A DNA stretch of 64,000 bases from Massilia atriviolacea (GTDB lineage Bacteria > Pseudomonadota > Gammaproteobacteria > Burkholderiales > Burkholderiaceae_D): assembly GCF_003953935.1 (NCBI RefSeq), contig NZ_RXLQ01000013.1, positions 124,001 through 188,000 of the forward strand, given 5' to 3'. Under the pieces are notes generated by a model, which was not told the origin of the DNA, ran no database searches, and worked only from the letters and a program-made list of their open reading frames with translations. Within the stretch, counting starts at the first letter, position 1. Every line of letters starts with the position of its first letter. A program made the position numbers and the translations under genes. Shown one piece after another: positions 1-64,000 of this stretch.

Positions 1-1349
1 TGGCCTTTACGCTCGACCATGTGATCCAGACCCTGTCGACGGTGGTCGCGCCCAAGGCGGCCAGCAAGGACCTGGCGCTGGTGTTCGAGCTCGATCCGGC
101 GCTGCCGCAGGCGCTGCAGGGCGATCCGCTGCGCCTGGGCCAGGTGCTGATCAACTACACCCACAATGCGATCAAGTTTTCCGACAGCGGCAGCATCACG
201 ATCCGGATCGACAATATCGACGACCGCGCCGACGATTGCCTGCTGCGCTTCCAGGTGCGCGACAACGGCATCGGCCTGAGCGAAGAGCAGACGGCCAAGC
301 TGTTCCAGTCGTTCCAGCAGGCCGACACCTCGACCACGCGCGAGTACGGCGGCACCGGCCTGGGCCTGGCGATCTGCAAGCAGCTGGCGCAGCTGATGGG
401 GGGCGAGGTCGGCGTCGAGAGCCATCCGGGCAGCGGCAGCTGCTTCTGGTTCACCGCGCGCCTGGGCAAGCTCGATCCGGCCGGCGCCGGCGCGCACGAG
501 GGCGCGCCGGCGCCGCAGGCCGCCGCGCGCGCGCCCGGCCAGGAGGCGCTGCTGCGCGGCTCACGCATCCTGCTGGTCGAGGACAATACCTTCAACCAGC
601 AGATCGCCCTCGAAATGCTGGAGGAAGCCGGCTGCGTGGTGTGCCTGGCGCAGAACGGCCTGGAAGCGCTCGACCTGCTGGCCAAGGCCAGCTTCGACGT
701 GGTGCTGATGGATGTGCAGATGCCGGTCATGGACGGCTTGCAGGCCACGCGCCTGATCCGGCTCGACCCGCGCCTGGCCGGCCTGCGCGTGCTGGCCATG
801 ACGGCCACCGCCACCAGCGAGGACCGGGCGCGCTGCATGGAGGCGGGCATGGACGATTTCATCAGCAAGCCGATCCAGCCGGCGCTGCTGTGCGCGGCGG
901 TGGCGCGGGCCATGCCGGCGCGCGCGCCGGCCGCCCAGGCGCCCCAGGCCCTGCCGGCCCAGCCGGGCTTTCGCACGGTGGCCGGCGACCCGGAGGTGAT
1001 CGACCTGACGGTGCTGGCCAAGCTGCTCAGCTACAACCAGGACAAGGTGCGCAAGTTCGCCTTCAAGTTCCTGCAGACGACCCAGGATGGGTTCGAGGAG
1101 ATGGAAACGGCGCTGGCGGCCGGCGACATCGCGCGCGTGCGCGAGCTGGGCCACCGCATCAAGTCGTCGGCGCGCACGGTGGGCGCGATGGGCATGGGCG
1201 AACTGTGCCTGCGCCTGGAAAACCTGGCGCACGGCAGTCCGGCCAGCGAACGGGCCGAGGCCAAAGCACTGATCGCCCAGCTGTGGCCGCTGCTGGCGCG
1301 CATCACCGAGCAAATCATGCAGAACACCACATTTGCCAGCGACGCTTAA
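1..1349 (+). CDS. Hybrid sensor histidine kinase, C-terminal part (5' truncated by window)
   Basis: The reading frame is open from the first bases of the window, so the sensor part and the phospho-accepting His lie upstream. What remains starts at the end of a HisKA helix and runs into an HATPase domain with clear N, G1 and G2 boxes (NAIKFS, DNGIGLS, GGTGLGLAI). A receiver domain follows, with the ILLVEDN start, phospho-Asp in VLMDVQMPVMDG and the distal Lys in SKPI. The last ~100 residues form an Hpt domain with the phospho-His in GHRIKSSARTVGA. Such proteins relay phosphate His-Asp-His to a separate regulator. The receiver-only gene at 1469 follows on the same strand and is the obvious candidate partner, which is inference. 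Confidence 0.93.
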   Translation, partial: AFTLDHVIQTLSTVVAPKAASKDLALVFELDPALPQALQGDPLRLGQVLINYTHNAIKFSDSGSITIRIDNIDDRADDCLLRFQVRDNGIGLSEEQTAKLFQSFQQADTSTTREYGGTGLGLAICKQLAQLMGGEVGVESHPGSGSCFWFTARLGKLDPAGAGAHEGAPAPQAAARAPGQEALLRGSRILLVEDNTFNQQIALEMLEEAGCVVCLAQNGLEALDLLAKASFDVVLMDVQMPVMDGLQATRLIRLDPRLAGLRVLAMTATATSEDRARCMEAGMDDFISKPIQPALLCAAVARAMPARAPAAQAPQALPAQPGFRTVAGDPEVIDLTVLAKLLSYNQDKVRKFAFKFLQTTQDGFEEMETALAAGDIARVRELGHRIKSSARTVGAMGMGELCLRLENLAHGSPASERAEAKALIAQLWPLLARITEQIMQNTTFASDA

Positions 1350-1468
1350 AAAATACGCGCGCACGGCTGCCGTTCGGGGGCGACTTCCCTGATAATAGCG
1401 GCGCACACGCCGCAAAATGCCCTGCGGCGCGATGCCCATAACGAGAATAACAGCCGCTAAAGACAACC

Positions 1469-1951
1469 ATGGACGAGCTTGCCAAACAGGCCCCGCCGCC
1501 ACGCATCCGCGTGCTGCTGCTGGACGACGATCATTTCATGCTGGAATTGCTGACCGATATGCTGGCCGATCTCGGCGGCGCCACGGACGGCGCCCCCGCC
1601 TTCGAGGTGCGCACCGAGTCCGACGCGCGGCGCGCCCTGGCCGGGCTGGCGGCCGAGGCGCCGGCGCTGCTGATCTGCGACCTGTCGATGCCGGACATGG
1701 ATGGCATCGAGTTCATGCAGGCAGCCGCCGCGGCCGGTTTCGGCGGCGGCGTGATGCTGCTCTCGGGCATGGACAGCGGGGTGCGCAAGGCGGCCGAACG
1801 GCTGGCGCGGGCGCATGGCCTGAACGTGCTGGGCGCCTTCAAGAAGCCGATCAGCCCGCGCGAACTGCAGGCCGCGCTGGCCCCGCTGCTGGCCCCGGAC
1901 GGACCCGGGCACGAGAATTTGTACAATCTCTCTCCCCTTTCGGGAAAATAG
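1469..1951 (+). CDS. Stand-alone response regulator receiver domain protein
   Basis: A 160-residue protein with a single receiver fold. The acidic pocket is in LLLDDDHF near residue 17, the phospho-Asp in LLICDLSMPDMDGIEF near residue 73, and the conserved Lys in AFKKPISPREL near residue 130. There is no output domain: the C-terminus ends soon after the receiver. It could be a phosphorelay intermediate or act by protein contact. It lies 119 bp after the hybrid kinase and was probably transferred with it, although no regulatory site is evident between them. The first ATG of the frame is used. The direct partner cannot be determined from sequence. Confidence 0.88.
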   Translation: MDELAKQAPPPRIRVLLLDDDHFMLELLTDMLADLGGATDGAPAFEVRTESDARRALAGLAAEAPALLICDLSMPDMDGIEFMQAAAAAGFGGGVMLLSGMDSGVRKAAERLARAHGLNVLGAFKKPISPRELQAALAPLLAPDGPGHENLYNLSPLSGK

Positions 1952-2140
1952 GTTATTATTTCGGCTAAATCCCCGCCTGACACCCTCTGCCGCCCTTCCC
2001 TATATTGAATTTGCGCACACCGTCACCACCATAGTGTTGCAAGATAAAAAAGGAACTGGCTGGTGATAGCGATGGTCCCCGAAGCAGGGTCGGCTTATCC
2101 TCCAGGCGTTATTGACCCCCTACCTCATTTAGAGGAAAAC

Positions 2141-2467
2141 ATGAGCGAAAATATTAAATACATTAGCGATGCATCTTTCGAAGCGGACGTCCTCAAGTCG
2201 GACCGTCCGGTGCTGGTCGATTTCTGGGCCGAATGGTGCGGTCCATGCAAGCAAATCGCTCCGATCCTCGAAGAGATCAGCCAGGAATACGACGGCAAGG
2301 TCGTCATCGCCAAGATGGACGTCGACGCCAACCAGCAGGTTCCCGCCAAATTCGCCATCCGCGGCATTCCAACCCTGGTTCTGTTCAAGAACGGTGTTGA
2401 AGCGGCCCGCATGGTCGGCAACAATGGCAAGGGCAAGCTGACCGCTTTCCTGGACAGCAATATCTGA
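2141..2467 (+). CDS. trxA: Thioredoxin
   Basis: A 108-residue cytoplasmic thioredoxin, the usual family length. The redox motif WCGPCK is near residue 32, preceded by VDFWAEWC. The cis-Pro loop is in IRGIPTLVLF and the conserved C-terminal part is GKLTAFLDSNI. It reduces disulfides in cytoplasmic partners using electrons from thioredoxin reductase. The frame is open further upstream to a GTG at 2063, but the ATG at 2141 has an AGAGGA ribosome site and begins the normal family N-terminus. The gene precedes rho, a frequent arrangement in betaproteobacteria. Confidence 0.97.
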   Translation: MSENIKYISDASFEADVLKSDRPVLVDFWAEWCGPCKQIAPILEEISQEYDGKVVIAKMDVDANQQVPAKFAIRGIPTLVLFKNGVEAARMVGNNGKGKLTAFLDSNI

Positions 2468-2613
2468 ATAAGTAAGTACAACGTGACGTCGGCGCGCCCG
2501 CGCCGCCGTCTTGTCCGGCCGGGAAGCGCGCCGGCCTCGACCGACTTCTTCCCGGATGATTAACCCACGCAGTTCCCTCCCCTACCTTTACTTCCCGTCA
2601 CGGGACTCAACTC

Positions 2614-3876
2614 ATGCACTTATCTGAACTGAAGGCCATGCATGTCTCCGCACTATTGGAGATGGCGATTGGCCTCGATATCGACAACGCAGCCCGCCTG
2701 CGCAAACAGGAACTGATGTTCGCCATTCTCAAGAAGCGCGCGAAATCGGGCGAACAGATTTTTGGCGACGGCGCTCTCGAAGTGCTGCCGGACGGCTTCG
2801 GCTTCCTGCGCTCGCCCGACGCCAGCTACATGGCGTCCACCGACGATATCTATATCTCGCCTTCGCAGATCCGCCGATTCAACCTGCATACGGGCGATTC
2901 GATCGAAGGCGAAGTGCGCACCCCGAAGGACGGCGAGCGTTATTTCGCGCTGGTCAAGGTCGACAAGGTCAATGGCGAATCTCCGGAAGCGAGCAAGCAC
3001 CGCATTCTGTTCGAGAACCTGACCCCGCTGCACCCGAACGAGCCGCTGCGCCTCGAGCGCGAAATGAACGGCCAGGAAAACATCACCGGCCGCATCATCG
3101 ACCTGATCGCCCCGATCGGCAAGGGCCAGCGCGGCTTGCTGGTGGCTTCGCCGAAGTCGGGCAAGTCGGTGATTCTGCAGCACATCGCGCATGCGATCAC
3201 CGCCAACCATCCGGACTGCACCCTGATCGTGCTGCTGATCGACGAACGTCCTGAAGAAGTGACCGAAATGCAGCGCTCGGTGCGCGGCGAAGTGGTCGCC
3301 TCGACCTTCGACGAGCCGGCGACGCGCCACGTGCAAGTGGCCGAGATGGTGCTCGAAAAGGCCAAGCGCCTGGTCGAAATGAAAAAAGACGTGATCATCC
3401 TGCTGGACTCGATCACCCGCCTGGCGCGCGCCTACAATACCGTGATCCCGGCCTCGGGCAAGGTCCTGACCGGCGGCGTGGACGCCAACGCGCTGCAGCG
3501 TCCGAAGCGTTTCTTCGGTGCGGCCCGGAATATCGAAGAAGGCGGCTCGCTGACCATCATCGCCACCGCCCTGATCGAAACCGGTTCGCGCATGGATGAC
3601 GTGATCTACGAGGAATTCAAGGGCACCGGCAACATGGAAGTCCACCTCGAGCGCCGCCTGGCCGAGAAGCGCGTCTACCCTGCGATCAACCTGAACAAAT
3701 CGGGCACGCGCCGCGAAGAGTTGCTGATCAAGGCCGACCAGCTGCAGAAGATCTGGATCCTGCGCAAGCTGCTGTACTCGATGGACGAGATCGAAGCGAT
3801 GGAGTTCATCCTCGACAAGATGAAGGCCACGAAGAACAACAATGAGTTCTTCGACATGATGCGCCGCGGCGGGTAA
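2614..3876 (+). CDS. rho: Transcription termination factor Rho
   Basis: A 420-residue hexameric RNA-dependent ATPase that ends transcripts. In order: an N-terminal helical Rho_N domain (starts [18 protein letters not shown]), a cold-shock-like primary RNA-binding domain (GFGFLRSP, residues ~50-120), and a RecA-type ATPase. The ATPase has Walker A ASPKSGKS, Walker [17 protein letters not shown] and the secondary RNA-binding Q/R loop region around [13 protein letters not shown]. Length and motifs are typical. A strong intrinsic terminator follows immediately. The gene lies downstream of trxA with a 146-bp gap that holds GC-rich inverted sequence but no clear terminator. Confidence 0.98.
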
Positions 3877-3898
3877 GCCCGTTCGACGCATCGACAGG

Positions 3899-3924
3899 AG
3901 GACAGCCGCGGCTGTCCTTTTTTA
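3899..3924 (+). terminator. Rho-independent terminator after rho
   Basis: GGACAGCC-GC-GGCTGTCC, a perfect 8-bp stem, is followed by TTTTTT. It sits 22 bp after the rho stop codon. Confidence 0.9.
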
Positions 3925-3937
3925 TCAAGCCAACACC

Positions 3938-4163
3938 GGGGTCAGACCCCGGTTTTTCCCTTGGGGGTCTGACCCCGGTGTTGGCTTGGGGGTCTGACCC
4001 CGGTGTTGGCTTGGTGTTGGCTTGGGGTCAGACCCCGGTTTTTCCCTTGGGGGTCTGACCCCGGTGTTGGCTTGGTGTTGGCTCACACACCGGGGTCAGA
4101 CCCCTAACAGAAAAACCGGGGTCTGACCCCTCCCCCCTAACAGAAAAACCGGGGTCTGACCCC
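3938..4163. repeat. Cluster of eight GGGGTCWGACCCC palindromes
   Basis: The 13-base palindrome GGGGTC(A/T)GACCCC occurs at 3938, 3964, 3989, 4024, 4050, 4092, 4118 and 4151. The copies are joined by two kinds of spacer: CGGTGTTGGCTTGG-like and TAACAGAAAAACC-like. Copies with central A or T are the same palindrome read from opposite strands. The block fills most of the 417-bp gap between rho and rpmE2. No protein-coding signal is credible in it; the short reverse ORF across it only reflects the repeats. The pattern resembles REP-type intergenic repeats moved in trans by RAYT-family transposases. That link is inference, as no transposase is in the window. Confidence 0.9.
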
Positions 4164-4182
4164 TCCCAGGCTAAAACCGATG

Positions 4183-4188
4183 TATAAT
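4183..4188 (+). promoter_or_regulatory. Candidate -10 element for rpmE2
   Basis: A perfect TATAAT lies ~105 bp before the rpmE2 start and just 19 bp after the last palindrome. No good -35 hexamer is found at 16-18 bp; the position where it would lie is in repeat sequence. The long leader that would result has no obvious riboswitch. Confidence 0.45.
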
Positions 4189-4293
4189 CGCCGGTTGCAG
4201 TATTTAACCCCTGGCAAGTGAGCGGCAATCGGGTCACGAGGCAAGACGACCGACGAAGTGCAGTTTGGCTACCAAACTAACCGAGGCAAGACC

Positions 4294-4563
4294 ATGCGTA
4301 AAGATATCCATCCAGAATACCGCGACGTTGTTTTCCACGACCTGTCGTGCGATTTCAAATTCGTTACCCGTTCGACCATCCAGACCCGCGAAAAAATCAC
4401 CCACGAAGGCGCAGAATACCCTCTGGTGAAGATCGAGGTCTCGGCTGAATCGCACCCGTTCTACACCGGCAAGCACAAAATCGTCGACACCGCCGGCCGC
4501 GTCGAGAAGTTCCGTCAGAAATTTGGCGCCGTCGGCTCCAAAACCGCAGTTGCAAACGGCTAA
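4294..4563 (+). CDS. rpmE2: 50S ribosomal protein L31, type B
   Basis: An 89-residue type B L31, a large-subunit ribosomal protein. It starts [16 protein letters not shown] and contains FVTRSTIQT and the C-terminal [20 protein letters not shown] block. The zinc-binding CxxC pair of type A L31 is absent; only one Cys is present, in DLSCDF. Type B forms often replace the zinc protein under zinc limitation, but no Zur-like operator could be recognised here. The frame extends upstream to a GTG at 4258, but the family N-terminus begins at the ATG at 4294. A terminator follows. Confidence 0.96.
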
Positions 4564-4582
4564 GTTTTTGCCTTGCACTCCT

Positions 4583-4610
4583 AAAAAGCAGCCCCGGCTG
4601 CTTTTTTTTC
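4583..4610 (+). terminator. Rho-independent terminator after rpmE2
   Basis: AAAAAGCAGCC-CC-GGCTGCTTTTTTTT forms a short GC stem extended by A:T pairs and followed by a run of T. It lies 20 bp after the stop codon. Confidence 0.9.
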
Positions 4611-4639
4611 GTTGATACTACGTCTTTTCGCCACGCCCG

Positions 4640-6376
4640 ATGCCCCCGTTATCGATGAAACCCGTCCGTCTTTCCGCCGCCGCCACCCTGGCCCTGCCGC
4701 GCTGGGCCCTGTTCGCGCTGGGCCTGCTGTACATCCTGCCCGGCCTGATCGGGCGTGCCGACTGGAAGGATGACGCCGGCAGTTTCGGCATCATGTGGAC
4801 CATGGCGCACGGCGCATGGGCCGACTGGCTGCTGCCCAATATCGCCGGCATGCGCGTGCCCGACGACGGCCCGCTGGCCTTCTGGTTCGGCGCCCTGTGC
4901 ATACGCCTGTTCGGCTGGCTGATGGGCGACATGATGGCGGCGCGCATGTCGACCATCGCCATCTTCGTGGCCGCCACCGCCTCGGTCTGGTGGACCGCCT
5001 TCCACCTGGGACGGCGCCAGGATGCGCAGCCGCTGCGCCTGGCCTTCGGCGGCCAGCCCGAGCCGGACGATTACGGCCGCACCCTGGCCGACACCGCCGC
5101 CCTGATCTACCTCGGCTGCCTGGGTTTGCTGATGTTCAGCCACGAAACCCTGGCCGTCACCCTGCAGGGCGGCCTGGTCGCTTACTTCCTGTACCGCGCG
5201 GTGCGCTACGTGGAAGCGCAGACGCTGCGCAATGCGGTGCTGATCGGCCTGTCGCTGGGGGCGCTGGTGCTCACGCGCGGCCTCCTGACCCCGCTCACCC
5301 TGCTGCTGGCCCTGTTCGCGTGCACGCGCTTCCTGTCGGTGCCGGTCGCGCCGGTCCTGCGCCACCTGGGCCTGGCCGTGCTGACGGCGCTGGCCATCTC
5401 CCTGATCTGGGTGCTGCCGGCCGTGCTGATGCAGCCGTACGGGCTCAATCCGGTCGCCGGCTGGCTGGCCTGGACCGCGAACCAGATCGGCTTGCCGAGC
5501 TGGATTTCGATCAAGACGTTCTTCCGGGTCGGCATCTGGTTCTTCTGGCCGGCCTGGCCGTTCGCCGGCTGGGCCATTTACGCCTGGCGCCGCCAGGACC
5601 ACCTGCTGCACATCGTGCTGCCGCTGTTTTTCGTCGGCGCGCTGACCCTGCTGATCCTGTGCGATCCGCTGCCGGAAAACGGCGACCTGCTCAAGCTGCT
5701 GCCGCCGCTGGCCATCATGGCCGCGTTCGGGCTGCCGACCATGAAGCGCGGCGCCATCAACGCCATCGACTGGTTCTCGGTGATGGTGCTGACCATGCTG
5801 GGCGCGATCGTGTGGCTGTTCTGGATCGCCAAGCTGACCGGCTGGCCGGCGCAGCTGGCCAAGAACGCGCTCAAGCTGCTGCCGGGCTTCCGGCCGGAAG
5901 TCGAGGTATTGGCCTTCGTGGTGGCGCTGGGCGCGACCATCGGCTGGATCGCCCTGGTCCACTGGCGCATCTCGCGCCAGCCGGCCGTGCTGTGGCGCGC
6001 GGTGGTGCTGTCCTCGGGCGGCCTGATTCTGCTGTGGGTGCTGCTCATGACCCTGTTCCTGCCCGACTTCAATTACAGCAAGAGCTACGCGGTGGTGGCG
6101 CGCCAGATCGCCAGTTCGCTGCCGGAGGGCACGGGCTGCATCAATTCGAACGTGGGGGCGCCGCAGCGCGCCTCGCTGGCCTTCTACGGCAAGCTGCCGT
6201 TCGACCACATCGGCGCCGGCAAGTGCGACCTGATCCTGCTGCAGGACAGCGTGAAGGTGCACGACGAGCGCGAACTGGCCAAGCCGCCGCCGGGCGCCGA
6301 GTGGCGCCTGCTGTGGGAAGGCCGGCGCGCCGCCGACCGCGACGAGCGTTTCCGCCTGTACCAGCGCGCGCCCTGA
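4640..6376 (+). CDS. GT39/ArnT-type membrane glycosyltransferase
   Basis: A 578-residue polytopic inner-membrane protein with roughly a dozen hydrophobic segments. The first is followed by an acidic periplasmic loop, DWKDDAGSFG, which matches the catalytic loop of PMT/ArnT-like transferases that use polyprenyl-phosphate sugars. The hydrophilic C-terminal ~90 residues form a periplasmic domain. The acceptor cannot be read from sequence. An in-frame ATG at 4655 is an alternative start. It stands alone between rpmE2 and a convergent LysR gene. Confidence 0.8.
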   Translation: MPPLSMKPVRLSAAATLALPRWALFALGLLYILPGLIGRADWKDDAGSFGIMWTMAHGAWADWLLPNIAGMRVPDDGPLAFWFGALCIRLFGWLMGDMMAARMSTIAIFVAATASVWWTAFHLGRRQDAQPLRLAFGGQPEPDDYGRTLADTAALIYLGCLGLLMFSHETLAVTLQGGLVAYFLYRAVRYVEAQTLRNAVLIGLSLGALVLTRGLLTPLTLLLALFACTRFLSVPVAPVLRHLGLAVLTALAISLIWVLPAVLMQPYGLNPVAGWLAWTANQIGLPSWISIKTFFRVGIWFFWPAWPFAGWAIYAWRRQDHLLHIVLPLFFVGALTLLILCDPLPENGDLLKLLPPLAIMAAFGLPTMKRGAINAIDWFSVMVLTMLGAIVWLFWIAKLTGWPAQLAKNALKLLPGFRPEVEVLAFVVALGATIGWIALVHWRISRQPAVLWRAVVLSSGGLILLWVLLMTLFLPDFNYSKSYAVVARQIASSLPEGTGCINSNVGAPQRASLAFYGKLPFDHIGAGKCDLILLQDSVKVHDERELAKPPPGAEWRLLWEGRRAADRDERFRLYQRAP

Positions 6377-6397
6377 TTGCGGGCGCCGCCGGGCCGT

Positions 6398-7288
6398 TCA
6401 GGCGGCAGCGGCGAATACCTCGGCCAGCCATCCGGCAAAGGCGCGCACGCGCGGCGACAGGTGCCGGTTGTGCGGATACAGCACGCTGACCGGCATCGGG
6501 CGCGGCGCCATGTGCGGCAAGACCAGCTTGAGCGTCCCGTCGGCCAGGTGCTGCGCCACCCCATAGCGCGGCACCTGCACCAGCCCCAGGCCCGCCAGGC
6601 AGGCGCCCTTGTACATCTCCGCCCCCGTCACCGATACCTGCGCCGCCAGGCCGACCGCCTGCGCGCCGCCGTCCACGGTGAAGTCGAACGGGTAGGGCTT
6701 GCCGCTCACGGTGGACAGGAAATCGACCGCCTTGTGTGTGGCGAGGTCGGCCAGGGTGCGCGGCTCGCCGTGGCGCGCCAGATAGGCGGGACTGGCCACC
6801 GTGACCTGTTCCAGCAGGGCCACGCGGCGCGCGACCATGCTCGAATCCTGCAGCTCGCCCGCGCGCAGCACGCAATCGACGCCTTCGCGCACCAGGTCGA
6901 CCAGGCGGTCGCCTTCGCCGACCTGCAGGGCGATGTCGGGGTAGCGCTGAAAAAAATCGGGCAGCGCGGGCAGCACGAAGTGGCGCGCCAGGGTGGGCTG
7001 CAGGTCGACCCGCAGCAGGCCGCCGGGCACGGCGCTGCGGAAGGCGCCTTCGGCTTCCTCCATGTCGGCCAGCAGCCGCAGGCAACGCTGGTAGTGCGCC
7101 GCGCCGTCGAGCGTGGGCGCGACCTGGCGCGTGGTGCGCTCCAGCAGGCGCGTGCCGAGGCGCGCTTCGAGGCGCTGCAGCGCATTGGTGACGGTCGCAC
7201 GCGGCAGCTGCAGGTCGTCGGCGGCCGCCGTGAAACTGCGCCGCTCCAGGATGCGCACGAAGATCCGCATGTCGTCGAAACGGTCCAT
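6398..7288 (-). CDS. LysR-family transcriptional regulator
   Basis: 296 residues. The N-terminal winged helix-turn-helix starts MDRFDDMRIFVRILERRSFT and has the recognition-helix region LPRATVTNALQRLEARLGTRLLERTTR. The effector-binding domain of the CrgA/AaeR-like subgroup follows. It is transcribed divergently from the SDR gene at 7397 with a 108-bp gap, the standard layout in which a LysR protein controls its neighbour. Regulation of that SDR gene and self-repression are therefore likely but inferred. No clean T-N11-A operator could be picked out with certainty. Confidence 0.92.
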   Translation of the reverse strand: MDRFDDMRIFVRILERRSFTAAADDLQLPRATVTNALQRLEARLGTRLLERTTRQVAPTLDGAAHYQRCLRLLADMEEAEGAFRSAVPGGLLRVDLQPTLARHFVLPALPDFFQRYPDIALQVGEGDRLVDLVREGVDCVLRAGELQDSSMVARRVALLEQVTVASPAYLARHGEPRTLADLATHKAVDFLSTVSGKPYPFDFTVDGGAQAVGLAAQVSVTGAEMYKGACLAGLGLVQVPRYGVAQHLADGTLKLVLPHMAPRPMPVSVLYPHNRHLSPRVRAFAGWLAEVFAAAA

Positions 7289-7396
7289 CTGCCCCTCATT
7301 GTTGTAGCCGGTCGAATAGTCATGCCAATCTTACCCTGATTATCCGGCGCAGCAAGGCGGGCATCATGCAACTACCTGACCACTACGGAGAACAGC

Positions 7397-8140
7397 ATGA
7401 ACAAGACAGAGCACACCAGAGTCGCGATCGTCACCGGCGCGTCGCGCGGCATCGGCGCGCAGATCGCCCGCCGCCTGGCCGGCGACGGCATTGCGCTCGC
7501 CCTCAACTATGTCAGCCAGGCCGGCGAGGCGGCGGCGCTGGTGGCGGCCCTGCGGGCGCAAGGCGCGCGCGCGCTCGCGGTGCAGGGCGATGTCTCGGTG
7601 GCGGCGGACGCGCGCCGCATTTTCGAGGAAACCGAGCAGGCTTTCGGGATGGCCGACATCCTGGTCAACAACGCCGGCATCATGACGCCGACGCCGCTCG
7701 CCGACGCCAGCGACGCCCAGTTCGAACGCCACTTCGCGGTCAATACCAGAGGCACCTTCAACATGCTGCGCGAAGCGGGACAGCGCCTGCGCCAGGGTGG
7801 CCGCATCATCAATTTTTCGACCACGGCGCTGGCGCTCGACATGCCCGGATACGCGCTCTACAACGGCAGCAAGGCGGCGGTGGAAGCCTTTACGCGCGTC
7901 TTCGCCAAGGAGTTGCGCGGACGCGGCATCACGGTCAACGCGGTCGCGCCGGGACCGGTGGCGACCGCATTGTTCCTGGACGGGAAGAGCGAGGAACTGG
8001 TGGCGCAGCTGGCCGCCATGGCGCCGCTCGGGCGCCTCGGCCAGCCGGACGATATCGCCAGGGTAGTCAGCTTCCTGGCCGGACCGGATGGCGGCTGGGT
8101 CAACGGCCAGGTGCTGCGCGCCAACGGCGGCGTGGCGTAG
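7397..8140 (+). CDS. SDR-family NAD(P)-dependent oxidoreductase
   Basis: A 247-residue classical short-chain dehydrogenase. It has the Rossmann motif TGASRGIGAQIA (residues ~13-24), NNAG near residue 91, catalytic Ser in INFSTT, and Tyr/Lys in YALYNGSKAAVE. The PGPVAT segment is also classical. After the first beta strand the residues NYVSQAG suggest an NADP(H) preference. The closest functional types are 3-oxoacyl-ACP reductase-like or sugar/xenobiotic reductases; the substrate is unknown. It is divergent from the LysR gene, which probably regulates it. Confidence 0.92.
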   Translation: MNKTEHTRVAIVTGASRGIGAQIARRLAGDGIALALNYVSQAGEAAALVAALRAQGARALAVQGDVSVAADARRIFEETEQAFGMADILVNNAGIMTPTPLADASDAQFERHFAVNTRGTFNMLREAGQRLRQGGRIINFSTTALALDMPGYALYNGSKAAVEAFTRVFAKELRGRGITVNAVAPGPVATALFLDGKSEELVAQLAAMAPLGRLGQPDDIARVVSFLAGPDGGWVNGQVLRANGGVA

Positions 8141-8154
8141 GCGTGCGCGCGCAC

Positions 8155-9231
8155 TTAGCCGGTGCAGCGCCGCATCAGCCACTCGACCGGTCCCAGCGCG
8201 AAGCGCCGGCGCCACAGGTGCGCGCACACGATGGCGGCGGCCGAGAAGATCAGCGCACTGCCGACCGCGAAGGCGAGCGTGCGCCCGCCCAGAAGGCCCA
8301 AGGCGTCGAGCACGCCCATGCCGATGACGACGTGGGCGATGTAGAGCGTGAGCGCGAGCTGGCCGGTGTGCAGCAGCGGCGCCAGCGCCCGCGCACCGTC
8401 CCAGCGCTGGCCGATCCAGACGCAGGCCGCGATCACCGCCATGGCGTCGCCGGCGGCGGCGATCCAGTACAGCGGCAGCGGCGGCAGCGGGCCGGAGGAC
8501 CACAGGTGCTGCCAGACGCCGCTGCCCGGCGCGGCAAACAGGGCGCCGATCGCCATCGCCGATTCGGCCGCGATGCCCGTCACCAGGCCGCCGATGAAGA
8601 TCCGGTACAGCGCGGTCGGCGAGCGCATGTCGGCGCGGCCGGCCGCCATTCCCAGCAACAGGAAGCCGGCCCACGGGAACACCGGATGAAAGCCGTTGAA
8701 GAACAGGTTGCGCACGAAGCCGGCCGGGGTCCAGAAGCCGGCGTAGGCCAGGGTCTCCCAGTTCCAGCCGGCGCCGTAGTCGAGGATTGCGGCCAGCAGG
8801 ACGAAGCCGGCCATCATGGCGACAGCGGCGGCGAGCAGGACGCCGCTGCGCCACGACAGCGCCAGCGCGCCGATGACCATGTAGGCGCCGTAGTAATGGA
8901 GGATGTCGGCCGGCCAGACCTGCAGGTACAGCAGGCCGGCGACGAACAGGAAGGCGGCGCGTTTCAGGATGCCCCTGCGCTCGGCGCGCAAGGCGGCCAC
9001 GTCGCCCGATTCGCGCGCGCGCTTCGACAGCAGCGACAGGCCGATGCCGGCCAGGACCACGAACAGGGCCGAGGCACGGCCGTCGAGCGCGTCGAAGATC
9101 GCCAGCCACCATGGCGCGCCGGGCCCGCTCGCGTGCATGACGACTTTGAAATTGACGATCACCATGCCGATCACGGCAAGTGCCCGGGCCAGGTCGAAGC
9201 CGGCGATGCGTTGTTTCATGGTGGACCACAT
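8155..9231 (-). CDS. DUF418-family (YeiB-like) membrane protein
   Basis: 358 residues, with about ten hydrophobic segments. The N-terminus (RIAGFDLARALAVIGMVIVN) and LDGRASALFVVLAGIGLSLL match the acyltransferase-like N-terminal half of DUF418/HGSNAT-related proteins. The C-terminal GPVEWLMRRCTG matches the usual DUF418 ending. The role is not established for the family; membrane acyl transfer is the common guess. An ATG 12 bp inside the frame (MKQRIAG) is an equally good start, and neither has a strong ribosome site. It converges on the SDR gene with 14 bp between stops. Confidence 0.82.
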   Translation of the reverse strand: MWSTMKQRIAGFDLARALAVIGMVIVNFKVVMHASGPGAPWWLAIFDALDGRASALFVVLAGIGLSLLSKRARESGDVAALRAERRGILKRAAFLFVAGLLYLQVWPADILHYYGAYMVIGALALSWRSGVLLAAAVAMMAGFVLLAAILDYGAGWNWETLAYAGFWTPAGFVRNLFFNGFHPVFPWAGFLLLGMAAGRADMRSPTALYRIFIGGLVTGIAAESAMAIGALFAAPGSGVWQHLWSSGPLPPLPLYWIAAAGDAMAVIAACVWIGQRWDGARALAPLLHTGQLALTLYIAHVVIGMGVLDALGLLGGRTLAFAVGSALIFSAAAIVCAHLWRRRFALGPVEWLMRRCTG

Positions 9232-9410
9232 TGAAAAAAACGCAATGTAGCACGCGGCCTGGCGGGTAGGGGAAACGCCGTTTCGATCAGCAAGACTTAT
9301 GCATCCCTCGTCTATTTTCCCGGACCCCGTTCAAGCAACCTGGTCCGGAACGATGCGACGCCGTCCGCAGCCGCAGCGCATGCCGGCCGCACCGCCAGCG
9401 CGCGAAAAAT

Positions 9411-9439
9411 TTGCCGGAACCGGACAAATCAGCCATAAT
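9411..9439 (+). promoter_or_regulatory. Sigma-70 promoter of tRNA-Leu
   Basis: TTGCCG at 9411-9416 and CATAAT at 9434-9439 are separated by exactly 17 bp. They end 12 bp before the first base of the mature tRNA, a normal distance for a tRNA promoter. Confidence 0.7.
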
Positions 9440-9451
9440 GCGGGTCGCGTT

Positions 9452-9538
9452 GCCGGGATGGCGGAATAGGTAGACGCACGGGACTCAAAATCCCGCGCTG
9501 GAGACAGCGTGCCGGTTCGATTCCGGCTCCCGGCACCA
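9452..9538 (+). tRNA. tRNA-Leu(CAA), CCA encoded
   Basis: The acceptor arms GCCGGGA and TCCCGGC pair fully and are followed by ACCA. The anticodon stem CGGGA/TCCCG encloses the loop CTCAAAA, giving anticodon CAA. A long variable arm (CGCTGGAGACAGCG) marks it as class II. The T arm GCCGGTTCGATTCCGGC is intact. The gene reads UUG codons. Confidence 0.97.
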
Positions 9539-9575
9539 AAGAATTTGCTTCACGAAGTACAGCAAGACCCACCGA

Positions 9576-9609
9576 CCCGCGATTCTCGCCTTGAGAACGC
9601 GGGTTTTTT
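9576..9609 (+). terminator. Terminator after tRNA-Leu
   Basis: CCCGCGATTCTC pairs with GAGAACGCGGG, with one bulged A, and is followed by TTTTTT. It lies 38 bp after the tRNA. The stretch between it and 9793 shows no gene. Confidence 0.85.
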
Positions 9610-9793
9610 GTTGCCCGCGTCCTGCGCGCACCTGCCGAGACATCGGCCGCGGACGGCGCGCTCTGGCGCCGCCCCCTTCCTTCCCTCCGCTACGGCCGCA
9701 GCACGGCGTTTCGCCTGGCCGACGGCCCGCCTGTGACGGCAAAAACATGTTTGACCGCAGATCAACCATTACTATTTGAAAACATTACTTACC

Positions 9794-9810
9794 TGTCGGA
9801 ATTTTTTACA
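9794..9810 (+). promoter_or_regulatory. Candidate activator site upstream of the sigma-54 promoter
   Basis: TGTCGGAATTTTTTACA lies about 53 bp before the -24 element, in an AT-rich stretch unlike the surrounding DNA. Sigma-54 promoters need an upstream enhancer-binding protein. For PEP-CTERM genes the PrsK/PrsR pair is the known candidate. The assignment is inference from position and composition. Confidence 0.3.
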
Positions 9811-9862
9811 TATTCACGGAAAGTTTTTTGCTGTTCTGATTAAAAACAAAGAGTTACGAAAC

Positions 9863-9878
9863 TGGCACGTTCTATGCT
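9863..9878 (+). promoter_or_regulatory. Sigma-54 (RpoN) -24/-12 promoter
   Basis: TGGCACGTTCTATGCT matches the RpoN consensus TGGCACG-N4-TTGCW in all but one base. The invariant GG and GC are separated by exactly 10 bp. It lies about 40 bp before the PEP-CTERM gene start. Confidence 0.75.
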
Positions 9879-9917
9879 CGTCAATACATCAAGAATAATC
9901 ACATAGGGATGCCCAAA

Positions 9918-11036
9918 ATGAACTCGCTCACACGTCGTTGCGTCGCCCTTGCGTTGCTGGGAATGGCCGGTATCGCTTCGAACGCGGCATTGGCAGGACC
10001 GCTGCCAATTTACTCCAGCACCTACCCCACGCCGAACTCGGCCTGCGCGACCTACGGCAACTTCGTGTCGTGTTCGACAGGCGTGCTGAACTACCTGTCC
10101 GGCAGCGGCGCCGGCGGCTTTACGGGCGACTATACCTTCAGCGCGGCCCAGGGCGCGCTGCACGATTCGATCGTGGTCGCCTCGAACGGCGGCGCCATCC
10201 TGGGCAACGGCGACGCGGCGCTGCCGTCGGAAGATGGCTTCAAGACCATCAACAGCGGCAAGAAGGATTACTTCTTCACGGGCGACCAGAACGATCCCAC
10301 CAACAACGGCGCCTTGGCCAACGACACCGCCTTCAGCTGGGACATGGGCCTGTCGACACTGAACAGCAAGCTGACCTTCGACGGCGAGTACCACCAGATG
10401 ATGATCGCCTTCGATTTCAATAACCCGCAGAACAGCACCGCCAGCCTGCCGATCTGGGCGCTGGTGACGATCCGCGATAGCGAGGGCAACCTGGCCAATC
10501 AGTACTTCGAGACGCAACAGCTCGACCTGTCCGATATCTTCAAGGATCCCTCGCTGTTCCAATCGACGAAGACCTTCAACGGCAGCGGCGTGACGACGCC
10601 GGGCTCGACCGACTTTGCGCTGACGGTCGGCGCCATCTGCGTGGTCAGCGACACGGTCTCCTACCCTTCCCCGAACGGCAGCAGCTGCCCCACGGGCGGC
10701 CAGCTGATCAACACAAACCAGGCATCGAATGCCGTCGAATTCATCAACTACATCCCCAGCCTCGACCTGAAAGGGCTCGAAGGCGCCGGCTACGACACCA
10801 TGTCGGTGCAGGTGTGGATGGGGTGCTTCGGCACCGGCGGCAAAACCTCGGGTCCGACCCTGGCCGACGGCAACCCCGTGGGGCCGTGCGACACGGGCGG
10901 CTATGGCGATATCTTCCTGATCGCGGGCGCGGCGATTCCCGGCCGCAACGACGTGCCGGAACCGGGCATGCTGGCGCTGTTCGGGCTGTCGATGCTGGGA
11001 CTGTACGCCGCGCGCCGGCGCCGCGCCGCGTGCTGA
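9918..11036 (+). CDS. PEP-CTERM sorting domain protein
   Basis: A 372-residue secreted protein. It has an N-terminal signal peptide (MNSLTRRCVALALLGMAGIA, cleavage after ALA). The large central domain is rich in Gly, Asn, Ser and Asp, with several Cys. The C-terminal tripartite signal is VPEPGMLALFGLSMLGLYAA followed by RRRR. That tag is recognised by an exosortase, which is not in this window. An ATG lies 9 bp upstream at 9909, but TAGGG directly abuts it and is well spaced for the ATG at 9918. The near-consensus sigma-54 promoter suggests regulated expression with exopolysaccharide production. The central domain is not recognised. Confidence 0.88.
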   Translation: MNSLTRRCVALALLGMAGIASNAALAGPLPIYSSTYPTPNSACATYGNFVSCSTGVLNYLSGSGAGGFTGDYTFSAAQGALHDSIVVASNGGAILGNGDAALPSEDGFKTINSGKKDYFFTGDQNDPTNNGALANDTAFSWDMGLSTLNSKLTFDGEYHQMMIAFDFNNPQNSTASLPIWALVTIRDSEGNLANQYFETQQLDLSDIFKDPSLFQSTKTFNGSGVTTPGSTDFALTVGAICVVSDTVSYPSPNGSSCPTGGQLINTNQASNAVEFINYIPSLDLKGLEGAGYDTMSVQVWMGCFGTGGKTSGPTLADGNPVGPCDTGGYGDIFLIAGAAIPGRNDVPEPGMLALFGLSMLGLYAARRRRAAC

Positions 11037-11100
11037 GTACCCGGTACCGGCAGTTCGCCCCGCATTCGCGCTTTATCGCCTCCTCCCCGCCGCATGTTCG

Positions 11101-11131
11101 CGCTGCCCCGACAGGCAGCGCGATTTCTTTT
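11101..11131 (+). terminator. Probable terminator after the PEP-CTERM gene
   Basis: CGCTGCC-CCGACA-GGCAGCG is followed by CGATTTCTTTT. The stem is perfect but the T-run is interrupted, so termination may be incomplete. Confidence 0.5.
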
Positions 11132-11216
11132 GGGACAGCTCTTGTTCCAGTCAAATTTCCACGCGCCAGTATTGATTTTTAGCCAGCCGGCGGGCTTGAC
11201 ATCCCGGCCCTCCCTT

Positions 11217-11232
11217 TTTGACAGTCGTCAAA
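11217..11232. promoter_or_regulatory. Inverted repeat upstream of csgE
   Basis: TTTGAC-AGTC-GTCAAA is a perfect 6-bp dyad with a 4-bp spacer. It lies ~170 bp before csgE, in a 363-bp gap with no other gene. A TTGACA hexamer at 11196 is just upstream. It may be an operator for the curli operon; no -10 element at proper distance is clear. Confidence 0.35.
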
Positions 11233-11399
11233 GCCGGCAGGGACTCGCTCGATAAACTCGATTCTCATCAGCGCCGTCATCACCGATTTTTCTGGCCACA
11301 ACACGAGGGGACATCGACACCGCCGCGCGCCGCGCACGATCGCCTGCGATGCCCGCCACGGTTTGCCGAGGCCCACAAGAACAACAACCGCGAGGCCGT

Positions 11400-11858
11400 A
11401 TGCCCACGAACATCACCCTACTCGCCGCGTGCGCGTTGTCGCTCGCCTGCGTGCCCGGCGCCGCCGCCCCGACAGCGGCCGCGCAAGACGCGGCGGGCAC
11501 GCTCGACAAGCCCAGGCGTGCGCTCGCCTCCGACACCGGCAGCGGCGTCGTGACCAGCCAGGCCATCACCGTCGCCGGTCACGATTTCTGCCAGTACTTC
11601 ATTGCCGCGTGGCGCGACAAGGAAGGCAGCGAACGCTTCACCCTGGCCATCGTCGAGCGCCCGTCGGCTCGGCGCGGCAGCGAGGTGCGGATCGACTTCG
11701 CCCAGCGGCGGGTGTACGAAACGCGCCTGCCCGCCGCCCGCGCGGCCATCAAACCGCTCGGCGAAGACGCCGCCGAACGCACCTGGCAAGCGGTCCTGGA
11801 AGCCGACGCCGAGCGCAAGAGCATCCACGACGCCGACCTGGCGCCCGACGAATTCTGA
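11400..11858 (+). CDS. csgE: Curli assembly protein CsgE
   Basis: 153 residues with a signal peptide (cleavage near AAAPTAAA, residue ~20-25). The conserved CsgE core includes SGVVTSQAITVAGHDF and FIAAWRDKEGSERFTLAIVERPSAR. CsgE is the periplasmic cap/adaptor that delivers curlin subunits to the CsgG pore. The frame is open upstream to 11349, but the ATG at 11400 begins a proper signal peptide. It is the first gene of a tight csgE-csgF-csgG-csgB run (40-bp gap, then two 4-bp overlaps). One Cys in DFCQYF is a departure from the aromatic-rich usual form. Confidence 0.9.
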   Translation: MPTNITLLAACALSLACVPGAAAPTAAAQDAAGTLDKPRRALASDTGSGVVTSQAITVAGHDFCQYFIAAWRDKEGSERFTLAIVERPSARRGSEVRIDFAQRRVYETRLPAARAAIKPLGEDAAERTWQAVLEADAERKSIHDADLAPDEF

Positions 11859-11898
11859 CGCTGTCTCCATTCACTCCGTCCATGTAAGGAACTCAGCC

Positions 11899-12327
11899 AT
11901 GCACCTCCCTTCCCTTTCTCGCGCGGCACTGTGCCTGGCCGTACTGGCGGGCAGCGCCAGCGCGACCGAACTCGTGTATCAGCCAGTCAACCCTTCCTTC
12001 GGCGGCTACCCCGCCAACGGCGCCAACCTGCTGGCCACAGCAACAGCGACGAACAAGCACAAGGAAAGCGCAGGCCTGGGCGGCTCTTCCGTGTTCGACC
12101 AGTCGCCGCTGGCACAGTTCAATCAAACCCTGGAACGCACTGTGCTAAGTCAACTCGCCTCCGCCGCCACCTCCAAATTGCTGGGGCAAGATGGCAAGCT
12201 GGTGCCCGGAACGTTTTCCACCGCAAACTTCACCATCACTGTCATCGACCTCGGCGGTGGCATGTTGCGCATCACCACCACCGACAGGACCACCGGCGCC
12301 ACCACCACCTTCGAGGTGGCGCAATGA
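11899..12327 (+). CDS. csgF: Curli assembly protein CsgF
   Basis: 142 residues. A signal peptide ending in SASA precedes the CsgF signature TELVYQPVNPSFGGYPANG, the segment that inserts into the CsgG pore. The rest includes NFTITVIDLGGG and RITTTDRTTGATTTFEV, typical of the family. CsgF sits at the outer face of the CsgG channel and helps CsgB nucleate fibres. TAAGGA lies 8 bp before the ATG. The stop overlaps the csgG start by four bases, so the two are translationally coupled. Confidence 0.95.
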   Translation: MHLPSLSRAALCLAVLAGSASATELVYQPVNPSFGGYPANGANLLATATATNKHKESAGLGGSSVFDQSPLAQFNQTLERTVLSQLASAATSKLLGQDGKLVPGTFSTANFTITVIDLGGGMLRITTTDRTTGATTTFEVAQ

Positions 12328-13202
12328 ACGCGCGGCGCTGGGTCGTCGTTGCCGCGGCCGGCGCCAGCCTCCTGGCCGGCTGCGCAGTGCGCCACCCGCC
12401 ATCGGCCGTGACCGCCAGCGCGCAACTGGCCCCGGCCACGCCGGTCACGCGCGACCTGCTGAACCTGCCGGCGCCGAAAGGCAAGGTGGCGGTGGCCGTG
12501 TACGGCATCCGCGACCAGACCGGGCAGTACAAGCCGGCCCCGGACAGTTCCTTCTCCACCGCCGTCACCCAGGGCGCCTCGTCGATGCTGGTCAAGGCGC
12601 TCAAGGAATCGGGCTGGTTCATTCCGGTCGAGCGCGAAAACCTGCAGAACCTGCTGACCGAACGCAAGATCGTGCGCGCGCTGGAAATGCCGCAGCCGGC
12701 CGACGCGCCACCGGTGCAGATTCCGCCGCTGCTGGCCGCCTCGCTGCTGATCGAGGGCGGCATCGTGGCTTACGAAAGCAATGTGCGCACCGGCGGCGCG
12801 GGCGCGCGCTTCCTGGGCATCGGCATGAGCACGCAATACCGGGTCGACCAGGTCACGGTGAACCTGCGCAGCATCGATATCCGGGGCGGACAGGTGCTGC
12901 AGAGCGTGTCCACCACCAAGACCATTTATTCGTATGAGATCCATCCGAGCGTCTTCAAGTTCGTGAACGTAAAAAATTTACTGGAGCTGGAAGGGGGCAT
13001 GACGCGCAACGAGCCGACCCAGCTGTGCGTCAGCGAAGCGATCGAAGCCGGCGTGGCGCACCTGATCGTCGAAGGCTTGCGCGAAGGCAGCTGGGCGCTG
13101 CAGGACGAATCGGCATGGAGCAATCCCGTGCTGCAACGTTACCTCGCCGAACGTGCGCCCTATCTGCCTGCGAAACAGGCTGCCGCCGGAGCGCAGCCAT
13201 GA
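12324..13202 (+). CDS. csgG: Curli secretion channel lipoprotein CsgG
   Basis: 292 residues. The lipobox is LLAGC with lipidated Cys at residue 20. The CsgG fold includes KVAVAVYGIRDQTGQYKPAP, the QGASSMLVKALKESGWF segment, LLIEGGIVAYESNV, and the C-terminal QLCVSEAIEAGVAHLIVEGL helix. It forms the nonameric outer-membrane pore that exports curlin subunits. The length is a little over the E. coli protein. It overlaps both neighbours by four bases (ATGA), a strong sign of one operon. Confidence 0.96.
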   Translation: MNARRWVVVAAAGASLLAGCAVRHPPSAVTASAQLAPATPVTRDLLNLPAPKGKVAVAVYGIRDQTGQYKPAPDSSFSTAVTQGASSMLVKALKESGWFIPVERENLQNLLTERKIVRALEMPQPADAPPVQIPPLLAASLLIEGGIVAYESNVRTGGAGARFLGIGMSTQYRVDQVTVNLRSIDIRGGQVLQSVSTTKTIYSYEIHPSVFKFVNVKNLLELEGGMTRNEPTQLCVSEAIEAGVAHLIVEGLREGSWALQDESAWSNPVLQRYLAERAPYLPAKQAAAGAQP

Positions 13203-13720
13203 CGCCGCTGACGACACGCCGGCTGCGCGCCGCCATCGCTGCGGCTGCCGTGTGCTTCGCCACGCTGGCGGGCGCGGGCGACCTGGCGCCGTCCGAACTG
13301 CGCGCCGCCGCGCCGTCCGGGCATGCGCTGGCGCTGCGCCAGCACGGCAGCGCGAATGCCGTCGCCGCCGAGCAGTCCGGACAGCAACACTGGTTCGACG
13401 GCATCCAGGCCGGCGCCACCCAGCGCGCCAGGGTCGTGCAGCGCGGATCCCTGCAGCGCGCCACCCTGTTGCAGGAGGGCGGCAACAACACGCTCGACCT
13501 GCTGCAAAGCGGGGAAGGCAACCACGCCGGCGTCGTCCAGCTGGGCCAGGACAACCAGGCCGGCATTGTGCAGGATGGCATCGGCCACCGCGCCAGTATC
13601 GACCAGCACGGCAGCCTGAACACGGCGCGCATCGCGCAGTCCGGGCGCGACGGCAGCGCGCGGCTCAGCCAGTCCGGCAGCGCCAGGACCGCCACGCTGA
13701 TCCAGCATCAGGGGCGCTGA
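13199..13720 (+). CDS. csgB: Minor curlin (CsgB-like nucleator)
   Basis: 173 residues with a signal peptide ending near LAGAGD. About six imperfect curlin repeats with Q-x-G-x-x-N/H-x-A spacing follow (for example QHGSANAVAAEQSG, QLGQDNQAGIVQDG, QHGSLNTARIAQSG). The repeats are richer in Arg, His and Leu and poorer in Asn than CsgA at 14051. The protein is shorter and ends with a basic IQHQGR tail. These traits and its coupling to csgG support the nucleator role over a major subunit. CsgB anchors to the cell surface and templates CsgA polymerisation. Assignment as CsgB is by context. Confidence 0.82.
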   Translation: MTPLTTRRLRAAIAAAAVCFATLAGAGDLAPSELRAAAPSGHALALRQHGSANAVAAEQSGQQHWFDGIQAGATQRARVVQRGSLQRATLLQEGGNNTLDLLQSGEGNHAGVVQLGQDNQAGIVQDGIGHRASIDQHGSLNTARIAQSGRDGSARLSQSGSARTATLIQHQGR

Positions 13721-14050
13721 CCTTCTGCTGCGCACCCATCCTCTTTCGGAGCGACGCCATGAATCCCTTTTTCGCGGCGCCCGGCGCTGGCGTCGGCTTG
13801 TCGTTCGCGGCCGATCGGCGCGAAGTACTTGACCGGCAATCAATGTGAGTTTTGGAAACAGAAACGGATGCGGTGCAAGGCGGCGAGTGCGCGGCAGTGC
13901 GGGCACGGCAAGCAGGAGCCAACCCAGCAACGCGCCGCTTCCGGCGGCCAAAAACACATTTATTTCCGGGCGAGTACTTCGGCACAGAATTCAGCTAGCG
14001 GGGTCGCTGAATGGCATCCATCCTGACCCTGTCATTTACGGAGGCATCTC
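13721..14050. other. csgB-csgA intergenic region
   Basis: 330 bp without a convincing gene. It contains a 29-codon ORF at 13759-13848 with a GGAG site, too short to judge. A perfect inverted repeat ATTCAGC (13989-13995) / GCTGAAT (14006-14012) lies 39 bp before csgA and could be an operator or leader hairpin. A strong CGGAGG ribosome site precedes csgA. The gap suggests csgA has its own promoter; no -35/-10 pair is clear. Confidence 0.5.
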
Positions 14051-15013
14051 ATGAAACTTCATTTATCCGCCCTGGCAAGCGCACTGACGCTGGCGTTTGC
14101 CGCTCACTCGGCCCAGGCTGAACTCAATTCGATCACGACGCAAAAGGGCGCAGGCAATAACGCTTATACGGTGCAGCAAAATTCGACCGGCCTGATCAAG
14201 GCCACGATTACGCAAACCGGCGACAACAACAAGGCGGGCGATTCGGTTGCGAAGACCGGCGGCATTGTCCAGATCGGGGTCAACAAGGACATCAGCGGCG
14301 CGATCACCCAGCAGGGTAACCAGAACAATGCCGGCATCCGCCAGGAAAAGGCATTGCGCACCACGGCTAGCCTGCTGCAAACCGGCAATCAAAACACCGC
14401 CACGGTGCGCCAGAACAGCGCCACCCAAGCCAATGCCACGCTGTCGCAGAATGGCCAGAAGAACAGCGCCACGCTCGATCAGCAGGGCGTGAGCGACTTC
14501 GAGATCCTGGCCAAGCAGACCGGCAGCGACAACAAGCTGGCCGTCAACCAGCTCAATTCCAGCCACCAGGGGGCGTATGTCACTCAGAATGGCGTGGCCA
14601 ACGGCGTGACGGTGGCACAGACGCAAACCGACTATGCCGGCGTGACGGTCAACCAGACCGGCACCGGCAACAACGTCAAGGCGATCCAGAAGAACGCCAG
14701 CAACGTCAACTCCACCATTGCCCAGGACGGCACGGGGAATAATGCGCTGACCGACCAATCGGGCAGCAAGAACATCAGCGCCATCAACCAGAAAGGCAGC
14801 AATAACCTGACAACCCTGACGCAAAACAACAATGCCAGCCAGTCGCAGGTGACGCAGAACGGCATCGCCAACAAGGCAACGGTCAGCCAGACCGGTACCA
14901 ACGCCAACAATTCGCTGGCGAATATGTCCTACATCATCCAGACCGGTAACGGCTATGTCGCCAGCCTGAACCAGAACGGCAGCAACAACCATTCGGGCAT
15001 CGTCCAGTACTAA
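14051..15013 (+). CDS. csgA: Major curlin subunit CsgA
   Basis: 320 residues, about twice the length of E. coli CsgA. A 23-residue signal peptide ends in AQA. The mature protein is a long array of ~20-24-residue curlin repeats with Q-x-G-x-x-N-x-A/V and strand-turn-strand spacing (for example ITQTGDNNKAG, LLQTGNQNTATV, VNQTGTGNNVKAI, LNQNGSNNHSGIV). It has high Asn, Gln, Gly, Thr and Ser, and no Cys. It would polymerise extracellularly as amyloid and form the biofilm matrix. It lies 330 bp after csgB on the same strand. The extra repeats predict a longer solenoid per subunit. Confidence 0.93.
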   Translation: MKLHLSALASALTLAFAAHSAQAELNSITTQKGAGNNAYTVQQNSTGLIKATITQTGDNNKAGDSVAKTGGIVQIGVNKDISGAITQQGNQNNAGIRQEKALRTTASLLQTGNQNTATVRQNSATQANATLSQNGQKNSATLDQQGVSDFEILAKQTGSDNKLAVNQLNSSHQGAYVTQNGVANGVTVAQTQTDYAGVTVNQTGTGNNVKAIQKNASNVNSTIAQDGTGNNALTDQSGSKNISAINQKGSNNLTTLTQNNNASQSQVTQNGIANKATVSQTGTNANNSLANMSYIIQTGNGYVASLNQNGSNNHSGIVQY

Positions 15014-15026
15014 GCGGCGCGGCAGC

Positions 15027-15051
15027 ACGGCGCAGGCGATTGCGCCGTTTT
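15027..15051 (+). terminator. Probable terminator after csgA
   Basis: ACGGCGCA-GGCGAT-TGCGCCG is followed by only four T. The stem is perfect but the T-run is short, so it may be a weak terminator. Confidence 0.5.
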
Positions 15052-15097
15052 CGCCGCTTCAGGCTGTTCGCATCGCGTTATGCCATAAAATAGCGCG

Positions 15098-16138
15098 ATG
15101 CAACTTACAACGATACGCCAACGCCTGCGCACCCTGGGCGCCCTGCCCTTGCACGAACAGCGCGTCCTGCGCGACTGGGTCCAGGGCCGCCCCTACGACC
15201 AGGGACGGCGCCGTCCCAACGATTTCCTGCCGCTCGGCGTACGCGCCGCCCTGCCCGCGCTCGATGCCGAGCTGCACGGCATGGCGCGCCTGATCTCGTC
15301 CCATCCCGGCGACGATGGCTCGGCGCGCCTGCTGGTGGGGCTGGCCGACGGCCAGGCGGTCGAAAGCGTGCTGCTGCCGCGCGACGGCTTGTGCGTCTCC
15401 AGCCAGGTCGGCTGCGCGGTCGGATGCCAGTTCTGCATGACCGGACGCGAAGGCCTGATCCGCCAGGTCAGCAGCGGCGAGATCATCGCCCAGGTGGTCC
15501 TGGCGCGCACCCAGCGGCCGGTGAAGAAAGTGGTGTTCATGGGCATGGGCGAGCCGGCGCACAATCTCGACAACGTGCTCGACGCCATCGAGCTGCTGGG
15601 CACGGAAGGCAATATCGGCCACAAGAACCTGGTGTTTTCCACCGTCGGCGATGCGCGCGTGTTCGAACGCCTGGCGCAGGGCGTGGTCAAACCCGCATTG
15701 GCCTTGTCGCTGCACACCACCAAGCCCGCCCTGCGCGAGCAGTTGCTGCCGCGCGCGCCGCGCATCACGCCCGAGCAACTGGTCGAGGCGGGGGAAACCT
15801 ATGCCCGCCTTACCGGCTATCCGGTGCAGTATCAGTGGACCTTGCTGGAAGGCGTGAACGATGGGGACGACGAACTCGACGGCATCGTGCGCCTGTTAAA
15901 AGGCAAGTATGCGGTGCTGAACATGATCCCGTACAACACCATCCCGGACCTGGCCTTCAAGCGGCCCAGCTGGGAGAGCGCACGCGCGATCGCCGCAAGC
16001 TTGCACCGGCGCGGGGTGCTGACCAAGCTGCGCGACTCGGCCGGGCAGGATGTCGATGGAGGCTGCGGGCAACTGCGCGCCCGCGCCGCGGCGCCGGCGC
16101 GCCGCACGATCGCGATCGGCCGCGCCGGCGCCGCCTGA
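15098..16138 (+). CDS. RlmN/Cfr-family radical SAM RNA methyltransferase (RlmN paralogue)
   Basis: 346 residues. The radical SAM cluster motif is CAVGCQFC (CxxxCxxC), followed by MTGREGLIRQVSSGEII. KKVVFMGMGEPAHNLDNV and LSLHTTKPALREQLLPR match RlmN/Cfr. The C-terminal Cys needed for the methyl-transfer intermediate is in VDGGCGQLR. The catalytic residues are therefore all present. It is shorter than housekeeping RlmN, and the N-terminal RNA-binding part is reduced, so a paralogue with a different target is likely. RlmN itself methylates A2503 of 23S rRNA and some tRNAs. No partner gene is adjacent. Confidence 0.88.
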   Translation: MQLTTIRQRLRTLGALPLHEQRVLRDWVQGRPYDQGRRRPNDFLPLGVRAALPALDAELHGMARLISSHPGDDGSARLLVGLADGQAVESVLLPRDGLCVSSQVGCAVGCQFCMTGREGLIRQVSSGEIIAQVVLARTQRPVKKVVFMGMGEPAHNLDNVLDAIELLGTEGNIGHKNLVFSTVGDARVFERLAQGVVKPALALSLHTTKPALREQLLPRAPRITPEQLVEAGETYARLTGYPVQYQWTLLEGVNDGDDELDGIVRLLKGKYAVLNMIPYNTIPDLAFKRPSWESARAIAASLHRRGVLTKLRDSAGQDVDGGCGQLRARAAAPARRTIAIGRAGAA

Positions 16139-16161
16139 CTGTGCGCCGCCCGCGCCGCTGT

Positions 16162-16926
16162 TCAGCGCGCCGCAGCGGGGTCGCCGTCGGCCTGCTTGCG
16201 CGGCGTCCAGTTGTCGTACTTGCGCTCGATCCGGCGCGAGGTGCCGTCGCGGTTCATGGCGTCGAGCGCGGCGTTCATCCTGTCGATCAGGGCGTCCGGA
16301 ACGGCGCGGTTGCAGGCGAGATAGGCCTTGACCCGGTTAAACACCAGCACCGGAACGATCTTCCCGGCCCAGCCATTTTGTTCCAGCACGCCACCGCCCG
16401 GACGCGCGCCGGTGGCCCACAGGTCGATCCGGTTCAGCAGCAGTTTTTGCGGGTTGAGCATGTCGTTCGGCGCCGGGTCGACCGTGAAGCCGCGCGCGCG
16501 CAGGTAGTCGTCGCGCACGTCGCCGTTGTAGGTGCCGATGCGCAGGCCGCGCGCGTCTTCCAGCGTGCTCAGCTGGTAGTTGCGGTCGGCCCGCCCCAGC
16601 AATACCCAGGCGCCCTCGTCGGTCGGTCCGACCCATTTGAACAGCGCCTCGCGCTCGGGCGTGCGGGTGGTGGCGTAGACGCAACCGTCCTGGCGCTGCA
16701 CGGCCGAGGTGTATGCGCGCTTCCAGGGCAATACGTCGATCGAATAGCGCACGCCGGTACGCGCCATGATTTCGTGGATCTTGTCGGACGAGTAACCCGC
16801 CACGCGCTCGCCCTCCAGCATGATGGCCGGCGGCGAATGCTCGGTGGTGATGAAGAGCTGCGGCGGGCCGGCATGGCAAGGCGCCATGGCCAGCAATCCC
16901 GCAACAAGTAATATCCGCTTCACCAT
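16162..16926 (-). CDS. Periplasmic substrate-binding protein (SBP_bac_3 type)
   Basis: 254 residues from the ATG that begins a signal peptide (MVKRILLVAGLLAMAPCHA). The longer frame to 16998 lacks one. The mature part follows the family-3 solute-binding fold: ITTEHSPPAIMLEGERVAGYSSDKIHEIMARTGV at the start, PWKRAYTSA, and LRIGTYNGDVRDDYLRARG. The C-terminal helix has LIDRMNAALDAMNRDGTSRRIERKY. Such proteins bind amino acids or similar small ligands. No ABC permease or kinase is next to it, so it is an orphan. It converges on the RlmN paralogue. Confidence 0.87.
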   Translation of the reverse strand: MVKRILLVAGLLAMAPCHAGPPQLFITTEHSPPAIMLEGERVAGYSSDKIHEIMARTGVRYSIDVLPWKRAYTSAVQRQDGCVYATTRTPEREALFKWVGPTDEGAWVLLGRADRNYQLSTLEDARGLRIGTYNGDVRDDYLRARGFTVDPAPNDMLNPQKLLLNRIDLWATGARPGGGVLEQNGWAGKIVPVLVFNRVKAYLACNRAVPDALIDRMNAALDAMNRDGTSRRIERKYDNWTPRKQADGDPAAAR

Positions 16927-17133
16927 GGCTGCCTTTGCGATTCCTCCGTCAAAGCATACCAGTTCCCGCGTTTCGACGGCAATCGTGCGGCTGAGCACGG
17001 CGTGAGGCGATGCCTATGCAATATAGCAACGTCGATACATCATGAAAACGGCGCGCGGCGCGCACCACTGATGCAGCGAGCTGATGCCGTTCCGGCCAGC
17101 CCGGCACGACCGGGCCAGGCCAGCGATGGCGCC

Positions 17134-18279
17134 CTAGGCCTGCACCTGGGCCAGCGCCACCGTCGCATGGCGCGCCACCAGCTCTTGGTACAGCGCGGTA
17201 TAGCTCTTGGCCATCTGCTCGGCGGTGAACAATTCCCAGTAGCGCGCTTCGGCGCGCTTGCCCATCGCTTGCGCCAGTTCCGGGTTGTCCCACAGGGTGC
17301 GCATGGCCTCGCCGAAGGCTTGCGGGTCGCTCGGCGGCACCACCAGCCCGGTTTCCGCGTCAATATTGATATACGTCGTGCCGGTGCCGATCTCGCTCGA
17401 AATCATCGGCTTGCCGTACATCGCCCCTTCCAGCAGCGAAATACCGAACGCTTCCGAGCGCAGATGCGAGGGGAATACCATCGCGTAGCACAAGGTCAGC
17501 AGCGCCACCTTGTCGGCTTCGTCGAGCGCGCCGACGAACAGCACATGCGTCAGGCCGAGCCGTTCGGCATGCGCCTTCAGTTCCGTTTCGATCGGCCCGG
17601 CGCCGACGATCACCACCGGATAATCGGTATTGGCCACCGCGTCGAGCAGGATATGCAAGCCCTTGTAATAGCGCAGCACGCCCACGAACAAAAAGAAGCG
17701 TTCGCCGATCCGGGCGCGCCATTTGTCCATGCGCGCCTGGTCCGGTTCCGGGTAAATGGTCTTGTCCAGGCCGTAGGTGATCACGCGCGTCTTGTCGCGA
17801 TAGCGGTCCAGCACGGCCGACGAGGCCATGTAGTTGGGCGAGGTGGCGACGATGGTGTCGACACTTTGCAGGAAGCGCTGCTTGAGCGGCTGGTACAGGC
17901 GCAGCAACTGCTTCTGGCGCACGATGTCGGAGTGGTAGGTCACCAGGCTCGGCTTCTTGATGCGCGACATGAAGTGCGCCAGGTCCATGAACGGCCACGG
18001 AAAGTGGTAGTGCACCACGTCCGCTTCCTGCGCCATGCGCGCCAGTTCGCCGAAGGCGGCCAGCGAAAAGCCGGTCGAGGAAATCTCGAAGTCGAGCGGC
18101 AGCAGGCGCACCTTGTGGCCTTCGAACTCGACGTCGCGCTTTTCCTTCTGGCGGGTCAGGGTCAGCACCTCATTGCGCACGCCCAGGCGGCCGGTGCCGA
18201 CGCACATTTGCCGGATGACCTGCTCGACGCCGCCCACCGATTCCGGGAAATAGGTTTTATAGAAATGTAGGACACGCAT
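17134..18279 (-). CDS. GT4-family glycosyltransferase (WbpZ-like)
   Basis: 381 residues from MRVLHFYKTYFPES, the expected GT-B N-terminus; the frame continues 51 bp further upstream without need. It has the glycine-rich SVGGVEQVIRQM loop and the acceptor-domain VVHYHFPWPFMDLA. The donor-domain LFVGVLRYYKGLHILLDA and the E-x7-E region SEAFGISLLEGAMYGKP are intact. With gmd and rmd in the same operon, a GDP-D-rhamnose or GDP-mannose donor is likely. This is similar in logic to WbpZ of the Pseudomonas common polysaccharide antigen. The glycan is unknown. It is the last gene of the operon. Confidence 0.88.
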   Translation of the reverse strand: MRVLHFYKTYFPESVGGVEQVIRQMCVGTGRLGVRNEVLTLTRQKEKRDVEFEGHKVRLLPLDFEISSTGFSLAAFGELARMAQEADVVHYHFPWPFMDLAHFMSRIKKPSLVTYHSDIVRQKQLLRLYQPLKQRFLQSVDTIVATSPNYMASSAVLDRYRDKTRVITYGLDKTIYPEPDQARMDKWRARIGERFFLFVGVLRYYKGLHILLDAVANTDYPVVIVGAGPIETELKAHAERLGLTHVLFVGALDEADKVALLTLCYAMVFPSHLRSEAFGISLLEGAMYGKPMISSEIGTGTTYINIDAETGLVVPPSDPQAFGEAMRTLWDNPELAQAMGKRAEARYWELFTAEQMAKSYTALYQELVARHATVALAQVQA

Positions 18280-18310
18280 AGTTTCGCAAAGGGCAAAGGA
18301 CGACGTCGGA

Positions 18311-19444
18311 TTATTGGGAAAGAACGGCACGATACACGGCGGCGGTCTGCAGCGCGGTGTCGTGCCAGGTCAACTGGGCGGCGCGCGCGCGGCCCGCCGC
18401 GATGCATTGCTGCCGCAGCGCGTCGTCGCGCGCCAGCGCTTGCATCGCCGCGGCGATGTCGCCAGTGTTGCCCGGGTCGACGTCCAGCGCCGCGCCCCGG
18501 GTAACTTCCGGCAAGGAACTGCTGTTCGAAGCCACCACCGGCACCCCCGAGGCAAAGGCCTCGACCACGGGGATACCGAAACCTTCATACAAGGACGGAA
18601 ACACAAACACGCCCGCGCCCGCATACACATGGCGCAGGCCGTCGGCGCCGGTCAGCCGGTTCAGCCAGACGATCCGCTCGCCGTCGCCCTGCGCCGCCGT
18701 GATGCGCGCGATCAGTTCCTCGCAGCGCCAGCCGGCGCCGCCGACGATCACCAGCTGGCGTTCGGCGCGCAGGGCGTCCGGCAAACTCAGATAGGCACTC
18801 AGCAGGCGCTCGACGTTCTTGCGCGGCTGCAAGGTACCGACAAACAAAAAATAACCTTCGCGCAAGCCGTTCTGGCGCAAGGTCTGCGCCACAGCCGCCG
18901 CGTCGGGCGCCTGCAGCCACGCCGCGTCGACGCCGTTGGGCACCACGCTGATGCGCTTTTCGTCGACCCCGAAGCATTCGACCAGTTCGCCGATCGCAAA
19001 GTTCGACACCGCGATCACATGCTGGGCCTTGCGCGCCGCTTTTTGCTGCATCCAGTTCTTGGCGCGCCGCATGCCGGGGCTGCACCACTGCGGATACTTG
19101 ATCGGCAGCGCATCGTGCAGGGTCGCCACCACCGGGCAATCCATGCGCACGATCCGGTAGTCGGTCGCGTGAAAAAGATCGGCCGGCATGTGCACCCGGT
19201 GCGCTGCCGGCGTCAGCAGGTCGGTCAGGCTGGCCGCTTCGAACGATTGCGGCATGGCCCGGCCCACGCTGATCGCGCCGGCGTCGCCGCGCGCGCGCGG
19301 ATACGAGTAGGCGTCCACAGCGCAGCCGGCGGCCGGCAAGTGCCGCAGCAGGGCCTGGGTGTACACGCCGATCCCGTCCAGCCGTCCGCCGGTCAGGCCC
19401 GGTTCGATCATGGTCGTTCCCAGGCCGACGCGCAGGCGGCTCAC
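18311..19444 (-). CDS. GT4-family glycosyltransferase (WbpY-like)
   Basis: 377 residues with GT-B architecture. The N-domain has GGRLDGIGVYTQALLRHL, PADLFHATDYRI and VVATLHDALPIKYP. The C-domain has LFVGTLQPRKNVERLLSAY and the nucleotide-sugar E-x7-E region SLYEGFGIPVVEAFASG. The GTG start overlaps the rmd stop by four bases (GTGA). Together with the downstream transferase it probably adds successive deoxyhexose or mannose units to a lipid-linked glycan. Donor type is inferred from the neighbouring gmd and rmd genes. Confidence 0.88.
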   Translation of the reverse strand: MSRLRVGLGTTMIEPGLTGGRLDGIGVYTQALLRHLPAAGCAVDAYSYPRARGDAGAISVGRAMPQSFEAASLTDLLTPAAHRVHMPADLFHATDYRIVRMDCPVVATLHDALPIKYPQWCSPGMRRAKNWMQQKAARKAQHVIAVSNFAIGELVECFGVDEKRISVVPNGVDAAWLQAPDAAAVAQTLRQNGLREGYFLFVGTLQPRKNVERLLSAYLSLPDALRAERQLVIVGGAGWRCEELIARITAAQGDGERIVWLNRLTGADGLRHVYAGAGVFVFPSLYEGFGIPVVEAFASGVPVVASNSSSLPEVTRGAALDVDPGNTGDIAAAMQALARDDALRQQCIAAGRARAAQLTWHDTALQTAAVYRAVLSQ

Positions 19445-20385
19445 GCCTGGTACATCCAGCGCAAGGTGTCGGCCAGCGGAATCGGGGACAGGCCGCCGAT
19501 CGCGCCGCGCAGTTTTTCATTGTTGCCCATCAGGACCAGCACATCCTTGGCGCGCACGAAGGCCGGATTGACCCTGACCTCGATCGTGTAGCCGGCGATC
19601 GATTCCATCAGCGCGATCACCTCGCCCAGCGAGTGGGCCTGGCCGGAACAGATATTGAAGGCCTGGCCGGCCACGCCGGCCACCAGCAGGCGGCGGTAGC
19701 TGTCAGCCACCATGCGCACATCGGAAAAATCGCGGGCGATGGCCTGGTTGCCCAGTTCGATCACGGGCGCGGCCTTGCGGAAATGCGCGACGATCTTGGG
19801 CAGGAGGAAATTCTCGTCCTGGCCCACGCCGGTATAGTTGAAGGGCCGCGCGATGATGATCGGCAGCTTGTCGCTCCACAACTGGGCCATGTGTTCCATG
19901 GCCAGCTTGCTGACGGCGTAATCGTTGGCCGGCGCGGGCGCCAGCGTTTCATCGATCCGGCCGACGCTGGCGTTGCCGTAGACATTGGCGGACGATGCCA
20001 GCAGCACCGCCGACGGCAGGTGGCGCTGGGCCGCCAGCGCGTCGAGCAGGTTGCGGGTGCCGACGATGTTGACGCGGTAAATCAGGTCGGCGTTGGCATG
20101 CGCGACAAAGGCGATGCCGGCCAGGTGCACCACCACGTCCGGCTGCACCTGTTCCACCATGGCGGCCACGGCGGGGCGGTCGAGCAGGTCGACCGCGAAC
20201 ACATCGGCCTCGGGGGCCGCGTCGCCATGGCCCGGGACGGCGGTGCCGAACACGCGGTAACCGGCGGCAGCCAGTTCGCGCGCCACGTAGCGCCCCGTGA
20301 AGCCGTGCAGGCCGGTGATCAGGGCACGCTTGCCCTGCCCTTCGGCGCCGGGCGCGGGAGACGTTTCCGTGACCATGGCCGTCAT
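19441..20385 (-). CDS. rmd: GDP-6-deoxy-D-mannose reductase (Rmd-type NAD-dependent epimerase/dehydratase)
   Basis: A 314-residue extended SDR. The nucleotide motif is ALITGLHGFTGRYVARELA and the catalytic residues are in LASSANVYG and YAVSKLAME. RPFNYTGVGQDENFLLPKIVAHF is characteristic of Rmd-like reductases. It would reduce GDP-4-keto-6-deoxy-D-mannose, the Gmd product, to GDP-D-rhamnose. It lies one base after gmd. A GDP-fucose synthase or another 4-reductase cannot be fully excluded by eye, but the epimerase-specific residues of Fcl were not recognised. Confidence 0.82.
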   Translation of the reverse strand: MTAMVTETSPAPGAEGQGKRALITGLHGFTGRYVARELAAAGYRVFGTAVPGHGDAAPEADVFAVDLLDRPAVAAMVEQVQPDVVVHLAGIAFVAHANADLIYRVNIVGTRNLLDALAAQRHLPSAVLLASSANVYGNASVGRIDETLAPAPANDYAVSKLAMEHMAQLWSDKLPIIIARPFNYTGVGQDENFLLPKIVAHFRKAAPVIELGNQAIARDFSDVRMVADSYRRLLVAGVAGQAFNICSGQAHSLGEVIALMESIAGYTIEVRVNPAFVRAKDVLVLMGNNEKLRGAIGGLSPIPLADTLRWMYQA

Positions 20386-20386
20386 A

Positions 20387-21496
<1,110 letters not shown>

Positions 21497-21501
21497 TCAG
21501 C

Positions 21502-21510
21502 ATTGTAACA
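21502..21510 (-). promoter_or_regulatory. Candidate extended -10 promoter of the gmd operon
   Basis: On the minus strand TGTTACAAT forms an extended -10 (TGnTACAAT) about 70 bp before the gmd start. No good -35 is at 17 bp. Two tandem ATATTCGTG copies lie between it and the gene. The rest of the 322-bp gap to maeB holds only the maeB terminator. Confidence 0.4.
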
Positions 21511-21683
21511 GAATCGCTTTGACTATTCTTTACGCAAAAGGATTTCGTGCAATATAAACAACGACTTGCGTGGATATTATGCCTGTTTTCCATGCACATG
21601 GGCAGCACCTTACGCATTGTTACGCCTATCTTGAACTGTAATGAAATGTAGTAATACACCTGAATCCGGCACAGTCTTACTAC

Positions 21684-21719
21684 AAAAAAACGGCCGCCAT
21701 CGGTGACGATGGCGGCCGT
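21684..21719 (-). terminator. Rho-independent terminator after maeB
   Basis: On the minus strand ACGGCCGCCATCG-TCAC-CGATGGCGGCCGT is followed by a run of T. The stem is a perfect 13 bp and it lies 37 bp after the maeB stop. Confidence 0.92.
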
Positions 21720-21755
21720 TCGCGCGTGCGAAGCAGGCGCGCGATGCGCTCCCGA

Positions 21756-24068
21756 TCAGCGTTCCGACACCGCGTCCACCACGCACAGCGCGGTCATGTT
21801 GACGATGCGGCGCACCGTGGCCGACGGGGTCAGGATGTGCACCGGCTTGGCGCAGCCGAGCAGCACCGGGCCGATCGCGATGCCGTTGCCGGCCGCGGTC
21901 TTGAGCAGGTTGTAGGCGATGTTGGCGCTGTCGATATTCGGCATCACCAGCAGGTTCGCCTCGCCCTGCAGGGTCGAGTGCGGCATCATCTGCTTGCGCA
22001 GCTTGGCGTCGAGCGCCACGTCGCCGTGCATCTCGCCATCGATTTCCAGCTGCGGCGCCTTTTGCTGCACCAGCGCCAGCGCCGCGCGCATCTTCTGCGC
22101 CGAGGCGCTGTTGGCCGAACCGAAGTTCGAATGCGACAGCAGGGCCGCGCGCGGAATCAGGCCGAAACGGCTCATCTCGTCGGCCGCCATGATGGTGATT
22201 TCGGCCAGTTGCTCGGCGCTCGGGTTTTCGTTGACGTGGGTGTCGACGATCGCCATCTGGCGTTCCGGCAGGATCAGGAAGTTCATGGCCGCGTACACAT
22301 TGGCGCCCTCGCGCTTGCCCAGGACCTGTTCGATATAGTGCAGGTGCAGATTGGTGGTGCCGAAGGTGCCGCAGATCATGCCGTCGGCGTCGCCCTTGTG
22401 GATCATCATCGCGCCGATCAGGCTGTGGCGGCGGCGGATTTCCAGCTTGGCGTATTCCTGGGTCACGCCCTTGCGCATGGTCATGGCGTAATAGGTCTGC
22501 CAGTAATCGCGGTAACGCTCGTCGTGGTCCGGGTTGATGACGTCGAAATGCTCGCCCTGCTTGAGGCGCAGGCCGAACTTGACGATGCGCTGCTCCAGCA
22601 CGCTCGGACGGCCGACCAGGATCGGGCGCGCCAGTTTCTCGTCGACCACCACTTGCACGGCGCGCAGCACGCGCTCTTCTTCGCCCTCGGCGTAGACGAT
22701 GCGCTTGAGTTCCGGCGGCGCCGCCTTGGCCACCGCGAACAGCGGCTTCATGAAGGTGCCGCTGCGGTACACGAACTGCTGCAGGCTGTCGGCGTAGGCT
22801 TCCAGGTTGGCGATCGGACGCGTCGCCACGCCCGACTCGAAGGCCGCCTTGGCCACGGCCGGGGCGATGTGGATCAGCAGGCGCGGATCGAAGGGCATCG
22901 GAATCAGGTATTCCGGGCCGAACGAGAGGTTGCTGATGCCGTAGGTGGTGGCGACCACGTCCGACTGCTCGGCATGGGCCAGGTCGGCAATCGCGTGCAC
23001 GACCGCAATTTCCATCTCGCGCGTGATGGTGGTGGCGCCGCAATCGAGGGCGCCGCGGAAAATGTAGGGGAAGCACAGCACATTGTTGACCTGGTTCGGA
23101 TAGTCCGAACGGCCGGTGGCGATGATGGCGTCGCCGCGCACCGCCTTGACTTCTTCCGGCAGGATTTCCGGGGTCGGGTTGGCCAGCGCCAGGATCAGGG
23201 GATTGGCCGCCATTTCCTTGACCATCTCCTGCTTGAGCACGCCGCCAGCGGACAAGCCCAGGAAGATATCGGCGCCCGGCATCACTTCGGCCAGGGTGCG
23301 CAAGGGCGTGTCCTGCGCAAAGCGCGCCTTGTCCGGATCCATCAGTTCGGCGCGGCCCTTGTAGACCACGCCGGCCAGGTCGGTCACGAAAATGTTCTCG
23401 ATCGGGAAGCCGAGGTCGACGATCAGTTCCAGGCAGGCCAGCGCCGCCGCGCCGGCGCCCGACACCACCAGCTTGCACTCGCGGATATCCTTGCCGACCA
23501 CCTTGATGCCGTTCAGGATGGCGGCGCCGACGATGATCGCGGTGCCGTGCTGGTCATCGTGGAACACCGGAATCTTCATCCGCTCGCGCAACTGGCGCTC
23601 GATGTAGAAGCACTCGGGCGCCTTGATGTCTTCCAGGTTGACGCCGCCGAAGGTCGGTTCCAGCGAGGCGATGATATCGACCAGCTTGTCCGGATCGGAC
23701 TCGTTGATCTCGATATCGAACACATCGATGCCCGCGAACTTCTTGAACAGCACGCCCTTGCCTTCCATCACCGGCTTGGAGGCCAGCGGACCGATATTGC
23801 CCAGACCCAGCACAGCGGTACCGTTGGTAATGACCGCCACCAGATTGCCGCGCGCCGTGTACTTGTAGGCGTTGCCCGGATCCTTGACGATCTCTTCGCA
23901 CGGCGCCGCCACGCCCGGCGAATACGCCAGGGCCAGGTCGCGCTGGTTGAGTAGCTGCTTGGTGGGGGTGACGCTGATCTTGCCGGGGCGGGGGCACTCG
24001 TGATAGTCGAGCGCTGCGAGGCGCAACTGCTGGCGCAACTCTTCCTTCTTGTCTGATGACGAATCCAT
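21756..24068 (-). CDS. maeB: NADP-dependent malic enzyme with phosphotransacetylase-like domain
   Basis: 770 residues, the standard MaeB length. Residues ~1-430 are malic enzyme: [55 protein letters not shown], and the nucleotide-binding [16 protein letters not shown]. Residues ~440-770 are a phosphate acetyltransferase-like domain ([25 protein letters not shown], ending [13 protein letters not shown]). In MaeB proteins the latter is thought to sense acetyl-CoA rather than catalyse. It decarboxylates malate to pyruvate, producing NADPH. It is a single gene between its own terminator and an AT-rich upstream region. Confidence 0.97.
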
Positions 24069-24372
24069 GCTGGTACGGCCTTCCTGTGTACTGTCGGGGA
24101 CTGACGATTTTATCAGACGTGATCTTTCAACAAGGTACGTATTTTCACCAACATCGGGTCAATTGCCCAAAAACATGCTTTTTTTGCGCCGAGAAAAAAC
24201 AAAGCGAACGCTCGCTCGTCATCGCAAGGAGGTACAGATTGCCGACAGTTGATACAAATCCTAGACATAAACGCAATAGACCGGGGCGTGGGCCGGCCAG
24301 AGAATGCAAGGCATCGCGCTGGCGGTCCACGACTCGCCGCGCGCCTTGCCAACCCTGTCAACCGAGGTGCCC
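24069..24372. other. Intergenic region between maeB and the lipoprotein gene
   Basis: 304 bp, AT-richer than its surroundings. A perfect Shine-Dalgarno AAGGAGGT at 24226-24233 is followed 5 bp later by a TTG. That TTG opens a 45-codon frame whose stop overlaps the lipoprotein ATG (ATGA). The peptide looks random and Arg-rich, so it is not called as a gene. A weak TTGCCG-N17-TAGACA promoter starts at 24239. Confidence 0.4.
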
Positions 24373-25566
24373 ATGAACGAGTTCCAGAAATGCCTGCCTG
24401 CCGGCCTGATCGCCGCCACCCTGCTGTCCGCTTGCGGCGGCAACAACGACAGCTTCCTGCCCGAGCCGGTGCCGGACCCGGTCGCGCGCGTCGACCTGCT
24501 GATGAGTAACGAGCGCGGCATGAAATCGGTGACCGTCGACGACAAGCATGCCTACGTCGCGCTGACCAATACCGAAACCGAGGGCACGTCCATCCTCGCC
24601 ACCGCGCGCGGGGTCAGCGCCAAGTCCAGCTGGCAGAATGTCGCCCTGGGCGAGTGCAGGCTGCCGGCCAGCACCCAGGTCGAAGTGCGGCGCGCGGCGG
24701 ACCTGAAGCAGGTGGGCGGCAAGACCCTGATGATGCAGCCGGCCTGGGGCAGCGCCGACGAGCACACCTTGTGCGAGCTGGACCAGGCGAAGATGAGCTT
24801 CGTGCCCAAGGACAAGGACTTCCGCATCTGCTACGAGACCTACTGCGAGCGCATGCATGTGGGCGACGTCAAAGCGGTGGGCAAGCGCTGGTTCGCCAAC
24901 GGCGGCGCCGGCCAGAACGTGCAGGTGTCGGACAACCAGGGCCTGAACTGGCGTCCGCTGATGGGCACCATGGACAGCATGAGCTGCACCCACCAATCGT
25001 TCGAGGTGGTGGGCGGGCGCCTGCTGACCGGCGGCGAATGCCCGCTCGACATGGCCTACGTGCGCGCCTACACCATGAACGCCGACCTGTCCGCGCTGGC
25101 ATCGAAGGTGCCGGAGGCGCTTGTCGTACCGGAACTGGAAAACCGCAACGTCCACCTGATCACCACCCTGGGCAAGAACGAGCGCGTCTTCGTCGGCGTC
25201 GAAGGCGGGCTGCTGCGCAGCGACGACAGCGGCAAGAGCTACAAGTTCGTGCTCAAGCATCCGATCGAGGGCCCGAACTATCCCTACATCACGCATCTGC
25301 TCTCGCCGGCCGGCAAGCCCAACGTGATTGTGGCGGCCGGTTTCGACAAGGCCAAGGCCCTGCCGTACCTGGTCTGGTCGAACGACAACGGCGACAAATG
25401 GACCGACCTGTCGACGCTGCTGCCGGGCTACAAGCGCACCAATCCCGACGCCGACAGCCAGGTGACCTCGATCGCCGAAGACGCGCAAGGGCGCATCCTG
25501 GTGACGGTCAACGAAGAGTTCAAGAAAAAAGGCCGCCTGGTCGAAGTCAAGCTGGGCCGGCTGTAA
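24373..25566 (+). CDS. Secreted lipoprotein with Asp-box beta-propeller repeats
   Basis: 397 residues. The lipobox is LLSACGG with Cys at about residue 18. The body contains repeated Asp-box elements (SDNQGLNWRPL, SDDSGKSYKF, SNDNGDKWTDL), the S-x-D-x-G-x-x-W pattern of sialidase-like propellers. Several Cys could form disulfides. Asp-boxes are structural and do not imply sialidase activity, and no sialidase catalytic set was seen. It might be a surface-binding or assembly factor. The chosen ATG has GAGGTG before it; the frame opens earlier at 24304. Confidence 0.72.
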   Translation: MNEFQKCLPAGLIAATLLSACGGNNDSFLPEPVPDPVARVDLLMSNERGMKSVTVDDKHAYVALTNTETEGTSILATARGVSAKSSWQNVALGECRLPASTQVEVRRAADLKQVGGKTLMMQPAWGSADEHTLCELDQAKMSFVPKDKDFRICYETYCERMHVGDVKAVGKRWFANGGAGQNVQVSDNQGLNWRPLMGTMDSMSCTHQSFEVVGGRLLTGGECPLDMAYVRAYTMNADLSALASKVPEALVVPELENRNVHLITTLGKNERVFVGVEGGLLRSDDSGKSYKFVLKHPIEGPNYPYITHLLSPAGKPNVIVAAGFDKAKALPYLVWSNDNGDKWTDLSTLLPGYKRTNPDADSQVTSIAEDAQGRILVTVNEEFKKKGRLVEVKLGRL

Positions 25567-25584
25567 GCCCCAGCGCTTGCGCCA

Positions 25585-25950
25585 TGTCCACCCCGGTGCC
25601 AGGTCTGACAATCGGACACGGGCTGGACTGTCTCTGTCCACCCCGGTGCCAGGTCTGACAATCGGACACGAGCTGGACTGTCTCTGCAATCAACGGATGG
25701 GCCCGTGTCCACTGCGGTGCCAGGTCTGACAATCGGACACGGACTGGACAGTGCTAACAACTTAAGGCTGAGCTTGTCCACTGCGGTGCCAGGTCTGACA
25801 ATCGGACACGGACTGGACAGTGCTGACAACTTAAGGCTGAGCTCGTGTCCGAAAGTCAGACCTGGCACCGGGGTGGACACGGACTGGGCCGGACTGGCAA
25901 CCCAAAGCTGGGCTCGTGTCCGAATGTCAGACCTGGCACCGGGGTGGACA
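25585..25950. repeat. Six copies of a 36-bp GTCTGAC repeat, four direct and two inverted
   Basis: Copies start at 25585, 25635, 25706 and 25775 on the plus strand. Inverted copies are at 25844-25879 and 25915-25950. Each has the arms TGTCCA(C/T) and CGGACACG and the central block GGTGCCAGGTCTGACA. The spacers also repeat (GGACTGGACAGTGC, AACTTAAGGCTGAGCT), giving a period near 50-70 bp. The plus and minus sets face each other around 25825. The block ends 31 bp before thiL and so must contain or precede its promoter. The core GGTCTGAC is shared with the cluster at 3938. Confidence 0.92.
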
Positions 25951-25981
25951 AGGGGGGAGGAATGCCGGAGTACAATTGCGC

Positions 25982-26950
25982 ATGCTCTCCGAATTCGACC
26001 TGATCAAGCAGTTTTTTCAACGTCCGCGCGCCGGCCGGGCGGCGCTCGGCATCGGCGACGATTGCGCGCTGCTCGCACCCTCCCCCGGCATGCAGATGGC
26101 CATTTCTTCCGACATGCTGGTCGAGGACCGCCATTTCTTCGCCGGCGCCGACCCACGCATGCTGGGCCATAAGTGCCTGGCGGTGAACCTGTCCGACCTG
26201 GCCGCAATGGGGGCCAAGCCGGTCGCCTTCACGCTGGCGCTCGCGCTGCCGGCGGCCGAGCCGGCATGGCTGGGCGAATTCGCCGCCGGCCTGTTCGCAC
26301 TGGCCGACCTGCACGGCTGTGAACTGATCGGCGGCGATACCACCAAGGGGCCGCTGAATATCTGCATCACCATCTTCGGCGAACTGGCGCCCGGCCAGGC
26401 CCTGCGCCGCGATGCGGCAGTGCCCGGCGACGATCTCTGGATCTCGGGCACGCTGGGCGACGCGCGCCTGGCCCTGGCCGGCTACCGCAGGGAAGTTGCA
26501 CTCGACGAGATCGCGCTGCGCGCGGCCGGCGCACGCATGCACATGCCGACGCCGCGCGTGGACCTCGGACTGGCGCTATCGAGCGCGCGGCTGGCCCGCG
26601 CGGCCATCGATATCTCCGATGGCCTGGCGGGCGATCTCGGTCATATCCTGGCCGCGTCGCATGTCGGCGCCACCGTCGATGTCGATGCCCTGCCGGCGGG
26701 ACCGGTACTGGCCGCGCAGCCGCAGGCGCTGCGGCGCCGCTTCTGCGCCGCCGGCGGCGACGATTACGAGCTGTGCTTCACCGCCGCGGCAGGACAGCGC
26801 GAGGCGATCCTGGCCGCCGGCGCCGCCAGCGGCAGCGCCGTCACGCGCGTGGGCCGCATCGATGCCGCGCCGGGCCTGCGCCTGGTCGACGCACACGGCC
26901 AGCCACTCGCGCTGCAACTGGCCGGCTTCGACCACTTCGCCAGCCCCTGA
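25982..26950 (+). CDS. thiL: Thiamine-monophosphate kinase
   Basis: 322 residues with the AIR-synthase-like fold. The N-terminal metal/ATP motif is LGIGDDCALL, followed by SSDMLVEDRHFF, LAVNLSDLAAMGAKP and GGDTTKGPLNI. DISDGLAGDLGHI is in the second domain and AGGDDYELCFTA near the C-terminus. It phosphorylates thiamine monophosphate to the active diphosphate. The start is the ATG at 25982; the frame extends into the upstream repeat block, which is not coding. It converges on the GGDEF/EAL gene with only four bases between stops. Confidence 0.95.
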   Translation: MLSEFDLIKQFFQRPRAGRAALGIGDDCALLAPSPGMQMAISSDMLVEDRHFFAGADPRMLGHKCLAVNLSDLAAMGAKPVAFTLALALPAAEPAWLGEFAAGLFALADLHGCELIGGDTTKGPLNICITIFGELAPGQALRRDAAVPGDDLWISGTLGDARLALAGYRREVALDEIALRAAGARMHMPTPRVDLGLALSSARLARAAIDISDGLAGDLGHILAASHVGATVDVDALPAGPVLAAQPQALRRRFCAAGGDDYELCFTAAAGQREAILAAGAASGSAVTRVGRIDAAPGLRLVDAHGQPLALQLAGFDHFASP

Positions 26951-26954
26951 GCCG

Positions 26955-29536
26955 CTACTCCGCCGTCACCTGCCCCGCCTCGACGAAGTGGGCATTGTGC
27001 GGGTCGTCCTTCGGCCCGTTCACCAGCCAGTAATGATGAAACGCCAGCCGCACGTTGTCGCGCAGCTGGGTCTCGTCCCACGGCTTGGTGTAGAAGCGGT
27101 AGATCGCGCCGCGGTTGATCGAGTCGAGCACCGCTTCGAGCCCGGTGTACCCCGACAGGATGATCCGTATCGTGTCCGGATACAGCTCCTTGACCTTGCT
27201 CAGGAACTCGGTCCCGCTCATCACCGGCATGCGCTGGTCGCACACGATCACCTGCACCGTATGCAGCGCCAGCAGCTCGAAGCCTTCGGCCGGCGACACC
27301 GCCGTCAGGATCCGGTAGTTATCGCGCTTGAACAGCCGGTGCAGCGCCGACAGCACGTTCACGTCGTCGTCGACGATCAGCAGGGTCTGGCGGTGATTGT
27401 CGGACGATTCCGGCTCCGGCGGCTGCGCCAGGTTGGCCAGCACCAGCGCGCCGAACTCGTTCTCGGGCAGCGGGCGGCTGAAGTGAAAGCCCTGCACTTC
27501 GTCGCAGCGGTGGCGCCGCAGATAGGTCATCTGCGCCGGCGTTTCCACCCCTTCGGCAATGACCGACATGTGCAGCGAGTGCGCCATGCCGATGATGGCC
27601 AGCGCGATGGCCGCGTCGTCCGGGTTGACGGTCACGTCGCGCACGAAGGCGATGTCGATCTTGAGCTTGTCGATCGGGAAGCGCTTCAGGTACGCCAGGC
27701 TGGAGTAACCGGTCCCGAAGTCGTCGATGGCGATCGTGATCCCCATCCGCTTGAGGTTGCCCAGCACCTCGATGGTGTGCTCGGCGTTCGACATCAGCGC
27801 GCTTTCGGTCAGTTCCAGTTCGAGCAGCGATGGGTCGATGCCGTGCCTGCCGATCGCGGCGCGGATTTCGCCTTCCAGGTCGCCTTCGACGAACTGGCGG
27901 CTCGATACGTTCACCGCCACCCGCACGTCGCCCACTTCGCCGGCCGACCATTGCGCTATCTGGCGGCAGGCTTCGTCGATGGCCCAGGCGCCGACGCGCA
28001 CGATCAAGCCGGTTTCCTCCATCACCGGCACGAATTCGGCCGGGAACACCAGCCCGACGCCGGGCCGGTCCCAGCGCAGCAGCGCTTCGGCGCCGGCGAT
28101 GCGGCCGGTGCGCAGGTTCACCTTGGGCTGGTAGTACAGCAGGAATTCGCCGTGCTCCAGCGCGTGGCGCAGCGCCAGTTCGAGGTCGAGCCGCGCCAGC
28201 ACCTGCACGTTCATGCCGGCGGTGAAGAAGCGGTAGCCGTCGCGCCCCGCTTCCTTGGCGCGCCCCATGGCGGTGTCGGCGTACTTGATCAGGGTTTCCG
28301 GATCGGTGGCGTCGTCCGGATACATGGCGATGCCGATGCTGGCCGTCAGGCCGGCCTGGCGGCCCTGCAGGTCGAACGGGGCGCGCAGGGCGTCGCGCAC
28401 TTCGTTGGCGACGTTGACGGCGTCCTGCTGGTTGCGCGTCATGGTCAGGATCAGGGCGAATTCGTCGCCGCCCAGGCGCCCGACCGTGTCGCGGATGCGC
28501 ACGCACTGCACCAGGCGCGTGCTGAACTGGCGCAGCAGCTCGTCGCCGAGGGCCGAGCCGAGCGAATCGTTGACGGTCTTGAAGCGGTCCAGCGCGATGA
28601 ACAGCACCACGATGCGCCAGTGCTTGTCCTGCGCCAGTTCGATCGCTTCGCGCAAGGTCTGGTAGAACAGGGTGCGGTTGGGCAGGCCGGTCAGGCTGTC
28701 GTAGCTGGCCAGGTGCTTGAGGCGCTGGCGCGCCGCCAGCCGCTCGCTGATGTCGCGCGCCGTCGCGATCAGCATGCGGGTGGCGCCCACGGTCTGGGTC
28801 TGCCAGTAGATTTCGACCGCCACTTCGCGCAGGTCGGCGCGCGTGAGCTGGTCTTCGACCAGGTCGGGGTAGCGCAGCACGTCGCGCGCGGGGTCGGCCT
28901 GGCAGGCCAGCTGGCCGCGCGCGGCCAGGCCGTACACGGTGGGGTCGAGGCGCAGCAGTTCCTCGCGCTGGTAGCCGAGCATGCGGCAGGCGCCGTCGTT
29001 GACGTCGACCACCTTCATGGCGCCGATGTCGATCAGGAAGATGGCGTCGTCGGTGGCGTCCATGGCGCTGCGAAAGCGCTGCAGCTCGGCGGTGCGCTCG
29101 CGTACCGTCTGTTCCAGCAGGGCGCCGTAGTTCTTCGATTCGCGGTGCAGCAGGCGCACTTCCAGCATGTTGCGGATGCGCGTCAAGACTTCGACCGGGT
29201 CGAAGGGCTTGCCGACGAAGTCGCGCGCGCCGGCGTCGAGCGCGGCCAGCTTCTTGTCCGGTTCGGCCGTCACCACCAGCACCGGCAGGTAGGCTTCGGT
29301 TTCCATCGGCGCCAGCGCCTCCATCACCTGGAAGCCGTTCATGCCCGGCATGTGCAGGTCGAGGATGATCAGGTCGTAGCGGTGCTTCATGTGCATCGCC
29401 GCCACTTCGCGCGGGTCGGTGGTGCTGCTCACGTTGGCGTAGCCGGTGGTGGTGAGCAGGTATTCGAGCAGCTGCACGTTGACCGTCTGGTCGTCGACGA
29501 TCAGGATGGCGGCGTTGTGGATGTCTTCGAGCGATA

Positions 29537-29540
<4 letters not shown>
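26955..29540 (-). CDS. REC-PAS-GGDEF-EAL-REC cyclic-di-GMP response regulator
   Basis: 861 residues. The N-terminal receiver (ILIVDDQTVN, phospho-Asp in LIILDLHMPGMNG) is followed by a PAS domain around residue 155-270. The diguanylate cyclase has an intact RLGGDEF near residue 350. The EAL phosphodiesterase has intact GAEALLRW, ELTESALM and IDDFGTGYSS. A second receiver (LLIVDDDVN, CDQRMPVMSG, FYTKPW) is at residues ~720-840. Both catalytic sites look active, so net output depends on signals. The start overlaps the stop of the kinase gene by four bases. Receivers at both ends are an uncommon layout. It is probably phosphorylated by the upstream hybrid kinase. Confidence 0.93.
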
Positions 29541-31566
<2,026 letters not shown>

Positions 31567-31570
<4 letters not shown>

Positions 31571-32148
31571 GTGGCCCCCTGCACGCGGTTGGCGGCGGCC
31601 AGCATGCGCGCGCTGATGCGCAGGCGGCTGGCGTTGACCTGGCCGAGGGCGACGTCGAAGCGCAGCCGCTCCTGGGCCACCACGAAGGCGATCATGCAAC
31701 CGAGGGCGATGCTGTCGTCGGCGTCGGAGACGGTCAGCACCGACTGGCCGCGCGCGGCGGCCAGCATGTCGATCACGGCGGCGCGTTCGCCGGCGCCGAT
31801 GAAGAGAATGTGGATGCCGCCGACAGGATCGCCGCGGCGCAGTTTGCGCACCAGGATGGCGTGCCCGCCGACGGTGCGTCCGGCCACCATCTGTTCGAGC
31901 TGGTCGGCCAGGCCGTCGTTGCCGCTCACGCCGATCTGGAGCGGGCTGTCGGCCCGCGCGAAGCTGCCGTCGGGCCATTCGACGAAGCCGGCGAACTTGA
32001 ACAGGTAAGCCGCCTTGACCTGGTTCTCGACGCTGGCCTGCGGCTGGGCCGCGCACACGCCGCTCCAGGCCAGCAGCGCCAGCAGCGCCGGCAGCGCCAG
32101 CCAGCGTCCCGCGCGCCGGCGCATTGCGAACCGGCTCAGGCCCGCCAT
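31567..32148 (-). CDS. YfiR-family periplasmic protein
   Basis: 193 residues from the Met used. A long basic N-terminus and hydrophobic stretch (ALPALLALLAWSGVCAAQ) form a signal peptide. The mature domain begins VENQVKAAYLFKFAGFVEWPDGSF, the hallmark of YfiR (DUF4154), and continues with LQIGVSGNDGLADQLEQM and the final RLRISARMLAAAN. In Pseudomonas, YfiR represses the diguanylate cyclase YfiN from the periplasm. Here the coupled downstream gene is a histidine kinase with a YfiN-like sensor. The exact start is uncertain; frames open to 32232. Confidence 0.86.
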
Positions 32149-32482
32149 GGCAGTTCGGCCAGCAAGAGAATCGGGGACATGGGACTCCAATCCGGAACAG
32201 ACAAAAACAGACTCGGCGGTTAAATCCAGCATAGCAGAGCAACAGGCTGGCGGCGCACGGCACGACGGACGGGACCGCGCGAGGATTTCCGCCGATCCAC
32301 TCTACGCTTTTTTGATGGGCTTGGATATCCCTTTTGAAACATTGCAACAGGGTGGACCGCCGGTGTTGCAGAGGGCATGGTAAAGTAGAATCGCAGGGCC
32401 GCGCCGTCGTGCGCGCGCCCTCCGGAACGCTGTATTTCGATCTGTAAACCGATTTCCGATTACCGTCCAAAAGGAGCAACAC
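32149..32482. other. Divergent region between the YfiR-like gene and pncC
   Basis: 334 bp without a gene. It holds an inverted repeat TGCAACA (32343-32349) / TGTTGCA (32364-32370) with GGGTGG and CCGCCGG between, which could be a hairpin or operator. A TAGAAT hexamer lies at 32386 without a well-spaced -35. AAGGAG at 32471 serves pncC. Confidence 0.4.
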
Positions 32483-32965
32483 GTGACGAACGACATTCTC
32501 GATCTTTCCGCCAAAGTCGGCCGCGCGCTGCAAGCCAAAGGCTTGCTGCTGGTAACCGCCGAATCGTGCACCGGCGGCGGGGTGGCGCAGGCGATCACCG
32601 AGGTGGCCGGCTCGACCGCCTGGTTCGATTGCGGCTTCGTGACCTATTCCAACGCCTCCAAAACCGAGCTGCTCGACGTGTCGGCGGCGCTGATCGCGCA
32701 GCTCGGCACCGTCAGCGAAGAAGTGGCGGCCGCCATGGCGAGCGGCGCGTTGGCAAACAGCAACGCGCATGTGGCGCTGTCGACCACCGGCATCGCCGGC
32801 CCGAGCGGCGCGGTGCCGGGCAAACCGGTCGGCACCGTCTGCTTCGGCTGGGCCAGGGGCGACGCGGTCCACACCGAACGCCTGGTGTTTTCCGGCGACC
32901 GCCAGGCGGTGCGCGAGCAGACCGTGGTGCATGCGCTGCAAGGGCTGCTGCGGATCGTCGAATAA
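32483..32965 (+). CDS. pncC: Nicotinamide-nucleotide amidohydrolase (CinA C-terminal family)
   Basis: 160 residues, the length of single-domain PncC. The motif LLVTAESCTGGGVAQAITEVAGSTAWFDCGFVTY is split here as LLVTAESCTGGG (catalytic Ser) and the following Gly/Trp region; ALSTTGIAGPSGAVPGKPVGTV is the second signature. It deamidates NMN to nicotinate mononucleotide in pyridine-nucleotide recycling. The start is GTG with AAGGAG six bases before it. It is divergent from the YfiR operon. Confidence 0.93.
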   Translation: MTNDILDLSAKVGRALQAKGLLLVTAESCTGGGVAQAITEVAGSTAWFDCGFVTYSNASKTELLDVSAALIAQLGTVSEEVAAAMASGALANSNAHVALSTTGIAGPSGAVPGKPVGTVCFGWARGDAVHTERLVFSGDRQAVREQTVVHALQGLLRIVE

Positions 32966-33080
32966 ACCCGGGTCGCCCCCGGATGGCGTTGCGGCGCCAT
33001 CGTCAATGTCTTCCCTGTCGAACGCATGCCAGGCCGGGCCGGCATGCGCACCGGCGCCGGTCATTATCTGGAGCAACGCG

Positions 33081-33812
33081 ATGCACAATACGGTTCATTT
33101 CATCTTGCAGGGCAAGGGCGGCATCGGCAAGACCCTGGTCTCGACCATCCTGGCGCAATGGCTGGCGGGCAAGGACACCGAGCGCCCGCTGCGCTGCTAC
33201 GATACCGACCAGGAAAACGCCACCTTTTCGCGCTACAAGGCGATGGACGTGAAGCATGTGCCGGTCATGACCGATGCGCGCAATATCGACCCCAAGCGCT
33301 TCGACGCGCTGATGATCGACCTGCTGGAAGAAGAAGGCAACTGCGTCGTCGACAACGGCGCGAATACCTTTTCGCCGCTGATGGCTTATCTGCTGGAAAA
33401 CGATTGCTTCGACCTGCTCAAGGAATCGGGGCGCAAGGTCTACATCCACACCATCGTCGGCGGCGGCGACACCCTGCACGACACGGCCATGGGCTTCGTC
33501 TCGACCGCCAAGTCGACCAGCGTGCCGCTGGTGCTGTGGGAAAACGAACACTTCGGCCCGCTGCAATCGGCCAGCGGCAAGGTGTTTACCGAGTCGCAGA
33601 CCTATGCGGACAACGCCGCGCGCGTGTGCGGGCGCGTGGTGCTGTCGCAACGCAATGCCGACACCTTCGGCGCCGATTTCAAGAAGATGAATATCGCGCG
33701 CCTGACCGCCAATGAAGTGCGCGAAAGCGACAAATTCAACGTCATGGAAAAGCAGCGCATCAAGGTGCTGTTCCGCGACCTGTTCGAGCAACTCGACAAC
33801 GTGCAGTGGTAG
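33081..33812 (+). CDS. TraL-like P-loop ATPase (IncP conjugation type), orphan
   Basis: 243 residues, close to IncP TraL. The deviant Walker A is near the N-terminus in FILQGKGGIGKTLVSTILAQWL. CYDTDQENATFSRYKAMDV follows, then a conserved GGGDTLHDTA stretch. It is a ParA/MinD-class ATPase, but more like TraL-type conjugation proteins than chromosome partitioners. GGAG precedes the ATG at 33081; the frame extends upstream without a suitable start. The TraM-like gene follows six bases later. No relaxase, coupling protein or mating-pore gene is in the window, so the pair is isolated. The function is unknown; the TraL name rests on recall of the family. Confidence 0.72.
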   Translation: MHNTVHFILQGKGGIGKTLVSTILAQWLAGKDTERPLRCYDTDQENATFSRYKAMDVKHVPVMTDARNIDPKRFDALMIDLLEEEGNCVVDNGANTFSPLMAYLLENDCFDLLKESGRKVYIHTIVGGGDTLHDTAMGFVSTAKSTSVPLVLWENEHFGPLQSASGKVFTESQTYADNAARVCGRVVLSQRNADTFGADFKKMNIARLTANEVRESDKFNVMEKQRIKVLFRDLFEQLDNVQW

Positions 33813-33818
33813 GCCCCC

Positions 33819-34340
33819 ATGGACCAGCACAAACTGCGCACCCTCGTCTTTGAAAAAACCGGCGTGCGGATCGATATCGACGATCCGATTTTCGCGCTGG
33901 TGGCGCTGAACGAGGCGGTGCTGGCCGAAGCGGTCGAGCGCCATGTCGACCTGCTCGACGACGCCACCGCCGACCTGGCCGAGCAGGTGCAGGCGCTGCG
34001 GGAGAGCGGTTTTGTGCATCCGCCCGTCCACGCGGCCGAGGCGCGTCCGGCGGCGGCGCTGGTCTCGGCCACTGCGCCCGTGCCGCACGGCGCCCCGCTG
34101 CAGGAAAAACGCCTCGTCGCCATCGCCGGCGGCGCCGCCCTGCTGTGCGCCTTCGTGGTGCTGGCCGGCCAGGCGCTGCTGCTGCGCCCCGCGCCGGCGC
34201 CGGCGCCGGTCATGGTTGCAAAGGAATTGACGCCCGAACAAAGCAGCGCCCTGCGCGAGGGCGAGAAGCTGGCAAACATCGTCGCCAAGCTCGATCCCAA
34301 GACCCGCGCCGCGATCGCCGCCGAGATGCAAAAGCCCTGA
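33819..34340 (+). CDS. TraM-like membrane protein, partner of the TraL-like ATPase
   Basis: 173 residues. The N-terminal ~60 residues (FEKTGVRIDIDDPIFALVALNEAVL) match the start of IncP TraM-like proteins in pattern. An Ala/Pro-rich stretch follows, then one membrane helix (residues ~93-115, LVAIAGGAALLCAFVVLAGQ). A short C-terminal part has a helical EGEKLANIVAKLDPKTRAAI segment. The protein begins six bases after the TraL-like gene. Predicted topology is a cytoplasmic N-terminus with a short periplasmic tail. The assignment depends mainly on the pairing. Confidence 0.6.
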   Translation: MDQHKLRTLVFEKTGVRIDIDDPIFALVALNEAVLAEAVERHVDLLDDATADLAEQVQALRESGFVHPPVHAAEARPAAALVSATAPVPHGAPLQEKRLVAIAGGAALLCAFVVLAGQALLLRPAPAPAPVMVAKELTPEQSSALREGEKLANIVAKLDPKTRAAIAAEMQKP

Positions 34341-34368
34341 TTTAAGGCAAGCGCAGCCGTACGGGGCG

Positions 34369-34394
34369 GATATGCGCTATCATATCGACATATC
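34369..34394. promoter_or_regulatory. Candidate ArsR-type operator
   Basis: GATATG-CGCTAT-CATATC is a perfect 6-bp dyad (34369-34386), with a third CATATC at 34389. It lies directly before the ArsR-family start codon. AT-rich dyads at the promoter are the usual binding sites of ArsR/SmtB repressors. Confidence 0.5.
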
Positions 34395-34399
34395 TTCAC

Positions 34400-34726
34400 A
34401 TGTTGACTATGAAACCTTCTCCCGATAACGACGCCTCCATCGCCCAGCTGGCCGACCTGTTCCACCTGCTGGGCGACCCGACCCGGCTGCGCATCGTGCT
34501 GTCCTGCCTGGCGGGACCGATTCCGGTGGGCGAGATCGCCGGCGGCCTGCAACTGAGCAGTTCGCTGGTCAGCCACCACCTGCGCCTGCTGCGCGCCGCG
34601 CGCATCGTCAAGGCCGAGCGCCAGGGCAAGCAGGTGTTCTATTCGACGGCGGACGCCCACATCAGCGGCGTCCTGACCGACATGCTCGACCACATCGCCG
34701 AACCCACCAATGGAATCGACCCATGA
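34400..34726 (+). CDS. ArsR/SmtB-family metal-responsive repressor
   Basis: 108 residues. Winged helix-turn-helix: LADLFHLLGDPTRLRIVLSCLAG, then the recognition helix region LQLSSSLVSHHLRLLRAARIVKAERQGKQVFYS. The C-terminal helix carries DAHISGVLTDMLDHIAE, with the acidic and His residues of an alpha-5 metal site (DxH...D..H). This suggests zinc or cobalt rather than arsenic sensing. The stop overlaps the CDF transporter start by four bases, so the two form an operon. A second ATG nine bases in is a possible start. No strong ribosome site is seen. Confidence 0.9.
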   Translation: MLTMKPSPDNDASIAQLADLFHLLGDPTRLRIVLSCLAGPIPVGEIAGGLQLSSSLVSHHLRLLRAARIVKAERQGKQVFYSTADAHISGVLTDMLDHIAEPTNGIDP

Positions 34727-35754
34727 CCAGCGCCCACGACCACGACCACGAGCATGACCACGACCACGCCGGACACGCTCACGCGCACCCGCCCGCCAGG
34801 GCGGCGCACAAGCACGGCCACGATCACGACCACGGGCATGGGCACGGCCACCATCACCACCAGCTCGACCCCAACGGCAACGGGCGCGCCTTCGCGCTGG
34901 CGATCGGCCTGAACACGGTGTTCGTCGGCATCGAGTTCTTTTACGGCTTTTTGGCCAACTCGACCGCGCTGATGGCCGATGCCGGCCACAACCTGTCCGA
35001 CGTGCTGGGCCTGGTGCTGGCCTGGGGCGCGGCCATGCTCACCAGACGCGCGCCGAACGGACGCTATACCTACGGCCTGCGCAGCTCGTCGATCCTGGCG
35101 GCGCTGCTCAACGCCCTGCTCTTGATGCTCGCCTGCGGCGCGATCGGCTGGGAAGCCGTGCACCGCTTCGCCAATCCGGCGCCGGTGCAGGGCATGACGA
35201 TGTCGGTGGTGGCCGGTATCGGCGTGCTGGTCAACGGCTTTTCGGCCTGGCTGTTCATGGCCGGCAGCAAGGACGACCTGAATATCCGCGGCGCCTACCA
35301 GCACATGGCGGCCGACGCCGCGATTTCGCTGGGCGTGGTGGTGTCGGGCGTGGCGATCATGTCCACTGGCTGGACCTGGCTCGATCCGCTGGTCAGCATC
35401 GTGATCGTGGCGCTGATCCTGGCCGCCACCTGGGGCTTGCTGCGCGAGTCGCTCGACCTGGTGCTGGCGGCGGTGCCGCCGAATGTCGATGCCGACGCGG
35501 TGGAACAGTTTCTGCTGGCGCGGCCGGGCGTGAGCGCGATGCACGACCTGCATATCTGGGCCATGAGCACGACCGAGACGGCCCTGACCGCGCATCTGGT
35601 CATGCCCGGCGGCTACCCGGGCGACGCGGCGCTGGACGCCATCGTGGCGGCGCTCAAGGCCGACCATGCGATTGCCCATTGCACCTTGCAGGTGGAACTG
35701 GGCACCAGCGATCACAGCTGCGCGCTGCACGCGGAGCAGGCCAGGCCGGCCTGA
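34723..35754 (+). CDS. Cation diffusion facilitator, probable zinc exporter
   Basis: 343 residues. The first ~47 residues are extremely His/Asp rich, a metal-binding tail. Six membrane helices follow. The transport-site motifs are in TALMADAGHNLSDVLGL (helix II, H-N-x-x-D) and YQHMAADAAISLG (helix V, H-x-x-x-D). The cytoplasmic C-terminal domain has HDLHIWAMSTTE. The family exports zinc, cobalt or cadmium by proton exchange. The His at the helix II site favours zinc. Coupling to the ArsR-type repressor gives a self-contained metal-inducible efflux unit. Confidence 0.94.
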   Translation: MTSAHDHDHEHDHDHAGHAHAHPPARAAHKHGHDHDHGHGHGHHHHQLDPNGNGRAFALAIGLNTVFVGIEFFYGFLANSTALMADAGHNLSDVLGLVLAWGAAMLTRRAPNGRYTYGLRSSSILAALLNALLLMLACGAIGWEAVHRFANPAPVQGMTMSVVAGIGVLVNGFSAWLFMAGSKDDLNIRGAYQHMAADAAISLGVVVSGVAIMSTGWTWLDPLVSIVIVALILAATWGLLRESLDLVLAAVPPNVDADAVEQFLLARPGVSAMHDLHIWAMSTTETALTAHLVMPGGYPGDAALDAIVAALKADHAIAHCTLQVELGTSDHSCALHAEQARPA

Positions 35755-35761
35755 GCGGCGC

Positions 35762-36256
35762 TCAGAACAGGTGGGCGGCCAGGCTGAACTGCCGGTCGGC
35801 CTCTGCGCACAGGAAGCGCTCCGGCGCGATGGCCTCGCCATAGGCGACGTTATAGATCACTTCCGAGTACTCCTGGCCGAGGTAGGACGTATGGCGACCG
35901 TTGAGCACCAGGCGCGCGCTCTGGCCGGGGGCGAGGCGGATGGCGCTGTTGCTCGGCGAACGGCGCGGCTGGCCTTCCGAGGGGTCCCATTTCAGGCCGA
36001 GCACGAGCACGCCGTCGTCGCGCTCGCGCAGGATCAGGCTGCGTTCCTTGAGCGGGGCCCGGTCGGCCTGCCTTTCCTTTTTCAGCACGGCGGCGAAGCC
36101 TTCCTGTTCATGCATCAGGTAGTGCTGGCAGGCATACGCCGCGCCGGTGTGCGGCAGGATAAAGGCGCGTGGCAGCCGCGCCCGCTCGTTGGCGCGCGGG
36201 GCGCCGCGGGTGGCCTTGGTCCAGCGGATTTCGACGACCTGGACCGCGATCAGCAC
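35762..36256 (-). CDS. Hypothetical protein coupled to the SMI1/KNR4 gene
   Basis: 164 residues, not recognised. It has no signal peptide or membrane helix. The sequence alternates charged and hydrophobic residues (RSLILRERDDGVLVLGLKWDP, SARLVLNGRHTSYLGQEYSEVIYNVAYGE), suggesting a compact beta-rich fold. The GTG start overlaps the stop of the SMI1/KNR4 gene by seven bases, so the two are co-translated. It may be a partner of that protein. Coding status is supported by the overlap and its clean frame. Confidence 0.62.
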   Translation of the reverse strand: MLIAVQVVEIRWTKATRGAPRANERARLPRAFILPHTGAAYACQHYLMHEQEGFAAVLKKERQADRAPLKERSLILRERDDGVLVLGLKWDPSEGQPRRSPSNSAIRLAPGQSARLVLNGRHTSYLGQEYSEVIYNVAYGEAIAPERFLCAEADRQFSLAAHLF

Positions 36257-36873
36257 GCGCCCTGCGCCTTGCGCCGCAGGTAGTCGAGGAAGTGGTCCGT
36301 GCAGGGATTCACGGTGGACAGGCTGAACGCGTCCTCGTCCTCTTCCACCAGCACGTAGTCGCCATTCTCGTACAGGCCGAGCAAGCGTTCCAGGAAGTGT
36401 TCCAGGCTGGCGCCGGCCTGCACACGGATGAATTCACGGCCGCCGAACGTGATCACCTGGCCCGCGCTGCCGGCGGCATCGGGGTCGAGGTCGACGCCCA
36501 GGTAAGCGCCGCCGGCGTCATCGGCCAGCGGAATCCACGCCCTGCTGGCGGCAGCTTGACGGATGGTGCCGGGCGGCAGGCAAGTGTAGGCGGAAACATC
36601 ACCCACGGATTCGCCGGCTGTTTCGCTGTTCCAATGCGCCAGGGCGGCAGAGAGAGGCAGGAACGGCAAACCGAAGAACAGGCCGGGCGCCGCATGGCCA
36701 GCCTGGCCGTCGTGCCAGCGGTACAGCGCCCGCAGCGGCGGCGGCAATGGCCTGCCGATGGCGCGCTCGAAGGTGTCAATCCCGGCATCGCTGGCGCCCG
36801 CATTCAGGTCGGCCTCCATGGCGGGGAAGCGCGCTGCGATGCAGGCTTGCAGGCGGTCGAGCAAGTCGTTCAT
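36250..36873 (-). CDS. SMI1/KNR4 family protein
   Basis: 207 residues from MNDLLDRLQACIAARFP; the frame extends 69 bp upstream. The SMI1/KNR4 (SUKH) signature is in FERAIGRPLPPPLRALYRWHDGQ, then the LFFGLPFLPLSAALAHWN region. A later block is AYLGVDLDPDAAGSAGQVITFG. A C-terminal helix ends in CTDHFLDYLRRKA. Bacterial members are often immunity proteins of contact-dependent toxins, but many are stand-alone. No toxin gene is adjacent. It is coupled to the small unknown gene downstream. Confidence 0.8.
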   Translation of the reverse strand: MNDLLDRLQACIAARFPAMEADLNAGASDAGIDTFERAIGRPLPPPLRALYRWHDGQAGHAAPGLFFGLPFLPLSAALAHWNSETAGESVGDVSAYTCLPPGTIRQAAASRAWIPLADDAGGAYLGVDLDPDAAGSAGQVITFGGREFIRVQAGASLEHFLERLLGLYENGDYVLVEEDEDAFSLSTVNPCTDHFLDYLRRKAQGAC

Positions 36874-36948
36874 TGCGTATCCAACGCAGAAAAACAGCCG
36901 CAACACGCGGCGTCTGCCGGACAGGCAAACGCCGGTGCGCATTGCGCC

Positions 36949-37887
36949 TCAGCCGGCCAGATTGGCAAACAGCGGGGTGGACAGATAACGCTCGCCGAAG
37001 GACGGGATGATCGTCACGATCAGCTTGCCCGCGTTCTCGGGACGGCGCGCCACCTGCATCGCGGCCCACAGCGCCGCGCCCGACGAAATGCCGACCAGCA
37101 GCCCTTCTTCGCGCGCCGCCGCCCTGGCGGTGTCGAAGGCGGCGTCGTTGCTTACGCAGATGACTTCGTCGAAGGCGGCGCGGTTGAGCACCTGCGGCAC
37201 GAAACCGGCGCCGATGCCCTGGATCGGGTGCGGCCCTTTTGTGCCCTTGGACAGCATGGGCGAGGCTTCCGGCTCGACCGCGATGGCCTGGAAGCCCGGC
37301 TTGCGCGCCTTGAGCGCTTCGCCCACGCCGGTGATGGTGCCGCCGGTGCCGACCCCGGCCACCAGGATATCGACCTTGCCGTCGGTGTCGCGCCAGATTT
37401 CCTCGGCCGTGGTGCGGCGGTGCACATCGGGATTGGCGGGATTGTTGAATTGCTGCGGCATGAAGTAGGCGGGATTGGCCGCCACCAGTTCCTCGGCCAC
37501 CCTGATGGCGCCGAGCATGCCTTCCGGCCCCGGCGTGAGCACCAGTTCGGCCCCGTAGGCGCGCAACAGCATGCGCCGTTCGTTGCTCATGGTTTCGGGC
37601 ATGACCAGCTTGCAGCGGTAGCCGCGCGCCGCGCACACCATGGCCAGCGCGATGCCGGTGTTGCCGCTGGTCGGCTCGACGATGACGGTGTCCGGGCCGA
37701 TCCTGCCGGCCGCCTCGGCCGCTTCGATCATGGCCAGGCCGATCCGGTCCTTGACGCTGTGGGCCGGGTTGTAGAACTCCAGCTTGGCGAGGATGTCGGC
37801 GCCGGCGCCCTGCGCCAGCTTGCGGATCCGGACCAGCGGGGTGTTACCGATTAACTCAGTGATGTCGTTTGCGATTCTCATGCTCAT
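36949..37887 (-). CDS. cysK: Cysteine synthase A (O-acetylserine sulfhydrylase)
   Basis: 312 residues. The PLP Lys is in [18 protein letters not shown] near residue 45. The substrate loop is [15 protein letters not shown] and the phosphate-binding loop [15 protein letters not shown]. The C-terminal block [13 protein letters not shown] matches CysK rather than CysM. It makes cysteine from O-acetylserine and sulfide. It is 23 bp downstream of the FKBP gene on the same strand and may be co-transcribed with it. Confidence 0.94.
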
Positions 37888-37910
37888 CTCCCCGCTCGAA
37901 TGGATTGGAC

Positions 37911-38519
37911 TTATTTGACGTTGACAAGTTCAACGTCGAAGATCAGGTCGGCGTCCGGCGGAATGCCGCCGCCCGGCGCGCCGCGCTTGCCGTAGGCCAG
38001 GTAGCTGGGGATGATCAGGGTGCGCTTGCCGCCCACCTTCATGCCCAGCACGCCCTGGTCCCAGCCCTTGATTACGCGGCCGGTGCCGAGCACGAATTCG
38101 AGCGGCGCGCCGCGCGTGAGCGAGGAATCGAACTGGCGGCCGCGCTGGCGCGTCGCCATCGGCTTGTACAGCCAGCCGGTGTAGTGCACGAAGACCTTGC
38201 TGCCGGCCGTCGCTTCGGCGCCGCTGCCGACCTTGGTGTCGGTGGCGACCAGCGGATCGAGGACCGGCTCGGCCAGCACCACGGTGCCTGGCGGCGTGGC
38301 AGGCTGGGCCGGCGCGGGCGGCGGCGCCGTGGCCGCCGGCGGCGTGACCGGAGCGGCCGGCGCGTCGGTCGCGGGCGGGGTGGCGGGCGGGGTGGCGGGC
38401 GGGGTGGCGGGCACGGTCGCGGCCGCTGGGGTCTCGGGAGCGGGTGGCGTCTGGCCGGCGGCCTGGGCCAGGGATGCCGCCGCGGCGCACATCAGGAATA
38501 CGGAAATAGGACGGCGCAT
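37911..38519 (-). CDS. Exported FKBP-type peptidyl-prolyl isomerase
   Basis: 202 residues from the ATG that starts a signal peptide ([20 protein letters not shown]). A Pro/Ala/Thr linker with four tandem PATPP units lies at residues ~32-60. The FKBP domain is C-terminal: [54 protein letters not shown] and a final [11 protein letters not shown]. The binding-pocket residues (Y, F, D, W) are present. It should act on periplasmic proteins. The linker DNA is a short tandem repeat and may vary in length. Confidence 0.92.
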
Positions 38520-38579
38520 GTGGTGATCTCTTTCAGTAAGATTCAGTAAAGAACGGTCAAACTGGGTCATTCTGCAACG

Positions 38580-39434
38580 CTATGATAGCAAGGCCTCGGG
38601 AAGCTGCACAGAAGGCGGGTGAATTGCACTGTCGGCAAGACGGCGCAGCAGGTGGCCGGCGGCCACCATGCCGAAGGTCGCGGTGACCACCATGCTCGAT
38701 CCGAAGCCGGCGCAATTGAGGCCGGTGATGCCTTCGCCGTCGATCTGGCAGCTCTCTTCGCCGGCCGGCATGGTCAGCGGCTCCATCGAGAACACCGCAT
38801 CCACGTTGAACTTGGTTTTCAGGCTGCGCGGAAAGCCGTACTGGCTGCGCAAGCGCTTGCGCACCATTTTCAGCAGCGGTTCCTGCTCGGTCCTGGACAG
38901 GTCGCGCAATGCGATGCGGGTCGGGTCGGTCTTGCCGCCGGCGCTGCCGATGATCACCATCGGCAATTGATGGTCGCGGCAGTAGGCGATCAGGGCGGCC
39001 TTGGCCTTGACGCTGTCGATGGCGTCGACCACGTAGTCGTACCGGTGGGCGCCGATCATCTGGTCGAGGTTGTCGGGATCGATGAATTCCTCGATCAGGT
39101 TGACCTTGCAGAAGGGATTGATCTGGGCGATGCGCTCGGCCAGCGCGCCGATCTTGGCCTGGCCGATGGTGCCGCTCATGGCCTGGATCTGGCGGTTGAT
39201 GTTCGATTCGGCCACGTTGTCGAGGTCGATCAGGGTGAGCTGGCCGATGGCCGAGCGCGCCAGCGCCTCGACGATCCAGGAGCCGACGCCGCCGACGCCG
39301 ATCACGCACACATGGGCGCTGCGAAAGCGCGCCAGCGCGGCCTCGCCGTACAGGCGGCCGATGCCGCCGAAGCGGCGTTCGAAGTCGACCTCGCCGGATG
39401 CGGGAGGAAGGGAGGGGGTGGTGATGGTATTCAT
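38580..39434 (-). CDS. tcdA: tRNA threonylcarbamoyladenosine dehydratase
   Basis: 284 residues with the E1-like/ThiF fold. The N-terminus ERRFGGIGRLYGEAAL and the nucleotide motif VIGVGGVGSWIVEALARS match TcdA (CsdL). DLDNVAESNINRQIQA is the ATP-contact region. YVVDAIDSVKAKAALIAYC and the FGSSMVVTATFGMVAAGHLLRRL end are typical. It cyclises t6A to ct6A at position 37 of ANN-decoding tRNAs. tsaC, needed for t6A itself, is at 54055. It is divergent from the hemerythrin-PdxH gene. Confidence 0.94.
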   Translation of the reverse strand: MNTITTPSLPPASGEVDFERRFGGIGRLYGEAALARFRSAHVCVIGVGGVGSWIVEALARSAIGQLTLIDLDNVAESNINRQIQAMSGTIGQAKIGALAERIAQINPFCKVNLIEEFIDPDNLDQMIGAHRYDYVVDAIDSVKAKAALIAYCRDHQLPMVIIGSAGGKTDPTRIALRDLSRTEQEPLLKMVRKRLRSQYGFPRSLKTKFNVDAVFSMEPLTMPAGEESCQIDGEGITGLNCAGFGSSMVVTATFGMVAAGHLLRRLADSAIHPPSVQLPEALLS

Positions 39435-39516
39435 GCCGCCATTTTAACGGACGCGGCCGGACCGACTGCTCTAAAATGAGCGTTATGTTCCCACCAGCCA
39501 CAAGCGAGAAATCTCC

Positions 39517-40719
39517 ATGAGCTACGCCCTGCCCGACAGCGCCCCCGGCTTCGACCAGCCGATCGCGGTGCTGAAACACTGCCACGACCGCATCCGCAAA
39601 CAGCTGGCGACCCTGGAAAAATTGCTCCCTCACCTGGCCAGCCACGGCGCCGACGAGGAGGCGCGCCAGGCCGCGCGCGCGGTGATCAAGTATTTCGACC
39701 AGGCCGCGCCGCTGCATCACGAAGACGAGGAACAGAACCTGGTGCCGATGCTGCACAGCACGGCCAGCGGGGCCGACGCCGCGCTGCTGGCCGAACTGGT
39801 GCCCGGCATCCTCGACGAGCACCGCCAGATGGATGGCATCTGGCAAGACCTGCACGAGCAGCTGCGCGCCATCGCCGACGGCGCCGCCGCCGTGCTGCGC
39901 GCGCACGACGTGCAGCGCTTCGCCGCCATGTACCGCAGCCACATGGAGCGCGAAGAAGGCCATATCGCGCCGATGGCCAAGCGCCTGTTCAGCGCCGCGC
40001 AGATGGCCGCGCTGGGCCAGGCGATGCAGCAGCGGCGCGGCATCGCCCCGAGCGCCGCCCCGGCCCCGGCGGCGGCGACCGGCGACGCCGTGGCCAGCCT
40101 GCGCAAGGACTACGGCCAGGCCAGCCTGAGCGAGACCGACGTGGCGGACGATCCCTTCGTGCAATTTACCACCTGGTTCGAGGAAGCGCTCAAGGCCCAG
40201 GTCAACGAGCCGAACGCGATGAGCGTGGCGACCGTCGACGAACAGGGCCGGCCGACCTCGCGCATCGTGCTGATCAAGCAGTTCGATCCGCGCGGCTTTA
40301 CCTGGTACACCAATTACCACAGCCAGAAGGGGCGCCAGCTGGCCGCCAACCCGCATGCGGCATTACTGTTCTTCTGGACGGAACTCGAACGCCAGATCCG
40401 GATCGAAGGGAAGGTGGAGCGCACTTCCGAGGAAGAGAGCGACAAGTATTTCCACAGCCGTCCGCTGAAAAGCCGGCTGGCCGCGATTGCGTCCGCACAA
40501 AGCGAGCCGATCGCCAACCGCGACGCGCTGGAACAGCACTATGAGGCAGTCGCCAGGCAATTCGGCGAGGAGCCGCCGCGTCCCGACAACTGGGGCGGCT
40601 TCCGCCTGGTACCCGAACGCATCGAGTTCTGGCAGGGACGCCGCTCGCGCTTTCACGACCGCATCGTGTACACGCTGCAAAGCGATGGCAGCTGGGTGCG
40701 CGAGCGCTTGCAACCTTAA
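39517..40719 (+). CDS. pdxH: Hemerythrin-pyridoxamine 5'-phosphate oxidase fusion
   Basis: 400 residues in one uninterrupted frame. Residues ~14-160 form a hemerythrin HHE domain with the expected metal ligands: H23 in [10 protein letters not shown]67/E71 in [12 protein letters not shown]102 in [11 protein letters not shown] and H142/E146 in [12 protein letters not shown]. An Ala/Pro linker (~165-192) follows. Residues ~195-400 are a complete Pdx[73 protein letters not shown] and a C-terminal ERLQP. PdxH uses FMN and O2 to make pyridoxal phosphate. The hemerythrin part could bind O2, iron or NO. Normal PdxH proteins lack it. Confidence 0.95.
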
Positions 40720-40769
40720 GCGGCCTGCGTGCACGCACACGGGCCTGCCGTCATCGACCGGAGGTGCCT

Positions 40770-42011
40770 GTGTTCCAGCAGATCAGACTGAAGGCCTGGA
40801 GCGAGGGGCTGCGCAGCCAGCCCTCGCTGCCATTGCGGGTGGAATTGTGGAACGGGCAGCGTTTCGATTTTTCGCCCGAAGCGCCGCGCGTGACGGTGCG
40901 CGTGCCGCGCCCGGGCGCGCTGCGCTATTTGCTGTCGCCCTCGCTGTACACGCTGGGCCGCGCGTACGTCGAAGGCGCGCTCGATGTCAGCGGGCGCGCC
41001 AGCGACATGATCGCCGTGGTCAATGCGCTGGCCGGCGATCCACTCGCCGCCAGGCAGCCCGCGCTGGGGCGCCTGCTCGGCGCGCTCGGCGATGCGCTGG
41101 GCGACGCACTCGGCGGCGGCCACACGCGCCAGCGCGATGCGCGGGCGGTGCGCTACCACTACGATGTGTCCAACGATTTCTACGGCGCCTGGCTCGATCC
41201 GAACATGGTGTATTCCTGCGCCTACTTCGAGAACGGCAGCGAAACGCTGGCCGAGGCGCAGCTCGGGAAGATCGACCACATCCTCACCAAGATCGGCCTG
41301 CGGCCCGGCCACCGCCTGCTCGACATCGGCTGCGGCTGGGGCGCGCTGGCGATCCGGGCGGCCCAGCGCTACGGCGCGCGCTGCGTCGGCATCACCCTGT
41401 CCGACAACCAGGCCAGGCTGGCGCGCGAACAGGTCCAGCGGGCCGGCCTGCAAGGGCTGGTCGACATCCGCCTGCAGGATTACCGCGACGTCGGCGGGCA
41501 GTTCGACCGCATCACCAGCGTGGGCATGTTCGAGCACGTGGGCGTGCGCCAGCTGCCGGCGTACTTCCGCCGCATGGCGACCCTGCTCGCGCCCGACGGC
41601 GTGGCGATGAACCACGGCCTGACCAGCACCGATCCGGACGGCCGCGGCGTGCCGCACGGTGGCGGCGAATTCATCAGCAAGTATGTGTTCCCGCGCGGGG
41701 AACTGGCGCACCTGGGCACGGTGGTCAAGGCCATGCAGCAAGGCGGGCTGGAGGTGCGCGACGTGGAAAACCTGCGGCGCCACTACGCGCGCACCTGCGC
41801 CATGTGGAGCGAGAATTTCGAGGCGAATGCGGAGCGCATCAAGGGCTTGACCGACGCGCGCCGTTTTCGCATCTGGCAGGTGTACCTGGCCGGGTGCACG
41901 CATGCGTTCGCGCATGACTGGATCAGCCTGTACCAGATCGTGTGCGGCAAGGCCGGGCGCGATCCGGCGCCGATACCGTGGTCGCGGCGCTACATGTATG
42001 CGCAGGCGTGA
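40770..42011 (+). CDS. cfa: Cyclopropane-fatty-acyl-phospholipid synthase family methyltransferase
   Basis: 413 residues. The N-terminal domain has the YVEGALDVSG block of CFA synthases. YHYDVSNDFYGAWLDPNMVYSCAYF is the active-site signature. The SAM motif is LLDIGCGWGALAIRAA, and ITSVGMFEHVG and GEFISKYVFPRGEL follow. It methylenates unsaturated acyl chains in membrane phospholipids. Two GTG codons start the frame, at 40764 and 40770. GGAGGT overlaps the first, so the second is preferred. It lies 50 bp after the hemerythrin-PdxH gene on the same strand. Confidence 0.9.
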   Translation: MFQQIRLKAWSEGLRSQPSLPLRVELWNGQRFDFSPEAPRVTVRVPRPGALRYLLSPSLYTLGRAYVEGALDVSGRASDMIAVVNALAGDPLAARQPALGRLLGALGDALGDALGGGHTRQRDARAVRYHYDVSNDFYGAWLDPNMVYSCAYFENGSETLAEAQLGKIDHILTKIGLRPGHRLLDIGCGWGALAIRAAQRYGARCVGITLSDNQARLAREQVQRAGLQGLVDIRLQDYRDVGGQFDRITSVGMFEHVGVRQLPAYFRRMATLLAPDGVAMNHGLTSTDPDGRGVPHGGGEFISKYVFPRGELAHLGTVVKAMQQGGLEVRDVENLRRHYARTCAMWSENFEANAERIKGLTDARRFRIWQVYLAGCTHAFAHDWISLYQIVCGKAGRDPAPIPWSRRYMYAQA

Positions 42012-42109
42012 GCCCGCGCGGCCGCGCCTGCGTTACGGAGGCGGCCAGCGGCCAAGGAAGGATGCCTGGCAGGCCTGGCGCAGTTCCCTTCCCGCCTCGA
42101 ACGGACCGA

Positions 42110-42415
42110 TTACTTTGCCTTGAGCTTTGCGTTCCTGGCAGCGTCGTCCTCGCCCTGGCGCGCCATGTCGCCGGGCAGTGCGCGCGCCTGTTCGCCGTGC
42201 GTCCCGAACTGCTGGTGGCTGTCCTCATGCACGACCAGGCAGGCCAGCCCCGGCACGATGTTCAAGGGCTGGTAGCCCTTGTTCGCGCCGCGCGACACGA
42301 CGTTGTACACCGGTACGGCGCTGACGTCCTGGCCCAGCACCGATTTGATGTGCGCCGACTGCTCGCCGCTCAGGGCCAGCCAGCCGGCCGGAATAAATAC
42401 CTCTGATGAATTCAC
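42110..42415 (-). CDS. Small hypothetical protein sharing the collagen-like protein's N-terminal motif
   Basis: 101 residues from a GTG with AAGGGAG seven bases before it. The N-terminus VNSSEVFIPAGWLALSGEQ continues SAHIKSVLGQDVSAVPVYNV. This aligns without gaps to the start of the collagen-like protein upstream (L-x-L-x3-Q-x3-I-x3-L/S-G-Q). The rest includes NIVPGLACLVVHEDSHQQFG and a charged, Ala-rich C-terminus. No signal peptide or membrane helix is seen. No known family was recognised. It lies 130 bp downstream of the collagen-like gene, so the two are probably one unit. Confidence 0.62.
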   Translation of the reverse strand: MNSSEVFIPAGWLALSGEQSAHIKSVLGQDVSAVPVYNVVSRGANKGYQPLNIVPGLACLVVHEDSHQQFGTHGEQARALPGDMARQGEDDAARNAKLKAK

Positions 42416-42545
42416 AATAAAGCTCCCTTGTTGACTCTGTCGTAGTGAAGAAGAACCTTGGCGCCCTTGCGCGCCAAACCGGAACCATGGCCCGGGCAAT
42501 GCCGATCGCCCAGGCCATGGGCAGCGCCGCTAGCCGATCAGCCGC

Positions 42546-43199
42546 CTAGTAGCGTTGATAGCCTTGCGAACCCGGATAGCCCTGGCCGGCGAAACCCGGA
42601 TAGCCCTGGCCGGGGAAGCCCTGGAAGCCGATGCCGGGGAATCCCTGCCCCCCCTGGAAGCCGAACGGGCCCTGGAAGCCCTGCCCGCCCTGGAAGCTGC
42701 CCATGCCCTGCGGTCCCTGGTAGCCCTGCTGCCCGACGAAACCCTGGAATCCCAGCGGCCCGACGAAGCCGCTCGGCCCCTGGAAGCCGAACACCGCCTG
42801 CGGCCCCTGGTAGCCCTGCTGTCCCTGGCCGCCCTGGAAGGCGAAGGGGTTGAAGAAACCGGGTCCCTGCGCGCCCTGGAAGCCGAACGGCCCGAAGACG
42901 CCTTGCGACCCCTGGAAGCCGACCATGGCCTGCGGGCCCTGGAAGCCGAACGGACCGACCGAGCCCTGGAAGCCGAGCGGGCCGATGACGGCCTGCGTGC
43001 CCTGGAAGCCGCCCGACGCCTGCGGCCCCTGGTAGCCCTGCGGCCCCTGATAACCCTGCACCCACGGGACGCCCTGCCCAGCCTGTACGCCAGGGAAGTC
43101 GGGGACGATCCGGATCGACGTCATCCGTTGTCCGCTAAGGGCGTGAATTTGACGAATCTGATCGTCGTTCAGCGATAACACCAAGCCTTGTTCATTCAT
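42546..43199 (-). CDS. Collagen-like Gly/Gln/Phe repeat protein
   Basis: 217 residues from MNEQGLVLSLNDDQIRQIHA; the frame extends further upstream with no better start. After ~40 residues the protein becomes quasi Gly-X-Y triplets dominated by GFQ, GYQ, GPQ, GPF and GQG, with interruptions (for example QGYQGPQGYQGPQ, GPFGFQGPQ, GQGYPGFAGQGYPG). Phe, Tyr and Gln are unusually frequent and charged residues are almost absent. Classical bacterial collagens have far more Pro, Lys and Glu. No signal peptide, anchor or membrane helix is evident. It may self-assemble or phase-separate, which is inference. The gene downstream shares its N-terminal motif. Confidence 0.78.
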   Translation of the reverse strand: MNEQGLVLSLNDDQIRQIHALSGQRMTSIRIVPDFPGVQAGQGVPWVQGYQGPQGYQGPQASGGFQGTQAVIGPLGFQGSVGPFGFQGPQAMVGFQGSQGVFGPFGFQGAQGPGFFNPFAFQGGQGQQGYQGPQAVFGFQGPSGFVGPLGFQGFVGQQGYQGPQGMGSFQGGQGFQGPFGFQGGQGFPGIGFQGFPGQGYPGFAGQGYPGSQGYQRY

Positions 43200-43477
43200 G
43201 TCCGTGCACTCCTCTGGATTTAAAGAAAGATCAACAATGACGCGTTGAGAAAAATTGCTCGTAAGCCGCTGCGCCTGCCGGGCGTCGGGCACATGTCCCG
43301 CAGGCGTGACTCAGAATAAGCTGACGGCGATGCCGGGGTACCTGACGCTTCGTATAGGGCCTCCCCTATCCGAATCGACAGGCGACAAAGCGCCGCGCGC
43401 GGCAGCGGAGCGCTTCTGCCAGCAAAAAAAATGGAAAGGGGAATCAGGAGTTGAACCGCGCCACTGGCGGCGGCGCC

Positions 43478-45796
<2,319 letters not shown>

Positions 45797-45802
45797 CGCG
45801 CC

Positions 45803-46852
45803 CTACGCCGCGTCCTGGCGGGCACAATCGCGGAAGCGCTCGCGGATTTCGAGCACCGCCGGCCAGCGCCGCAGCAGCGCGTCCACGCAGCGCGGGTCGA
45901 AGTGGCTGCCGCTGTTGTCGACCAGGTAGGCGCGCGCCGCCTCCAGGGTCCAGGCGGTCTTATAGGGGCGCACGCTGGTCAGGGCGTCGAACACGTCGGC
46001 CACGGCGACGATGCGCCCGACCAGCGGAATTGCCTCGCCCTGCAAGCCGTTGGGATAGCCCTGGCCGTCGAAGCGCTCGTGGTGGGTGTGGGCGATCACG
46101 GCGGCCAGCTGCAGCATGCTCGCTTCGCTGGCCTTGAGGATGTTGTAGCCGATCGCCGCGTGCTGGCGCATGATGTCCATTTCCTCGGGGCCCAGGCGGC
46201 CCGGCTTGAGCAGGATGTGGTCGGGCGTGCCGACCTTGCCGATGTCGTGCATGGGCGCGGCGTTGAGGATGCAGGCCTGTTCCTCGTTGGACAGGCCCAG
46301 TTCGGCCGCGATCAGGCAGGAGTAATGCGCCATGCGCTGGATGTGGGCGCCGGTTTCGGGGTCGCGGTATTCGGAGGCGCGGCACAGCAGCAGGATGGTT
46401 TCCTGCTCGCGCGCGCGCAGTTCGGCGGTGGCCTTGCCGACTTCGCTGGCCAGCCAGCTGGCGCGGCTTTGCAGGGCCAGGGTGGCGCGCCGCAGTTCCA
46501 GCATGTTGCGCGTGCGCGCCAGGAATTCGACCTTGTCGATCGGCTTGATCAGGAAATCGTTGGCGCCGTTCTCCAGCGCGCGGTGGCGCACTTCCACGTC
46601 CTGGCTGGCGGTGACCATCAGCACCGGCGGACGCTCGCGCGCCTCGCCCCCGAGCGCGGCGATGAAATCGAGGCCGTTCAGGTCCGGCATCATGTAATCG
46701 AGCACCAGCAGGTCGTAGGGATGGGCCTGGCACCACGCCAGCGCCTCGCGCGCCGACTGGAAGGCCACCGTGTCGATCCCGGGCAGCTTGTCCATCAGGC
46801 GCGACATCAGCACCAGGTTGATATGGGTATCGTCGACGATCACGACCTTCAT
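45803..46852 (-). CDS. REC-HD-GYP response regulator, probable cyclic-di-GMP phosphodiesterase
   Basis: 349 residues from MKVVIVDDTHINLVLMSRLM. The receiver has phospho-Asp in LLVLDYMMPDLNG and Lys in FLIKPIDK. A helical linker precedes the HD-GYP domain: HD in APMHDIGKVGTPDHILLKPG, then HAAIGYNIL, HTHHERFDGQGYPNGLQG and VADVFDALTS. All metal and GYP residues look intact, so it should degrade cyclic-di-GMP. It precedes the hybrid kinase in the same operon. The frame has an upstream start six codons earlier, less likely. Confidence 0.94.
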   Translation of the reverse strand: MKVVIVDDTHINLVLMSRLMDKLPGIDTVAFQSAREALAWCQAHPYDLLVLDYMMPDLNGLDFIAALGGEARERPPVLMVTASQDVEVRHRALENGANDFLIKPIDKVEFLARTRNMLELRRATLALQSRASWLASEVGKATAELRAREQETILLLCRASEYRDPETGAHIQRMAHYSCLIAAELGLSNEEQACILNAAPMHDIGKVGTPDHILLKPGRLGPEEMDIMRQHAAIGYNILKASEASMLQLAAVIAHTHHERFDGQGYPNGLQGEAIPLVGRIVAVADVFDALTSVRPYKTAWTLEAARAYLVDNSGSHFDPRCVDALLRRWPAVLEIRERFRDCARQDAA

Positions 46853-46883
46853 GGCTGTCCCGGGTGGCATGTGGATGGCGTCG

Positions 46884-47423
<540 letters not shown>

Positions 47424-47566
47424 CGCTCGCTCCGGTGAGGGATTGATATACGGATCACTGTAACGCAAAGCGCCCCCGCATGCACCTGCAATCGATGGCC
47501 CCGGCGGCGCGGGAAAAGCCGGAAAGCGCCAAAATTTGGCATAATGTCATAAACCACAGGGCAACA

Positions 47567-48076
47567 ATGAACACTAGCTCCCCCCGCGCCGCTACGCGCG
47601 CATTCGACACGGCGCAGTTTCGCCAGGCACTGTCGCAGTTTGCCACCGGCGTCACCGTGATCACGACGCGCCTGGCGGACGGCACGTTCCGCGGCCTGAC
47701 GGCCAGCTCCTTCAATTCGGTCTCGCTCGACCCGCCGCTGGTGTTGTGGAGCCTCGGCAACGTCGCCAACAGCCTGCCCATCTTCAGCGGCAACTCGCAC
47801 TACGTCATCAACGTGCTGGGCGCCGACCAGGCCCACCTGGCGCAGCGCTTTTCGAGGCGCAGCGAAAACCCCTTCGGCGACATCGAGTACGAGCTCTCGC
47901 GCACCGGCCAGCCGATCCTCAAGGGCGTCTCGGCGTGGTTCGAGTGCCACAACCGCAGCCGCTATCCCGAGGGCGACCACGTGATTTTCGTGGGCGAAGT
48001 CGAAGAATGCGCGGTGCATCCGCAAGCCTCGCTGATTTTTCACGGCGGGCAATTCGGCAGCACCCAAACGCGGTAA
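47567..48076 (+). CDS. Flavin reductase family protein (FMN-binding)
   Basis: 169 residues. The flavin reductase-like split-barrel signature is in [40 protein letters not shown] and [12 protein letters not shown] His-rich C-terminal region has [13 protein letters not shown]. These proteins supply reduced FMN/FAD to two-component monooxygenases. No monooxygenase is next to it. It precedes gcdH by 91 bp on the same strand. The start follows a poor ribosome site. Confidence 0.9.
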
Positions 48077-48167
48077 AATCCGGACCACCCGAAAAGCAGT
48101 CTATACAAGTTTGGTTGATCCAGCCATTCCACCATTTTCCGATACTAAAACAGAGACAGGAACCGCC

Positions 48168-49361
48168 ATGACCCGATCCGATGCCCGCAAAGCCCAATTC
48201 CACTGGGACGATCCGCTGCTGCTCAACGAACAGCTCACCGACGACGAACGCATGGTGCGCGACGCCGCCGCCGCCTACTGCCAGGACAAGCTGGCGCCGC
48301 GCATCCTCGAAGCGTTCCGCCACGAGCGCATGGACACGAGCATCTTCCGCGAAATGGGCGAGCTGGGCCTGCTGGGCCCCACCATTCCCGAGCAGTACGG
48401 CGGTCCGGGCATGAATTACGTGGCCTACGGCCTGATCGCGCGCGAAGTCGAGCGCATCGATTCGGGCTACCGCTCGATGATGAGCGTGCAATCGTCGCTG
48501 GTGATGGTGCCGATCTACGAGTTCGGGACCGAGGAGCAGCGCCAGAAATACCTGCCGAAGCTGGCCACCGGCGAATGGATCGGCTGCTTCGGCCTGACCG
48601 AGCCGAACCACGGTTCGGACCCGGGTTCGATGATCACCCGCGCCAAGAAAGTGCCAGGCGGCTACGCCCTGACCGGTTCCAAGATGTGGATCACCAATTC
48701 CCCGGTGGCCGATGTGTTCGTGGTCTGGGCCAAGGACGATGAAGGCGCGATCCGCGGCTTCGTGCTGGAAAAAGGCATGGCCGGCCTGTCCGCGCCGGCG
48801 ATCCACGGCAAGTTCGGCCTGCGCGCCTCGGTCACCGGCGAAATCGTGATGGACAATGTGTTCTGCCCGGAAGAAAACGCCTTCCCCGACGTGCGCGGCC
48901 TGAAAGGCCCGTTCACCTGCCTCAATTCGGCCCGCTACGGCATCGCCTGGGGCGCGCTGGGCGCGGCCGAAGCCTGCTGGCACACCGCGCGCCAGTACGT
49001 CATGGACCGGGTGCAGTTCGGCCGTCCGCTGGCGGCCAACCAGCTGGTGCAAAAGAAACTGGCCGACATGCAGACCGAAATCACGCTCGGCCTGCAAGGT
49101 TGCCTGCAACTGGGCCGCATGAAGGATGCCGGCACGGCGGCGGTGGAAATCACCTCGATGATGAAGCGCAATTCCTGCGGCAAGTCGCTGGACATCGCCC
49201 GCGTGGCGCGCGACATGCTGGGCGGTAACGGCATTTCGGACGAGTTCGGCGTAATCCGCCACATGGTCAACCTGGAAGTGGTCAACACCTACGAAGGCAC
49301 GCATGACATCCATGCCCTGATCCTCGGACGTGCGCAGACCGGGATCCAGGCTTTCCAGTAA
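48168..49361 (+). CDS. gcdH: Glutaryl-CoA dehydrogenase
   Basis: 397 residues. It is an acyl-CoA dehydrogenase: [54 protein letters not shown], and the catalytic Glu in [20 protein letters not shown], the glutaryl-CoA type. A key Arg for the glutaryl carboxylate lies in [12 protein letters not shown]. It oxidatively decarboxylates glutaryl-CoA to crotonyl-CoA in lysine/tryptophan breakdown. The ATG has CAGGAA before it. A strong terminator follows. Confidence 0.95.
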
Positions 49362-49378
49362 GCGGCGGCAAGGCTGTG

Positions 49379-49406
49379 AAAAAACCCGCTGCGGCGGGTT
49401 TTTTTA
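49379..49406 (+). terminator. Rho-independent terminator after gcdH
   Basis: AAAAAACCCGC-TGCG-GCGGGTTTTTTT, 17 bp after the stop. The flanking A and T runs make it potentially bidirectional. Confidence 0.92.
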
Positions 49407-49542
49407 CGTCCGCCGCCCGTGTTTCCGTCGAGCTTGCTCATCTGGACAGGGCGTGACGCAGATTAAGCGCTGGCGGCGGCGCTTTTCTATCATGGCCTAG
49501 CGGGGCCGGCCTGGCCGGCCCAACCATTCCAACGGAGACGAC

Positions 49543-49854
49543 ATGGATACGACGATTGCCAAAAAAGAGGTACTGGAACGCTTGCACGGCCTGCGCTTCG
49601 ACGAGAAAACCCTGACCATCTGGGTGACCTCGACCGGCTGCACCGGCAAGGACGACTTCGAGATACGCCTCAGCAAGGGGACGACGGGAAAAATCACGCT
49701 GGGCATGGAGATCGTGCGGATCGCGCCGGACCTGTGCAAGACGACCACGCACGTCGTCGAACTCGGCTTTTCATGGGAAGAACTCGGCATCGACGCGGCG
49801 CTGCTCAAGAGCGCCTCGGTCAGGGTGGCGAATCCGTTCGGCGTGTTGCGATAA
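49543..49854 (+). CDS. Hypothetical protein
   Basis: 103 residues, not recognised. It begins MDTTIAKKEVLERLHGLRFD and has a mixed alpha/beta look, with LTIWVTSTGCTGKDDFEIRLSKG and THVVELGFSWEELGIDAALL. Two Cys are present. There is no signal peptide or membrane helix. CGGAGACG precedes the ATG. The codon pattern matches neighbours. It is alone between the gcdH terminator and a convergent ompW. Confidence 0.6.
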   Translation: MDTTIAKKEVLERLHGLRFDEKTLTIWVTSTGCTGKDDFEIRLSKGTTGKITLGMEIVRIAPDLCKTTTHVVELGFSWEELGIDAALLKSASVRVANPFGVLR

Positions 49855-50159
49855 GGACGGCCATGCCGCGCTAACGGCTGCCGTGGGCTGAATGGGGGAC
49901 GGGTTTGCCAAGGGACGTGCCCGCGATTTTACTGGCGCATCTGGCGGTACAGCACACCGAAAAGAAGAAGGGCGACGCAGCATGTCTACTGTTCGACGCC
50001 ATGCACTGTGCGGCGGTTGCCGCACAACGCGTGGGCGGGTTTGCACTCGTCGTCGACGCCAAAACGCGCAGGCAGCCGCGTTCCACCGCAAGGACGGAGT
50101 CGTTCCGCTTCCCGAAAATCCCTTGATTTCATGCATGCCCTTCAGCGGCATGCCGCCAT
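49855..50159. other. Intergenic stretch before the ompW terminator
   Basis: 305 bp. Short frames on the plus strand (60-90 codons) lack ribosome sites and recognisable content. The composition is lower in GC than the genes around it. Nothing else is seen. Confidence 0.4.
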
Positions 50160-50194
50160 AAAAAAATGCCGCCCGGTGGGCACCAGGGCGGCAT
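50160..50194 (-). terminator. Rho-independent terminator after ompW
   Basis: On the minus strand ATGCCGCCC-TGGTGCCCACC-GGGCGGCAT is followed by TTTTTTAT. It lies 25 bp beyond the ompW stop. Confidence 0.9.
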
Positions 50195-50219
50195 CGCTGT
50201 CGAGCGGCAAGTCCTTACA

Positions 50220-50900
50220 TCAGAACTTGTAGCCGATCCCGAAGCTGATCACCTGCGGATCGAGCGTGATGTCCTGGGTCTGGCCCGACGAGAAGTCGAC
50301 CTTGGTCTTGAGGAAGCTCTTGATGTAGGCCACGTCCGCGAACCAGCGCTCGTTGATGTTGTACACCAGGCCGGCCTGCAGGCTGGTGGCCAGCTTGTTC
50401 TTGACCTTGAAGGTGGTCGCCGGACCGCCGATGTCGCTGATCGCGGTCAGGCGGCCGGAACCGGTCTCCTTGGCGAAATACGCGTACGTCACGCCCGCGC
50501 CCACGTAGGGACGCAGCATCGCCTGCGGCTTGAAGAAGCGGTACTGCACCAGGAAGGTCGGCGGCAGTGCCTTGACCGTGCCCAGCTCGCCCGTGCCCTT
50601 GATGGCGCCGTCGCCGTACAGCGTGTGCTTGAACGGCATGCCCAGGTCCAGCTCGGCCGAGACGTTATCGGTCAGGCTGTACGAAAACGAAAAGATCGGC
50701 TTCGTGTCGGAACCGATGGCGGCCTTGGTGCCCGGCAGCGCAGGCGCGCTGACGTCGCCGCTCTTGACCTTCGGCGTGATTTCGGCGACGCCGACCTTGG
50801 CGGTCCACTGGCCGGCCGACTGCGCCGAAGCGCTTGACGCGAGCGCCATCACGGCCGCCGCGGCGACTGCCTTGCCGACACTATTCATACGTAATTTCAT
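50220..50900 (-). CDS. ompW: OmpW-family outer-membrane protein
   Basis: 226 residues with a signal peptide ending in SSASA. It is an eight-stranded barrel type: WTAKVGVAEITPK at the start, IFSFSYSLTDNVSAELDLGMPFKH, ALPPTFLVQYRF, RPYVGAGVTYAYF, SLQAGLVYNINERWFADVAYIKSFLK and a final ISFGIGYKF with C-terminal Phe. OmpW barrels carry small hydrophobic compounds. GGAG precedes the ATG. It is 35 bp downstream of the GDSL hydrolase gene but has its own terminator. Confidence 0.93.
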   Translation of the reverse strand: MKLRMNSVGKAVAAAAVMALASSASAQSAGQWTAKVGVAEITPKVKSGDVSAPALPGTKAAIGSDTKPIFSFSYSLTDNVSAELDLGMPFKHTLYGDGAIKGTGELGTVKALPPTFLVQYRFFKPQAMLRPYVGAGVTYAYFAKETGSGRLTAISDIGGPATTFKVKNKLATSLQAGLVYNINERWFADVAYIKSFLKTKVDFSSGQTQDITLDPQVISFGIGYKF

Positions 50901-50935
50901 TTTTTCTCCAGGTTCTTATTATGTGCGCGTCAAGC

Positions 50936-52282
50936 TTACAGCCAGCCCTTGACGATCATCTGCTCGGCCACGTATTTCGCGATCAGCGAATTTTCGAAGG
51001 GGGTCGGATGGACGTCGTCGGCGAACATGTAGCGGCTGACGTCGCCTGCGATCGTGTTGCTGCCGTTGCATGCCAGCGAGGTATGGCCGAGGGCATTGTC
51101 GCCGCAGGCCGCCTTGCCGGTTTCGCTCAGGCCGTAGGGCAGCGGGTTGACGATCTGGTCGTTGCTGATGGCCCACAGGTCGACATACAGGATCTTCGCT
51201 TCGCCGGCCACACCCGCCTTGAGCTGGGCGTTGAACTTGTCGACCATGGCGATGACCAGCGCCTGGGGCACGCCTTCTTTCTTCGACGCAGGCGCATGGC
51301 CCAGGTCCGGCAGGTTGTTGACGACGACGAAATTGGCGCCTTTGCCGACCACCTGGGTTTTCGCCAGCGCCGCCATCTCGTCACCGGCCGTGCCCATCGC
51401 CGCAATCATCTTCGCTCCGTTGGCAGTCACATACGCAGCACCGGCCTTGGCGCCCTCGACCTTGGCGGCGGCCGTGGCCTTGGCGACCATCGGACCGTAC
51501 ACGCCCTGCTGGCCGACCATCAGGTTGCCTGGCTGGCTAGCGGCCGCCTTGACGGCGGCGCCAACGATGGTTTCCTGGGTCGCGCCGGCGCGCTGCGACT
51601 CGGCCATGACGGCCGCGCCGATGGCTTGCGCCGCCGCCGCAGGATCGGTCGCACCGGCGGCCAGTTGGGCGGTCAAATTGCCAGCAAAAAACTTGTTGCC
51701 TTCAGCCGTGGCGTAGGCCGACAGCTCGCCCATCATGGCCAGCGCATCGTTGCCGCCGCCAATCATCAGCACCACTTCATCGCCCTTGAATTTACCGCCG
51801 TTGCGCGCCAGGTGGTTGGCGACCTGGGTGGCGATCGGCACCGTCAGCTGGCCGATGGGCGAGCCGGCCAGCTTGTTGCCAGGTCCTACCGGGTTGGTGA
51901 CGCGCGAGCCGCCCTGGGCGTAGCTCAGGCAGGAGAGATTGTTGACGACAGGTACCGAAAAGCCTTTGCTGGCGTCGCCATCGAGGCCGGTCTGGGCCGG
52001 GCATGGCGCCGGCAGGCCGAACTGGGCCGCCATGTATTCGGTCCAGTTCTTGCCGGTCAGTGCCGGGTTCTTGGCGGTGTTGTCGCCATTGATCGTGAAC
52101 TTGCCGCCGCCGACTTCCTTGACCTTGCCGACGTTGTAGGTGCCCACGTCCGACAGGCTGTCGCCGAACGAGACCTGGGACGAGAATTTGGTCTTGAGTT
52201 CCTGGTTGCCGGTCTCGCTGCCGCCGCAGGCAGTCAGGACGGCTGCGGTGAGCAAAGTCAGCGCAAAATTGATGTGACGCAT
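50936..52282 (-). CDS. SGNH/GDSL-family lipoprotein hydrolase
   Basis: 448 residues. The lipobox is LTACGG with Cys at residue ~19. The four SGNH blocks are visible: SFGDSLSDVGTYN (Ser), SYAQGGSRVTNP (Gly), VLMIGGGNDALAMM (Asn) and YMFADDVHPTPFE (Asp/His). A long Ala/Gly-rich insert lies at residues ~195-280. It resembles secreted esterases/phospholipases of the FGDSL group. It is anchored in the envelope. GGAGA lies before the ATG. The Ala-rich insert is unusual. Confidence 0.9.
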   Translation of the reverse strand: MRHINFALTLLTAAVLTACGGSETGNQELKTKFSSQVSFGDSLSDVGTYNVGKVKEVGGGKFTINGDNTAKNPALTGKNWTEYMAAQFGLPAPCPAQTGLDGDASKGFSVPVVNNLSCLSYAQGGSRVTNPVGPGNKLAGSPIGQLTVPIATQVANHLARNGGKFKGDEVVLMIGGGNDALAMMGELSAYATAEGNKFFAGNLTAQLAAGATDPAAAAQAIGAAVMAESQRAGATQETIVGAAVKAAASQPGNLMVGQQGVYGPMVAKATAAAKVEGAKAGAAYVTANGAKMIAAMGTAGDEMAALAKTQVVGKGANFVVVNNLPDLGHAPASKKEGVPQALVIAMVDKFNAQLKAGVAGEAKILYVDLWAISNDQIVNPLPYGLSETGKAACGDNALGHTSLACNGSNTIAGDVSRYMFADDVHPTPFENSLIAKYVAEQMIVKGWL

Positions 52283-52423
52283 TGTGTCTCCTGGTGAAAT
52301 ATATAATTTTTATAAACGAACGGCCGTGCTTTTCCCTACCCGACTAATATGACAGTCTTCCCCGTGCTTGTATAGCTAAACACCGCCGCCGCATGTCAGT
52401 TGGACGCAACAGAAACACGCTAT

Positions 52424-52460
52424 AAAAAAGTTGCCGGATTATATCAACCGTTCCGGCAAC
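52424..52460 (-). terminator. Rho-independent terminator after the alpha/beta hydrolase gene
   Basis: On the minus strand GTTGCCGGA pairs with TCCGGCAAC across a 13-base loop and is followed by TTTTTTATA. It lies 34 bp after the stop at 52495. Confidence 0.85.
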
Positions 52461-52494
52461 CGTGCACACATTTCAGGTCGGGCAAAGGCGGGGA

Positions 52495-54042
52495 TCAAGG
52501 CGCCAGGGCGGCGTTGAAGAAGCCGCGCGCGGCGCTCAGGCAGAACGGCGGCACCAGGCCGGCGTGGTAGGTGTCGGCCACGGCGCGGTCGCCCGAATCG
52601 CCGTTCTTGATGGCGTTGAGCCTGACGGCCAGCTTGGCGGCGGCGAAGTTGCTCTTGACCGCGCGGTAAGGGTCGGTGCTGCCCGGGGTGTCGTCGACGT
52701 CGACTTCGGTCACCAGCCCGCTGCCGCTGCCGGCGCGGAAGTAATCGACGGCGGCGCGCGTGTTGCTGTATGCCACGGTGCGGTCTTCATGGCCGCCGCA
52801 CAGCAGCAGCGGCGCGCTTGGCACGAAGGTGCGCAGGTCGTTCTTGACGAAGAGCTTGCGCAGCGGATGCGCCGGTGCGCAGGCCAGCGGCGCGCCGGCG
52901 CTCACGTTGCACGGATGGGCTTTCAGGTCGGCCAGGTAGGCGTTGCGGTAGCTGGTCTTGAACAGGTTGCCGCCGCCGAAGTAATCGGCGTAGCCGTCCG
53001 CCTGCGGCTGCGAATCCTTGGCGAACAGGGCGTTGTCGGGCCAGCCCGGGGTTTTCAGCAATTCTTCCACGGTGATGCTGCCATTGGCGAACTTGTCGAC
53101 GGCGGCCGCGAAAGGCGCTTCGTACAGCTCGCCCGAGGCGGCATACACGCCGGCGCCGGCGCGCTGGCCGGCGTTGATCAGCGCCGGCAGGAAGCCGGTG
53201 GCGCCCTTGCCTGGCTTGCCGTTGAACATCTCGTCGCCGAACTGGGCCAGCGCGTAGGGGCCGGACATGCCGGCCACGGCCGTCACCTTGAACTCGGCGG
53301 ACAGGCCCTGCATGGCGCGCTGGGTGGCCACCGCCACGTAGCCGCCCTGCGAGTAGCCGGTCAAGAACAGCTTGCCGGAATCGGCCGTCTTGATGGCGCC
53401 GAACACGCTGCGCGCGGCGCGCAGGCCGTCGATCATGTCGTTCGATTGCTGGACGGCATCGAGATAAGGATGGTAGGCCAGCGCGGAATTGGCGTAGCCG
53501 GCGTAGTTCGGCGCGACCACGATGTAGCCGCGGGCGGCGAACATGGCGGCGATCAGGCGCGATTCGGTGTTGGCCAGGGTCGACAGGTCGTAGTTGCGTT
53601 CGGACGAAGTGCCGTGCGCGTACAGCACTACCGGGCGCGGGCCGCTGCATTCCGCGTCGGTGCCGGACGGCACCATGATGGCGGCGCTGGCGTCGGTCGC
53701 TTCATTGGCGCCGCCGACGGTGTTGTAGCGCACCTTCCAGGTCGTGACAGCGCACTTGAGCTCGCCCGTGATGGCGGTGGTGCCGGCGTTGAGCGAATCG
53801 AGCAGCTTGCCGAACACGGCCGGGTCGAGGGTGGTGACGTTGGCGCCGTTGGCGCTGACCGGCATGAGGGCCGCGCCGCCGCCGATGACGCTGCCGCGCG
53901 CGGCGGGCGGGGTCGGGGTCGGCGTGGGGACCGGGGTCGGGGTCGGGGTCGGGGTCGGGGTGGGCGTCGGGGTGGGCGCGTCGTCGCCGCCTCCACAAGC
54001 CGTTAATGATAGGGTGAGGAGGGCAGCGAAAGCGAGGCGCAT
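52495..54042 (-). CDS. Lipoprotein alpha/beta hydrolase (secretory lipase-like)
   Basis: 515 residues. The lipobox is LTACGGG with Cys near residue 16. A Thr-Pro repeat linker covers residues ~23-46. The hydrolase has VVLYAHGTSSER, GYIVVAPNYAGYANS and the nucleophile elbow GYSQGGYVAVATQ. The late LLLCGGHEDRTVAY segment carries the candidate Asp, and the His is in DTYHAGLVPP. It resembles secreted lipases/peptidases of the LIP family. Its neighbour at 50936 is also an envelope hydrolase. It is 12 bp downstream of the tsaC gene stop on the same strand. Confidence 0.88.
   Translation of the reverse strand: MRLAFAALLTLSLTACGGGDDAPTPTPTPTPTPTPTPVPTPTPTPPAARGSVIGGGAALMPVSANGANVTTLDPAVFGKLLDSLNAGTTAITGELKCAVTTWKVRYNTVGGANEATDASAAIMVPSGTDAECSGPRPVVLYAHGTSSERNYDLSTLANTESRLIAAMFAARGYIVVAPNYAGYANSALAYHPYLDAVQQSNDMIDGLRAARSVFGAIKTADSGKLFLTGYSQGGYVAVATQRAMQGLSAEFKVTAVAGMSGPYALAQFGDEMFNGKPGKGATGFLPALINAGQRAGAGVYAASGELYEAPFAAAVDKFANGSITVEELLKTPGWPDNALFAKDSQPQADGYADYFGGGNLFKTSYRNAYLADLKAHPCNVSAGAPLACAPAHPLRKLFVKNDLRTFVPSAPLLLCGGHEDRTVAYSNTRAAVDYFRAGSGSGLVTEVDVDDTPGSTDPYRAVKSNFAAAKLAVRLNAIKNGDSGDRAVADTYHAGLVPPFCLSAARGFFNAALAP
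53905..53976 (-). repeat. GGGGTC-type hexamer microsatellite coding for a Pro-Thr linker
   Basis: Tandem GGGGTC/GGCGTC hexamers on the plus strand code for alternating Thr-Pro on the minus strand. The unit is a multiple of three, so slippage would change linker length without a frameshift. Confidence 0.85.
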
Positions 54043-54054
54043 GGTGAAAGTCCG

Positions 54055-55086
54055 TCAGGAAAATGGTTCGTGGTTGAGCAGGCCGTGCACGATGCCGGTC
54101 GAGCCATGCGCCGCGCGGCGCAAACGGTCGTTCACGCCCAGCCAGGCATCGTCCTGCGGCGGCGCCTCGACCAGTATCAGGTCGGCCCCGGCCGTATCCA
54201 TCGCGCGCAGCGCCGCATAAAGTGCGTGTGCAAAACCTTCCGGGCTTGTGGGTAACTGAGTCTCAGCGAACACATCCGGGAAGTGCGAGTAGTGTATCAA
54301 AGCGACATCTTTTCCCGCGTTCTTCAATCGTGCGAGGGTGTCGGCAATCTGGCAACTCGCCTGCATGGCCACCGGCGTGTGCGGCGCGTAGTGCGATTCC
54401 AGGGTGCCGGAAGCGCGCGGCGCGGCCGCGTCCGGAGCGGCCGGCAGCGCGTCGATGACGGCGGCGATCGCTTCGGCGCTGATGTGGCCGGGACGCAGCA
54501 GCACCGGCCCGTGGGTCGCCAGGCGCGACAGGTCGACGATGGTGGACTCGATCCCGACCGCGCTCTGGCCGCCGTCGAGCACGGCGTCGACCGTGCCGTC
54601 GGCGCCGAACTCGTCGATGACGTGGCGGGCCGTGGTCGGGCTGACATGGCCGAACTTGTTGGCCGAGGGCGCCGCCACCCCTCCCCTGCCGCCCTTGAAC
54701 GCCCGCAGCAGCGCAATGGCGACCGGATGCGAGGGGCAGCGCAGGCCGACCGTATCCTGGCCGCCCGAGACGGCGTCCGGGATGTTGGGGGCGCGCTTGA
54801 GGATCATGGTCAGCGGACCGGGCCAGAAGGCGGCCGCCAGTTGCCGCGCTTCGGCCGGGATGTCGCTGGCCCAATAGCCGAGGTCGGCATCGGGCGCGAC
54901 GTGCACGATCACCGGGTGGTCTTGCGGACGTCCCTTGGCCTGGTAGATGCGCGCCACGGCGTCCGGATTTTCGGCGTCGGCGCCGAGGCCGTAGACGGTT
55001 TCGGTCGGCAGGGCCACCAGCTTGCCCTGTTCCAGCAGGCGGGCGGCGGCGTCGATGGCGGCCAGGTCGAGTACAGCCTGCGTCAT
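54055..55086 (-). CDS. tsaC: Threonylcarbamoyl-AMP synthase (Sua5 type)
   Basis: 343 residues: an N-terminal YrdC/TsaC domain plus the C-terminal Sua5 domain. The substrate-binding block is [36 protein letters not shown]. The active region includes [24 protein letters not shown] and [26 protein letters not shown] and [10 protein letters not shown] lead into the Sua5 part. It makes threonylcarbamoyl-AMP from Thr, bicarbonate and ATP for t6A. It overlaps purK by four bases. Confidence 0.95.
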
Positions 55087-56276
55087 GCCGCGATCCCGAG
55101 GAGGGCGCAGGCGGCGGCCAGCTGGGCCTGCGCCTGCGCCAGGGTCGGGGCGATGAAGGTCACGTGGCCCATCTTGCGCCCGCGCCGCGCCGCTTCCTTG
55201 CCGTACAGGTGCAGGCAGGCGCCGGGCAGCGCCAGCAGCTCGGCCCAGGCCGGCTCCGCCGGGGTCTCCGAGCCGGAGGCAAACCAGATGTCGCCCAGCA
55301 GGTTGAGCATGACGGCCGGCGAATGCTGGCGCACCTCGCCCAGCGGCAGGCGCGCCATGGCGCGTACCTGCTGCGCGAACTGGCTGGTGACGCAGGCGTC
55401 CATCGTGTAGTGGCCGCTGTTATGCGGACGCGGCGCCATTTCGTTGACCACCAGCGAACCGTCGGCGAGCACGAAAAATTCGATGCACAGCACGCCCACG
55501 TAGGCCAGTTCGTCGACGATCACTTTGGCGGCCTGCTGCGCCCTGGCGGCGCTGTCGGCCGACACATTCGGGCCGGGCACGGTGGTGCTGAACAGGATGC
55601 CGTCGCGGTGCACGTTTTCGGCGATCGGGTAGACCACCGATTCGCCGTCGGCGCCGCGCGCGGTCAGGACCGACACTTCGTAGGCCAGCGGCAGCATTTT
55701 TTCGAGCAGGCAGGTGACGCCGCCCATGGCGTCGAAGGCCGCGCGCACATCGTCGCGCGTACGCACCACGGCCTGGCCCTTGCCGTCGTAGCCCATGCGC
55801 ACGGTTTTCAGGATGCCCGGCAGCAGCAAGTCCTCGATGCTGTCGATGTCAGCCTGGGTGGCGATGGTCTTGTGCGGCGCCGGGGCGACCCCGGAACGCG
55901 CCGCGCACGCGGCCAGGAAGCGCTTTTCGGCAATCCGGTCCTGGGCGATCGCCACGCAGCCGGCGCTTGGCGCGACGAAGGCGTGGGTGGCCAGCAGGCG
56001 CAGGCTGTCGGCCGGCACGTTTTCGAATTCGGTGGTCACGGCGACGCAGGACTGGCCGAGCGCGGCCAGCGCCTGCGGATCGCTGTAGTCGGCCGCGATC
56101 AGGCTGTCGGCGGCATGCCCGGCGGGACTGTCGGGCGCCGCTTCCAGCACGGCCACCTTGAACCCCATGGCCTGGGCGGCGTGCACGAACATGCGGCCGA
56201 GCTGGCCGCCGCCCATGACGCCGAGCCGGGCCGGCGGCAGGAAGGGAGTCGGCGACGGAGAAAGCGGTGTCGTCAT
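55083..56276 (-). CDS. purK: 5-(carboxyamino)imidazole ribonucleotide synthase
   Basis: 397 residues with the ATP-grasp fold. [22 protein letters not shown] is the N-terminal signature. Other blocks are [81 protein letters not shown] and LNLLGDIW. It carboxylates AIR to N5-CAIR with ATP and bicarbonate. It overlaps both purE and tsaC by four bases. Confidence 0.97.
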
Positions 56277-56776
56277 ACCGGCAATACCGACGCCTTGGCG
56301 GCAGCCGTCTGGCGCGCGCGGAATTGCTCAAGCTGCGCGGCCAGGGCCTCGTCGGTGCAGGCCAGCATGGCCACGGCGGCCAGCGCCGCGTTGGCCGCGC
56401 CCGCTTCACCGATGGCGAAGGTGGCGACCGGAATGCCTTTCGGCATCTGCACGATGGACAGCAGCGAATCCTTGCCCGACAGATAGCGCGACGGCACCGG
56501 CACGCCGAGCACCGGCACGATGGTCTTGGCCGCGATCATGCCCGGCAGGTGGGCGGCGCCGCCGGCGCCGGCGATGATGGCGCGCAAGCCGCGCGCGCGG
56601 GCGCGCTCGGCATATGCGAACATGTCATCGGGCATGCGGTGGGCCGAGACGACCTGGGCTTCGAACGGTACGCCGAAGTCCTTGAGCATGTTGACAGCGT
56701 GCTGCATGACTTCCCAGTCGGACGAGGAACCCATGACGATGCCGACCAGCGGCGTGTTTTCTGGAATGCTCATCAT
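56273..56776 (-). CDS. purE: N5-CAIR mutase
   Basis: 167 residues, class I PurE. Its signature is [20 protein letters not shown], then [38 protein letters not shown] and [29 protein letters not shown]. It moves the carboxyl group of N5-CAIR to make CAIR. The ATG at 56776 shares one base with the purC stop; ATG at 56773 is also possible. GAAGG lies before it. Confidence 0.96.
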
Positions 56777-57672
56777 CAAGCCTTCAGGGTGTCGCCGGTC
56801 AGGCGTTCGAGCGCTTCGACGTACTTGGCGCGGGTGTTGGCGATGACGTCATCCGGCACGGCCGGGGCCGGTGCGGCCTTGTTCCAGTCGCTCAGGGTTT
56901 CCAGGTAGTCGCGCACGAACTGCTTGTCGTAGGACGGCGGCGACATGCCGACCTGGTAGCTCGACATCGGCCAGAAGCGCGAGGAGTCGGGCGTGAGGAT
57001 TTCGTCGATCAGGTGCACGGTGCCGTGCTGGTCCAGGCCGAATTCGAACTTGGTGTCGGCGATGATGATGCCGCGCGTGGCCGCGTATTCGGCGGCGGCG
57101 GTGTAGAGCTTGATCGCGTAGTCGCGCACCTGGGTGGCGATGTCGGCGCCGACGATCTTCTGGGCTTCGTCGAAGGAAATGTTTTCGTCATGGGCGCCGG
57201 CCGGGGCCTTGGTCGATGGCGTGAACAATACGGTCGGCAATTTTTGCGCTTCCTGCAGGCCGGCCGGCAGGTCGATGCCGCAGACCTTGCCGGTCTTCTG
57301 GTAATCCTTCCAGCCGGAACCGATCAGGTAACCGCGCACGATGGCTTCGATGCCCAGCGGGGTCATCTTCCTGACCACGATGGCGCGTCCTTCGACCTGC
57401 GCGCGCTCGTCAGGCGAGACCAGCGAGACCGGGTCGATGCCGGTGTCGTGGTTGGGCATCAGGTCCTTGTACTTGGCGAACCAGAAATTGGACATGGCCG
57501 TCAGGATCTTGCCCTTTTCGGGGATCGGCTCATTCAAAATGACGTCGAAGGCGGACAGGCGGTCGGTCTGGATGACCAGCAGCTTGTCGTCGCCGACGGC
57601 GTAAATGTCGCGTACTTTCCCACGGTGCAGGAAAGGCAGGGACTTCAGGTTTGTTTCGAGAACGCCAGACAT
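56776..57672 (-). CDS. purC: SAICAR synthase
   Basis: 298 residues. [32 protein letters not shown] is the ATP-binding start. [30 protein letters not shown] and ADTKFEFGL are the family signatures, and [12 protein letters not shown] is the catalytic region. It condenses CAIR with aspartate. It is the first of the tightly spaced purC-purE-purK-tsaC run. The GFA gene lies 18 bp upstream. Confidence 0.97.
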
Positions 57673-57690
57673 GTGAATCCTTGGAGGTGG

Positions 57691-58050
57691 TTAGGGCAGC
57701 CAGCCCGGCTTGCTATCGGTATGCAATTCATGCGTCACCCGGCCTTCGTAGGGCGTGTCGAAGGTGCCGAGGGTGACGGCGATACGCTCGCTGTGCGCGG
57801 CCATCTGCCAGGTCAGGTTGGCGCCGCACACGCCGCAGAACGTACGCTCGACACCGGGCGAGGACGCGTAGCGCGCGATCGCGTCGGCACCGGCGACGAT
57901 GCGCAGCTCGCTTGATGCCACGTTGGCATACGGGCCGTTGGCCGCGCCATGCTGCTTCTGGCACATGGTGCACCAGCAGATGCTGGTGTCGTCAACATCG
58001 CCGTGGATTTCGTAGCGGACCGCGCCGCAGAGGCAGCTGCCTGAGTACAT
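57691..58050 (-). CDS. GFA-family zinc-binding protein
   Basis: 119 residues. The zinc Cys residues are GSCLCGAVRYE, CWCTMCQKQHG and TFCGVCGANLTW, the CxC...CxxC...CxxC layout of the GFA/CENP-V family. The family is named for glutathione-dependent formaldehyde activation, but most members have no proven role. It lies between the fba terminator and purC, in a place that in related bacteria usually holds no gene. Eighteen bases separate it from purC, so it may be read with the purine genes. Confidence 0.92.
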   Translation of the reverse strand: MYSGSCLCGAVRYEIHGDVDDTSICWCTMCQKQHGAANGPYANVASSELRIVAGADAIARYASSPGVERTFCGVCGANLTWQMAAHSERIAVTLGTFDTPYEGRVTHELHTDSKPGWLP

Positions 58051-58088
58051 GATGAAAGATGGTCAAAAAAACAGCGTTTGTGACAGGG

Positions 58089-58116
58089 CAAAAACACACG
58101 CGCCCAAAGGCGCGTG
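58089..58116 (-). terminator. Rho-independent terminator after fba
   Basis: On the minus strand CACGCGCC-TTTG-GGCGCGTG is followed by TGTTTTT. It separates fba from the GFA-purC group. Confidence 0.85.
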
Positions 58117-58153
58117 CGGGTGTGACGGTTTGTTCGGCCTACAGTTTACTTGT

Positions 58154-59218
58154 TTACTTCACGATCTGTGCCAGCTCGCCGTTTTTGTAACGCTCGGCCA
58201 TCTTGTCCATGGTGATGACCTTGATCTTCGAGGCCTGGCCTTCGCAGCCGAACGACAGGAAGCGCGCCTTGCACACGTCGGTTGCCGCTTCGCGGGCGGG
58301 CTTCAGGAAGTCGCGCGGGTCGAACTTGGACGGGTTTTCGAACATGTACTTGCGCACGGCGGCGGTCATGGCCAGGCGGATGTCGGTGTCGATATTGATC
58401 TTGCGAACGCCGTGACGGATGCCTTCCTGGATTTCTTCGACCGGCACGCCGTAGGTTTCCTTCATGTCGCCGCCGAATTCGCGGATGATCGCCAGCAATT
58501 CCTGCGGCACCGACGAGGAACCGTGCATCACCAGGTGGGTGTTCGGGATGCGCGCGTGGATTTCCTTGATGCGGTCGATGGCGAGGATGTCGCCGGTCGG
58601 CTTGCGCGTGAACTTGTAGGCGCCGTGCGAGGTGCCGATGGCGATCGCCAGCGCGTCGCACTGGGTGCGCTGCACGAAGTCGGCGGCCTGGGCCACGTCG
58701 GTCAGCAGCTGTTCGCGGGTCATCAGGCCGTCGGCGCCGTGGCCGTCTTCCTTGTCGCCCTTCATGGTTTCGAGCGAACCGAGCACGCCCAGTTCGGCTT
58801 CGACTGTCACGCCGATCGAGTGCGCGAACTTGACCACTTCGCGCGAGACGTCGACGTTGTATTCGTAGGAAGCGACGCTCTTGCCGTCGGCTTCGAGCGA
58901 GCCGTCCATCATCACCGAGGTGAAGCCGGAGCGGATCGCGGTCATGCAGACCGCCGGCGACTGGCCGTGATCCTGGTGCATGACGATCGGAATGTGCGGG
59001 TAGGCTTCGACGGCGGCGTCGATCAGGTGGCGCAGGAAGGCTTCGCCGGCATATTTGCGGGCGCCGGCGGACGCTTGCATGATGACCGGGGAATTGACCG
59101 CGTCGGCGGCAGCCATGATGGCCTGGACCTGTTCGAGGTTGTTGACGTTAAACGCAGGCAGGCCATAACCGTTTTCGGCGGCATGGTCCAGCAGTTGACG
59201 CATGGATACGAGGGACAT
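58154..59218 (-). CDS. fba: Fructose-bisphosphate aldolase, class II
   Basis: 354 residues from [19 protein letters not shown]; the frame extends upstream but GGAG sits before this ATG. Zinc and substrate ligands are in [31 protein letters not shown] and [25 protein letters not shown] is the C-terminal phosphate region. It cleaves fructose-1,6-bisphosphate in glycolysis and runs backward in gluconeogenesis. It is the third gene of the pgk-pyk-fba group. Confidence 0.97.
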
Positions 59219-59377
59219 GGTAATACTCCAAACAATAGAAACCTGGGTGCCGCCACGAAGAGCGCAGACCGCGCGGATAGCGCGCAACGCTGGTGGACGG
59301 CGGCGGCGGCGGCTGTGATTGAGCCGCCGCCGCAAAAATCGGTACTAGCCGCGCCCCCCAGGAACGCGGCCTTGAGA

Positions 59378-60826
<1,449 letters not shown>

Positions 60827-60874
60827 AGAGGATCCTTGAAGTGAAAGCGCAGCCGGGAGGGCTGCGCTGTGGGC

Positions 60875-62089
60875 TTACTGGGAGCTGCGTTGTAACAGGA
60901 TTTCGACTGCCGGCAGGGTTTTTCCTTCGAGGAATTCGAGGAAGGCGCCACCGCCCGTGGAGATATAGCCAATTTTATCGCCGATCGCGTATTTTGCAAT
61001 CGCGGCCAGCGTGTCGCCGCCGCCGGCGATGGAAAACGCCTTGGAATCGGCAATCGCCAGCGCCAGCGTCCTGGTGCCTTCGCCGAACTGGTCGAATTCG
61101 AACACGCCGACCGGGCCGTTCCAGACGATGGTGCCGGCCCCGACGATCTGCGCGGCCAGGGTGGCGGCGGTTTTCGGGCCGATGTCGAGGATCATGTCGT
61201 CGTCAGCGACGTCGGCCACGTCCTTGACGGTGGCCGCCGCCGTTGGCGAGAATTCCTTGGCGCACACGACGTCGACGGGAATCGGCACCTGGGCGCCGCG
61301 CGCGGCCATCATCTCGATGATGGCCTTCGCTTCCGGCACCAGCTCGGCTTCGACCAGCGACTTGCCGATGTTCAGGCCGACGGCTTGCATGAAGGTGTTG
61401 GCGATGCCGCCGCCGACGATGAGATTGTCGACCTTGTCGGCCAGGGCTTTCAGGATCGACAGCTTGGACGAGACCTTGGAACCGGCCACGATGGCCAGCA
61501 GCGGACGCTTGGGCGCGCCCAGCGCCTTGCCCAGCGCGTCCAGTTCGGCGGCCAGCAGCGGGCCGGCGCACACCACCGGCGCGAACTTGGCGATGCCGTG
61601 GGTGGTCGCCTCGGCGCGGTGGGCGGTGCCGAAGGCATCGTTCACGTAGATATCGCACAGTTTGGCCATTTTCTGGGCCAGTTCATCCGCATTCTTCTTT
61701 TCACCCTTGTTGACGCGGCAGTTTTCGAGCAGCACGATCTGGCCCGGCGCGAGGGTCTCCAGACCGGCGCCATCGACCCAGTTTTGCTTGAGTTCGACCG
61801 GCTGGCCCAGCAGTTCGGACAGGCGCGCGGCGACCGGCGCCAGGCTGTCCTGGGGCTTGAATTCGCCTTCGGTCGGACGGCCCAGGTGCGAGGTGACCAT
61901 GACCGCGGCGCCCGCCTTGACGGCGGCGGCGATCGCCGGGGCCGAAGCGCGGATGCGCGTGTCTTCGGTAATGTTACCGGCGTCGTCTTGCGGCACGTTG
62001 AGGTCGGCGCGGATGAACACGCGCTTGCCTTGCAGGGCGTTTTGGTCGATCAGGTCTTGCAAACGGGTGAAATTGAGCACAGCGTGCAT
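60875..62089 (-). CDS. pgk: Phosphoglycerate kinase
   Basis: 404 residues. [28 protein letters not shown] is the N-terminal signature. [40 protein letters not shown] and [18 protein letters not shown] follow. [12 protein letters not shown] and [13 protein letters not shown] are the nucleotide side. It transfers phosphate from 1,3-bisphosphoglycerate to ADP. It is the first gene of the pgk-pyk-fba group. Confidence 0.98.
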
Positions 62090-62151
62090 GGGCGATCCAC
62101 GAGTCGAATGATGAAAGAACGCTATTTTACCGCAAGCCCAGCCCGAAAACC

Positions 62152-62481
62152 CTACTGTAAACCGATGCGCAGGGCGGTAAAGAACAGCATGCCGAAAATG
62201 ATGGTTTCAAGCATATTTCTTCGGAGCAGGTAATAGCCGGTCGCGGCCAGGCCGGCGATCAGTTTGTAGTTATCCAGTCCCAATTGCAGTTGCCCGGAGT
62301 TGGCAAGCACCAGGTCGGGCGCGATGATCGCCGCCAGCGCGCAGGCCGGGGCGAAGCGCAGCATTTCCTGGACTTTCCTGGGGATGGTGATGTGGTGGCC
62401 GATCAGCCAGAACGAGCTGCGGGTGGCGGCGGTGGCGAAGGCCAGGGCGATGATGGTGATCCAGATTTCGACGTCAGACAC
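62152..62481 (-). CDS. azlD: AzlD-family small subunit of branched-chain amino acid exporter
   Basis: 109 residues from a GTG with GGAG just upstream; an earlier start at 62514 is less likely. Four hydrophobic segments are visible, with the AzlD pattern [26 protein letters not shown] and a C-terminal [15 protein letters not shown]. AzlD pairs with AzlC. The GTG overlaps the azlC stop by eight bases, so the two are coupled. Confidence 0.9.
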
Positions 62482-63232
62482 GGGTTTCTCCCTTGGCGGC
62501 GAGGCGTTTTTCATTGAGCGCCTGGACCGCCATGGCGGTCAGCATGCCGAGCAGCACCGCCGCCAGCAAGCCCAGCTTGTAGGGCAGTTCGTAGGCCAGC
62601 ACCGCCGTGGTGCCGGCCACCAGCACGCCGCACAGGGCCGCGCGATTGATGGTCAGGGGAATCATGATGCACAAGATGGCCAGGGTGCCGGCAAAGCCCA
62701 GGCCCCACTCGGTCGGGACCGCGCTGCCCAGGAACACGCCGGCGATCGAGCCGACCTGCCAGGAAACCCAGTTCGGATACAGCAAGCCCTTCAGGTAGGA
62801 CACTTTGCCCGGGGCCGGTTCTTCGCTGGGGAAGCGCTGCAGGAACAGGGCCACGGTCAGGTCGCCCGCCGTATAGCCGAGCAGGAAGCGCTTTTGCCAT
62901 GGCAAATGGGCGAAGTGCGGCGCCAACAAGGCGGAAAAGATGACGAAGCGCAGGTTGACCACCAGCGCGGTGGCGAACACCACCCAGATCGGGGCGTCGG
63001 CCACGATCAGCGGGAGCGAGGCGAGCTGGGCCGAGCCGCCGAACACGATCAGGGTCATGCCCAGCGCCTGCGGCACCGTCAGGCCGCTCTTGACCATCGC
63101 AATGCCCACCACCAGGCCCCAGGCGCCGATGCCGAACAGGGTCGGCAGGCCGGTCTTGAACGCTTCGCGCCAGATGGCCTTGTCTTCATCGGGAGGACGC
63201 AGCGCGGCCGGGGGCGGAGTGACGTCATTCAT
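62474..63232 (-). CDS. azlC: AzlC-family large subunit of branched-chain amino acid exporter
   Basis: 252 residues from MNDVTPPPAALRPP; the longer frame to 63334 adds an unlikely N-terminus. The AzlC core is FKTGLPTLFGIGAWGLVVGIAMVKSGLT, LIVFGGSAQLASLPLI, and VVNLRFVIFSALLAPHF. The LLGYTAGDLTVALF segment follows. About seven membrane helices are present. With AzlD it exports branched-chain amino acids or their analogues. Confidence 0.92.
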   Translation of the reverse strand: MNDVTPPPAALRPPDEDKAIWREAFKTGLPTLFGIGAWGLVVGIAMVKSGLTVPQALGMTLIVFGGSAQLASLPLIVADAPIWVVFATALVVNLRFVIFSALLAPHFAHLPWQKRFLLGYTAGDLTVALFLQRFPSEEPAPGKVSYLKGLLYPNWVSWQVGSIAGVFLGSAVPTEWGLGFAGTLAILCIMIPLTINRAALCGVLVAGTTAVLAYELPYKLGLLAAVLLGMLTAMAVQALNEKRLAAKGETRV

Positions 63233-63444
63233 GTGGTTTTCTTGCCACAATTTGGTCGGGCGGCTGGTACGAATGAAGCAATGCGGTCTGGCATGAAGCG
63301 CAATCAGTGTGGTCGCCGGAAGGCCTGTTTTCATAGGGAAACAAGCGAACGCGGCCGTATTGTAGTGCGACTATTTTACCGATCATTTCGGCTAATTGCC
63401 CGAATCCGCTAAAATCGAGGTTTTGCATGCCTGACGGAGAATCC

Positions 63445-63639
63445 ATGAACGCCACGAAAACGCCAGCGGTAGAACTCGGCGACAAAGACTTGCCGGCCCA
63501 TTGCCCGAATCCGGCGATGCCGCTGTGGTCGTCGCATCCGCGCGTCTTCCTCGATTTCGGCCATGACGGCCTGGCCAAGTGTCCGTACTGCGGCACCGAA
63601 TACCGCCTGAAGCCGGGTACGGTGATGGCGCACCACTAA
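63445..63639 (+). CDS. CHCC-type zinc-finger protein
   Basis: 64 residues from MNATKTP with CGGAGA before it. The metal ligands are in DLPAHCPNP, DFGHDGLAKCPYCGTEYRL, the C...H...CxxC layout of the zf-CHCC family, like the C-terminal part of complex I subunit NDUFS6. Its role in bacteria is not settled. It is too small to hold another domain. A partial NTF2-like gene follows after 39 bp. Confidence 0.9.
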   Translation: MNATKTPAVELGDKDLPAHCPNPAMPLWSSHPRVFLDFGHDGLAKCPYCGTEYRLKPGTVMAHH

Positions 63640-63678
63640 GCACCAGCAAGTCCCCTCCCCCACTTCGCCGAGGCCCGC

Positions 63679-64000
63679 ATGAAACGAGGCAAACAACTCA
63701 ACGGTAGCGCGGCCGAGGTCGAAGCCGCCTTCTATGAAGCGCTCAATCGCGGGGATATCGACGCGCTGATGCTGCTCTGGGCCGACGACGAGGAAATCGT
63801 CTGCATCCACCCGGGCGGGCCGCGCCTGCACGGGCATGCGGCGATCCAGGCCTCGTGGGAAGCGATCCTGGAGCGGGGCGGGCTGCACATCCGGCCCTCG
63901 CAGCTGCACGAAACGCACAACTTGATGAGTTCGGTGCATACCGTGATCGAGGGCGTGACCTCGAGCGGCAGCGAGCCGGCGCACCTGATCGCCACCAATG
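63679..64000 (+). CDS. NTF2-like (SnoaL/DUF4440-type) protein, 3' truncated by window
   Basis: The first 107 codons are in the window. The NTF2-like fold is shown by EVEAAFYEALNRGDIDALMLLWADDEEIVCIHPGGPRLHG and AIQASWEAILERGG. Members act as small-molecule binding or scaffold domains in varied enzymes. The rest lies outside the window. The start ATG follows the zf-CHCC gene and looks co-transcribed. Confidence 0.85.
   Translation, partial: MKRGKQLNGSAAEVEAAFYEALNRGDIDALMLLWADDEEIVCIHPGGPRLHGHAAIQASWEAILERGGLHIRPSQLHETHNLMSSVHTVIEGVTSSGSEPAHLIATN

Follow-up and report, generated by a model that had tools for sequence, protein, structure and literature searches.

Is the frame at 39517-40719 on the plus strand of the window (the whole stretch of DNA analysed here, 64,000 nucleotides) one gene for one protein, and if so, what might a hemerythrin-type HHE domain be doing on the same chain as a pyridoxamine-phosphate oxidase (PdxH)? 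The features on which the answer turns are the following:

39517-40719, plus strand: fused hhe-pdxH gene, 400 aa (open frame; Pfam domains over cut-offs; open along its whole length in 15 of 17 genomes of the genus)
39559-40029, plus strand: HHE four-helix domain, residues 15-171 (PF01814, pLDDT, fold match to NMB1532, invariant ligand-type residues)
40039-40086, plus strand: Ala/Pro linker of variable length, residues 175-190 (length spread, low pLDDT, highest regional dN/dS)
40087-40716, plus strand: PdxH, an FMN-dependent PNP/PMP oxidase domain, residues 191-400 (TIGR00558, match to 1g76, active-site residues)
38580-39434, minus strand: ThiF-family protein, a divergent neighbour outside the fusion (PF00899; at 41 of 43 fused family loci)
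40764-42011, plus strand: cyclopropane-fatty-acid-synthase-like methyltransferase (cfa), downstream and outside the fusion (PF02353; at 37 of 43 fused family loci)

Domain structure of the fused protein

The gene is a single uninterrupted ATG frame of 400 codons whose three Pfam domains all score over the curated cut-offs: Hemerythrin (PF01814) at residues 15-154 (E 1e-15, 58.8 bits against a cut-off of 25.3), PNPOx_N (PF01243) at residues 221-346 (E 1.7e-30) and PNP_phzG_C (PF10590) at residues 359-400 (E 3.6e-20). The protein also belongs to the pdxH family TIGR00558, which it matches at 272.4 bits (cut-off 180) over model positions 1-190 of 190, and its best solved sequence relatives are E. 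coli PdxH (1g76, E 7.9e-53) for residues 191-400 and NMB1532 for residues 11-174. An earlier sequence-only reading had described one frame with an HHE domain, an Ala/Pro linker and a full PdxH, and the open frame, the Pfam domains and TIGR00558 confirm that description; a stop between residues 165 and 195, which would have divided the frame into two genes, was sought there and none was found.

In the structure predicted by AlphaFold2 from 42 fused sequences (mean pLDDT 87.5, pTM 0.51), ten-residue pLDDT means are 88-97 in HHE residues 11-160 and 69-97 from residue 201 onward, and pLDDT falls below 50 at linker residues 178-189. Foldseek matched the model to PdxH 6ylz (TMt 0.87) and to NMB1532 2p0n (TMt 0.93, rmsd 1.7). 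Start codons are common in the linker stretch of the 113 fused sequences (94 distinct), with ATG in 18, GTG in 82 and TTG in 16, and a Shine-Dalgarno-like motif precedes them in 3 and is absent in the other 110 (one locus, L128, which has no ATG near the expected start and lies at a contig end, was left out of the linker and start-codon analysis). The window itself offers no good internal start for a free PdxH, the sole candidate being a GTG at residue 192 without such a motif, and a promoter scan of 39300-40900 found no sigma-70-type site.

The PdxH half and the vitamin B6 pathway of the host

Searches of the host's own genome (7.36 Mb, rated 100% complete) with the PdxH C-terminal domain PF10590 and with the whole protein returned one match each, so neither revealed a second pdxH; a normal second copy beside an inactive fused one is what the sequence-only reading had said would lower the significance of the fusion. 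PdxJ gave one match in the same genome and PdxS none. PdxJ-type synthesis gives PNP, which PdxH must then oxidise. Since the fused PdxH is the only one found, PdxJ is present and PdxS is absent, de novo PLP should run via the fused protein, which is almost surely the working PNP oxidase of its host; we infer FMN-dependent PNP/PMP oxidation from the same three observations.

The active site is consistent with this assignment. Residues K254, Y311, R315, R378 and H380 of the window protein are the equivalents of E. coli K72, Y129, R133, R197 and H199, of which K72, R197 and H199 are kept in all 94 distinct fused proteins and Y129 and R133 in 93, the exception being locus L057. According to the structure titles, K72, Y129, R133 and H199 are the four mutated positions of 6ylz, which are described as engineered active-site variants (PMC8215295). 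The exceptional locus (L057, genome G034, 2042-3259) is a fused, fast-evolving copy in which the equivalents of both Y129 and R133 are changed, and the same genome gives a second match.

Ligand-type residues and class of the HHE half

Neither the 94 distinct fused proteins nor the 28 split ones show any variation at eight ligand-type residues (H23, H67, H68, E71, E72, H102, H142 and E146), nor at H21, C22, D70 and E147. In RIC/YtfE proteins the ligands are H84 and H204, H129 and H160, with E133 and E208 bridging (PMC9268430), and the corresponding pattern H, HxxxE, H, HxxxE is present here as H23, H67/68-E71/72, H102 and H142-E146. The motif of O2-carrying hemerythrins and known hemerythrin-domain sensors, H-HxxxE-HxxxH-HxxxxD (PMC9388753), is found in none of the 94 fused proteins. 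Where O2 carriers have the second His of helix C, at position 106, the fused proteins have D in 86 cases, E in seven and F in one, never His, and helix D reads HxxxEE, with E at position 147. The earlier statement that the domain has all expected metal ligands thus stands for an HHE/RIC-type site, with its eight invariant residues, and fails for the canonical O2-carrier motif. Because His does occur at position 106 in three of the 28 split relatives and, by alignment, in NMB1532, this position varies across the wider HHE subfamily. The ligand pattern is a better match to di-iron proteins of the RIC type than to the motif of O2 carriers, and with its RIC-like set of four His and two Glu the HHE domain probably holds two iron atoms.

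With the RIC model TIGR03652 the score is 25.8 bits, far short of the cut-off of 204.7; the N-terminal DfCCgG (ScdA_N) motif is absent, C22 being the single Cys of the window protein. That motif is present in most bacterial RICs and missing from the RIC of N. gonorrhoeae (PMC9268430), so its absence is not decisive. The ribosome-binding persister protein PA2171 (NF053874; PMC13041383) was rejected as an identity at 32 bits against a cut-off of 190, and 28 of 29 HHE relatives match the same model at E up to 0.001 (best 3.3e-10). Five other HHE proteins are encoded in the host's own genome, two of which match the profile of this HHE subfamily weakly and three of which do not match it at E 0.01, so that by profile search any kinship with them is at most weak.

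Distribution of fused, split and HHE-less loci

The fusion spans its full length without a stop in 15 of the 17 genomes of the genus, and the other two (G011 and G013) hold pieces in different frames. In a sample of 195 family genomes, 180 gave a match. Full-span matches were free of stops in 55 genomes and interrupted by one or two in-frame stops in 18; two more genomes (G033 and G136), in which the match began at residue 177-179, proved to be fused when the loci were read. The two-domain architecture, which the sequence-only reading had proposed to search for among relatives, is thus present in at least 57 of the 195. The 15 family genomes without a match include all 12 sampled from one genus of small genomes (g7), in which neither domain was matched.

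Classification of 93 family loci, picked to span genera and not at random, gave 43 fused, 30 split (hhe directly upstream of pdxH as a frame of its own, the phase being shared in 18 and different in 12) and 20 without HHE at pdxH. The broken pieces of G011 and G013 (L016, L017, L019 and L020) were left out of this count. The HHE-less class includes L018, the additional pdxH of G014, a genome whose contamination is rated 5; this copy is probably a contaminant and was left out of the trees. The split class includes L055, whose HHE is cut by a stop, and L072, whose HHE is cut by a contig end, neither of which is among the 28 split HHE proteins or in the concatenated tree. In L055 (G114, genus g28, 173-1315) a stop ends the HHE frame while the domain is still incomplete. 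In L067 (genus g38, 2175-3079) pdxH bears a short extension at its N-terminus and HHE is missing, either through natural loss or because this line never had one. These HHE-less loci, L067 included, imply that PdxH can do without HHE.

Seen from the HHE side, association with pdxH is the rule: among the best 80 of at least 530 confirmed HHE relatives, 71 are fused to pdxH and nine lie adjacent to it, the adjacent cases including Undibacterium, Noviherbaspirillum and metagenome bins. The fusion hosts are bacteria of soil and water, namely Massilia, Duganella, Janthinobacterium and their kin, and the nearest relatives among the same best 80 of at least 530 are Massilia species. The roughly 3 kb around 40 pdxH loci outside the family but within the order, likewise chosen to span families and not at random and some of them cut by contig ends, yielded no relative of this HHE in a search with a subfamily profile (E 0.001) whose sensitivity is such that it finds two of the genome's own five other HHE proteins at E 0.01. 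Profile A1 matched 241 of 399 genomes in the order (13 of these from the own family), 203 of 369 in the class and 253 of 398 in the phylum; there was no full-span match outside the own family among the matches listed, from samples that overlap and in which few candidates were scored per genome, so that a rare or divergent fusion could escape.

Origin of the fusion and selection on its domains

On a PdxH tree, for which 12 of the 40 other-family loci served as outgroup, the 43 fused rows need two state changes because the HHE-less L067 falls among them; the branch of 44 rows has an SH-aLRT of 91 and its core of 39 fused rows one of 99. The fused rows form one side of a branch in the concatenated HHE and PdxH tree (SH-aLRT 75), and two changes are needed on the HHE-only tree. 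When the fused rows were held together in the PdxH alignment, the likelihood exceeded that of the free search, with a p-AU of 0.70 that is no proof of one clade, the group having been named after the tree was seen. The trees are compatible with one operon-to-fusion event at moderate support, below 80 on the concatenated tree, and the simplest history would be an hhe-pdxH gene pair early in the family followed by a single fusion in the Massilia/Duganella/Janthinobacterium lineage. No independent fusion elsewhere appeared among the matches listed in the order, class and phylum profile surveys.

Judging by pooled Nei-Gojobori dN/dS, both domains are under purifying selection. Values for 15 genus members, L065 being left out for want of an identified start codon, are 0.31 for HHE, 0.52 for the linker and 0.14 for PdxH, and for the seven closest genomes they are 0.23, 0.36 and 0.12. 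The fusion has been kept over wide divergence, down to 54% identity. The two-domain protein is confirmed as real and under selection. The rate of HHE relative to PdxH is alike in fused and split proteins (slope 1.36 vs 1.42), suggesting that fusion neither relaxed nor tightened HHE visibly, which argues against a strong new constraint from the fusion.

Surroundings of the fused gene

The divergent ThiF-family protein upstream, which we take to be TcdA-like, and the cfa-type gene downstream accompany most of the fused family loci. Other features of the window lie further away. At 42546-43292 on the minus strand lies a gene for a collagen-like protein (248 aa, Pfam Collagen) with GYQG/GFQG-type repeats after a non-repeat head, and a SMI1/KNR4 (SUKH-1) protein at 36250-36942, also on the minus strand, adjoins a PALP (cysteine-synthase-like) gene. 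Three regions are repetitive: palindromic GGGGTCTGACCCC repeats are clustered in short tandem arrays at 3938-4167, a tandem array at 25585-25950 has units of 50-71 bases with a common GGTGCCAGGTCTGACA-type core that also occurs in inverted form, and the hexamer CGGGGT is repeated 11 times at 53908-53973 (80% matches).

Possible roles of the HHE domain

The length of the linker, counted between the RR of HHE and the LR of PdxH, ranges from 13 to 52 residues among those of the 113 fused sequences in which both motifs could be located. This spread, together with the low confidence of the linker in the model and the pTM of 0.51, gives no sign of a fixed domain interface. The linker is best seen as a flexible tether. 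Its variable length and the low pTM speak against tunnelling and against any precise allosteric contact, and the substrate channelling suggested earlier finds no backing in them.

We lean, tentatively, towards a PNP oxidase of the ordinary kind carrying a tethered di-iron module that acts on nearby H2O2, NO or iron. A stop between existing hhe and pdxH genes would have been lost once to give a single chain, in which the HHE di-iron module is tied to the N-terminus of PdxH by a flexible linker of variable length. Lying beside the flavin site, the module could react with H2O2 as the oxidase gives it off, or with NO; alternatively it could handle unbound iron, which would otherwise convert H2O2 into radicals. 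In either case the fusion would fix a 1:1 ratio and co-localisation without a rigid interface. The adjacency of hhe and pdxH in unfused relatives, the conserved ligand-type residues and the status of the protein as sole PdxH support this reading, and there are precedents in a hemerythrin-like di-iron protein of Mycobacterium kansasii (HLP) with weak catalase and NO peroxidase activity (PMC8913304) and in the protection of enzymes by hemerythrin HerA in C. jejuni (PMC4257069). A role towards H2O2 is drawn from proteins with differing ligand sets, such as the Tyr of the mycobacterial HLP. Counting against a tethered module are the 20 of 93 loci without HHE, the cut HHE of L055, the faster evolution of HHE than of PdxH and the pTM of 0.51. 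HHE may have a regulatory or protective role.

Nearly as likely is that the fusion is passive, a quite possible outcome in which HHE has a job of its own (for example as an iron donor, as proposed for RIC), is merely co-expressed with PdxH, and was joined to it by loss of a stop, the flexible linker rendering the join harmless, with no functional coupling. A linker that is variable and fast-evolving, the low pTM, the like relative rates of HHE and PdxH in fused and split proteins, the 20 of 93 loci at which PdxH lacks HHE and the retention of the other neighbours (tcdA and cfa) would all suit such a history. However, the best 80 of at least 530 HHE relatives all sit at pdxH, and persistence of the fusion down to 54% identity is more than bare co-expression needs.

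A regulatory sensor, in which the state of the di-iron site (iron supply, redox or NO) would alter the N-terminal arm of PdxH and so tune PLP synthesis, is rather unlikely. Its attraction lies in the E. coli enzyme, where PLP feedback shifts Arg197 onto residues 18-20 (PMC8215295). A helix at residues 188-195 of our model, at the end of the linker, aligns with part of E. coli H0 (residues 5-18), so that the tether would join near the arm touched by Arg197 in the feedback state. Moreover, two of the three Arg-cage residues of the feedback site are replaced: Arg23 and Arg24 of E. coli (equivalents of residues 205-206 here) give way to S/N/D/T/M and mostly E, Arg23 in 94/94 fused proteins and Arg24 likewise in 94/94, and Arg215 is kept in all fused and unfused family PdxH examined. 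Yet the same replacements are as common in unfused family PdxH (Arg23 in 49/49, Arg24 in 47/49), so the change did not come with the fusion, and we rejected fusion as the explanation for loss of the R23/R24 cage. The fourfold spread of linker lengths and the pTM of 0.51 also fit precise allostery poorly. The more specific form of the idea, a built-in iron, NO or peroxide sensor that would move the N-terminal arm to cover or uncover the active site of PdxH, is quite unlikely, though if true the supply of active vitamin B6 would be set directly by the iron or nitrosative state of the cell and di-iron sensing would be linked to cofactor synthesis on one chain.

The sequence-only reading had proposed instead a module that binds O2 and either supplies it to the oxidase or measures it, and this we regard as decidedly doubtful. 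PdxH does use O2 (PMC8215295), hemerythrin domains fused to effector domains sense O2 (PMC9388753), and His106, as in O2 carriers, is present in three of 28 split relatives and in NMB1532. Against it, all 94 fused proteins depart from the O2-carrier motif, with D, E or F at position 106 and E at position 147; given the His106 of those relatives, this makes O2 chemistry less likely, short of excluded. As a whole, the earlier interpretation is partly supported.

Last, an artefact, whether a sequencing frameshift or two genes misread as one, has next to no probability: although hhe and pdxH are separate in many family genomes, in some of them sharing a frame that a stop interrupts, the fusion is intact over many genus and family genomes (15/17 and at least 57/195) and in 71 of the 80 best HHE loci, and 110 of 113 fused sequences have no start preceded by a Shine-Dalgarno-like motif in the linker stretch, so the frameshift explanation was rejected.

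When the members of a conserved gene pair go on to fuse, this is a good indication that their products work together. Here the fusion ties this HHE subfamily to the final reaction of vitamin B6 synthesis, and thereby offers a handle on a role in peroxide or NO chemistry, iron or regulation, for which fused, split and HHE-less relatives provide a natural comparison series within one bacterial family.

Comparison with known systems

Hemerythrin domains occur in many fusions (PMC4919030), and an extra domain on a PNP oxidase is already known from Arabidopsis PDX3; what appears new is the pairing of HHE with PdxH. We did not find it described in the open-licence literature, judged mostly by titles and the openings of abstracts. 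A survey of O2-binding hemerythrin types lists 56 architectures, and its main text contains neither 'pyridox' nor 'PNPOx' (PMC4919030); the single hemerythrin mention in another source is a table line naming a hemerythrin-like protein (PMC5080296).

The closest solved fold to the HHE half is NMB1532 of Neisseria meningitidis (2p0n, function not assigned; TMt 0.93, rmsd 1.7, 29% identity), with which it has in common H23, HHxDEE, H102 and HxxxEE by alignment; unlike our protein, NMB1532 is single-domain and has Ala at position 21 and His at 106 (HxxxH). The RIC/YtfE/ScdA iron-centre repair proteins share the pattern H, HxxxE, H, HxxxE (PMC9268430) and a weak TIGR03652 match, whereas the window protein falls far under the family cut-off, lacks the N-terminal Cys-Cys and is fused to an enzyme. 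M. kansasii HLP is likewise hemerythrin-like and di-iron, has four His and two Glu ligands and is no O2 carrier, but it is an NO peroxidase with an extra Tyr ligand not seen elsewhere (PMC8913304). In the hemerythrin-domain sensors DcrH and VcBhr-DGC a hemerythrin-type domain is also joined to another functional domain; the canonical O2-binding motif and signalling outputs are theirs and set them apart (PMC9388753).

The PdxH half resembles E. coli PdxH/PNPO (1jnw, 6ylz) along its whole chain in the fold search (42-45% identity), keeping the active-site residues and the C-terminal region, although the E. coli enzyme is single-domain and retains Arg23 and Arg24, which the unfused relatives of our protein have lost too. 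Known PdxH proteins had been taken to be uniformly single-domain, a claim contradicted by Arabidopsis PDX3, a two-domain PNP oxidase (PMC10517258). PDX3 resembles the fused protein in carrying another domain on the same chain and differs in what that domain is, an NAD(P)HX epimerase (NNRE) instead of HHE (PMC10517258); no Pfam match to a PDX3-type NNRE (YjeF_N) domain was obtained in the window protein at E up to 0.001, where the place beside the oxidase is taken by the HHE domain.
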